Shown here: piece by piece, positions 1 through 64,000 of the stretch
How the letters are laid out: the number at the start of each line of letters is the position of its first letter
Numbering within the stretch: the first letter of the stretch is position 1
NCBI GenBank assembly: GCA_030062745.1
Contig: CP099848.1
Coordinates: forward strand, 16,107,081 to 16,171,080
Reading direction: 5' to 3'
DNA length: 64,000 nucleotides
Source of the DNA: Capitulum mitella
Taxonomy: Eukaryota; Arthropoda; Thecostraca; Pollicipedomorpha; Pollicipedidae
Notes under the pieces: model-generated
Seen by the model: the letters and a program-made list of their open reading frames with translations, nothing else
Database searches by the model: none
Told to the model about the DNA's origin: nothing
Program-made: the position numbers and the translations under genes

Positions 1-1020
1 AAAATTTTTTTTTTTTCAATAATTTCGGCGTCGGTGTTTTAAATGCCAAACCCGGAATCTATGTGACGTAGAACAGTGCCCTCTACTTGTGTACCAAGTT
101 TCAGCTTGATATCAGGTCGGGTCACGGGGCCATGACCTAAAATGTCAGTGCGCGTACCCTATATCGTAATAGCCATAGAATGACATTTTTGAAATAGAGT
201 GAATTCAAATTATTGAAAACGTTTATAGATAATATTAAATGCACATGAGATCATTCCAAGTGGCTTCAAGGTCACTGGAGGTCATTTAAGGTCAAAGGTC
301 ACAAGTTGATCTGAAGAACGTGTGACCATAACAGTTTCTCCTTGTTCATGTCCCTGGCACCGCCTATGATAACATCATACAAACATTGTAATGCAGTTTG
401 CACTTCTTTAGCATAACATGACTAGCAGAAGCCAAAAAGTGCTTTCACCTTTTTTGTTCATGCAGTTTTTGGAAAACTAATCCTCCTATTTTTGGAAACC
501 CTGCGGACGCCTATGAATTTTCTCAAAATTTCAAATGTGCGTACCAATGGTAAAACTCCTATCCATAATCTCTCGATTCACGCCAGTTTCATCGAAATCG
601 GTCCATAAACAACGGTGTTATAAGAAGTCCAAAAATACCCCTGATTTTGACATTTTGCCCCCCCCCCGTATCCACACATTTCAAAATTTTCAAATTTCTT
701 CTAATAAAAATGTAGTTCACGTCATGGCCAATCGATTGCCGTTTGTTGCGATGAAATCGGATGTGCAGTTCTCGATATCTCAGATGGGGGCCAAATCCGC
801 CCCCCCCCCCTGCCGGGAATCGACCATATCGTCTAACCCTCCGGGAATAGCGTTAAGGCACCCTCCGATTTTGGGATTTCAAAAACGTTACAAAAAACCG
901 TGACTAGACGGAGATGACAGAGACAAATCAAGTATGGCAGAGACCAGAAGACAGGCTCTGAACCAGAACACAATCCGAACAAAATGGTTTCGTTAGTTAC
1001 TGAAAGTACCGGTATGCCTC
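1..1020. repeat. Unclassified repeat-like AT-rich DNA
   Basis: No gene is supported. The stretch contains repeated AAGGTCA-type words around 240-310 and two poly-C runs (about 659-667 and 800-809) in sequence of transposon-remnant character. The longest open frame, at 535-903, has no recognisable domain and runs through the poly-C tracts, so I do not call it. Confidence 0.35.
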
Positions 1021-1039
1021 CTTATGCACAAATGCTTGA

Positions 1040-1395
1040 AGCAGTAGCGCGGCCGAGGACGTCCCAGGGATCCCAGGACCCCTGAATTTTGTGGCACACG
1101 AAGGGACTCCCGGCATTAGCTTAAAGGGACTCCCCTGACTGAGGCAAACCTACTCCTCTGCAAAGGGTCCCCAGTCCCAGGCAAATACCCCTCTGGCAGG
1201 AAGTGGGGTGCTCCCTGACCGGGAAAAGTAAGTAAACCCTCCCCCGACATGTATGTACCTACCAAAAGGCATATGCGAGGACCGGAAAGGATGCTCCGCC
1301 GCAAAGGAGCCTCCAACCAGGAAAGATCCTCCTGCCATGGGATGGTGTCGGCGTGTCGGGAAGGGAGCCTAGTGACGTGACCTAAGCCAAGGGCC
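1040..1395 (-). repeat. Interspersed repeat, family member 1
   Basis: Its reverse complement resembles 24950-25630: the same ordered phrases occur, including a CCATGGCAGGAGGA-like word, a GGTCCTCGCATATGCC word, a ggcaggtacat word, and a terminal tract of alternating GGGGTCC/CAGGACCCC. Two copies in opposite orientation imply a dispersed repeat. Short open frames on the minus strand translate to similar peptides in both copies, because the DNA is homologous and not because a gene is present. Confidence 0.6.
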
Positions 1396-2839
1396 CTAGG
1401 GGTCTTATCATCCCAGTTTCAAAAATTCTCAATTCTCAACGAACGAAATTCTAAACCAATAACACCTAAAATACATAAAAAAGGTATTTTAAACATCCCT
1501 GTAGATAGGCGTAGATATGGATGAGAGCAAAGGGAATTTCTCGATGAGAGGAGGGCACTTGTGTCCAACTGCGGTTGCACCCACACAAGTCCTCGAAACT
1601 TGAACAGGGCAATAGTACGCCTGCCGTATTCCCCAGCTACTTGCCGTGGAACAATATAGCCACGCTATGAATGTCGCTGTAATGTCGGCACGCTGTGCCG
1701 CCGCCTTATCCTGCAACTCTACTGGATATCACCACGGCGTGGGGGTCAGCAGCTCTGCCGACATTTCGCATCACAAACCGGGCTTGGGCGTTGGTAGGTC
1801 CCGGGCTACGAATAGGTATAATAAAGGGTAATATTTTCAAGACATTCATTACATTTCTTTTGATACAGTGTGGAAACGGGATCAAACCGATGTATCGTCA
1901 AAATGTGGTAAGCTAAGCATAAAGGAATTTCGCTATAGTCATTATTTATGTGCAGTTTCTACATTGACATAATTATTCGCATTGAACAATCTATTACAGT
2001 TGTTATAAACTATTGAAGCCTGCCTACCTGTGGGTCAAGCCCAAGGACGATGTGTGGTCCTGAGCAAACCCCTGGTCAACATAATCAAATTTGGTCGTGG
2101 CGCCGTAAAACAAGTAATTTAAATAGCATTGAGCGTATAACTGATCTCTGCAGTTTTCGGAGTCTGAGATGTGGGATACACCGATGGATAAAACAGAGAC
2201 GGTTTAAAGCCTCGCGCAGTGAAGGCCAATTCATACACATGAAATCCCCATATGTTTCAGTGCTGTCAGGAACACCCAATCTAAAAAACACTAAAATATA
2301 CGTACGAAGTACCCGTAGTGTTCTAACCATGCAGGCACCCGTATTTCTCAAAGGTTCCCCTCAGTGCTGAGGCCCTTTCATTCTCTGGAGCCCACCCTCC
2401 AAAAAAAAAATCCGGGTACGCGACTGAGTTGAAAGGCCTTCACCAATGTTCAAGATACCTTTCTGAAGCCTTATTTTTTTGTCAAAGTATTTGCGCTGTG
2501 TCTAAATGACAGGAAATTGGGTTAAAAAAAACGCGGTTAACACTAAGGTTTCGACGGCGCGTTTCGCATTCTCGACGCTCCAGACTAAACCACGTCTATC
2601 AAATGAAGCGATAACTTTTGCGCTGGTCTGGTTAATGTGTGGAGCATGTGGTAAATTAATGAGACGTCATTATGAACTAAAAGTACTCAACCGGAGGACA
2701 GTGGGGAGTCCAGTGATTCTTTGATCATCATTACCGTAATTTCGACACAGGTTTCTTGTCATGTCTGGTCTGGACCTAAAACAAATAAGAATTTATGAAC
2801 ACCCTAGGTTTCATCGAATGGCGTGGCTGGGTCCGCAAA
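1396..2839. other. No supported gene
   Basis: I see no exon with good splice sites and no recognisable protein motif. Short open frames overlap on both strands. Nothing else is identified. Confidence 0.4.
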
Positions 2840-3262
2840 CGGTTTACTTCCCCCATCCAGAAATAGCTTCCGCTGCCCCTGGCTGGGACCGCAGCCGGCG
2901 GTAAGCTTGATCCGTTAGCCTTCATGGCGGCCCCGCGTGCCGGGCGGCCGCTTGTTGGCTGACCTTGTCCGGCCGCGGGCAGCCGCTGGCACCGGAGCCA
3001 GCCACCGCCGGGGGCACCGCCGAGCAAAGGTCACAGCAGAGCCCGCGCGCCGTCGCCAGCCGACGACACGACGCTGCTCGCTGCCAGCCGCGTCACGTGG
3101 TACGACCAGGTGACGCAGAAAGATGTAAAAATAAGGGTGTCGGCGGCCGACGCCGAGCCGCAGTTGACCTCAACCTGCCGACGTCGGTCTGCCGTCGGGC
3201 TAGCGAGCAGGGCAGGTCGTGAGTTCGTGCCGTGACCTGACGTGGTGAACTGACGCAATGGG
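2840..3262. other. GC/CpG-rich island
   Basis: This segment is rich in CpG (many GCCG, CGGC and CGCCG words), unlike the DNA on both sides. Such islands often mark promoters or first exons. No start codon in good context followed by a donor could be fixed. It might be a 5' exon or promoter for the + strand kinase gene that starts at or before 9.1 kb, but that is only a guess. Confidence 0.3.
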
Positions 3263-3532
3263 GCTTTAGTCGCGCGAAGACCGGTGGCGCCTCCGACTAA
3301 GCCGAGTGAGTACGCCCGGTGTGTTCATGGTACGCTATTGTGTCGATTCGCGCTTGAAGTCTTGTGGTCAGGTGGCGATACGGGGGACCAATGTCAAACT
3401 TTCGAGGCTCACGGTCATAAACAAATCTACTTGGCCCCGACTGAGGGTCGGTTGTTGGTTTTTGGCGATGAGTTGGGGATGGGGTAAACTCAGGAGTCGT
3501 AAAAAGGGAAGCGATGTCCAAATTGTAACCAG

Positions 3533-3690
3533 AGGCGCAGCCAGGATTTCCTTTGGGGGGGGGGCAGAGCTTACTGTGAACTGATGTCATATGGAAACCG
3601 CCTGCTGAGAAGACAGTATGCAATGGTTTTCAAAAAAATGCGGGCCTAAGAGGGGGAGAGGGCCCGGGCCCAGTCCCCTTGGGCTGCGCC
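3533..3690. repeat. Short inverted-terminus repeat (GGCGCAGCC type)
   Basis: It begins GGCGCAGCCAGGATTTCCTT followed by a poly-G run and ends with the inverted word GGGCTGCGCC. The same end, in the form GGGCGTAGCCAGGATTTCCT, starts the element at 45932-46135. Short non-coding elements with these ends are common in animal genomes and look like non-autonomous DNA transposons. Confidence 0.5.
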
Positions 3691-6600
3691 GGTGATTATA
3701 ACGCATTCAAACATTCTAAGTTATCTCTGTGCATTGCTGGCCCCTAAAACGTGACTGAAAGCCAGATTGATGTTCGCAAATGTTCGTTTTTTTAACGTGA
3801 ACGTTTCGTGGGCATGCCTTTCTGGATCTGACAGTGATGATGTTTAGCCTGGCCCTTATGACATCATCAGGTTCATGCAAACACATTTTTTTTTATCGTT
3901 ATTCGTTCAATATTGCGAACAATGTAAACTGTCTGTTGGTGTTACAGCCATGATCCAGTGGATTGTTGCCTACGCTGCGATTTGACATCGATCCAAATAT
4001 CAGCTAGATCGTCAGGTATGGTCCCGATGGATCTAGGGCCCCTTCCTTAAGGCATCTGGGTGTTTCTCGGTTGACGTCAAATATCAGCCGAACCCCTGTC
4101 AGGTTGCTATTTAGCATGGCATAGACCAATGTTATTTCTGTAGTATACTTTGGCTCTTCTGAGAGCTGTCAGCATAATTCCGGTCTTCTGTCCGAAAGTC
4201 TGGTGAGAAAACCGGGTACCGGCAATTTCTTTGCCAAAATACCCAAATGCAAGGAAGGGTCCCGTTGCAGCCCACCCTCTTTCCTACCACGCTGTCGGCG
4301 TGGATTCAGAATTTTACAAAATGCCGGTCCGGTTGGTGTCATGGTAGGCTGTAACCACCCTCTCGACCGTCGTTTAGTTGACTGGTGAGTAAGCATTGGC
4401 ATCGGAAACGGGCGCGGTCGCCCCATCCTGACTCTGAATTCGTGCCGGGCCGAAACGGTATCGGACTCGCGCTTCAAAAGGAAACTCACTTTAGTCACCA
4501 CCCAGAAGCATATCTGCTGCATTCAGTGGTGTCGTCACGGTTTCTTCTCTGCAACAGAACTCCAGACCAGGACATACCTATTGCACCCGGTTTCGGCTCC
4601 AAGCGAGCCCGGTCGGCCGTGTTCCACCGGCAGCTCGATGAGGCGCCGGCTGGGGATACCCGACACTAGCGCTCGGCGCCGACAGACTAATTACGCTGGC
4701 TTCCTGCCCGAGTTGTCGTAAGACACCGCGTGCCGGCACATGCTTCATTTTAACCTCTAATCGGCTGCCAGATGCGGTTCGGCTGGCTGGCGGTGTCAGG
4801 TTGTAACAACTGCACGAGGTCTGGCGTCTCGCGGGAGGCACTCGGCGCAGTAAACGGACAAGAATTTCTTAGCATGTGTGATTGCTCTTGCAAGCTGGAT
4901 GGTCAGATGAGTGTATAAAACCCGAGGCCCTGAAGGATGGGAAATCATTTCACTGGGCTATAAGGTCGGTTATGGTTTTGCTTGTTTATTACTCTGCATA
5001 TTAGTCACTCGACATTGATCGAACATTTTTATGGCGCTTCGGCTTATGCTTTTATTAATCACAAGGATACTGGTTATACCGCATCGGCAATCCACAGAAT
5101 AAAGTTATGGGTCTTCCCTAGGCTTATCCCCTGGAGGGCAACAAACATACGAAGAAATAAACATGCGGCAAATTTTGAAACAATTACTCTGTTTATGTCG
5201 TGTCTCGTTGTACATTTTCGTAGTCTGTAAAAATATGCACCATACTTTTGTTCGTTGATATTTTAAGATTACACATAGTCTTCATGCCTTTACATTACGT
5301 TTAGCCATCTCTCTGAAGTGTTCACTTGGCATGATATAAGTTCATGCAAGTATTCCTCCTTTTGCCTGAGCAGATGAAGTCCTCCGACGGCCCGGGCACA
5401 CTTGTCACTGCATTGGGAGGAATCTGTTGCATGCCACACGTGGTTCGAGCAATGCGCTGGCCCAGTCCTTCCGGCGTGAGTTGTCCTTCATGACATTGAT
5501 CTGCGCCGAAATAACCCGCTCATTTCATTTGGCTTGGTAACAGTCTGTTGACTGTCACCACGGGGATAGGCGTGGAGCATCCCCCATGCCCGCAAAATCC
5601 GGGCAAAGCCAGCTGAATCCGACGCGCTACACACACGCCGGCTCACCGGCCAGAGCCGGCCGGTAACGGACAAGACACGTGCGGTGGTCGTGACAGCGGT
5701 CTGTTGGCCGACCGATCCCCGCTGCCGACAGCGCCGGCCCGAGCAAACGTACCATCAGCCATCGCCGGGCTGCCCCGTCGCAGAAGATTCGTCGATGCTT
5801 GGTTAACAGCGACTTTTCGGTAGTATATGTTTAGGTGCGCAGCTGGTGAGAGTCATTCTCGAAGATGTACGCGTTTTTTATTTTTATTTTTCTATGCTTT
5901 TCTGGAAGTAGTTTCGTAAGGCCTTGGACCGTGGAAGAAGATATCGGGGTTTGGAATGAGCAACGAATGTTGCCGGATACGATGCAAACCCCATAGACGG
6001 AAATGGATCTCCATTCCTGGCTTCCACAAACCCTATGAACACCCGAATTCTCGTAACGTCGAGTAATGTTCTTGGAGACTCGAGGAGCAGAACAGGAATA
6101 GACGGAGAGACTACATCCTCCCCAGATCCTTGCCTGTTACACATTACACATGAAGGAAAAAAGGTTTTATGGGACTGTGTACCACTCTTGTCGAAATGAG
6201 AAGGTCAAGGTTTTGGAAAGTCTCCTTTCTGTCACTTGTTGTAGTGATATGAAGAAGTTACAGGTCTAACTACATACTGCGTAACACTGCCAGTATTGCC
6301 TGAGTTGCGTTTTTAGCGTGTAATTGTGTGAATTGGCACCATTGCTGAATTGGTCACGCAAACAAGGCTAAAAATGGAACAAGAATGTGTACAAGAAGAG
6401 TAAACGATTTAATATCAACGCATAACATTTGTTAGGATAACGCCAATTTCGATGATCTAAATCGTTTTTTTCCACAAAGTAGATAGGAGACACAGTTCAT
6501 TGGGGATTGTACGGTTGTCGAAATTGGTGCGCAGCGCTTCGGTGTCACTCTTCCTGGAACACAAGGCATTGAGTGAAACGTCTCATCACCTCCGATGAAA

Positions 6601-7600
6601 ACCAAACACTCATATGATCACTAGGTTTGGTCCGGTTTATCAGTAAAATCGGCTGTGTGCTGTCTCTTGAAAGCTGACGTGAAAGAATAGAAATGTTTCT
6701 AGTAAATGTCCGTTGAACTCAAGTGCACACAAAACCATTCATGAAAGCATGATGGCCAATCCTTTCATTAAGAGCTAACGAAAACATGGGCATGCCAGCT
6801 TACCAGTTTCTTCACTTTCGAAGATGGACTACCACATTTGATATTCTATGCTTTTCATGCGTTGGATGTGCTTATGAGATGACTGAAAATCGACACCTGA
6901 ATCAAACGAAACGTGCATTATCAGTTAGGGCACCTTTGACAATGGCAGTGCTTCATGTAACCACGGTTTCCCTGCTTTATAAACCCTTCATTTTCATTCC
7001 ATTCCTTTTATTACACATGTGCATCCTCATAGAACCGGGCTGGTGCACACACGGCCACATAACGTGACGAAAAAAATAAACAAACAGCTAAGCAGATGGA
7101 GGTGGTGTGTGGAGTCAGGACAGGCCTAGGGATAGAGCATAGGGGTAAGACATTAAGTGCCGAGACGAGCACTGCTTTCGGTAAGGCGCTAGTCTCAGAC
7201 GTGGGACATCTGCTGTAAGGAAAGTAAGAATGAGGAAGAGACAAAAGGTCTCGTCATCAATGTGCGAAAAATCTTAACACGCACACTGGGATGGGGCTCC
7301 TTCGTCTTGCCCTTTTGCCTCCCCCCCACTTGTTTATCTTGAAAATTTCGAGAACAGATCAAAGCTGGTAGCTGCTACTTTCTGACATTTATGGGCATTG
7401 AATAACTCGTCGATTGCCGCAAAGAAATCAAAAATTGGCCGGAAATTTTTGAAGTTTCAAGCATTTGAAGTCAAACAAATGTAACGAAAGTAACGGTTGT
7501 CGCTGACAAACGGGAACTTTCCAAAAGGACAAGCGTTCTGCGTAAGATTACCGTCTGAACATAATCACCGGACGAATCATTCGGGCATAACTGATGATGT
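3691..7600. other. No supported gene
   Basis: Mixed-composition sequence. Open frames are short (below about 120 codons), lack family motifs and occur on both strands. Repeat scraps are likely, but none is placed. Confidence 0.35.
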
Positions 7601-7621
7601 AACAAGACCAAAGCAAGGGTC

Positions 7622-7760
7622 AGTAATGTTCAAGCTCATCAAAGGTCAAGGTCAACCAGCTTGTGATCTGATCCAGATTTGCTTCGCAACATGTCGGTCT
7701 TTATGAAATAAACATTCAAAGGCCCTAATAAATACACGTTTGCGCACATTAATACACACA

Positions 7761-7824
<64 letters not shown>

Positions 7825-7962
7825 GATCAGTACAGGTCAAGGTCATCAAAGGTCAAGGTTAACTATTTTGTGACGTTGCTTTGTTACATAACGATTTGTA
7901 TGAAATGTGCATTCAAAGACAGTAATAAAAACACGTTTGGCACATTGATACACATATATGGA
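7622..7962. repeat. Duplicated unit flanking a (TA)n microsatellite
   Basis: The phrase ATCAAAGGTCAAGGT followed by a tgtgac/tgtgat word and then ATGAAAT...ATTCAAAG...AAACACGTTT occurs once before and once after the (TA) run at about 7763-7821. This is a tandem duplication of roughly 200 bp with the microsatellite at the junction of the copies. Confidence 0.7.
7763..7821. repeat. (TA)n microsatellite
   Basis: Pure alternating TA for about 59 bases. Confidence 0.9.
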
Positions 7963-8820
7963 TATATATGCATATATAATTTTAACGTTTTACAACAATC
8001 AAATCGTTTAATTAGGTTCACCATAACGAAATAGGTTTGGCGCGAACAGTTGACATTAAACTTACTTTGGGTTAAAAACTTTACCCAAGGTCAGTGACGT
8101 CGCTTGACTTGTTTTGCGGATGTCAGCGAACGCTGGAAGTGGTTAAATGCGTCGATGTTCGCTATCTTCGCTGAAAATACGCCATATGTAGCGTTTAGCG
8201 CCCTTACTTACACTCAAGCTACACCAGTATTCTGTGATGCTCAAAATCTGATGTGCAAAAAAATTTAAAAATAACTCCATAGACCTGGCCTGACCTCAAC
8301 CCGAAATCCTCAGTCAAGACGCCAAATGAATGGAAATCGTCTTATTCCACGTTTTAACGCCCAAGCACGCACCCTTTTCCCGTTTCGTTCGAAAAGTCGT
8401 CCGTAATGGCCTGTACGGGCCGAGAAAGTGTCCAAAGTTGACCTTTTCGGCCCCATTTTACCTTGAAAGTATTTACGTAGGATCATGGAAATTGCACACT
8501 GTGTAATTTTTTATAGCCCTACCTTACCCGTAAAATTCCATGTCTCTAGCTCTTTCCGTTTCCAAGATCGGAGGGGCGCACTTTTGTGCTCCCTTTCCAG
8601 TGGGCGTTAGCGCAAAACCCTATTTTACCGCGCGTGTTAACACTAATGTGGCCCATTGGGATAATTCTCTGAAACAAGGCTTTACGGACTACGTTTTTGT
8701 ATTTCATAGCCCATTGCAGCCTGGGCGAGACGTTTACATTTTCCCGCGCGGTGCTAGTTAATGTGCGTTATGTAGCTACTCAGAACATGCATCGATTTAG
8801 AGCAGTTAGTGACGCCCATG
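7963..8820. other. No supported gene
   Basis: No recognisable coding signal. Phrases such as GGGGCGCACTTTTGTG are reminiscent of old repeats, but no second copy was found in the window. Confidence 0.3.
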
Positions 8821-8823
8821 ACC

Positions 8824-9085
8824 TGCGATTCTTCGTTCACAGTAGTCTGGTAGTAGTTTCACAATAGTCCATGAGCTGCGATTCTTTGCTCACAGTAGTC
8901 GAACTCCGGTATATGTCGTCCCCGCCAGTGGTAACTGTTAATGTCTTCGCGTCTCCTGATCTCCCCCGTTCCGCTCCAGCCCGGTGGCGGCGGTCCTCAG
9001 CTTCAGTTGGGTGGGGGCGGTCCTCCGTCCCAGCCCGGTGGAGGCGGTGGTCCCCGCTCCATTGCAGCCCGCTGATGGCGAGCCT
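8824..9085 (+). repeat. Short tandem duplications upstream of the PKC exon
   Basis: Two near-identical copies of GCGATTCTTCGTTCACAG occur 54 bp apart (about 8824 and 8878). After them come three related GC-rich copies of a CAGCCCGGTGGAGGCGGT-type unit between about 8975 and 9060. Several contain AG preceded by pyrimidines, so they resemble degraded acceptor regions just before the true-looking acceptor at 9109-9110. Confidence 0.6.
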
Positions 9086-9114
9086 CGTCTGACCCCTTCC
9101 CCATTTGCAGCAGG

Positions 9115-20578
<11,464 letters not shown>

Positions 20579-22370
20579 TCGGGCCCATCCTGCGTAGCTC
20601 GCAGGGTCGCAGGGTCGGCCAGACGGTCGCGCTGCGGTCGCCAGGGAGCCGGTCGTGGCGACATTCCATGTCAGCGTGTCGTGCTGCACGCAGAGGTTGT
20701 TGTGCGATTGTGTGCTGAGCTGCTTGCTGGAAAGATGGAAGAGATTTGGAAGCATAGCAGTGAAAATGCGGTGCAAGTCAGTGACGCACATGTAAAGATG
20801 TATGGGTTTAAAAACCTTTTGAAGAGGCCTAATTACGGACTTTTTTGATGCTATAGTTTCAAACAGAATGTCTCCGCGCCCTCTGGTATACATGGAAAGT
20901 CAGGTATACTTGAGTGTGGAGATGTTCGCAGCCATCAAGATGTGTGTGTGTGGAACACCTTTTCAGGTAAAATGAATTGATTGCACTGTTCAAGAGGCTG
21001 GACCCATGTGACGCCATCACCCAATGATCATCCGTGTTCACTATGAACATGGTCGCTACGGTCCCTGACTGGCCATGCGCTCTTCCTGTCACGTGTTCAA
21101 AAGACTCTGCTGGTCAGCGTGAGCGAGAATCCTGTGATGCCGCTGGCTGACGAGATGCTGTAGGGCCCGCCGAACCCGCTGGAGCGGGTTTATTGTGCCC
21201 TGTCACGTAACGTGCGCGGCGCACCGATCGTTAGAAGTGGTCACGATACATCTCGACTGTGTGGGTAAACAGGCCGCTCGTGTCGTGAACGGCGCGCGGC
21301 CGCCGCGTCTGTGGACGAGACCTGCATGCGACCACATCCGCTGAAGCGTGAGCTGTCCCCTCCCCGACGTCACTTCGCGGGGGCGAGTGTGTGCGAGCGG
21401 ATGGGCGGCTGCATGCGGTCAGTGCCGATTCTGTGTTGCCAATGCCCGCATTGCCCAACGCCTCCTGCCCTGAAACGAATGTACGGGAGCTGCTACGTGC
21501 GCAAACAGGACCGAAGTCGGAAAAATATTGTGGATCTGGCTGCATCTTTACCCAGTGCTTCTGGAAACCGTTGTATGCTGTCATGGTGGTGGTCAACGCC
21601 GCATTCACTGGTTGGCAGTGCAGTTCATGGAAAGGTGCACTAATTCGAAATAACCGAAATACAACGCCTAGCTGCCTTGCAAAGCTGTGTCGATGACGTG
21701 ATAGTGGACTTGGTACACTTTTGTGGTTAGAGGTGGTCCCATCTGTGATAAATGTACGCTGCTAATTGATGTTGGTTTGTACGGAGAAAGGAAATGATGA
21801 CTACGTTCATAAGATAAAGTATCACACGGCAAAAATACCCGGACAGAGCAAAAAACTGACAAGAAATTATGGGGAACATTTAGAGGAGCATGCCGGTATC
21901 AATGGATATTTTTCCACATCGAGGCAGATAGCAGTACCATCACGAGAAAATAATATTAAGCCCCAGAGGCATATAATGAGTGGAACAACTAAAATCCCAT
22001 GGCCAGACAAGACCCCATTATTTAACCCTTTAACTTTTGACCAACAAAATACCAATGCTGCGGATGTAAGATTGTGTAAGAACATGGCACCACACCAGGG
22101 AAGTTCTAAATGGGGTAAAATGAAATGATCCTCTGTAAATGGCCGTTACCCACTCCGGATACTTAAACGGATGATCAAAAGGACATAAAAGCCACCAAAA
22201 GGATATAATATTGTTCAAAATGGGTAACTCGTAACCAAAAAGGTCAGTAGGCTCACTAGGGTGCCAAATCAGAATGAGCAGTTCACATATAACATGTAAC
22301 ATACCTATGGGTACCGGTAAAAAATCACCTTGTCCTTTTTGCTTTATTAATAACGCGCATAAGGAAAAAA
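20579..22370. other. 3' flank of PKC gene, no second gene seen
   Basis: The first part is presumably 3' UTR. I found no clear AATAAA close to the stop. Open frames around 21.2-22.1 kb lack motifs and splice support. Confidence 0.35.
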
Positions 22371-22840
22371 ACACCAGTAGGGAAGCCAGGGATTTTTTCG
22401 GAAGGGGGAGTCCTAGAGAAGAGGGCCCCCAACGCTGAGGGGGCCCCATGAACACCACCGAGGCCCTATGGCTAGGGGTGTCGTTTTGTGTAAATGATAT
22501 GGGGGGGGGGGCATATCGAGGGGGCTCACAACCTAAACTCCCCCCAATGTGAGTTTTTCAACGGATTTAGGGCACTTTGTTTTGACTGACGGCAATTGTT
22601 CTGAGAAACGATTAATAGAAGAATTTGGTTTGCTTTCATATACGTAGATATAGATATACACGTACGTATATATTTACACACATACATACTCGCATGGATG
22701 TCGTTTTGTAGAAATGATGGGGGGGGGGGCAAAAGTGAAGGAGCCCTAACTCGAAATTAGGTGCCCCTACAACCCACCTTAACGGCGGATTGTTCCATAA
22801 GGCGTAAGGAGCCCTTTCTCGCATTTATCCAAGGTGTCAT
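22370..22840. repeat. Poly-G containing repeat scraps
   Basis: Two related blocks each hold a long G run followed by GGCA (near 22501 and 22718), then a GGGGGCTC or GGAGCCC word and a CCCC-rich tail. The repeated layout suggests two copies of one short element. Confidence 0.4.
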
Positions 22841-24440
22841 TAGAGTTTTTGTGGTGCCATTAAGGAGAGGGCCTCTGATGTTTCCGGAAAATCCCTAAAA
22901 CATTAAGGAAAAAGTTTTAAGCCACACTAGGGCATTGTTAAGAGTTACTCTGAAAATACGATGATCAAGACCCACTCAGAGAGCTGAGGGCCCACAGAAA
23001 CTACCATGGGCCCTCGGGACAAATTCAAGACGGGGCCCTCCCCGTGGCCTTAGGGGCCCTCCTTGAATTCATCTTGTGATACCCTAAAGCTTTCTGAGAG
23101 GGCCTTTGGTATCTTTCGAGGGCCCACAAACGTTTCCTTGTCCGGCTTAAAACTACGTTCCTGAATGTAGAATACGAACCTGAATGAATAGATGAATAAA
23201 TAAATGAATATGAACCTGAATACCGAAGCCCCTCTGAAAGGTTTAAGGGGTCCGCAGACATTTCAGTGGGACCTCTAGATGTATTCAAGTAGACCTCCGA
23301 AAGTGTCTCTCCTTGGATTTATGCAAAGTATTCATTAGAGTTTTTGTGGGGCCCTTAACGTATTAAGAATGCCCTTGATATTTTCAGAGGGCCCCTGAAA
23401 GATTTACTCGTCCAGTTTTCCTTTTCCAGAATATATGAGGCGCCTCTGCTAAATATCAAGCGCGTTTCAAATAAATCTAAGGGGGTGGACCCTCGAATGC
23501 CACGGAGGTGCTTTCCTTCTTTAAGGATCCATCGAGTATGTGTGGAATTCCAAGCCTTTTGAGAAACCCCTTAATGTTTTCGGAGGGCGCCTCATACATT
23601 TCCTCATCCGGTTAAAAACCCCTATCACGAATGTTTCAGAGACCTTCCAAAACACCAGTGGGCCTGTCAAATGTTTGAGGGTCGCACAAAAAATTCAATG
23701 AGCCCTCGAGAGGAATTCAGTGAGGGCTCCTCAGCTCTTTGAGGACCCCTCCTTAGATTCATCTAAAGAGCCCTTGGAGTTTTTCTGTGGGGCCATCGAT
23801 CTTTTCAGAGAGTGCTTGATATCTTCAAAGGGGCCTCAAGCATTTCCTCGTTCGGTGTATCCTTTCCTGAACGTCTGAGATGCCATCTGAAAATGGCAAG
23901 GGTCTACATGAATTCAAGGACTTCTTTCCAAGGAATCTGAAGAAATTTGATATCAGTTTCGACATGCCCTTTGATATTTCCACAGGGCCTCTCAAGCAAA
24001 GCCTTGTTTGGTTCAAAACTTCTTTTCTGAATGTTCGGAACCTCTCAAAAATTTGAGGACGTCCTCAGAATTCAATGAGTCCTCGAAATGAACTCAAGGA
24101 GGAACTCTCAGGCCCAGGAGAGGGTTCCTTCAGTTCATCCAAAGGGTCTAGGGTTTTTTTGACCCCTCGAACTTTTGAGAGAGCCCTTGGTATCTTCAGA
24201 GGGCCTATCAAACATTTTCTCTGGGCCTCTCAACCATTTCTTCGTTGATTAAAAAATCTTCCTCTGATTGTTTGAGGGCGTCTTAAAGAATGTTTGAGGA
24301 GAGCCCCTAAGACCGGAGGAGAGTCCACTGGAAACCTCTAGGGATCCCCTCGAATTCGTCTAGAGGGTCCACTGAAGTATGCTGCGGGGCCCTGAAACTT
24401 TTGAAGGTGCCTTCACTGTTTTTAGAACCCTTAAACTTTC
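22840..24440 (+). repeat. Degenerate long-period tandem repeat
   Basis: One phrase order recurs about six times, at roughly 23100, 23370, 23565, 23815, 23965 and 24180: (GAGAG)-GCCCTTGGTATCTTC-(AGAGGGCC), then a CATTTCCTCGTTCGGTT word, AAAA, TTCCTGAATGTTTGAGG and a GAATTCA word. Copies are diverged with many indels and spaced about 150-270 bp. No coding frame is conserved, so this looks like an old satellite. Confidence 0.6.
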
Positions 24441-24949
24441 AAGAGAGGATTTTATTCATCAGACGAGGGAATCGTTCTGCAGCTTGAATCTGCATACTGA
24501 CTAGTGCCGCCGTTTGAATAAGTTGCAAAAGGCTTCATCAGACTGAAATGTCATTTCAACCAAGGGCCTCAGCATAGCATCGTGAGCCCCACTTCAACAA
24601 TGAGGGGGCTGAAATCACCATGGGAGGGGACTGAAATCAACTTTGAGGGGCGCGCGCCCCCTCAAAATAATACAAAAAGAAGTCCCTGCCCATGGCTAAA
24701 GCACTAGAGGTACTCTGTAAGAATTTCCTTTATTTCCCATGATAACCAATATTTCTATTGAGAAAGCTGGATTAAAGCCTGGATTACCCATATTCACTGG
24801 TCTGGCCACTGGGGCCCCATCAACGGTAGAGCTCCCACGTTTTCTGGATGTGAATGGTCAGGCATCCTACCAGGCGCCACCCTTCCTACATTTCCATTGG
24901 AGTGATCTGATGATCACCTAATTACGCCACTACCATGCTCGGCACTGGC
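24440..24949. other. No supported gene
   Basis: GGGGCGCGCGCCCC near 24650 is a perfect 14-bp palindrome. Nothing else is identified. Confidence 0.35.
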
Positions 24950-25635
24950 ATCTGGCAGCCATTCCAGGGTACAGATACCTTTCCTGCCAAAGGCTGCCTT
25001 TGTTTAGCTGGATCCTTGACTTTTCCAGGTCAACGAACATTATATGGACATTGGGGCCCTTTAGGACATGCCAGGGGCCCGGCCCAGGGGATTCCCTTCC
25101 CATGCCAAGAATTTATAGAGTTGGGATGCTAAGACCCTGCCGCCCTTGGTTTACGTTACGTCACTGGAGCTCCCTTCCCGACACACCTACATCATCTATG
25201 GCAGGAGGACCTTTGCTGGCCGACGACTCCTTTGCAAGGAACATGCTTTCCGGTCCTCGCATATGCCCCTTTGGCAGGTACATGCCGGGGGCCCCACCGC
25301 CTTTCCCGCTCTCTTCCCGACACACCTACATCATCTATGGCATGAGGACCTTTCCTGGCCGGCGGCGCCTTCGCAAAAGAGCATCCTTTCCTGTCTTCGC
25401 ATATACCTTTTGGCAGGTACATGCCGGGGGGCCCACTTGCATTTCTCAGGGGCACCATTCAGGGGCACCCCGCTTCTTGCCAGAGGGGCTTTTGCCTGGA
25501 GTCTGGGGGCCCTTTGCGGTGAAGTGGACTTGGCCTTTCCCAGCCAGGGGTCCCTTTAGGCAAATGTCACGGGGGTCCTGGGCTGAAAAATTTCGGGGGT
25601 CCCAGGACCCCTAGGACCCTCTGGCTACGCTGCTG
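24950..25635 (+). repeat. Interspersed repeat, family member 2, with internal duplication
   Basis: Related in reverse orientation to 1040-1395. Inside it, a roughly 140-bp unit starting CTTCCCGACACACCTACATC and running to ggcaggtacatgccggggg occurs twice (about 25172 and 25313). The element ends in GGGTCCCAGGACCCC followed by a CTGGCTACGC word. Open frames across it are by-products of composition. Confidence 0.65.
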
Positions 25636-27856
25636 AACAGCACCTAACCTTAAAATATAGAACCAGCTGCCGCCGTGCTGTATCGGTCACTTTTTTGTCT
25701 GGATTTCATGTGTGGTACGTCTACACCATATTAAAAATATCTGAGCCTTTCACTGCAGTCTGTGTCGTTGACTAGTCCGTGTCGCCGTGTCATTACGTCA
25801 CTGACTTGCAGACATTTGCCCCATTTGATCGAATGAGTTTATGCAGGCTGCAGGATATAAAAGGTGATTTTTGAGTTTCACACAAGCTGTGCTCTGATTA
25901 ATTATGTCTAGTTTGGATCCGGATTTATAACTGTACGTATATATGATAAACGATTGCTTCAGTTACATCTGTAGTCGTCTTGGTCTGCCATAATAAGGGT
26001 GATTTTTTATGTGTAGCGTTCGCTCCGATAACCTGATAACGTGGTGCGAGGCCTCATCATTGCCATACTATGACTCCGCACATTTGGCCGCTGTTTATCA
26101 CCGTGTGTGTATCTGTGACGTACTCGGACGGCACCAGCTCCATCCCGACCTCTGACCTCTCATGAGCCGACTCTTGACCTTGTCCTCATCGGACAACCCC
26201 GGCCGGGGGTTCACGTGCCTTTTCGGCGCCGGCGCGGCCGGCGGCAGATTTTGAACGCGGGATCCCCGGCCATGCGCAAGAGGACAGTTTGGTCGTGCTG
26301 CGCCCAGACGGTTCCTGGTTGGTCATGAGTCAACTGGTGGCGGGAGCAGAAAACTTCCGTGCCTCCTTCGGGCGTCGGTGATTGGCTGCAGGCAGAGATG
26401 ACGTGCTACCGCCTCTGGACACGCTAGAGGCAATCTTTATACACTAACCGCTCTCAAAAACGATGTCCGTTTCTCCAAGTCGAGGGCCGGAGGCAGGTGG
26501 TTCACCCTGACCAGTCATTTGTTGCTGTGGAACCCGCAATCAAATTTGTCGAAAGCTGCAATTTTCGTCTACTCTCAGCATGTCGGCACTTATCATGGAG
26601 GTAAGGTAAACTGCATTGATATATCCAGGAGCTAATTAGAGCATGTGTACTTGAAACGCTCAGTTTGCCCTTACCTGCATGTATAAAATAACAAAACTGG
26701 GAAGCACTAAGAGCGGTTGGTTTTAGAGACAAAGTACACGCAAGTCAGATCAGTAGCCTGCCAATAATCATCGGGTCGCCAGGCGCAAATTGAAATTAGG
26801 ACCGAGAGGGACCAGGGGGTCATGGACTTCTCCGATACATGATAAAATCTAACAGAAACAAACAAAGTATACATGTTTGAAGAAAACAGGAAACAATAGG
26901 CCTCCGATTCCCGAATGTATCCCGTCCGACCCATGCGCCACTCAGCACATTCCCCGATCCCTGTGGATCATAAGTCACAGACGAAGGAGTTTCAAACTAT
27001 AAAACGTGACGTATAGCGTAAACACACAAACACAGCACAACACACTGGTGAGACGGCTCTTCTCAACACCACGAAGTTTCACAATGCTACCCGTGATCAC
27101 ACAGCAACGACGCCTAATTCGTTCCCATCCGTAACAAACAGTGGCCACGTTTCTTGGAGCTTCTCTTTCTTCGAGAAGTTACATGCAATCATTTTTGTCC
27201 GGATTTAAAGTTTTCGACAGGACTGGACGAAAAGCCTACAAACTGACCACTCTTCGATAATGCTGATTAACTATGAATTGCCTGGAGACCAAAAGGAGCA
27301 ATCTTACAACCTTAGGGTACCGGGAGATCCAAAGATTACTTGTCAGCTTTCCCTTCCCCTCTGGCTGCGCCGGTGTCCACTGACATACTGATGGTGCGTA
27401 TGGTGACTTTGCCGGGCGGCCCCGCTAAATAGATTTCATTTCGTGACTGAATCATGGCCAACGATTCCTTTTCAATGTAGGTTGGTGTCTTCAAGTGAGA
27501 GTACACAGCCAGGGATTTAGCTACGGTTGTCTTCCTTCTGTCAGTTCTCTATGAGTCCATTGCACCAACGTTTTTTTTCATCTCAGCCACTTCCATGTTA
27601 ACCTGATAACAACCTGACGTTGCTCTAAACCAAATCGCAATAATTTTTATTTTCTCAACAGGCGCTCGACCTCATAAGAGCTATTTGCATTCTTTTTTGC
27701 CCGAGTCACATGAAATCGCATTTCTCCACCTTAATCTCCTGCACCGAAATGTTTCCAAATTTTCCCACTATTCCTATACCTCTCTCTCCTGTAGATCTGT
27801 CGTTGACGAACGGGGTTATATCATCACAATACTGTGACATTCTAAATGATTTACCT
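25636..27856. other. No supported gene; GC-rich patch at 26.1-26.4 kb
   Basis: A CpG-rich block, including CGGCGCCGGCGCGGCCGG, lies at about 26190-26290 and is followed by TTTATACACT. It could be a promoter, but no transcript can be attached. The rest shows no coding motif; CTCTGGCTGCGCCGG at 27359 is a scrap of a terminal repeat type. Confidence 0.35.
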
Positions 27857-29091
27857 TAGGGATGCACCGGATCGGAATTTTGCGATCGGCCGGATACCGG
27901 ATATGCTGGATCGGGATGCCGAATGCCCGGCCGGATATCCAGCCTGCTGCGAGATATTATGCTTATCTATTTTTATTTACTATTTTTGCTGAAAAGTGGA
28001 ACGAAAAAGACTGAATGAAAATAAAAATATGCAATGCTGAAAAAAAATATTACAAAATGTTAGCAGTTTATGAATCGCCCCTATTGCATACACATACTGT
28101 GAAGTTCCATAGGTTTCCTTGTAAAAAAATAAAGAAATGGATAAAGAAGATAACAGTCATGGCGGAGCTCACCATATCTCACTGCAGGCAAAGGCATGGG
28201 TGAAGCCTTTGCCTTTTTTTTTTGATTTGAAAAAACTTGCCTTTCCCAAATTTTTGAACCAACGGTTCAAAAATTGGGGAGAAGGGGACAAGCTGACTGC
28301 AATCCACCAAGAACAGGTAGGGCGAAGGGTGAAAATCACTTTTCGGACGTTGCATGACAACGTAGGGTTGAAAGACCTTTTGCTGGATTTCAGAGTTCAA
28401 GGAATTTTGTCACCAATGGGGAACATCTACCTTCGATTCTATTCGATACCTTAAAAATTAGAGGGATAGATCACCACTTCTGGAAAACGCGGGGGAGATG
28501 TCTTCCGCGGCCCGCAGGCAGAGATCAAACCCATGGGCAAAGGCTCCAGAATACGCAGAATGCCATCATAGCGCCTTCGTAGAACTACAATACCTGGCTC
28601 GATAAGCATTCTTTACGCCCGCTAACGTACGCCTTTTGAAGTATATTTGTATCAGAGAATTTGAGAAAGATAAAAAAATGTCTAAAAAATAGAAAGATAA
28701 TACACCACAAAATGGGCTGCTGAGGACATAATGGCTATTGCTTCGCAGCTTTCAGCTTGAGTCCAATTCCTCCAAAATATGCCTCAACCCTCCCGAACTA
28801 AGACGGAAAAGGAGTACTTCAGACAGACTTTGGAGCTGCCAGTTGCATCGAAAATCTAATGTAACAAGGCAGATTTCGCCTGAAACTGTTTTGTACGCAG
28901 ACATTAGAACGACGTCTTGATCGTACACCGCAACGCTAAATATCCGGCAATATCCGGCTGGATCAAAGAAATATCCAGCCGGATGCCGGATACCGGATAC
29001 TCCCCAGGGGAGTATCCGGTATCCGGCCGGATATCCGGCATCGAATATCCGGCCGGATATCCGGCCGGACCGGATATTCGATGCATCCCTA
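27857..29091. mobile_element. Small non-autonomous hAT-like element (CCGGATATCC type)
   Basis: Ends are TAGGGATGCACCGGATCGG on the left and, inverted on the right, TAGGGATGCATCGAATATCC. Subterminal DNA is packed with CCGGATATCCGG palindromes (28930-29085). Flanking 8-mers ATTTACCT (27849-27856) and ACTTGCCT (29092-29099) match at 6 of 8 positions, consistent with a decayed 8-bp target duplication, the size used by hAT transposons. No transposase frame is present; part of the interior (28215-28505) is another repeat. Confidence 0.7.
28215..28505 (-). repeat. Interspersed repeat shared with 48080-48300
   Basis: The reverse complement aligns with 48080-48300: GTTTTCCAGAAGTGGTGAT, then TTTTTAAGGTATC, CCCATTGGTGACA, TTCTTGGTGGA, TGCAGTCAGCTTGT in the same order. 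It lies nested in the small hAT-like element. Confidence 0.7.
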
Positions 29092-29105
29092 ACTTGCCTA
29101 ATACT

Positions 29106-29610
29106 TCACGAAGTATCAGGCAAGTTAGGCTCTGAAGCTTCTTTTATTTTGATGGTCAGAATTTCCATCACTAACACGAACAGATGTGCTGACGCCGGGC
29201 AGCCCTGCTGCAGGCCATGGGAGGGTCGAAACCGCCACGACTTAAAGCCTTTGTTAATCATTGTTAACTCTGTGCTGTTGTGCAATAACCGTACCCATAG
29301 GCGTAGGAACGAAGGGGGGGGGGGGCGTGGGTTGCCAAGAATGCTGAACATTAACCCTATTACGATGCATGGATGGAATCAACTTCAGAATTGGCTTTGG
29401 CTCCCCCACTTTCTGAGGCGTTCCTTCACCCATGTCCGTACCCAACTTATGACATTATCATCAAACTTACAGTCTCTGAATACGTCATAGTCATACACAA
29501 ATCCATGTTCCGCCGTATTAAACGCGTTCCTGAAATCCAGCGTGATAAAACACCTTCTGGTCTGTCGTGTTGCCTTGAGATATCACTGTATTCCTTTGGA
29601 TTATCAAACA
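29106..29610 (-). mobile_element. LINE reverse-transcriptase fragment
   Basis: Minus-strand translation gives ITLDFRNAFNTAEHGF (RT motif A region, 29.5 kb) and GLQQGCPASAHLFVLVMEIL (the region around RT motif B, 29.2 kb). This spacing order is typical of L1/Tx1-type LINEs. Between them lies a short insertion with a poly-G run and CATAGGCGTAGGAAC (about 29296-29330). Frames are broken, so this is a pseudogene remnant. Confidence 0.7.
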
Positions 29611-29744
29611 AAATAAAACGTTACATATATGCAAATAGTTACTGTACATTTTCATTCCTGATTTTTTTCTGATTTATATCATCACAATTTTGAAACCATA
29701 TTGATGTCGATATATTCATTACCGTCTATTAAAAATGCAATATA

Positions 29745-29912
29745 TATACATATATATGTTTCGTTAAAAACGACCGGATGTTCCACATTCACTGATTTCT
29801 TGATGCATCGTTCAAGTCCTCGGGCCTTTCTTTTAGCAAATTCGTCGAGATTACATATCAGGTGTACATAATTTTTCATTGATTTATGTATTAACGTTTC
29901 GAGACAATTATG
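29745..29912 (-). repeat. Penelope-like element terminal repeat, arm 1
   Basis: On the minus strand this arm runs from TGTCTCGAAACGTTAATACA through TGTAATCTCGACGAATTTGC and GGACTTGAACGATGCATCAA. The same order occurs on the plus strand at 31483-31655, so the two arms form a long imperfect inverted repeat around the element. Confidence 0.75.
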
Positions 29913-31500
29913 CCATTTTCGGAATGGCGAGAAGTTGGCATAAAATAATATATAACAGTAGTACATAAAAAGGTAGCTATCAGAATTATTTGCGGTGCAC
30001 CAGTTTACATGTAACATATACCGTCGGTACGAAGATAAGAAAGTGGATAAAATGAGTAATCGAAGCGTTGGATTCAAGGGCCCTGCTAACGCCCTGCTCG
30101 CTGAAAATTGTTTGTTTAGGGCTGGCGAGTTTTCATGAATATGTACACTTCCTCGTATGTGAAGCCGTCTCACGTCATAGCATCTTTGCAATGTGGTCGT
30201 ATGGTCCGTCAGTCGTCGCGTTACGGTCTCGTGTTCTTGTCTCATGTGTTGTCGTGGCGCGGCGTCATGTAAGTGCATAGTCAGTCGTCTGGAGAACGTC
30301 GTAACACCAATATAGTGTACTGGAAGAAGTTTCCAGCCTTCGTATTCACAAGTAAACTGGTACACTACATTGGTGGTTTTTCAGTTTGTCTCGTCGTGTA
30401 TGGTTTTTTGACGAGAAAATCTGAAGTCCTCTGATTTTCGTGATGAATGATTAATTGCAGTTTTCTGTCCTGTTTTGGCTGAAGATATCTGGATATGATT
30501 TCTCTTATCGCTTTTTCGTCTTGTTTGTAGGAGGCTGTCATTTGGTTTCGATAGAAGAGTGTAATCTGGGCCGACTGGTCATGCTGTGAGGGTTCAGTCA
30601 AGTATTTGTTCATGTGTCCTTGTATTACTGTTTCATTGCCTGCATTAGACAAGCCATTGCTCACTAGAATTTGCCTAACTTGTATCAATTCAGAGGGCAA
30701 GTTGGTCCAGTCTGAACACTTTAAATGCACGTCTCACAAAAGCCCGAAAGACACTGGTCTTATAGCGCTTGGGACATTCGCTGTCTGCATTTAAGCACCG
30801 TCCGTTGTCCGTCATCTTTCAGTGAACAGTTATCTCAAAATTTTGTCCGTGTCCGTTGACAGAGATATCAAGGAAAGGAATGACATTGCCAACACTTAAC
30901 ATATACATAAATTTTAAGTTCGATTCGTCCTGGAATGTTTGTCTCAGTCGTTCCAGGTGGCCCGTATCGTTTACGCCAACGAAGATGTCATCAACGTGTC
31001 TACAGCTGATATTAGGTCTAAGACAGTTGTTCTTTAGTATTTCCGTTTCTATATGTCCCATGAAGAAATTCGCAAAGAGGGGCCGAGGGAAGAGCCTATT
31101 GCAACGCCATCAACTTGGCAGTAGAGTTGCCCATCCGGCCAACGAAAAGGCACTTCCTTGGTGCATGAATGTAGAAGCTGCTTTAGGAAAGGCTTAGGAA
31201 TTTTTAGGAAGGCATTTTGGGGTGGCGGTAGACGCAGTTCAGAATAACGGAAATAGTGCGGTCAGAAGCGACGTTCATGAATAGGTTTTCTACATCTAAT
31301 GAAGCTACGATACCCTTAGGTTGACTTGACTGTAGGACGTCGATGAATTCGTCAGCTGTCGACAAGAAATATGGTCTTGGGGCATATGGTGCGAGAAGCG
31401 CATTAAGGCGTTTTGCTAGCTTGTAGTCAGGGGATGGGATTTGAGAAATTATTTGTCTCTGAAGGACTCTGAAGATGAGATAAGTGTCTCGAAACGTTAG
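29745..31500 (-). mobile_element. Penelope-like element, 3' portion (RT and GIY-YIG), degraded
   Basis: On the minus strand, in order: IPSPDYKLAKRLNALLAPY and KGIVASLDVENLFMNVASD (about 31.45-31.25 kb); VDGVAIGSSLGP and GHIETEIL with the catalytic motif RHVDDIF (31.07-30.99 kb; other Penelope RTs have YVDDIF); a linker frame at 30365-30730; then a GIY-YIG-like endonuclease domain, YIGVTTFSRRLTMHL with a downstream HENSPALN (30.36-30.07 kb). At least one stop and frame changes interrupt it, so it is not autonomous. The 5' end of the element is missing. Confidence 0.85.
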
Positions 31501-31655
31501 TACATAAATAAATCAATGGTTTTGTACACTTAATATGTAATCTCGACAAATCTGTTAAAGGAAAAGTTCAAGGACTTGAACGATGCACCAAGAAACTAGT
31601 AAACGCGGAACACGCGGTTGTTTGTAACGAAGCTTGCATAAAAAACATACTGCCA
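31483..31655 (+). repeat. Penelope-like element terminal repeat, arm 2 (inverted)
   Basis: It contains GTGTCTCGAAACGTTAGTAC, TGTAATCTCGACAAATCTG and GGACTTGAACGATGCACCAA, homologous to arm 1 in the opposite orientation. Just inside its end, GATGAG...CTCGAAAC (31475-31498) resembles a hammerhead ribozyme core, which is known from Penelope-like elements. Confidence 0.7.
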
Positions 31656-34600
31656 CAATACACGAATATATATATATATATATGTTTAAGTATACATAAG
31701 TAAAAAACTAATAAGCTTTATACAATTCATTTGGAAACATTTACGCACGAAAAATATCGAATGGAGTTAGCTCAGACCCTTCGAGAGAATCAGTAAAATT
31801 ACAAAGCAACATTTCGAAAATATTTAGTCAGAGGGTTATATCACAGTTCTGAGGCAGAACAGTAGACGAACGAAAAGATGCCATTTATAGTACCTTAACG
31901 AAAATACGGAGTGAAACCAAAGGTGGAAAGGCCCATATTACTGATATTGCCGGGAGGAATTTTAGGTCCCCTCTGTCCATGCATTATCATGTAGGCCTAA
32001 TGTTAAAGTTCAGGATTAATGGTGCGCCTGGAAGCACCAGAAGTACTTGTAACTAGTCCCGTCCCTGAGTCACATTTTACGTTATCATCACGTTTTACTT
32101 CCTGACAGTGATCATTCATTGGGCAAATTCCGTCATTATACATGCCACACTTGATAGAAATAACACACTACAATGGTTCCAACCTTGATTAGCTCCGTTT
32201 GGTGCTCATTGCGTGTGCTCTTGACTTCTGCTGCAGTCGCTGAATATTGTGTTGTGGGTCATTTCGCTAAACGATGCTTTCGCCATTGCGTTGAGCTTAA
32301 GGCCAGGTTTAGACATAATTCAAGACGACAAAAGTTAACACATAATAGCATAAGGAGAACGACGTAGTAACTAAAAAGTTTAGAATACGTGGTTGTCATT
32401 TTAGTCCAAGAGATCACCGGTTATATTTTAGCCTCGCACATGATCACCGTTTACTCTTGAAGATGCGCATACAACTGTGCGCATCTTCAAGAATGTTTAT
32501 GATCAATATACAAAGGCCAAATCTAAGCGGGAGCACTAACCTATAGGCGCACTCTTTTGTCTATGTAACTGGGGCACGGTGTCCAGTTGACCTCTCGTTA
32601 TGCGCCGTAAAAAAGCGGTGTGGTCTGGTCACTTTGTTTCAAATGTTGGGTCATAAAATTCGCTTGTAATCTTCCAGTGTCATTTTCATCATTTTCCTAT
32701 GCGTCAAATTTTCAAAACTAAGATACGTACACAGAAGATCGTATCTATTTGTCAGGGCACACATAAATGACAAACAGTATTTAATGTCCCACACTGCTGC
32801 CCCTGTTACGGTTGAAAAAGACAATATTTATGTCATATGCTGACTTGTTCGTTTCCTTCTCGGGAAGATGAATGCCCACCCGTGCCAAAACAGCTTTAAG
32901 ATATTACGGGTTTTCCTACTATTGAAACGAGCAGTTAGATCCTCTGACATCCCAAATGTGTTGCCAGGTACCGACGACCACAAGGCACTGGCTGAACCAC
33001 CAGAACCTCGATCTACCAATTTTGCTAAACCAACTTTTTAGCACGTGTAAAAATAAGCATCATGGAGACAGCCTGCCTTGCGTCATCTTAATGACATTCA
33101 GCCTGCCGCTGTATCCGTTATGCGTCAGTCGCGGCCATTTATTACTACTAGCACTGCCTCTCGGCAAAACACACAAGCTAATGATATACGTCAGATTAAT
33201 TGCTTGTACGTTAAACCGGCGATTTTTGGGGGATGCCACATAAACATGAATTACTTGACAGCTTCTCTTGTTCATATATCTACTCCTCAAGGATTAATCT
33301 TCCAATTTGGGCACGGCATTCCAGAGTCAAACATAATGCAATCGTCAAAAGCTTTGGAACCATTTTCTCAGAGGCATGCAAATATCACAAAAATGATACT
33401 TGCATGACAAAATGTTGCATGACTACCGGATACCAGAAAAAAAAACTGTGTGAACAATGATGTCTCCAACAACAGTTTTGGTGCAATTTTGGGTGCAGCA
33501 TTTAAGGGTTAAAAATAATGCAAAAAATTATCGTCTGAGTTTCAAACCATTTTGTCTTAGGCATCCAAATCCCACAAAAATACATCATACATAAAAAATG
33601 CTACATTATTCCCGGTGCTACAACCAATGGCGCATACAGTGATGTCTCCGGCAGAGTATTGCTGCAGTTCTGGGTGCAATGTCCGGGGGTTGAAAGCAAT
33701 GTGCCATCAACTTTCGCGAAGGTTCAGCAAAAATAGGATAAAACGTGTTAACTGAGTGCCTCACGCTGAACACACTTATGATCAGATTTCATTACCCGAG
33801 ACGCCAAGATGCACACGACCTTGTTACATTGGTTTCGACATTACAACATTCACTCCAGTCGCGATGAGCTGGTATTCCGTTCCTTCCTCCATCTCGACGT
33901 GTCGGCCCGGGGCGGAGCCGGAGAGTCCCCTCCCAGATGCCAGGGGCGGATCGAGGACCTGAATACGGCTTACATTATTTATATTGGACCTTGCCCACTG
34001 CATTAAGCTGGCTATGGTTAAGACACTTTTCTTACTTTTTTCGCTTCGTAAATTTTTGGAACTTCTGTATCCGCCCAACGACTCCAATGTCTCCACCCGC
34101 CACTGCAAACGGACCCGGACGCCCCCGGAACTGTAAACAAACCCGTCCTGGGCGCGTGGACATTCAAAGTACGCGCTTCAGCGGGCTGTGGACCGTATCG
34201 CGATGGATTCCTGCGCTATATGCTTACAGACTCTACTTTGTTTTTCAAGCCCAGTAACAGAGAACAATCCAAAATCAGTTCCGACCCCAGTGCTGACACC
34301 GGCTTGACAGGTTTATGTATTGGTGGCTCGCGCCATCCGTCGAAGGCGGCCGAGACCCAGGGCAAGTTGGTGTAAAGGGGGCAGCAGCACCAACTTGCAT
34401 TGCATACCCGGTAAATGTGACTAAGGAAGACAAACCGCGTGCGATCCAAAACTTGACCAGTCTAGCAGGGTTATGTCGAGAGAGATAAAACCAACATGAG
34501 AGGGACATAAAGGGAACCTGGGAAACCACCGATTAAGGCCAGTAGGTCACCAGAACAGGACATGCGAACATCCGTGGGTCACGTCAACACGGGATACAGG

Positions 34601-35430
34601 ATCGCACTTGTCCACATGGCCCACCCCGACCCGTCTGCTAAAGAGACGGTCACTCAGCAGGCACTTTTCACGAGGTGTGCCGACACAGTGCAAAAAAATC
34701 GGCTCAGTCGGGGTCCAATGAGTGTTACCATGCTCCTCTGAGCGATATTCTGCGGTCACGAATGGGGGCGATGCGTCCAATCCACTCTTCGGCATCGTTA
34801 TCGCATAATTTATGTATTTATAGGGCGTCGCGACAAAGATTATTTACCCTGTGTCTTCTTTCCTGATCGAAAAATGACACGCCCGTTGAAAAGACAGGAT
34901 TTTTTTTCAGAAAACGTACCATTTATGATGATATGTAGGTAACTGCTCGGCGATAACTGTTCGCCCTAAGTATAGTTGTAACTGCAATTATTAACGGTTA
35001 TTATCCACTGTAACGAAATGTGAAAACAAGTACTATGGTGAGAATGGATGTTGTTATTTTCGAATATCTGGCCATCTTAATGCGTTCATAAAATACCATG
35101 ATGAAGAAAACATTTTCAGGACTTTCACTCTAGGTGGGACAAAAACGAAATAAGTGTCCTGGACAGTTTGGAACTATTAATTCTGGCTTATTTTGAGCAT
35201 GAACTAAAGCCGTTGTGAGATGCCGTGATGACGCTCACGGGAGCTAGAGCGGAAATAACGTTCCTGGAAATCTTCCTACGCCGAAAGTGTGGGCGTGTGG
35301 AAAATTCCCTGGGCCAGCCGCGGGACGACCTGAGACCATCTCCGGACGAGCAACCGGCGACAGGCCACTCCACCCACAGAGATCGCAAAAAGACCGCCAA
35401 TACGAGGAGGAAATAAGATGACGAGCAACC
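31656..35430. other. No supported gene; scattered repeats
   Basis: A short (TA) run lies at about 31669. An inverted 15-bp hairpin is at 32455-32492, and a roughly 180-bp imperfect tandem duplication at 33290-33690 (GTGATGTCTCC...TGGGTGCA seen twice). Open frames lack motifs. Confidence 0.35.
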
Positions 35431-36975
35431 CGGCGGCGAATCACAATGTGTCACATTGTGATTCGCACACAATCACAATCACAATCACAAATCACAAACA
35501 GATCTGCTCCAGACAAACGCAGGCGGAGTTTTCGAGCAGTCAGGAGTGCGACGCTGGAGTACGGCAGTTCATGAAAAAGCGACGGAGTCAATTGTGAGCC
35601 CACCAGCACAGCTCGGCATCAATAGCAACGTTATAGAACAGCGTAAATGTCCCTTTCCCAGCCATCGCAAGCTGGAAATATAAGTGCCCATCCACGGTAT
35701 GCAACTGTCGCCGCCAAGCCACCAAACTCTCATGTGAATATGTGACTGACATGACCATGCAAATGTAGGTTCTGCCGCAGTTCTCCAAATGTTGTCATGA
35801 TAACTATTCATTTCCATACGAACGGAATGCGACTTCGAAATGTATGATGAACATTGCTGATTTGAATGAGCTATGAAAGACGCCACTGACATTTCGATTC
35901 ATCTGTCGCGTGGTACGCCTACTGATATGGTGAGGTCATGGATGCTGTCAAAGCACGAGTTTCCTATAGCGGTAACGGGTTTTGGTACTGAATGGGTTCT
36001 TGCAGCGCATTCGAAATATTTGTCGTGCTGGACGACGGAGTTTAGGCATTGGGTATTGGTGAGCATTGCATGCATGGTAAAACTGTTGGCGAATAAGGCG
36101 TGTGATCAGGACCCACCTGATTTCACACTGCTCTTTTCGGCAGAGGTTTGCTGTTCTGCGCTCGCTGGGAAAGCTGTTCAACATACAACAGCCGTAAACC
36201 TCCCTCAGATCTGTAACTGTAAATCGTACGACATCACGGTTGTGAGAAATGGCTTCAAAATCCATAACTATATAATTTTGGAGCATACTGTGCGTCTGAC
36301 ATTAATGCCAGCTTTCAATATCCTTAACTAGTCTGTCTCATTAAAAACATCCTTCGAAGGTGGAACGAGCCTTTAAAATTAAATCCATCAGGTCACTGGA
36401 AAGCATACATACCACGAGAGATCTCGTTCATAACGATATAACGGCAAGGTCTGCGAATCATTTAGGTTCGCGGATAACGGTAAAGGGAAATTGTATTCAC
36501 GATCTTAAGCGTCCAATAAATTAACCGCTTCACATCCAGATCCATAACATTTTCAGCCATAAAACTTAATTGTTGTTTTGGTATTTCCCGACCACTTTCT
36601 GCCTTGCATTTAAAGCTAAATTGATCAGCATTGCGCGGATAACTTTTTCGAATATTTATTGCCTTGCGGCAACTCATTTTCTTTGCATTCAGCAGACTCC
36701 ATTTCAATCGTGGGCATTAGCTTGTGCATTGAGAGCTTAACGCAACATAACTGCAGTTTAAAATTTACAATATCGACTAGTTTAGCGATAAAAACGTATT
36801 TACGAAAAATGATATCCCAACTTAACCAAGCTTGGCCATTTTTACCAAGTTTCTGTTAACAACAAAGACTGAAAGACTGCATGAACGTAAAGGAGGAAAA
36901 AAGGTGGCATATTTGTTTGACGTCTTAGCAGTGAGTGGAAATCTGCTGTAAAATGGTCGTCCCGTTTATCCGACG
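35431..36975. other. No supported gene
   Basis: It starts with a 31-bp near-perfect palindrome (35436-35466) followed by (CACAAT)n. A 152-codon frame at 35873-36331 has no recognisable motif, and antisense frames are equally long. I do not call it. Confidence 0.35.
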
Positions 36976-36979
36976 TACG

Positions 36980-37565
36980 TATACACGCTGAATGAGTTAT
37001 TTGTTCTGACTGGTGCGATAATTCCGTCGTCGGCTGCCACCGCAGTCGCGGCCATGTTTACAAAGCCTGCGCGAATAGGGCGCGCTGTGTCCGATTTTCC
37101 GGCTCGTCGGAACGGTGAACTGTCAGGTCGCCACGCAGCCGGCAGCAGAGCCGCACCGAATGGAGCCGCCGGCCGGCTCGTCACGTTACCTATCGAAGAT
37201 TATTGACCATTGTGCTGGCCGGCTTCCGGGATGTGACCGGAGCCGACGCCGGTGAGCTCCAGCCGGGCGGGTGCACGGCAGTCCGTCCCCCGAGACGGGG
37301 CGCCAGTGGCGTTGCCGTCTGGGACGGCTGTTTCCAGTCACCGCGCGCAAGCACGGCGTTCCGCGCGGCTGAGCGAGGCGATTGACTTATGGGCTTGGTG
37401 AGTGGACTTCTCAAAGGCTGGCCGCCGATTCCGGCGGCTGGTCTCCACCATGAAACGGTGCGCAGGCGCGAGATGAAGGGGAAACAGACGCCTGTCATTC
37501 GACGTGACGAGCTCTCCCACGTTTTAACGACATCTGTAACGTCACCGTGCGTGGGACATCACCGA
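36980..37565. other. GC/CpG-rich island
   Basis: CpG-dense block between AT-richer flanks. The minus strand is open for 102 codons (37190-37498), but there is no family match. It may be a promoter or first exon. Part of it (37316-37423) was copied in inverted orientation to 37981-38088. Confidence 0.35.
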
Positions 37566-37887
37566 TAAAATACGCCGCGTTAGAGACAGTCTGTTGTGCA
37601 AACGTTTGCAATGGCAGCTGCCTATACCCTGGCAGCCATTTCCCGATCATTTATAGCTAAAAGGTTGCCCCTCGTCGTGACTGGACACGTGAATAGAGTT
37701 TTTTTAGCCCCCACTGCCAACAGGAATCAGAGCCCAAGTATCGGCTATGGCCGACGCTACCCGATATCTTATTTAAGCGTGAGGGAACTGGTGGTACTCA
37801 GTCGAGTTTCGTTCCTTCGTCATGCGACACAAGGTTCAAGCTAGTTGGGTCACTTGCCTATCATGCATGTCACGTGCTGACCTGCAC

Positions 37888-38115
37888 TGTATATGACGTC
37901 CCCCTTATGATATAAGGGGGACGTATATATCCTTATATATCCCCCTTATATATCCTTATATATCCCCCTTATATATCCCCGGCCAGCCTTTGAGAAGTCC
38001 ACTCACCAAGCCCATAAGTCAATCGCCTCGCTCAGCCGCGCGGAACGCCGTGCTTGCGCGCGGTGACTGGAAACAGCCGTCCCAGACGTCATAAGTGTAT
38101 ATGACGTCCCCCTTA
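37888..38115. repeat. Local templated insertion between short direct repeats
   Basis: The word GTATATGACGTCCCCCTTAT occurs at about 37890 and again at about 38097. Between them lie an inverted ACGTCCCCCTTAT/ATAAGGGGGACGT hairpin, several TTATATATCC repeats and a 108-bp exact inverted copy of 37316-37423. This looks like one event of template switching during break repair. Confidence 0.8.
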
Positions 38116-38819
38116 TAATAATCGCCCTGATTATTCTGTTGATATTAAAAGTAAATTGTGAACACTGAACTTAGTAAATACTAAAACTAACAAATTGCAG
38201 GCAATTGTTAACGACGTGATTTGCGACGGATCACTGCTTGTGTGAAAGGGCTCGGTTTAGGGCGTTCTTGAACAGTTTTGTAAGATTTATACCGTTATAC
38301 AGGTAAAACATGATGATTACCACTGAACTCTGAAACGGTTATCGGGTGTAAAAGGCGTTACGCGGGTGCAAGGGGTGTGTATGCCATTCTTTCATACAAA
38401 GATAAGCTGCTTAAAACACTTCGTTCTCAGCATTAATTTCAAACGATTGATCAGCAAGTCTTTTTTACCGGTCCGTCCTTCTTTGTAATAAGACAGCTTT
38501 TCGGAACAATTTATATCACCACTGCCAAGGCCCTTAGATAGTTCGGCCATTACTGAGCCTTCAAATAAACAAAATTCAGAAGGTCCATGCCATATTTTTT
38601 ACTGTAGATGCTGTGAAGGTACATGAATGAATAAAACAATCGGTTGACAGAAGATATCAGCCAGTAGAATACAATGCAGAACAATGCTGGTGAAGAAGAA
38701 GATGTAGCGGTGAGATGAACGTGGATCTGCGCCGGAATCACAGTCGCAGCCCGCATCAAACGGGTTTTCCATTTACAGGAACCTGGAGAAGGGAGCGAAA
38801 GCCTCCAGCCACTTCATAG
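38116..38819. other. Downstream flank of SCAR/WAVE exon
   Basis: No gene seen. It probably contains the 3' UTR of the minus-strand SCAR/WAVE gene. Confidence 0.3.
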
Positions 38820-39754
38820 CTACGACGTAGCGCAGCTCGATCTGGTCTGCTCTTGAAGGTCCTGTCTTTTGCTCGTCTTGTCTTGTCGCTTGCATCTCTC
38901 TTCGTCCCAGCTCTCTGAGTCAGAGTCAGAGTCCGACTCGGAGCCCGACGGCACCTCGATGGCGACGCGTGGCGTCAGGATCGACGCCACATCATGCAGC
39001 GGCCGCGTCTGCACACGCTCCCTCTCCTCCACCATCTCCACCTTACGGAGCTGGATGCCGTCTCTGATGGCCTGGAGCAGGTCGCTGCGATTGTCAGACA
39101 CGGCCGGCGCCTTGGCGGCAGGCGAGGCGGCCGGGCCCGCATGGGTCACGGCGACGGGGTCCCCAGTGACAACTGCATTTCTCTTCGTTTCAATGGCCAC
39201 TTTGGGCGTGAAGTTTGGTGGCCCACGTCCAAGGTTTGGTGCCGGCGGCGGCGGTGGAGGCGGTGGCGGCGGCGGTCGCGGACGAAAGGGCTGCAGCGGC
39301 GATAGTGGCGGCTGAAAATCTTCGGGCCCGGGACGGAGCGGCGGCGGTGGCGGTCGTGGTGACGGCGGCGATTCATTCACCACCGCGTCGTGCGGAGGCG
39401 GAGGCAGCGACAGCGGCGGCAGCGGCGACGGTGGCGGCAGCGATTCGATCGTGGCCCGGTGCCCGTCCTGATGGCTCACAGATGTAGAAGGGTCGTTTTC
39501 GGCCGGCGGCAGCAGTGGCGGCGACGGAGGCGGCGGAGGCGGAGGCGGCGGCGGCGGAAGCAGCGTCTGACAGCCGGTGGGCCGCCGGGGGCGCGTCGGC
39601 GCGGTCTCGGGGCCGGGCGGCGTCGGTGGCGGCTGAGACGGTCGCCCGGAGGAGGCGTGGCTGAGCTCGCGGTCCCCCTGCGAGTCGCCGCCGGTAGGGC
39701 CCGGTCCGTGCTCTGACGGCCGCCGCCGCCCGCACGCTTTTGGGTGGAGCAGAG
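38820..39754 (-). CDS. SCAR/WAVE (WASF) family, C-terminal exon with Pro-rich region and WCA module
   Basis: WAVE proteins activate the Arp2/3 complex downstream of Rac to branch actin at the cell edge. The minus strand reads several polyproline stretches (profilin and SH3 ligands), then SDNRSDLLQAIRDGIQLRKV, a WH2 actin-binding helix with the LRKV motif; HDVASILTPRVAIEV, the central amphipathic region (WAVEs have a similar NDVATILSRRIAVE); and an acidic tract SGSESDSDSDSESWDEE with the Arp2/3-contacting Trp. About 25 basic/polar residues follow the acidic end, whereas I remember other WAVEs stopping within a few residues of the Trp. The proposed acceptor GTGTCAACAG (minus) gives phase 1; other AGs inside are possible. 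The N-terminal WAVE homology domain was not found in the window. A retroelement abuts the 5' side, so this could be the last exon of a gene with distant upstream exons, or a detached fragment. Confidence 0.75.
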
Positions 39755-39779
39755 CTGTTGACACAGTCGGCTTCTGGCC

Positions 39780-41220
39780 GGACTGTGGAGAGCACTGCAG
39801 CAGCGTTACCACGCAGAACGGCAATGGAGATGCGTTGCCGCAGCCACTCCGACTCCACTTCAACGATAAAAACCAAAAACGCCGCTCCTAGTGCGCCGGT
39901 GGACTCGACGGCCAGGGGCTCGAATCGGTATTGTGAACTGATCTCCACGTAATGACGGCGTTTTCGAGCCTCGGCCGAGCGGGCTGCAGCACCGGGCTCA
40001 AGTGCCGACGCACTGACTGTCGTTCCAGCAAAGGTATCTACAGAGGTAGCGTCCCACGTAAGACGTTTTCCTCTGCTGTGCGGAAACAGCGTCAGCCCAT
40101 CTGGCCGTTTACCGTCGCCATGGTCAAGACCAGCCGGCTCCAGGATTGCAGGAATGCCGGCACTCGCCAGACCGCGCCTCACTACGTCATTGAGGTCAGC
40201 GTGACGTGGGAGACGGCATGCGCTCTCGACATTTGACAGTCCATGGTGCCCGAGCCGGTCAACGGCGTGATGGCAGAAGCGGCAGCGATGGGGCTCGCAA
40301 GTGGCAACGCCCAGGCGAAGGGCCGAAGGACAGTGCCACACGGACCACGTCGTCGTCTAGGTGCAGTCCGAGGCTGTGGACTGGGGCAGCGTTCAGCCAG
40401 GCGGTGGTGTGCGGCTGAGCGGCGTCGAGGAGACGTGCCCGGTACACCTGGTTGACAGTATTCGCCAGACGATGATAGGTGGCAGTGGTGCTTACAGTGT
40501 CCCACGCGCGCTGGCTGCTAGAAAAAGCTGGATCTGGCAACTTAGTCACTCCCGGCAGTTCCGAAAAGCGCCTGGCTGCCAACTGCAGCGAGGACGGCGG
40601 GCCACTCTCCGCGAGGCCAGGGCAAATGGCATGGACCAAAGGGAGGGCTGCGTGCATAGAGGTCACAATGCACGGTAACGCGAGCTGTTCCACAGAACGC
40701 ACTTCTACACCGCCAAGTCGGAGTGGCAGCGTTGCCTGCTCCCACGCCTGACCGCTGACATCCACGTTTGAGCTCACCACCAGGGACTTACGGACCAGAT
40801 CGTCGATAGCCCGAAGGGATTCAGGCTCCTTATATAGGGGTGCTGAGCGAGAGAGGTATGACAGACGTGGGGCAGCCACGTGATGCGTGAGGAGGAAAAC
40901 AGCATTGTGAATATCCAGCTCCTGGAGGCGGCTGCAAAGGCGCGAAACGGTCTCAGAAGCACGTTCGGCAGCGGTGACCAGTCCATGGTCACGCAAAGGT
41001 GAGCCAAGTAGCGTCAAGGCATCTAGCTGTGTCTCCACCACCTCGGGCATGGCAGCACGTATCATCTCCAGAGCTGAATCGCGCAGAGTCGATGACGGGG
41101 GCCGATGAAAGCCATCTCGCACTTGGCAACGTTCACCTCGAGGCCGAGTCTGGGAAGGGCCATTGCGAGCGAACGAAGGTCAGCGGCTACGATACCCACA
41201 GGACCAGCAATCGTGGTAGT
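39780..41220 (-). mobile_element. Non-LTR retrotransposon C-terminal fragment (RT thumb and restriction-like endonuclease)
   Basis: Minus-strand frames 41122-40259 and 40341-39780 join by a frameshift near 40300. In order: a GLEVNVAKCE segment (end of the RT palm/thumb), a long helical region, then a Cys/His cluster C-x4-C-x2-C...H-x2-HGLSN, LPRHADLNDVVRRGLASAG, and GKRPDG...LTWDATSVDTF. The RPD...WDAT arrangement resembles the PD-(D/E)XK endonuclease of R2-type elements. It ends RISIAVLRGNAAAVL. I remember similar products as abundant retroelement proteins in invertebrates. It is 5'-truncated and frameshifted, therefore dead. Confidence 0.7.
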
Positions 41221-42120
41221 AAGTTGACTCACTACTTTTGAATTGGTGGAGGTTGAGGGACTAGGTGTTTACTTGGGTAGCGTCAAGAAGCGCATTAAAG
41301 TGATGCAGAATTTGCGCTCATTTCTCTGGCTTATGGTGGTAACTGCGAGTAGTATTATCTTTCATCTGTTCACGATGAGCGACATTGTCCAATATCTTCC
41401 CAACGTCGAAAATTTGTTGACAGAAAATTTGCCTAAAGTAATTTTAGTTCATGGATTTACTTAATGTACGTTCTGATTAAAAGGTGATGCTCAGTTGATG
41501 GCGAAACGTCTGAGACAATGTTTTCGGCATGCTCTGAAGCCGAAACATGTTCACATCAGATATCGCGACACCGTTTCGTTTTAGCACTATCATGCCTGAA
41601 TTCGGAACATTTTTCTAGATGCGTTTGAAGCAGTTTGTCTCATGTGGCAGTGTTACGTAGCGTCAGTTGGGCTCTGGCATTCTACCATTTGGCTGATCGC
41701 CAGGAAACCAGTAAAACACGTCTCATTTTATAAGTAGGACAGAAATGGCAATGTCGTCCCGCGATGGGCGCATGCTCATTTGGTTTGGTAACTTTGAATG
41801 AAACGTCTTATTTCGCACTTTCACACTCTATTCATCTGCGATGCCTGGGATCATATCGATTAAAGTTGTCCAAAGGAGCGTTTCACACAGCTGTTTGCTA
41901 ACCGAGTTGTTTGGCATGACCATTTTGTTAATCTCTTTTCGTCGTCTTGTGGTATCATGATAACCTGACTTCTTTGCTCTGACGGTCTTAGCACGTTTTG
42001 CTGCCCATGTCAACCGGCAGACCCATAAGACTGGCGTTTCTTACATCCTCAAATCTCCGTCCGGGAATGAGGGTAGCGAACGACGCCTTCGATCCTGCCA
42101 GAGCTGTTCTTCTCTGCCTG
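41221..42120. other. Intergenic, 5' flank of PMT gene
   Basis: No coding signal. The PMT promoter presumably lies here or further left, but no element can be named. Confidence 0.3.
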
Positions 42121-42259
42121 CAGTCCCCCCGTGCAGTCCTCACCCGTCTATGGGGTCCGTCACATCGGCGTCCGGGGAGACGCCTCCCTCTCTGACGGTC
42201 CAGTGACGAGGCGCCACCATCCCCCGCAGAGCAGCAGCCTGCTGTCGACCCCCGACGGC

Positions 42260-42400
42260 ATGGCAACCAGCGTGCGCCAGCAGATGGCCGACTACTGGGC
42301 TCAGTTCGCCGAGCCCACCATCGAGAACATGATGCTCAACGAAGACGCCCGCCAGCTGGCCGAACAGGAGGAGACCGAGATCCTGGACTCGGTGCCGCAG
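42260..42400 (+). CDS. PMT: PMT exon 1
   Basis: ATG start, 47 codons, donor CCGCAG|GTGAAT. It encodes MATSVRQQMADYWAQFAEPT and an acidic helix. The motif YWxxFxxPTIExMML is typical of PMT N-termini. Confidence 0.8.
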
Positions 42401-45400
42401 GTGAATGGTAGCAGAGTTTAAAATGTTATTCACGGTGCATCAGGTAAGGTAACGGTGGACCAATATCCTGGATTCGGTGCCCCAGATAAGTATATCCTGG
42501 CAAGGGTCAAGGTTCTGGAGCGGTATTAAAGTTCAGTGGCACCAGGTTGAAGCTATATCGCTCAAAGTGGTGAGAAAGATTCGACTCACTTAAGATTAAC
42601 ACAAGGAAGTGCAGGTGTTTTTTTTTGTCATCTGTTTAGTTCCCCCCTGTTTCTGCTGCTGCGACGTCGCCCAGCGGCCTTCCGATAGCTAATTTGGACG
42701 TAAATCCAGCTCCTCAAACTCTTCACACGCGTTGGATTCACCGTCTGTCACGGTGAGTCCGACGTGCCACTGATATTGACCGCCGGCCCCAGGTCAGCGG
42801 ACGTGGCACTGACAGTGACTCCCGGCCCCAGGTCAGCGGACGTGGCACTGACAGTGACTCCCGGCCCCAGGTCAGCGGACGTGGCACTGAGTGACTCCCA
42901 GCCCCGGGTCAGCGGACGTGGCACTGACAGTGACCGCCGGCCCCAGGTCAGCGGACGTGGCACTGACAGTGACTCCCGGCCCCAGGTCAGCGGACGTGGC
43001 ACTGACAGTGACTCCCGGCCCCAGGTCAGCGGACGTGGCACTGACAGTGACTCCCGGCCCCAGGTCAGCGGACGTGGCACTGACAGTGACTCCCGGCCCC
43101 AGGTCAGCGGACGTGGCACTGACAGTGACTCCCGGCCCCAGGTCAGCGGACGTGGCACTGACAGTGACTCCCCGGCCCCAGGTCAGCGGACGTGGCACTG
43201 ACAGTGACTCCCGGCCCCAGGTCGCGGCGCAGGTCAGCGGACGTGGCACTGACAGTGACTCCCGGCCCCAGGTCAGCGGACGTGGCACTGACAGTGACTC
43301 CCGGCCCCGGGTCAGCGGACGTGGCGACAGTGACTCCCCCCGGTCAGCGACAGTGACTCCCGGCCCCAGGTCAGCGGACGTGGCACTGACAGTGACTCCC
43401 GGCCCCAGGTCAGCGGACGTGGCACTGACAGTGACTCCCGGCCCCAGGTCAGCGGACGTGGCACTGACAGTGACTCCCGGCCCCAGGTCAGCGGACGTGG
43501 CACTGACAGTGACTCCCGGCCCCAGGTCAGCGGACGTGGCACTGACAGTGACTCCCGGCCCCAGGTCAGCGGACGTGGCACTGACAGTGACTCCCGGCCC
43601 CAGGTCAGCGGACGTGGCACTGACAGTGACTCCCGGCCCCAGGTCAGCGGACGTGGCACTGACAGTGACTCCCGGCCCCAGGTCAGCGGACGTGGCACTG
43701 ACAGTGACTCCCGGCCCCAGGTCAGCGGACGTGGCACTGACAGTGACTCCCGGCCCCAGGTCATGCGGACGTGGCACTGACAGTGACTCCCGGCCCCGGG
43801 TCGGGGACGTGGCACTGACAGTGACTCCCGGCCCCAGGTCAGCGGACGTGGCACTGACAGTGACTCCCGGCCCCAGGTCAGCGGACGTGGCACTGACAGT
43901 GACTCCCGGCCCCAGGTCAGCGGACGTGGCACTGACAGTGACTCCCGGCCCCAGGTCAGCGGACGTGGCACTGACAGTGACTCCCGGCCCCAGGTCAGCG
44001 GACGTGGCACTGACAGTGACTCCCGGCCCCAGGTCAGCGGACGTGGCACTGAGTGACTCCCAGCCCCGGGTCAGCGGACGTGGCACTGACAGTGACTCCC
44101 GGCCCCAGGTCAGCGGACGTGGCACTGACAGTGACTCCCGGCCCCAGGTCAGCGGACGTGGCACTGACAGTGACTCCCGGCCCCAGGTCAGCGGACGTGG
44201 CACTGACAGTGACTCCCGGCCCCAGGTCAGCGGTATGCGCGTGCTGGAGCTGGGAGCCGGCATCGGCAGGTTCACCAGGAAGCTGGCCGAACGCGCGAAG
44301 CACGTGACTGCTGTCGACTTCCTGGAGACATACATCGAAAAGAACCGGCAGACTAACGGCCAAATGGGCAACATCGAGTTTCTCTGCGTGGACGTGACGC
44401 AGCTGAAGGTGGAGAGTGGGCAGTACGACATGATCTTCAGCAACTGGCTGCTCATGTATCTCTGTGACGAGGAGATCGACAAGCTGGTCAATGGCATGCT
44501 CAAGTGGCTGAAGCCCAATGGCTATCTCTTTATTCGCGAGTCGTGCATCAAACAGTCGGGTAATTTCGAGAAGGCATTCTTGCAAGCGCGCGTCATTGCA
44601 TGCAAACCAGCATTTTTGGACCGTTTCATCACTGCTTAGACTTGTGGTTTTATCCATTTGTTTTTCTCGTCTTTCTATAACACGGACGGACACATTTCTT
44701 TGAAATCTGTTCAGGTCTTCAATGCCGTGAAGTAGTTCGTAGCCTCCACAAAGCATTGCCAGAAAATCATTACAAGCTTGTTGAGGGGAACACTGGACTC
44801 CTTGACAACACGTTGTTGCGCACATGGCGGAAAGTCCTCCCTGTTCCAGGCAACAAGAAGCGTCAGACGAACCCGACCTTCTACCGGAGCCCGACGCTGT
44901 ACTGCAGCCTTCTGCAGGGGCCCAGCATAAAAACGGCTACATCGGAACACCGGTTTACCCTGCGTTATGCCGCATCTGTGGACGTCTTTGTCAAGGTCAC
45001 AGCCATTTCACGTCTCTCGATGCGCTTGTCATAGCCGAAAGGGACCAGGAAGGCACATTTCGAGCAATGCTTCTCATGACGGCATAGCAGAAAATACCAC
45101 GTGGGGAGCCACGTGGTATTTTCTGCTATTGTATCGCAAGTATTTTGCTGCCTTATGCATTGGTAAGCATAATGGAAAAGAACTGAAACGCGGTGCGAGC
45201 AGATCCATTGTACAGCAGTATGGCAAATCTTTGAAATGCGGGACGAACGCTGCGCTTCCTCTTCGTAATATTATGTAAACAGCAGTCCACTTCCACAGTA
45301 CTACGGCAATCCGTACCAGTTGCTATACCTTCTGCGAAAGACTCCGACCAGCGACTACTTCAGCAGTTTCCAGAACTTCCTGGACGAGCACCAGTACTCC

Positions 45401-48400
45401 CTGAACAGCATCCGACGGTACGAGAGGATGTACGGGGATTCATTCGTCAGCACAGGAGGTCTGCAGACCACAGAGGTGAGGAGCCAGGTCTCGCCTCAGA
45501 GCCTGTCTTCAGTGACGAAGCCACCGGTTATGTGACGCCTTCACCTGCAGTGAGTCATAGCGGTGCCGGGGAAAATGGCAGAAGGGGCAGGCTGACTCCG
45601 TCGCTCAGGAACATTTGGCATTGTCTCCATGGTGATGTATGAGAAAGAAGGTCCTGAAATGTTTTTCGCCTCCCTGGTCCTGCTGCTGGTACTTCTGATC
45701 TGAAAGCGGGTGGCTTCCGTTATCGAAGAGCATGAGATAAAATTGATTTAGCTCAATTCAGAGTGGTTCTTCAGTTTCAATTTCTGTCAGGAGTCAAATG
45801 ACGCAGATACAATCTGAACGCGACTCTCTAAGGACCTGGCTGCGAGCGCGTGCTCCCAGCAGGTGCTGGACTCGGTCCGAACCGGACATGTGCTGGACTC
45901 GCTCCGGACCAGACGTGTCTTAACATTTTCTAGGGGCGTAGCCAGGATTTCCTCAAGGAGGGGGCCAGAACAAACATAACCCTTCTCGAAACTGAAAGCT
46001 CGTCGGATTTCGGCCAATTTATTTTCGAGCCCCGGCAATTTTCATGTATTTTGATTCTTGACACGTAAAGAAACGTTCAACTTTCATACCGATGGGAACG
46101 GCTATGGCCTCCTTGCCCCCCTTGGCTACGTCCCTGTCATTCGATCACAGCGGGTTGACCTGGTGACAGAGTCTCCGCCGCCGGCTGAGTAGGCTGTGGC
46201 TGAGCTGACAGAACCGCGAGTCAGACAGCTTCTGACACTGCGCCGCGCTTGACACATGCTCCCGTTTGCAGAGCCTGTGCCGGCAGCTGGGGCTGGGGAC
46301 GACCAGCCGCGTGCTGGACGTCGGCACGGGTCCGGGCGGCTCGGCCATCCACATGGCCAGCCGGTACGGCTGTCACGTGACCGGCATCGACCTGTCAGCC
46401 AACATGGTGACGGTGGCGCTGCAGCGACAGTCGGCGCTCCCGGCCGCAGTGAGTACGGCGGAGCCGAGGCTTCTTAGAGAGACTGCGGCCCGGCTGGCAG
46501 CAATCGGAAATTCGTTCACGAGTTGAGTTAGAGGTATTTGACGAGGCTGGATGGGTGCAGCGGATGGCCGTTTGATGTTATTGTATGTACACGAAATCAC
46601 GTTTTCTCTCGTAGGGGGGAAACACCTGGAAAATGGTAGTTTTGAAGCCGGTGCTAGCATTAAAGCGGTTGTCGTTCTATCTCGCAGTAAGGACGAGAAC
46701 ATTGTAAACTTATTTCACTTTCGTAAATGATCGACATGCGCTCCGTTTTGAGACAATGACTGAGTAATGGCGCACCCAGAAGCTTTGTACAAAAAGTTAA
46801 GGATTGACCTTTCTGAAACGGTGACGCCTGGCCCTGAGACACTCTGTTCACATGACGAGGTAAAGAACCCTGATGCCTAATGTTCATATGACAAGGCTGC
46901 GGTTGCCCACCCCTCTGTTCAACGATGAGGGACCCAGCCCCGCTGCCACCATCTGCTCATCATCATAAATCATGAGGGACCCAGTCCCGGTGACGTCCTC
47001 TACCTGATGAGGGACCAGGTCCCGGTGACGTCCAGCGCGCCGCCGCCAGGTGCGGGACCAGCTGCGCTTCGAGATCAGCGACATCACCGAGCGGGAGTAC
47101 AAGGACGGCAGCTACGACGTCGTCTACAGCCGTGAGATGCTCCTGCACGTCGACGACAAGCGGGCCGTGCTGGCCAAGTTCTGGCGCTGGCTGCGGCCCG
47201 GCGGCCGACTGCTCATCACCGACTACTGCCAAGGCGACGGCCAGCTGCGCAACGAGTTCCTCGAGTACAAGTCGACCAGAGGTGGGCGCTGGCGGGCGAC
47301 GGTAGCAGGCAGAGCGGCGAGGGTTCGGAGGGCGCGCTATGTCGTCACGTCCAGCGTCTGTGGAGTAGAGCTGGGAGCGTGGGCAGGCAGTGAGCGAAGA
47401 CAGCTTGTTTTGCCGCTGGCCGTCGCTGAGCGACCGCACGGTCCGGCGAACGATAGCTGCGATCAATCACTCCATGGTACGAGTAGAGCGCTGGTACAGT
47501 ACAACAAAACTTTGACGCAAGCGTGCCTTCGATGTGGGTGACGCTCATGCAGGACAAGACGTGCGTCTCCTCTCTATGACAAACATGCATAACGAAGCCG
47601 CCTGCCACGGACGTCGCCATATTACAAGCATGTGTTTCAGTTCCATTCGAGGAGCCCCCCGTCCCGCCACCCACTATACGTACTCCCTCTTACACATACG
47701 TGCGATGTTGGAACAGTAAGCCCACACGCCTGACATAGACTTCCGGCCTCGGTTGCAGGCTACAGCATGGTGACGCTGTCCGATTACGATCGGCTGATGC
47801 AAGCTGTTGGCTTCAGCGACGTCCAGGTGCAGGACAAGACGGACAGCTTCCTCACGATCCTGCAGCACGAGTTGGAGCAGTTCCGCAGCCAGCGGGAACG
47901 CTTCGTGGCGGTGAGGAACATCCTCTCAAAATTGACCGTCACAGCACGCGCCACCCAAAGCTCACTACTTCAGATTTTTACGCCCAGCACTCATTTGAAT
48001 AGCAGCGTGGCACCATTAGATGTCCTGAAGAGATATCAAACCATTAGTGTAGTCTCTGCGAGGGATGCGGGTAACGTTTCCCGCAGTTTTCCAGAAGTGG
48101 TGATTTGTAACGTCCGGTTTTTAAGGTATCAAATAGGTATCTCCCATTGGTGACACTCTTTCTTGAGCAATGAAATCTAATAACAAGGATTTCAGCCGAA
48201 GCCGTAGTCATGCACCGCCTCCAAAAAATTAATTTTTGCCCCCGCCTTATCTATTCTTGGTGGACTGCAGTCAGCTTGTTTCCCCATTTTCTGAACTGTG
48301 GCTACACCCGTGGATCAAACATCAGGTGGAAAATTCCCAGTCGTCAACCGGCAGACCTGCACCCTTTAGGAGCAGGTCTGCCGGTTGGTCAGTGTTCTCC

Positions 48401-48620
48401 TTGGCAGACTATCGGTCAAGCCCGGTTGTCGTGCTCCAGTTCTCTGATACCTGACCCGGCTGTCGCGTTGCAGGAGTTCTCCGATGCCGACTACCAGTCG
48501 ATGGTGGCCGGCTGGGAGCAGAAGATCGGCCGCGCCTCCAAACGCTGCCAGCTGTGGGGGCTCGTCTGCGCTAGGAGGCCGGGCCTGGAGCCGGCCGCCG
48601 ACGGACTCGCTCCCGTCTAA
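42260..48620 (+). CDS. PMT: Phosphoethanolamine N-methyltransferase, two-domain, 8 exons (complete, 501 aa)
   Basis: Transfers methyl groups from S-adenosylmethionine to phosphoethanolamine on the way to phosphocholine, feeding phosphatidylcholine synthesis; cytosolic. Exons: 42260-42400, 44226-44559, 44850-44995, 45299-45475, 46272-46448, 47050-47281, 47759-47910, 48474-48620. All phases match and the total is 1,506 nt. Domain 1 (about residues 48-185) has SAM motif VLELGAGIGRF, AVDFLETYIEKN and FSNWLLMYLCDEEI, then FIRESC. The linker ends in RRYERMYG and STGGLQTTE. Domain 2 (about 220-465) has VLDVGTGPGGSAIHMA (others I recall have GCGIGG), GIDLSANMV, YDVVYSREMLLHV and ITDYC. The C-terminus is EFSDADYQSMVAGW...WGL. 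Length is normal for plant- and fish-type two-domain enzymes. The frame stays open upstream of the ATG to a possible acceptor near 42122, so a 5' exon and earlier start are possible. The gene is remarkable for repeated copies of its own splice junctions. Confidence 0.92.
42465..42489 (+). repeat. Intronic copy of the exon 1 donor region
   Basis: Positions 42465-42485 repeat the last 21 nt of exon 1 (42380-42400) with two mismatches, ending CCCCAG and followed by ATAAGT where the real donor has GTGAAT. Confidence 0.75.
42776..44225 (+). repeat. 39-bp tandem array made of the exon 2 splice acceptor (about 37 units)
   Basis: Unit of 39 bp: GGCACTGACAGTGACTCCCG, then GCCCCAG, then GTCAGCGGACGT. 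The last unit runs straight into the coding part of exon 2 (CCCCAG|GTCAGCGGTATGCGC), so each copy contains CTGAC (branch-point-like, its A about 18 nt before AG), a C-rich tract, an AG and the first 8 nt of exon 2. Most copies are identical; variants include 2-nt deletions near 42887 and 44051, a CCCCGGG loss of the AG near 44069, and larger indels near 43225, 43330, 43763 and 43800. All frames on both strands are largely open, which produces spurious long frames. Confidence 0.95.
44226..44559 (+). CDS. PMT: PMT exon 2 (first SAM-binding domain)
   Basis: Acceptor is the last copy of the 39-bp array; donor TCGG|GTAATT. It encodes VSGMRVLELGAGIGRFTRKL, the AVDF acidic loop, FSNWLLMYL and WLKPNGYLFIRESC. 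Confidence 0.92.
44850..44995 (+). CDS. PMT: PMT exon 3
   Basis: Acceptor CCTGTTCCAG, donor AAG|GTCACA. It encodes NKKRQTNPTFYRSPTLYCSL and then FTLRYAASVDVFVK. The NPTxYR motif is conserved in PMTs. Confidence 0.85.
45085..45128. repeat. 20-bp perfect hairpin with CACGTG in each arm
   Basis: The arm TAGCAGAAAATACCACGTGG (45085-45104) and its exact complement (45109-45128) flank the loop GGAG. It lies in PMT intron 3. Confidence 0.9.
45299..45475 (+). CDS. PMT: PMT exon 4 (linker)
   Basis: Acceptor CTTCCACAG, donor GAG|GTGAGG, 59 codons. It encodes FSSFQNFLDEHQYSLNSIRR, YERMYGDSFVSTGGLQTTE. FVSTGGLxTT is a PMT signature between the domains. Confidence 0.9.
45857..45912 (+). repeat. 27-bp tandem duplication
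   Basis: GTGCTGGACTCG followed by GTCCGAACCGGACAT, then a second copy differing at a few positions. It lies in PMT intron 4. Confidence 0.75.
45932..46135. repeat. Short inverted-terminus element (GGGGCGTAGCC type)
   Basis: Starts AGGGGCGTAGCCAGGATTTC and ends CTTGGCTACGTCCCT, its inverted form. Same family as 3533-3690. It lies within PMT intron 4. Confidence 0.65.
46272..46448 (+). CDS. PMT: PMT exon 5 (second SAM motif)
   Basis: Acceptor CCGTTTGCAG, donor GCA|GTGAGT, 59 codons. It encodes VLDVGTGPGGSAIHMASRYG and HVTGIDLSANMVTVAL. Confidence 0.9.
46924..47034 (+). repeat. Three copies of a GATGAGGGACCCAG unit before exon 6
   Basis: Copies begin at about 46924, 46971 and 47006; the last two continue TCCCGGTGACGTCC. 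Exon 6 itself starts GTGCGGGACCAGCTGCG, which resembles the unit start, so these may be decayed copies of the exon boundary. Confidence 0.6.
47050..47281 (+). CDS. PMT: PMT exon 6
   Basis: Acceptor CGCCGCCAG, donor AGAG|GTGGGC. It encodes FEISDITEREY, SYDVVYSREMLLHVDDKRAV, WRWLRPGGRLLITDYC and EYKSTRG, the core of the second methyltransferase domain. Confidence 0.92.
47759..47910 (+). CDS. PMT: PMT exon 7
   Basis: Acceptor CGGTTGCAG, donor GCG|GTGAGG. It encodes GYSMVTLSDYDRLMQAVGFS and a DKTDSFLTILQHEL helix. Confidence 0.9.
48080..48300 (+). repeat. Interspersed repeat shared with 28215-28505
   Basis: Same ordered phrases as the reverse complement of 28215-28505. It lies in the last PMT intron. 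Confidence 0.7.
48421..48454 (+). repeat. Degraded copy of the exon 8 acceptor region
   Basis: CCCGGTTGTCGTGCTCCAG followed by TTCTCTGATACCTGA mirrors 48455-48490, CCCGGCTGTCGCGTTGCAG then GAGTTCTCCGATGCCGA. The AGs are 34 bp apart. Confidence 0.75.
48474..48620 (+). CDS. PMT: PMT exon 8 (C-terminus)
   Basis: Acceptor GCGTTGCAG; stop TAA at 48618-48620. It encodes EFSDADYQSMVAGWEQKIGR, then a QLWGL ending typical of PMTs, and a short extra tail. Confidence 0.9.
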   Translation, partial: EFSDADYQSMVAGWEQKIGRASKRCQLWGLVCARRPGLEPAADGLAPV

Positions 48621-50632
48621 CCAGGCGGAGGATTTCTGCCGCTCGCTGGAGTGTGGCTTCAGGCCACCCCTCGCCCCGCCCCCGTCCTGCGAGACGATCA
48701 TTAGCGTTGTGAACGTGTAGGCCCGATGTCGTTTAGATGTGTTAGCGTTGACGCCGGTGAGCTGAGGGGTCTGGTGACTTAGACGGTAACTGTCGCTGCG
48801 ATCCGGCGCGACAATGTGAAGGACCTGAACTGTTCCGATCATGGCGTACGCAGGCTGCATAAAAACTCAGCCCTTCCATACGGCTTTGGCTTCCGCGAGA
48901 ATTCCATCCTGGTTCCCAGCATACCAGTGGGACGGCATCGGATCCGTGATTTTGGAACAAGGCGTTGAAAGTTGATGGGCATACCGCGGAGCTGAAAGAG
49001 GAGTATGTGCGCCTGTTTTTCTGACAGCCGGCGTCGAGGGCAACGACCTTGCAGTGCCCCGGGAGGCTGTTAAGCTGTGCAGCGGATCCCCGAAATTCTC
49101 AGAATCCTAGAAGTTTCTGTTCTATGAAGGGAACTTGCGCCCGTACATGTGTACGGCATCGTGCATTATTTGTCCAGCCTGTAGCTCCAGGTCCGTGTTA
49201 GGGACGTACTAAGTACCTATTACGATGACGATTTTTACCATGCCGTTCCCATAGCCATGTGGGCTGCAGTGCGTATTTCATTATGTCGGCTTTTGCTCTT
49301 CCGGGAACACCGACAGTACGCGTCTCCTCACTTTAACAAAAATCAACAGAAAGTGTTTTATGTATGGTTTATTGAAAAAAGATACCCGGAACGCATTAGT
49401 TCACCCTGAGGACACCGATATGTATTTATCTTGGTTAAATGTAGACACTGCCTCTACGCAGTTCGGAGGGAGATTGTGTCTAGTTGAACGCATGATAAAC
49501 GACACACCATCGACCGAATGTGCATCTATCATGGAGAGCTAGTGTTAGCTAAAAAAGAAAATCGACACTCAAAGCGTATATGCACAGAATACCCATCGCT
49601 GATGGAGTCCCACTGCACAGGTCGCATCATTGTATTTGGTCAAAAGACTATAAATGGAGATAAGTATACCCCGCAGAATAGAATGGATACTGGAACAGCC
49701 ACCACACAGCACTTACCCTACAAAAATGTACAATATAAAAATACACATGTTCGCAAGCGTGGCGCAATTGTACTCCATGAACGTTTGTACTCCAGATTTG
49801 TAAGAAGCCTGAAAGCAAGGGTATATGTGCGAAGCGCAACCTTCGAAGTGTTTCAAGGTTCGTGTTACTAGACCTCTACCCGCCCCCCCGCCCCTCCAAG
49901 CCTGTAAAAATGGCAGTACATCAATAGAAAGCTCGATTATTAAAGCAAACCCCATTTATCCCATCTGCAAGCAATGTCCTAAACGCCTGCACTGACGCCA
50001 CCAATCGACGCTCACACCAAATCCGCGGAATCGGACCGCCTAGGAAAATGGCCTGTTCCCAATCGTGTCCCACATCAATGAAACCGCGTCCACAGCGTTA
50101 ATACCCGCGTCAAACGTTTCCGTCGTCTTCACAGCTCGCCCTGACAGCCTCCCGCTCCGGACCCGTGTACGGCAGGCTTCCTCTCCCCGGCCTGGGCCCT
50201 CGCCCTTTGGCAGTGATTAAAGCTCGCGGCTGCTTCAAATCACGGCACACGAACACTATAAACAGACGTGTGAGCGGAGCGCCTGGTTCTCCCACACCGG
50301 CCAACCGCCGACACAAATCCCCACATACCGGGCCTCGTTCATGCTGCCCACCCAGCGGCCTCGCTACGTTGCATTGGCCCGCCGTTCGTCTCTCGCCTCA
50401 CCCACCGAACACCCCTACATTAAATGCATTCGTCCGTGTCTCACCCACACCGCCGCAGGGCGTCCCGCACTGTACACTCAGCAGCTCCTCCCTGTAGCCT
50501 TCCGTCCGACCGCACCTCCATCTGACCTCGACCCGCGCCCTCCCGTGACCCTGCGTCAACGGAGCCCCGCCGCCGTCACCCTGCACACCGCCGCTTGACC
50601 TCCCCTAGTAATGGTCTCGGTGTCTCGGCGTC
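48621..50632. other. Convergent intergenic region between PMT and the FBXO21-like gene
   Basis: The two genes end toward each other. No exon seen. A poly-C patch lies at about 49880. The right end (50.1-50.6 kb) is GC-rich and may be 3' UTR of the minus-strand gene. Confidence 0.4.
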
Positions 50633-52398
50633 TCAAAAGGAGGAGCGCTGCGGCGGCCTTACCACAGCGGGCACGGACTGGCCCCTGGACAGCTGGTCGA
50701 TCGTCTCCAGCGCGCGCATCAGACGCAGCCGCTCGATCACGCCCCGGCGGTGCTCCTCCCAGGTGATAGGCCCATGACCGATTACCGGCGGCGCCTCCGC
50801 ATCCTCCTCCCGCGCCTGCTCTCTCTCCTCCTCCTCCAACCCCCACTCTTCCCCCTCCGCTTCTTCCCGCCGCTCCTCTCTCGCCGGAGTGTCGTCTATC
50901 TCCCATTCTTCGCCCACCTCCGACACCTCGTCCACCTCCATCGGCTCCCAGTCCTCTTGCGGCGGCGCGGCCGGCGGATCCTCTCGGGCTTCTTCCGGCA
51001 CGTCCTCCAGAGGGTCCTCCAGCACCTCCTGCAAAGTATCGTCCAGTGCGTCCTCCGGGGCGTCTTCTGGCACGTCCTCCGGGGCGTCGGACTTGTCCGG
51101 ACGGCGGCCGCCCTCCAGCCCCGCCCGGGCCGGTCCGGCGCCCGCCACGGTCGCCATCGCCTCTTCATCCCAGAGCAGCGGCAATGGCGCCGCCGCCGCT
51201 GCCCGGCCCCAGCCGCCGGCCAGCGGCTCGTCGGCGGCCGGCCGCCAGGCACCGGCGCGCGCCGCCTCGGCCACCTCGTCCAGCGTCGGCGGGTCGTCGC
51301 CGCGCCGCTCTGGCGGCGGCAGCATCGGGCCGGGCGGCGCCACCACTGGCTCCGGCTCGTCCTCCCACAGGATCGGCTGCGGCCGCGGCAACATCCACTG
51401 CTCGGCGCGCGCCCGGCTCTCGGCCGGCGTGGGCGCCACGCTCGCCTGCGGCGGCTGCACCTGCTGGATCTCCCAGCCCACCTGCGTGGTGGGCCCCGGC
51501 GGCCGCCGCACCGTCGCCTGCCGCTCCAGCAGGAAGTGCAGCCACTCGTCGTTGCCGTCGGCCTCCGGGAGCGGGTCGAATTCCAGAGCCGGCCAGGCGG
51601 GCGGCGCGCCGGCCAGCGCGCCCGCCGCCGCTTCCGCGGCCAGCTCCTCTGCCGCAGCCTCCGCGGCAAAGGCATTGGCGGCGGCGGCGCCGGCGTCCGC
51701 GACGTCTTCGGCAGCCACGGCCGCGATGGCGTCGGCGCCGGCAGCCACGCCGTCGACGACATCGACGACTTCCTCGACGGATACGGCGTCAGCGTCGGCG
51801 ACCTCTGCGATCAAGGCGTCAAGGACATCGTCGACACCTTCAGCAGCGGCAGCGACGGCGGCGGCGCCGAAGTCGAAGTCGAACTCGACGTCGAATTCCT
51901 CATCGGCAGCCTTTGAGTCCCCGGCCCCAGCGGCACCTGCAGCCGCTTCAGCAGCGGGCGCGGCGTTCGCGGCGCCGCCGGCACCAGCAATGGCCACACT
52001 ATCAGCTATGTCTGCGACGTCCGGCTGGTGCTGCTCGCCGTCAGCAGCCGGCGGCCGCCGGCGCCGCCGATGTCGCTGCCTGCCCTCGGAGCGCTGTTCG
52101 TCCCGGCGGCCGAGCCCGCCTTCATCACTGTCGGCGGCCGGCACCGCCTCAGGCACCTCAGGCGGCCAGGCGCCGGGCCGCCGGGTGCCCCAGACGCAGG
52201 GCACGCGGCCGCGCCGGGCACGGGACGGTTCTCCCGGGCCGCGCAGGCAGCACTGCACCGGAGCGCCGCTGCGCGGGTCCGGGAAACAGTCCGACAGCGA
52301 CGCCACCGGGTGGTAGCGGCGCCCGTCGAAGCGCACGAAGTAGCGGCCCACCTCCGTGTGGTTGATCGGGCAGGGCTCCGGCGCCAGCCACAGCTCCT
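50633..52398 (-). CDS. FBXO21-like gene, terminal exon with acidic Ala/Glu-rich tail
   Basis: Minus acceptor GCCGTCCACAG; stop TGA at 50635-50633. After the end of the YccV-like domain, VGRYFVRFDGRRYHP, come about 540 residues: an Arg patch, a long Ala/Glu/Asp-rich region (FDVEFDFDFG), Pro/Trp-containing segments, repeated PEDVPEDAPEDALDD, and a Glu-rich helix. The antisense strand is also open for hundreds of codons because of GC bias. A possible donor CTGTG|GTAAGG lies about 12 codons before the stop, so another exon to the left cannot be excluded. Confidence 0.65.
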
Positions 52399-54153
52399 CT
52401 GTGGACGGCAACCGAGGTTTGGCATTGTTGTCGACGCTTTCGGCTGATGACGCCAATTGGCGTCGCACGCATGCTACTGGAAGGGACGGAAATTCCTGCT
52501 ATCGGCCAGACGCGAACGAGGAATCTTCGTTCGAGGGCGAGAGTACTGACCGATCATCTACAAAAGGCCATCGACAGGCCGCTATGTGCCGCCAGTTGCA
52601 GAGTTAAACGCCAGCCCAACGGTTTCTCATACAAGACCCTGTCCCAAAACCGGTGCGAGGTGTTAAGCGGAGTGCAAGAGCATTTTTAAGAGCCAACGAA
52701 GTGGTCTTCCGTTCGGGAAAAAGAACATAGCGTGACGAGCTACGTCAGAGTGCACCCATACCATTTTCGTATTGTTTACGAAGTATGCTCCATATGCGGC
52801 AATCGGGTTCGGTTCACAATCACTGTACAATTATGTGGGTAGGCTTTCTAGGATTTCTTGGTGAACGTTTCACGTGCTGCAGTGTAACATGTCTTTTTGG
52901 AGAACAGCTGCGTGTAAGAATATCCAATGATGTCTATCGCGTTAGGCAGTGCAACTAACACAGTTACTGAGCCTAATTCAAATGAACAATTGATCAGCGT
53001 GAGACACGTTTCTGACATGGCACTGTCACACCAACAGCGCAGCTCTGTGTCGCGCGAATCCGTCTCACCAGTTATGACGCGGCAAAGTCATCGCATGCTT
53101 TGTGACCGCGCTCAAGGACATCACCAACACCCCAAGTGCAGCTAATGCCGCCTAACAAGTCGGCGGGACTGATGGACGCGGACAGCGCCCGCTCCCGGGC
53201 AGACGGGTACTCACCCTCCGGCGCCAGCGCCGACATGTCGCCGTCCAGTAGTAGGTAGTAGAACGGCTGCTGGAGGCCGCGCATCAGCGAGTCGCGGCGC
53301 AGGTTCTGCCGCACCCACTCCTGCACGGGAGGAGCGGGACAGGAGCGTTCCGTCAAACACCACACGTCACGGTCGGGGCAGGCTGTACTTCACACGTCAG
53401 ACGCACTGATCACCTCGTCAAACATAACACTGGGAGTCGGTTCAGACACTGAACAGCCCGTCCAACATGAGACAGAACGCTGGCGCACGCTGCACGCCAC
53501 TCGCCAGACGTTGCATGGTTCATCCCATCACACATTAAACTAAGGGCCCATTCAGACAAAATACAGAATACCGCGTCGGGCATCTGACAAAATACCTTGA
53601 CAAGACTCCGAAATGAAAATATCATCATGCATAAGACCGAACGCCCTGTCCGACACTTGGCTGAACCCTGTCAGACGTGCAAAAGGAAATCGTGCGGACA
53701 TCAAACTGAACACTCCATCACAGGTTGAAAAGCTCCCGTATCACATTATTCAGCCCAGGCAGCGTACCGAACACCCAATTACACATCTGACTGAACACCT
53801 TATCGACACCGCACGGAAGGCCTGTGACTCATTCCTTCGCAAAATGCAGCCAATGCCACCCCATCAGACTCTAGCCAGCGGTCCGCTGGCGGGTCTGCTG
53901 AGTGAGCGCTGGGTCGCAGCGCGCCCAGCAGACTTGTGGTCGATTCCAGCGGAATCAGAACCGAATCCGGATAAGCTGCCATCTGGCCCAGAACTGGATT
54001 TCGAATTGATTCAGCAGGGAGATGCGTTCAGTCGAATTCGGAATTGATTCGTTTAGTCTGTGGGAAACAATGGAATCGGAAACGAGTCGAAAAACAAAAT
54101 GCCTGACTCCATTTTTTATCACAGCGTAACCCACTTTGTTTTGGTGCAAAAAA

Positions 54154-54208
<55 letters not shown>

Positions 54209-57200
54209 CCATTCACAGCCATGCATGTATATACAATAAAGACGTTTAGAGCAGTTTCGGGCAGCTTCAAGTCAATGGTCAATATTTATGGCGGCATGGG
54301 CTGGACAATGTCTGTCAGGTAGGTACGTACATAACTGGGAATGAGGCTGTGCTTCAAAATACACAACAATTAACATCAGATCAAAGGATCTTCAATTGAA
54401 GGCAAGAAAAAGAAGCAAGGACCGGATACAAAGATATCACTGGTACACCAGTTTCCTGGGGAGCAGGGAGTAGGTACTAGGTAGTAGGCATAGGTGGGCA
54501 TCGTTACTAAAAAATGTAACTCCGTTACTCGTTACTCCGTTACTAAAAAAAGCCAGTCCGTTACTCGTTACTCCGTTACTCTGCCTTAAAAAGTAACGGA
54601 AGTTACCGTTACTCCGTTATTCCGTTACTTTTTTAAATGCAGTGAAAACCAAGCGAACGCGGGTTTTAAGTCTTTTATGCTGCTTTGTGGTTGTAAAACG
54701 CAATCCATATACAAAGGGAAGAAACAAAAAGCGCTTACCCAAAACACTTTGCTAGCTGTCCACTGCCCTCACCAGCCGTTGTAGAGTCGGCGGCGCCGGG
54801 ACAACAGCCGCGGCGGGTATTCTACCACTGTGTTAGCCACAATGTTCAAACCAACGAATTCCTGTTCATTGCCCGCGGCGCCGGCGGAGCGGGAACAACC
54901 GGCGCTGGAGCGCACGCATGCAAAATGCGACAAACAGCGGACATCTATCGACTGGGTTTGATCAACAATGCCTCTCGAAGTATCCGCCCTGAACATAATG
55001 GTCTCCGTTCAGAGCTCGTTTTCGGTCTCGCGAAATTCTTGTTTTGTTTTGAAATTATGTGTGTGTATTAGTTTGTGTACGGGTGCGTGCGTGGAGGTAA
55101 GATTCCTGATACCCCTGACGGTTTTTTAATACCAAACGACGAAGGACTCAAAACAACATGACTGATGTGGACTTTATTATTGTGAAATAAAAGACTAAAA
55201 AAAGGTGCTTTAGTACCTCTTCAGCACCCTTGAAAACATAAATTAGCTATAAAAACATGGTCATAAGTAAGATGCAACGGAGGATGTTAGCCGTTCACAA
55301 GTGGAACATTTTGGAACGATGACGTTACCTGACATGACCCCTGTGAAAAGCCAAAATTGATATCAATGAACTCGCTATTGTCTTACGGTTCAGTATATGT
55401 CGCTTAAGTTCAGCTTTTCAGGGACAAGGTATTGTGTCTATTTACCTAATTCCAAGGACGTGTTTTGACCTTTCATGGCGTCTGGTGGCCTCAAAGTTGA
55501 CCTGAGGCCAAATTCTTGAATGTTTTCGTCTCGATTTGACAAAACTTTTCCGCCGGTGTTTTCCTTTTTTCCGTGCGATATATGGGAGCCAAGATCCTGG
55601 GAGGTGCGGAAATTCGCGCTCTCCCTCCGGCCGGGCAAAGGGCATTCTGAGCCCGGCCGGAGACGGGTTAAAAACACTTCATTTAACCCTATTCCCTGTG
55701 GGGGGGGGGGGGCAGATTCTGCTACCCGTGTCTTTTTGCTTGTCGCACCCACACTGTTTGCCGCAGCGCCACAAGATTTTCTGGCATTTCATGGAATTGA
55801 TACACACGTGTTTTGTCAACATTTAAAAAAAAATCGGTCCCGAAGAGGCGGTTCCAAGCCCCCGTTTTCGGCGGTAATGTGCTGTGCGTGAAGCTGCAAA
55901 GTTGTGCGGTTCACTATCGTGACATTCTGAGTAGAAATAAAGATCACTGACTCATTTATATAGTCATACACATCCTACACAACGCATATGCACACACATT
56001 TTCAGGCGAACTCACACCCAGGTACTGAAAAAATGGGGGAGCACACTATTGTGCTTATGGTGCCCTCCCAACTTTGTTTACCTGGATCCACCTCTGCGCT
56101 ACATATAAACTTAAACTGGCTTGCTAGTTGTACATCTGATGTTTATATCACCCAAAACAAACAAAAACAAAGGAAATTTCTTATTTCAAAAATCACCCTT
56201 CTTGCCCTCCCTGGAACTGCCTATGTTTTTCTATTTTAAATTTCAGCTTTCGGTATATAAAAGACTTGGACATTCCAAGCTGAACCGTGTTATTCCCATG
56301 GAAATTGGTTGGTAAACACGGCCGCAGTGACCTTTCAAAAATCCCCAAATTTTGGAGTTTATTTGCCCCCACGCCCTATTTTCGCAATTTTTGAATTTTT
56401 GGGGTCTGGAATTGGAGATCTCGTTGAAACATATTAAATGGCATTCATCCCATCAACATTGGACGAATGCACCTCGAGATCTCTGGAAGGGCGGGGAGGG
56501 GAGGGGGCAGAATTGGTAATCTTCACCTTTCGGCCAATGCATATTTTTCGAAGGTGCAAAAGTGGCAACGGCTCATATCATGTTTGAGTTTGGGTCCTCA
56601 CTTCTGCGTCTACAAAAAATAATGTGTCAGCCGAAAGGTGTTTCGGCCAGTCGATATCTTTTTTCGGGAACGCAGGAGTGGTAACTCGAATCGCACGGAC
56701 AATGTAGCCTGTCCTCCGAGTTAAAAATGATTTAACCTAATCTAACCTAAAACCTACTGTATGGTTGCAGGGATTGCCCTAGATGGGCATGTAAAACTAA
56801 TTTTTTGTTAGGTTCAATCTGCCTGTTTTTTGGTTTGGTTAGCTCGTATCGGCTGAAGGCAAACATGTGTCAACTGAATCAAAATTCAAGAGTTACCTAA
56901 CCAAGTCAGTTTACACATCCAGTAGGGGCCAGTGCTTAGAAAAGTACCTGAATGGGCTAAATTGTTCACACAACTTGTGTTGCCACTTCCGCGTCTCCAA
57001 AAATTATGCGTAAGCGTCGGCCGAGAGGTAGATTACCGCAGATCTGCCCCCCCCCCCCCAGGGTAATGTGAATCTCACTGCCTGCAGAGAATATGGTTAA
57101 GGCAAATAGTCCAAGTAATAGTCGGCAAGCTTCATAATTATGCTTCAGTACTGACAACTTATTGTGCACATTCTGTTCTCATCTGGAAATACCGTAAATA

Positions 57201-59309
57201 ATGCTTCCTCTTGATATGTGCCTTTAGGTTTGAAAGGCTACTCTTGTGACCCTTGATTATAACCTCTTTCGGTCGGCACAAGACATACGTAAAAATGACG
57301 TTTTTCCTCTCCTCCTTAAACTCAAAGTACATTTCTAGATGTGGCCATGGGTGACCCAGACCGGGCTCGTCCTCTGCCTCCGAAGCTGAGGCACCGTCGG
57401 ACTCGGAGTCAAGGTTTTCGACCTCCATTGGCGGCGTAAAGACGCCTTGATGGGACATTTTAGTGTCAGGTAGTTAAAATTTCAGGCCAGTCAAGAATCA
57501 ATCACTACTCCATCGCCCCATGGACATCACAGATCCAAGGCCATGGCGGCAGTAATCATGTGCTCAACAGCCTTGAGTGATCTTGGCGGGGAACCGTGTG
57601 GCGGTGGTAAGCAATCCGTGACTGACTTGAGACAACATTGAAAATTGCCGTGAGCTGGCTGTTCCAGTATAAATGACAATAACTTTGACATCTTTTAGCC
57701 TGAAAAATGACGACTGGTTAATTTATAATTTTAAGTCATATCAAACTTACGCATAATTCAATACTTGTGTCCCAAAAGAGACCAAAGTCAGCTGGCCTTT
57801 ATACTGAACCATTGCCGCCAGCTTGCCGTCAACGTTCATCAGCTGACGAATATTGTCAACAAGTCTACTCCGCGATTGTCAGCTGAGTGCGCGCCCAGCC
57901 GCGCTTGTATCGCCGCACGCTATGGGGTGTTGGCTATTCAAGTAGCCAATGGGTGCGCCGATGCAAATAAAGCCGGGCGGTGTCTGTAAGGAGTTTAAAA
58001 AGTAACGGAGTAACGGACCAAAAAGTAACGGAGTAACGGACCACAAAAGTAACTTCCGTTACTCAGTCCGTTACAGTAAATTAAAAGTAACGGGTCAGTT
58101 ACTCCGTTACTAAAAAAAGTAACTTCGTTAGTAACGGAGTAACGGAGTAACGGACCAGTGCCCACCTATGGTAGTAGGTATACCTCCACGTACTTGTACC
58201 AACTCGTAAGTATTTGCCTGTATATGTCGATTGCTAATGACTTCAAGCATGTAGTAAGAACGCCAGAACTCTATGTCGTAAAAAGTGTGTAAATAGAGCG
58301 TAAATACGTACTCTTACTGCCTCAAGTCATAGGTATTTGGTGACGTGTGTTTATTTGTTTGTGACTTGGGACACACAGCCTCTTGGGCTCAGGTGTTCAG
58401 TCTTGGGTCAAGTCTTGTGTCTCGTCGGTTGGTTGATTGGTTATCGGGGCTTAGGAGCACACAGACTACAAGGTTATTCGGCGCCCACTTGTGTCTCGTT
58501 GAGCGTCAGTCAGTCGTCGGTATTTGGTGACTTGTTTGTGAGTTAGGACACACAGCCTCTTAGGCTCAGGTGTCCAAAGTCTTGGGTCAAGTCCTGTGTC
58601 TCGTCGGGCGTCAGTCAGTCGTCTGTCGGTATTTGGTGACCAATGTTGTTATTGACGTCATGCATGTCGCAAGAGCGCCAGAACAGTTAATACAGTTGAC
58701 ACTTGACAGCTGACCCTGTAAATAGTGCGGAAACATCGTGCTAATATTCAGGTGTCACGTCATGCTTACTTTCTTAGCTCCATTTCTTAACAAGTGAAGA
58801 TTATGACAATGATGAAAATTATCTTTTCCTTACGATAACAATTTGCACTGAAATATTTCCTATTGCTGCTAGATACAATTACCAATACCATTTTTGCAAA
58901 ACAACTTCGCGCCGACTCGAACCGCGTTTGTGTCACTACGCGGAATGTATGTGTCGAGCACGTCCTTTCCTCTGATTCGATCCTAATCCTTCTCTTTCTT
59001 TGTATCAATCTCTCCAGAAAACCCTGGCCGGCTGAAGCTTTAGTCGCACCTAAAATCCTATTTCTCATCCAGCCACCCCAGTCCTGGTCATCATCCTTCG
59101 CCCACCTCCTTTCCATGAGCAAAATCGGCGCAGAGCCATCTTTGGCAGCAACGTTTTTCGCTCTCGCTTCAGACAGTGTATGAGTGACGCTAGGCAACGG
59201 CTGATAATGCGGAGCACGAACACGACTCGCGAGAGACTGGCACAGCTGCTGTGTCTAGGTTAATTAGCCAGAGGTGAATACTGCTGGGTACATGCCTATC
59301 AGTGAGATT

Positions 59310-59378
<69 letters not shown>

Positions 59379-61658
59379 TATACATCCTGCGTGAGGTGAG
59401 TCAAGTGACGGACAAAGCACATGACGGAACTGAGAAGTCTGAATGGTCGTGGTGGAAATTTATAGTTTAGGTACCTGAAGTCAGGGGTAACGTTCTGTGT
59501 AAATAATGGGCGGGGGAAGAGGCAACGGCCTGACTACGTAACCTTTCCCCGAATGAGTTTGTCAACAGATTTAGCCGCTTTCTTTTGATCGACATTATTT
59601 TCCATTTTTAAAATTTCGTTATGATTTACCATCTACAACGCTTTCTTCCCCTCCTTAAAACTGATAGAAAATACTGGGAAGGGACCTGCCTAAATCACCT
59701 GAGGGGGCGGGGAGACCCGCATTGGGAGGCAATGGCTGCTGCCAAAGTGCATAAAATGACCCCTGGTAGCAGTAGGTTTACTAACCTGATTTTACTGGCA
59801 TTCGGCTGAATCAGATTCGGATTCGGAATCAGACAGAATTAACTACACTGGAACTAGATTCCGAATCGATTCCACTTGTAATTGGTGGTTAGGGCCTGGA
59901 TTCGGATTCGGAGTCATTTGCCTCGTTCTGGAGTTGGGATCAATCCCGGTCAAGCGGAATCAAGCACAAGGCTGGCGCCCAGCCGCCCTCATGACCACCC
60001 CGTCAGCCACCGAACGGCACCACCATCAGCTGGGCACGAATTCTGCCCAATTAAATTACGTCGTACGAAAACAAACGCGAGGTAAATGAAACCCAGCCGC
60101 CCCCGCGACCATTCGGACCTCCGATTCGGCCTGAGGCCGCGCCGGCCACGGCAGCTGAGGACTGGAGAGTTCGGGCGGGGCCAGCGGAGGCTCACCGTGG
60201 GCGCCAGGCAACTGGACGTGCAAAAGTAGATGGCCGCCAGGTAGCCGTTCCTGTGGATAACGATTTCGCCGATGCGGAACTGGCGGAGCGGCCGGCAGCA
60301 CATCTTCATCGGCTCGGTCACCGGCGGCTGCGGCAGGGGGTCAGACAGCCAGGAGTACAGCGGCGAGGCCGGCCGGACGTCAAGGCACGCCGACACCGTG
60401 GTGAGGACCGCCCAGGCATCGTCGGGTCACGGACCAGCTCGGCAGTTCTCAATCACGGCTCACGACCGGCCAAACGAAGTGATAACGCAGACGTGCGCGC
60501 GAAAAAGGTGGAATGCTTGACAAGGTAGTAGACAAGGACCAAAGCCACTTGTCGTCCAAAAATGACCAACCATCAAGCAGCATGACATCAGTCACTAGCC
60601 TGTTTGTCTATGTATAACAAATGTACCGATGACAACCAACAAATGGAATAGCAATATGCTCCTTCCCTGTACCAAATAAACAGAAAAAGCACTGGATAAC
60701 ACTGGTAGTTGCCCAGATGTCCGACACGGGGCTAGCCCCCAGAACGCGCAGCCACGTGCTCACCAGGTCCCAGGCGGTCGGCCACAGGGCGGCCGCCGAC
60801 GCCCGCAGGTGTCTGTAGAGCCGCCGCAGACTGGAGACGAACTCGGTCATCCTGTCTAGGTCGGCCGCGGGCATCTCGGCTCGGTGCACGCGGATGTACT
60901 CCTGCCGACCACGCCATCGCCGATGTGGGCCACGGCAGCGGCGGAAGGAGGGGGGGGGGGGGTCCGGCCGGGCCTCCGCCGATTTGCCGAAAAAAGTGCC
61001 GAGAGGGTGGCAATCAACCAAATTGGCTGGTAAGCCAGAAACCTGCCCCAGCACAGCTGGCAGTAATTCATGGTGGTCGACGTATGAAATCTTTCCGAGA
61101 TATTATGAGTTAATACTAAACATATAGTTCTCAACAGTAAATGACAATTCATGGCATACGACAGTGTTTCACAAAGGCAGTGAGAGAATAAAAAAAAACA
61201 CATGTAAAGCTCAAGGATTCAACATTACTTTTGACAAAGTTTTAACGTCCAAGGTCCGTTTAATGATCTCTGGTCGCAACTGACAAAACGTTTACTACTA
61301 ACACTTTTACAAAATTTAGCCATGTGCAACAGTCCGTTAAACCCAGCAAACACGGCCAAGACAACTGAGTAACACAAAGAACGCCCATAAATACGACGTT
61401 CGCAAGAGGTTGCCCCAGTCCAAAGGCCCAGTGCACGGGCGACTATCGCGGCGGCGGTGCTCTGACCTTGACCAGGCGGCGGGCGTACATGGGCCTCTCG
61501 GAGCTAAGCCAGTCGGCCAGCCGGCTCATGGTGTCGTAGTCGAGCACGAACCTGCCTCGGCTCCAGACGGCCATGGCCTGCATGGCGCGCAGGTCGGCCG
61601 GGCTGAGGCACGGCTCCTGCATCGGCACGGCAGCCGCCAGCGCAATCCGCGCCACCAG
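50633..61658 (-). CDS. FBXO21-like protein, YccV/hemimethylated-DNA-binding-type domain (3' part, 5 exons)
   Basis: FBXO21 is an SCF ubiquitin-ligase substrate adaptor that carries an F-box, a SirB1/transglutaminase-like region and a C-terminal YccV-like domain. Exons read leftward: 61658-61467, 60901-60764, 60327-60196, 53320-53215, 52398-50633, with agreeing phases and consensus splice sites. The YccV-like domain is split over the last three: RQFRIGEIVIHRNGYLAAIY...CLAPT | EWVRQNLRR...QQPFYYLLLDGDMSALAPE | EELWLAPEPCPINHTEVGRY, FVRFDGRRYHP. These match the order QPFYxVLxxDGS...AxENL...HPxVGxYFxxFxGxxY that I remember from FBXO21. The two upstream exons are helical and not individually recognised. 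The F-box and the start lie beyond the right edge or were not found. The tail after the domain is unusually long (about 540 aa) and acidic. Confidence 0.72.
53215..53320 (-). CDS. FBXO21-like gene, YccV-like domain exon
   Basis: Minus acceptor CTCCCGTGCAG, donor GGAGG|GTGAGT. It encodes EWVRQNLRRDSLMRGL and QQPFYYLLLDGDMSALAPE, the core of the YccV-like fold. Confidence 0.85.
53340..53815. repeat. Degenerate short-period tandem repeat
   Basis: A unit like CTGAACACCCTGTCAGACATG recurs roughly every 25-50 bp with many changes (ACTGAACAGCCCGTCCAACAT, ACCGAACGCCCTGTCCGACA, CTGAACCCTGTCAGACGTG, CTGAACACCTTATCGACAC). It lies within the large intron of the FBXO21-like gene, next to the acceptor at 53321. 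Confidence 0.55.
53940..54090. repeat. GATTCGGAATC-rich block, copy 1
   Basis: Contains many GAATCGGAAT/GATTCGGAAT words. A similar block lies at 59800-59965. Confidence 0.5.
54157..54206. repeat. (TA)n microsatellite
   Basis: About 50 bases of alternating AT. Confidence 0.9.
54489..58170. mobile_element. hAT-family DNA transposon, 3,682 bp, with intact 8-bp target duplication
   Basis: Left end CATAGGTGGGCATCGTTACT; right end AGTGCCCACCTATG, its inverse over at least 12 bp. GTAGTAGG flanks it on both sides (54481-54488 and 58171-58178), the 8-bp duplication expected for hAT. Subterminal DNA on both ends carries many TCCGTTAC/GTAACGGA repeats, probably transposase-binding sites. A BED-finger-like frame lies on the minus strand at 57458-57159. 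No full transposase is visible, so it is likely defective. Confidence 0.9.
57159..57458 (-). pseudogene. hAT transposase N-terminal remnant (BED-finger-like)
   Basis: 99 codons on the minus strand: an acidic start, then YFEFKEERKNVIFTYVLCRP and SSLSNLKAHIKRKH. NLxxHIxRKH is the His end of a BED zinc finger, as in hAT transposases. Only one Cys of the usual pair is present, and no downstream RNase H-like catalytic part follows in frame. It sits in the right half of the hAT element, as a transposase start should if read inward. Confidence 0.65.
58331..58642 (+). repeat. About 190-bp imperfect tandem duplication
   Basis: GGTATTTGGTGAC...GGACACACAGCCTCTT...CTTGGGTCAAGTC...GTGTCTCGTCGG occurs at about 58331 and 58519, with a third start at about 58626. 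Smaller GTCAGTCAGTCGTC units join the copies. Confidence 0.8.
58643..59311. other. Intronic, no feature seen
   Basis: Part of the large intron of the FBXO21-like gene. No exon-like motif is recognised. Confidence 0.4.
59312..59378. repeat. (TA)n(CA)n compound microsatellite
   Basis: About 47 bases of TA followed by about 20 bases of CA. Confidence 0.9.
59800..59965. repeat. GATTCGGAATC-rich block, copy 2
   Basis: GATTCGGATTCGGAATCAG and related words are repeated; similar to 53940-54090. The pair might be the ends of one older element, but no terminal repeat or target duplication could be fixed. Confidence 0.5.
60196..60327 (-). CDS. FBXO21-like gene, exon starting the YccV-like domain
   Basis: Minus acceptor CCCCTGCCGCAG, donor ACG|GTGAGC, 44 codons in phase 0. 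It encodes CRPLRQFRIGEIVIHRNGYL, AAIYFCTSSCLAPT. In FBXO21 the equivalent segment, as I remember it, has HxxYGYxGVIYGWDxxC; here it is shorter. Confidence 0.8.
60764..60901 (-). CDS. FBXO21-like gene, helical exon
   Basis: Minus acceptor GTGGTCGGCAG, donor CTG|GTGAGC, 46 codons, phase 0. It encodes EYIRVHRAEMPAADLDRMTE, then an amphipathic FVSSLRRLYRHL helix. Assigned to this gene by phase, strand and spacing; no domain is recognised. Confidence 0.65.
61467..61658 (-). CDS. FBXO21-like gene, upstream exon
   Basis: Minus acceptor CGTCGGCCGCAG, donor AAG|GTCAGA, 64 codons, phase 0. It encodes LVARIALAAAVPMQEPCLSP, then a helical RLADWLSSERPMYARRLVK. Assigned by phase and position; not recognised by motif. 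Confidence 0.65.
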
Positions 61659-64000
61659 CTGCGGCCGACGGCGGTGGAGGGTCAGAAGGGTCAGATAACA
61701 GACAGGCCGGCACGTCAGTCAGCCACAATCGGCCGGGGAAACGAACGACTGGCGGAACGCCTCCAATGGCTAGGCGGAGCGTCTCTAGCGGCGCAGACGA
61801 CCACATCATCCTGAGGTCCAGCACGCTGACCCGCACGCTGACCCGCAGACAGGTCCAGAGAACGGCCGTGACCGCCCGCCCGCGTCCAGCTCAAAACAAA
61901 CCTACACCACAACGCGCGTACACGGCAAAGCATCGCACACCCGCCGTGGCTCCAGCCCATTTCAAGAGGTTGACAGCCCCGTCCCAGCTCGGTGAGCCGC
62001 TCACGGGTGGAACTTCGACGTACGGTTCTCCACAAAAGTAATGGTAGGTATTAGGCTGCTAGACAATATGGAATGTATTCCCCGAATCGTAGGTAATACA
62101 TCGTCACAAGTACACAGCATGGTAGGTGACAATGCTTCGCATCATTCTATACAGATGCGCTCATCTGCATTGTCTTAGTATCGCTAAATTTTCCAAAATA
62201 TTTTTTGCTTCACTCGCCAGAGTTTTCACCGCCTCCTGCTGGGTGCGTCCCTGCCAGTTACGACCCTTCGCTGACAGGTGGCGGATTGTGTCGGGGGCAT
62301 GTTAAGAGGCTGCCTTTCGTAGTAGATCGGACAGTTCTTAACACGCCGACCCATGAGCAGATGTGTTTCGTGCGCTGTAAGAGGGAAGACAGGACCAGCT
62401 TCCCATTCATTGGCGTAGTGGCTAGGTACTGAGCAACATGACCAACACAGTCGCGCACTGCACAGCGTTCTTGATTGGTCGCGTGGTATTACCATTGAAC
62501 CTAAAATGGGTGATGCGGAATCGCGAGTTCGCGCCCCTGGATAACCGTTTTGTTTCTTTCTTCTCTGTTCTCATTTCTGAGCACATAGGCTACATGGGAA
62601 CATTGAGATGCACACTATGTCAGGAACAGATGCGTGACACAACGTGATGATATCAAGCGACTGGAAATAACCCATCAGCTATAAATACTGATGTCTACCT
62701 TGAGGAAGGTATAAGGTCCATCCTAACCTAAACCGGCAGCGAGCGATATCTTTAATTAAGACGTCATTAAACGGCATTTAGGCTCAGTCGGGGGAGACAG
62801 AGCTCTAATTCCTACCAGGCGGCGGAAAATACTAAACTCCTGTCTTGTGAAATGTCCGTAAAGTTAAGAATGCTGGACACACCCCACACCTATCTTGGCA
62901 TTACTTGATGTGTAATTATGCTTGACAAACCACTTGTGTTATGTTTTTGACACGCGCAGTAGAGGGCCTCTGAAAATTACACGCAGTGGAGGAGAGGCGC
63001 GAAATTCTCCACCCCCTCCCTCTCCCCCCTCAGAAACCAGCTGGTGACATGAAACTTTCAGAGTGAGTGGAAAGCTGCGGGCAACTACATCTGTCCAAAT
63101 TTCGTAACCATAAGGCAATACCTGCGAGGTCAGATCGGGTGAAATGTTCAAAATTTCGTCAATTTGGCAGCTTCTGTGGCTTTTTCCCGGACCGAAAGTA
63201 TGCAAAAATCAGACTTATCCTCATTTCTAGGGAGATCCACGATGGCTAGCAAACATATTACAGCATTTAACTTCAGATCGCTCGTATATCGCCCTTGGTA
63301 ACGCATGGCCGGGGGGGGGGGGGCGATCGGCTGGTTTTACCGCTCTGCGGTTGAGTTACGGGGCGAAACCTCCAAAAACGCCCATCTCATTTTTTTCGTT
63401 TTGACGACGCACTAGATATCAGTTTAGTGTACGAAAACAGACAATCCGTGACAAACATGAGGTCGGAGACGGAGACGGAGACGGATTTCGCCCCCTCCAC
63501 TGGATTCCGGCCGGAGATTTCCGACGTGAGGCCCTTTCATAACGAAGTCTCATTTCAGAGTAGCCCCTGCAAGAACATTTTACATTGTCGCTATTCTAAG
63601 GAATGATTAATGTTTTACACTATACCAAATATGTATTAACACTGTATCAAACGAGACATTTTTGTCGCACTTTATCACCTTCTCCCCTCGGTACTCGGTA
63701 AGCAAAAATAATTTGGGAATGTCCCCTGCCCCTTCATGAAACGTTCCTACGCCTCTGCGGTGACACCATATATTACTACTGTATGGGTATCTCACGACGG
63801 TACTACACGGTCGCCCGCTTCATTCGTTTCTTTGAAATGATGCGTATACAAAGGCATGCATATCATGCACCATTGGTAATTTGCGCGAACGGTTCAGACC
63901 TAGCCAAGTTAAACAGAAATTGCAGTTATGCAAAGCCATCCAATAGAAGACATCGGTGACATGAGTGGATCCGTGCCAGTGACACCATGGTGTCAAACGT
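61659..64000. other. Presumed intron or 5' flank of the FBXO21-like gene; no feature called
   Basis: I looked for F-box or SirB1-like exons on the minus strand and found none. The sequence contains poly-G/C runs (60947, 63310) and CGTTCCTACGCCTC at 63745, a scrap of a common repeat end. Confidence 0.35.

What the first reader, a model, noticed from the sequence alone, without database searches (positions are those of the whole stretch)
42776..44233. About 37 tandem copies of a 3' splice site in PMT intron 1
Seen: the 39-bp unit contains CTGAC, a C-rich tract, CCCCAG and GTCAGCGG, and the last unit is the real exon 2 acceptor plus its first 8 coding bases. Each unit is therefore a complete minimal acceptor. 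Because 39 = 13 codons, no unit has a stop and exon 1 ends in phase 0, using the AG at 44186, 44147 or 44108 would insert 13, 26 or 39 residues in frame just before the SAM motif; the next AG (44069) is mutated. Each CAG|GTCAGC is also an AG-GT juxtaposition, like a recursive splicing ratchet point. The array could tune splicing, make protein length variants, or vary between individuals. I know of no described case of a minisatellite built from a working acceptor at this copy number.
Basis: partly seen in the sequence, partly recalled or inferred. Interest (0 to 1): 0.8.

Follow-up and report, generated by a model that had tools for sequence, protein, structure and literature searches.

The report
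Tandem-repeated splice acceptor in PMT intron
[quoted passage not shown] similar arrangements are already known, for example from amphioxus.

Summary
A 39-bp minisatellite (TRF: 38.0 copies, 42761-44233) fills the 3' part of intron 1 of a bifunctional phosphoethanolamine methyltransferase (PMT) gene. Its last copy is the homology-supported exon 2 acceptor (AG ending at 44225) plus the first 8 coding bases. There are 34 intact AG|GT sites: the real acceptor and 33 upstream ones. The three displayed alignments to solved relatives have no gap across the 42400/44226 junction, so the conserved protein uses the last acceptor.

Units carry a possible branch point, a short C-rich tract, AG and a re-usable GT donor. 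But the kind is not new: amphioxus 'mirages' (minisatellites spanning intron-exon boundaries, with AG/GT in units) and the tandem dual-specific splice sites of human UBC are described. Best reading: a mirage-type minisatellite, mostly spliced out, tolerated because upstream use recreates a donor. No RNA data were available, so isoforms, ratcheting and variation between individuals remain untested.

The parts
42260..42400 (+). PMT exon 1 (coding part from ATG), ends in phase 0 with CAG|GTGAAT
   Evidence: joined translation aligns to solved PMTs from query residue 6, 8 or 9 on in the three alignments displayed
42401..44225 (+). intron 1 as defined by homology, 1825 nt
42458..42485 (+). decayed duplicate of the last 28 bases of exon 1 (24 of 28 identical), followed by ATAAGT where a donor would be
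   Evidence: (0 of 1000 shuffles of the pre-array intron reach the alignment score)
42728..42766 (+). predicted 17-bp RNA hairpin that covers a strong donor-like site (ACG|GTGAGT, 42752) and overlaps the first six bases of the array
   Evidence: 1 of 200 shuffles of 42725-42795 as stable
42761..44233 (+). 39-bp minisatellite, 38.0 copies; 34 intact AG|GT sites
42761..42799 (+). first, diverged unit; shares its GACCGCCGG stretch with unit 4 (42908-42946)
44226..44559 (+). PMT exon 2; its first 8 bases GTCAGCGG belong to the last unit; the SAM motif I (VLELGAG) begins at its sixth codon
44850..44995 (+). PMT exon 3 (a first guess starting at 44715 was replaced because 44850 gives the conserved SGNKKRQTNPT)
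45299..45475 (+). PMT exon 4
46272..46448 (+). PMT exon 5, start of the second methyltransferase domain (continued near 47029); joined up to 46447

Best explanation
A mirage-type minisatellite: a 39-bp segment covering the end of PMT intron 1 and the first bases of exon 2 was tandemly duplicated and expanded by slippage or unequal exchange. Shown: position, copy number, homogeneity, AG|GT at 34 sites, and that the conserved protein needs the last acceptor (44225). Inferred: most mRNAs join 42400 to 44226. The array is tolerated because a join to an upstream intact unit recreates CAG|GTC at the junction, which can be spliced again to an acceptor further down, so early choices are not final; a few mature mRNAs may keep one to three units (13 to 39 residues), and most other products would be frame-shifted and degraded. 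The array itself probably has no selected function.
For: The array ends within the first 8 bases of exon 2. Gapless alignment across the junction in the 3 alignments displayed, of 54 PDB matches. 27 of 36 units identical; units 3 and 32 share the same 2-bp deletion and two substitutions, the first unit and unit 4 share GACCGCCGG: turnover inside the array. The donor score of the unit is comparable with the gene's own donors. A decayed duplicate of the other boundary, the exon 1 end, lies in the same intron; in amphioxus both boundaries can duplicate. Published mirages have AG/GT in many units and are reported not to disturb regular splicing.
Against: No RNA evidence at all. The acceptor is weak and C-rich (3.95, against 8.94, 3.77 and 7.25 for the acceptors of introns 2, 3 and 4), and a much better acceptor-like site lies upstream in the same intron (42639, 8.43). 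Why the last of 34 nearly equal sites should win is not explained by sequence. GTCAGC has C at +3, rare in donors (recalled). A long ORF (42891-44639, 582 aa) runs through the array into exon 2, so partial coding use cannot be excluded.
Confidence: 0.7

Rival explanations
1. Splicing ladder: several of the last acceptors are used at real frequency, giving PMT proteins with 0, 13, 26 or 39 extra residues just before SAM motif I, as human UBC gives variable ubiquitin numbers through its AGGT array. (Not exclusive of the best explanation.)
For: 44186, 44147 and 44108 are identical to 44225 over the 20 bases before the junction and keep the frame. UBC isoforms splice stochastically through an AGGT array (abstract and section 7). 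The insert would lie at the stretch before VLELGAG.
Against: None of the three displayed relatives has an insert there. Only 8 of 34 AGs are frame-compatible with exon 1, so an unbiased choice would waste most transcripts.
Confidence: 0.2
2. The array is, in some transcripts, coding: a cryptic exon (42640-42752) or an upstream acceptor leads into the 582-aa ORF and makes a PMT with a long low-complexity repeat.
For: ORF 42891-44639 is open through 5 frame-changing units. The possible exon 42640-42752 has good sites (8.43 and 9.70), no stop in frame, and ends in the phase that makes 23 of 34 AGs frame-compatible; with the 8 direct ones, 31 of 34.
Against: The three displayed relatives have no such domain at that place. 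By hand, five shifts of random sign stay open 1 time in 32, and the test was chosen after seeing the data. The donor at 42752 sits in a predicted stable hairpin.
Confidence: 0.07
3. Assembly artefact: the real array is much shorter, or its variants are consensus errors.
For: Runs of up to 10 identical units are hard to assemble; some variants are single-base indels (units 10, 25, 26). The amphioxus BflGb6 mirage was reported to be aberrantly assembled in the draft genome (supplement legend).
Against: Distinct variant units lie scattered through the array (units 3, 4, 10, 12, 13, 14, 25, 26, 32), which argues that a true array exists, whatever its exact length.
Confidence: 0.1
4. The array is a regulatory RNA structure that hides upstream acceptors.
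For: Two or more consensus units fold into a regular rod on paper.
Against: 247 of 300 eight-unit arrays made from shuffled units fold at least as well.
Confidence: 0.03

Closest known systems
Amphioxus 'mirages' (Adh3, BflGb6, BflGb9, TnC, and the similar PGBD5 repeats)
   Same: Minisatellite-like tandem copies that span an intron-exon boundary; BflGb6 duplicates the 3' end of an intron plus the 5' part of exon 2; many units carry AG/GT; both boundaries can be affected (PMC3087553 passages; PMC3902484 passage).
   Different: Here 39-bp units at about 38 copies, against 150-160 bp at 6 and 3 copies in the two BflGb6 haplotypes (Adh3 units 10-72 bp; its copy number was not seen). The organism here is unknown; 51% G+C, which from recall does not fit amphioxus.
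Tandem dual-specific splice sites (human UBC, VCX3A)
   Same: Array of AGGT units, unit length a multiple of 3, sites that can act as donor or acceptor (PMC10809524, abstract, passages, sections 7 and 9).
   Different: In UBC the 228-nt unit encodes a functional protein, with 9 units in human and up to 46 reported in a fish homolog; here it is 39 nt of mostly intronic sequence with no conserved protein role.
Intron gain by tandem duplication of AGGT segments (Rogers model; ATP2A1; potato RdRp; fission yeast 24-bp repeats)
   Same: Potato RdRp: duplication across an intron-exon boundary carrying branch site, pyrimidine tract and AG (PMC4974935 abstract and passages).
   Different: No sign here that a new intron arose; the intron seems only to have grown at its 3' end (no relatives to test it).
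Recursive splicing (ratcheting) points
   Same: AG|GT juxtaposition that recreates a donor after splicing.
   Different: Donor is GTCAGC, not the GTRAGT consensus (recalled); intron is only 1825 nt; consecutive units are 39 nt apart, probably too close to be spliced to each other (recalled).

Membership tests
Mirage minisatellites | Tandem repeats spanning an intron-exon boundary and including exonic bases | tested here: met
Mirage minisatellites | Many units carry AG/GT splice signals | tested here: met
   34 AG|GT sites; 4 of 37 regex sites read GG in place of AG
Mirage minisatellites | Regular splicing of the mRNA is not disturbed | not testable with these tools
   no RNA data held
Mirage minisatellites | Length instability and concerted evolution of units | tested here: inconclusive
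   homogeneous units and shared rare variants fit turnover; no second allele available
Mirage minisatellites | Found in cephalochordates | not testable with these tools
   organism not identified; no genome held
Dual-specific splice site arrays (UBC type) | AGGT at the same place in the units, unit length a multiple of 3 | tested here: met
   27 of 36 units exactly the 39-nt consensus; 34 AGGT
Dual-specific splice site arrays (UBC type) | Same site used both as donor and as acceptor | not testable with these tools
   needs RNA; scores only: donor 6.98, acceptor 3.95
Recursive splicing points | Strong pyrimidine tract, AG, then GTRAGT (consensus recalled) | tested here: not met
   short C-rich tract and GTCAGC
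Phosphoethanolamine N-methyltransferase (PMT), bifunctional | Two methyltransferase domains in one protein with PMT-like sequence | tested here: met
   E 1.9e-88 over residues 9-321 of 324; second-domain pieces at 46272 and 47029

The most novel reading that the evidence does not exclude
A high-copy splicing ratchet: exon 1 lands on early units and is re-spliced down the array in steps, with the spread of final landing sites on the last four units setting PMT protein length, and array length (varying between individuals or even cells) setting the delay or yield of mature mRNA.
Probability: 0.12. Interest if true: 0.75.

Novelty: new member of a known kind. Interest (0 to 1): 0.4.

Why it matters
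It is a natural experiment in 3' splice site choice: more than thirty near-identical acceptors in a row in front of a conserved enzyme domain, where only a few keep the frame. Reading its cDNA would show directly whether the first, the last or any acceptor wins, and whether AGGT tandem repeats are tolerated because splicing can be repeated, as proposed for intron gain and for UBC. If the host is not a cephalochordate, it would show that mirages are not special to amphioxus.

Tried and rejected
RNA rod structure of the array: rejected, since 247 of 300 eight-unit arrays of shuffled units fold at least as stably. Copies of the unit elsewhere: in the rest of the window only exact matches of 10-11 bp at E up to 5; no exact match of the 39-bp unit in viral contigs or of a 31-bp part of it in prokaryote genome contigs, as expected for a eukaryote. 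Own genome: not held, so no genome-wide count of such arrays and no relatives. Organism: no Rfam match at gathering score and no Pfam match in the 5 neighbouring ORFs scanned, of 49 listed; left unidentified. NCBIfam gave only matches below its curated cut-offs among the 25 of 64 families shown, as expected for a library of prokaryote families.

Selection against internal acceptors: among 7 of 9 variant units that were aligned (units 12 and 14, longer than 45 nt, were dropped), the acceptor A is G in 4, at most 3 independent events as units 3 and 32 are copies. It is the only column hit more than once independently, but the column was chosen after the fact, and drift or biased conversion would also do; not claimed. 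A structure prediction of the 13-residue insert was not run, because the spliced protein is not a contiguous reading of the window. Splice scores come from approximate human-like frequency tables typed from general knowledge; they serve for ranking only.

The literature search is limited to open-licence full texts. The original Adh3 mirage paper (PMC117041) is not held; what I say of it comes from later papers.

Full report
What is there. A tandem repeat of period 39 runs from 42761 to 44233 with 38.0 copies. With up to 3 mismatches, the unit occurs 32 times, all inside the array, against 0.00 in shuffles. Cutting at CC[AG]GGTC gives 37 sites and 36 intervals; 27 of 36 intervals are exactly GTCAGCGGACGTGGCACTGACAGTGACTCCCGGCCCCAG, the longest identical run is 10, 33 of 37 sites read CCAG and 4 CCGG. 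With GCGCAG at 43232 there are 34 intact AG|GT sites.

Where it lies. The gene is a bifunctional phosphoethanolamine methyltransferase. Joining five exons gives a 324-residue product that matches the PMT structures 5wp5 and 5wp4 (E 1.9e-88 and 2.2e-87; plant enzymes, from recall) and 4krg (4.1e-44; nematode, from recall). In the three alignments displayed, out of 54 matches, the stretch across the exon 1/exon 2 junction (EILDSVPQ|VSGMRVLELGAG) has no gap. The conserved protein therefore uses the last acceptor, AG ending at 44225, and no unit is included. Exon 2 on its own matches Methyltransf_25 at 4.8e-20, and pieces at 46272 and 47029 hold parts of the second domain.

What each unit offers. 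In the consensus unit CTGAC has its A 19 nt from the last G of the acceptor, and GTGAC 13 nt; then come a short C-rich tract, CCCCAG and GTCAGC. In a generic scoring table the acceptor scores 3.95, weak, near that of intron 3 (3.77) and below introns 2 (8.94) and 4 (7.25); an acceptor-like site at 42639, upstream of the array, scores 8.43. As a donor the unit junction scores 6.98, near the real intron 2 donor (6.96), below exon 1 (8.73) and above intron 3 (3.13). Intron 3's donor is GTCACA, so this gene does seem to use a GTCA donor, if the homology-based exon border is right.

Frame. Joined directly to exon 1, 8 of 34 AGs give an open path into exon 2: 43181, 43220, 43232, 43271, 44108, 44147, 44186, 44225. 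The three before the real one add 39, 26 and 13 residues. The unit is open in two frames (VSGRGTDSDSRPQ and SADVALTVTPGPR) and closed in the third. An ORF of 582 codons runs from 42891 into exon 2 and beyond, switching between the two open frames at five frame-changing units. A possible extra exon, 42640-42752, with good sites (8.43 and 9.70), would make 23 other AGs frame-compatible. I take this as probably chance, since the displayed relatives have nothing there and the test was made after seeing the data.

How it arose. Units 3 and 32 share the same 2-bp deletion and two substitutions, and the first unit and unit 4 share GACCGCCGG, which fits duplication or conversion of blocks within the array. 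In the same intron lies a decayed copy of the last 28 bases of exon 1, 24 of 28 identical; none of 1000 shuffles of the pre-array intron reaches its alignment score. So both boundaries of intron 1 appear to have been duplicated. A predicted 17-bp hairpin (1 of 200 shuffles as stable) overlaps the start of the first unit and covers the donor-like site at 42752; whether it helped to start the array is open.

How it most likely works. I think the array is mostly spliced out by a join from 42400 to 44226. A join to an upstream intact unit would put CAG next to GTC (GTCAGC in all but a few units) and so recreate a donor, leaving the product open to a further splice. That is inference: it explains why such an array can be tolerated, but no RNA was available. 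Direct unit-to-unit steps of 39 nt are probably too short for an intron (recalled), so any ratchet would have to skip units. RNA folding does not explain acceptor choice: 247 of 300 arrays of shuffled units fold at least as well.

Compared with the known. Mirages in amphioxus are minisatellite-like duplications of intron-exon boundaries; [quoted passage not shown] many but not all mirage repeats contain AG/GT, and RT-PCR suggested that regular splicing is not disturbed (PMC3087553, passages). Lancelet PGBD5 has similar but imperfect repeats, and the same passage names Adh and TnC (PMC3902484, one passage). Human UBC holds a tandem array of AGGT dual-specific sites that splice stochastically; its homologs are reported with 3 to 46 units; [quoted passage not shown]). 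Human minisatellites at exon-intron boundaries may form new introns (PMC2812944, passages), and potato RdRp gained an intron by duplicating an intron-exon boundary (PMC4974935, abstract and passages). The present array is thus a new member of a known kind. It has more copies than the one mirage whose copy numbers I could read (BflGb6); I did not see those of the others.

Verdict. The interesting part, which acceptor is chosen and whether steps occur, is open and easy to test by cDNA.

Noticed in passing
42458-42485: Decayed duplicate of the last 28 bases of exon 1 inside intron 1, starting 85 bp after the original, followed by ATAAGT in place of a donor.
   Followed up: yes
42728-42766: Predicted 17-bp hairpin with a 5-nt loop at the start of the array, covering a strong donor-like site at 42752.
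   Followed up: partly
42640-42752: Possible cryptic exon: strong acceptor-like TTTAG at 42639, strong donor-like site at 42752, no stop in phase 0, 113 nt.
   Followed up: partly
42443: CAG|GTAAGG, score 11.46, is a stronger donor-like site than the exon 1 donor 43 nt upstream (8.73); reading on from exon 1 meets a stop first.
   Followed up: no
42871-42907 and 44033-44069: Units 3 and 32 carry the same 2-bp deletion and two substitutions, 29 units apart.
   Followed up: partly
15261-15605: Another minisatellite, 41 bp, 8.4 copies, with 13 AGGT on the + strand, 4 of them CAGGT; no gene identified around it.
   Followed up: partly
9076-13299: ORF of 1407 codons that contains a 24-bp tandem repeat at 11083-11478; no Pfam match at E 0.01.
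   Followed up: partly
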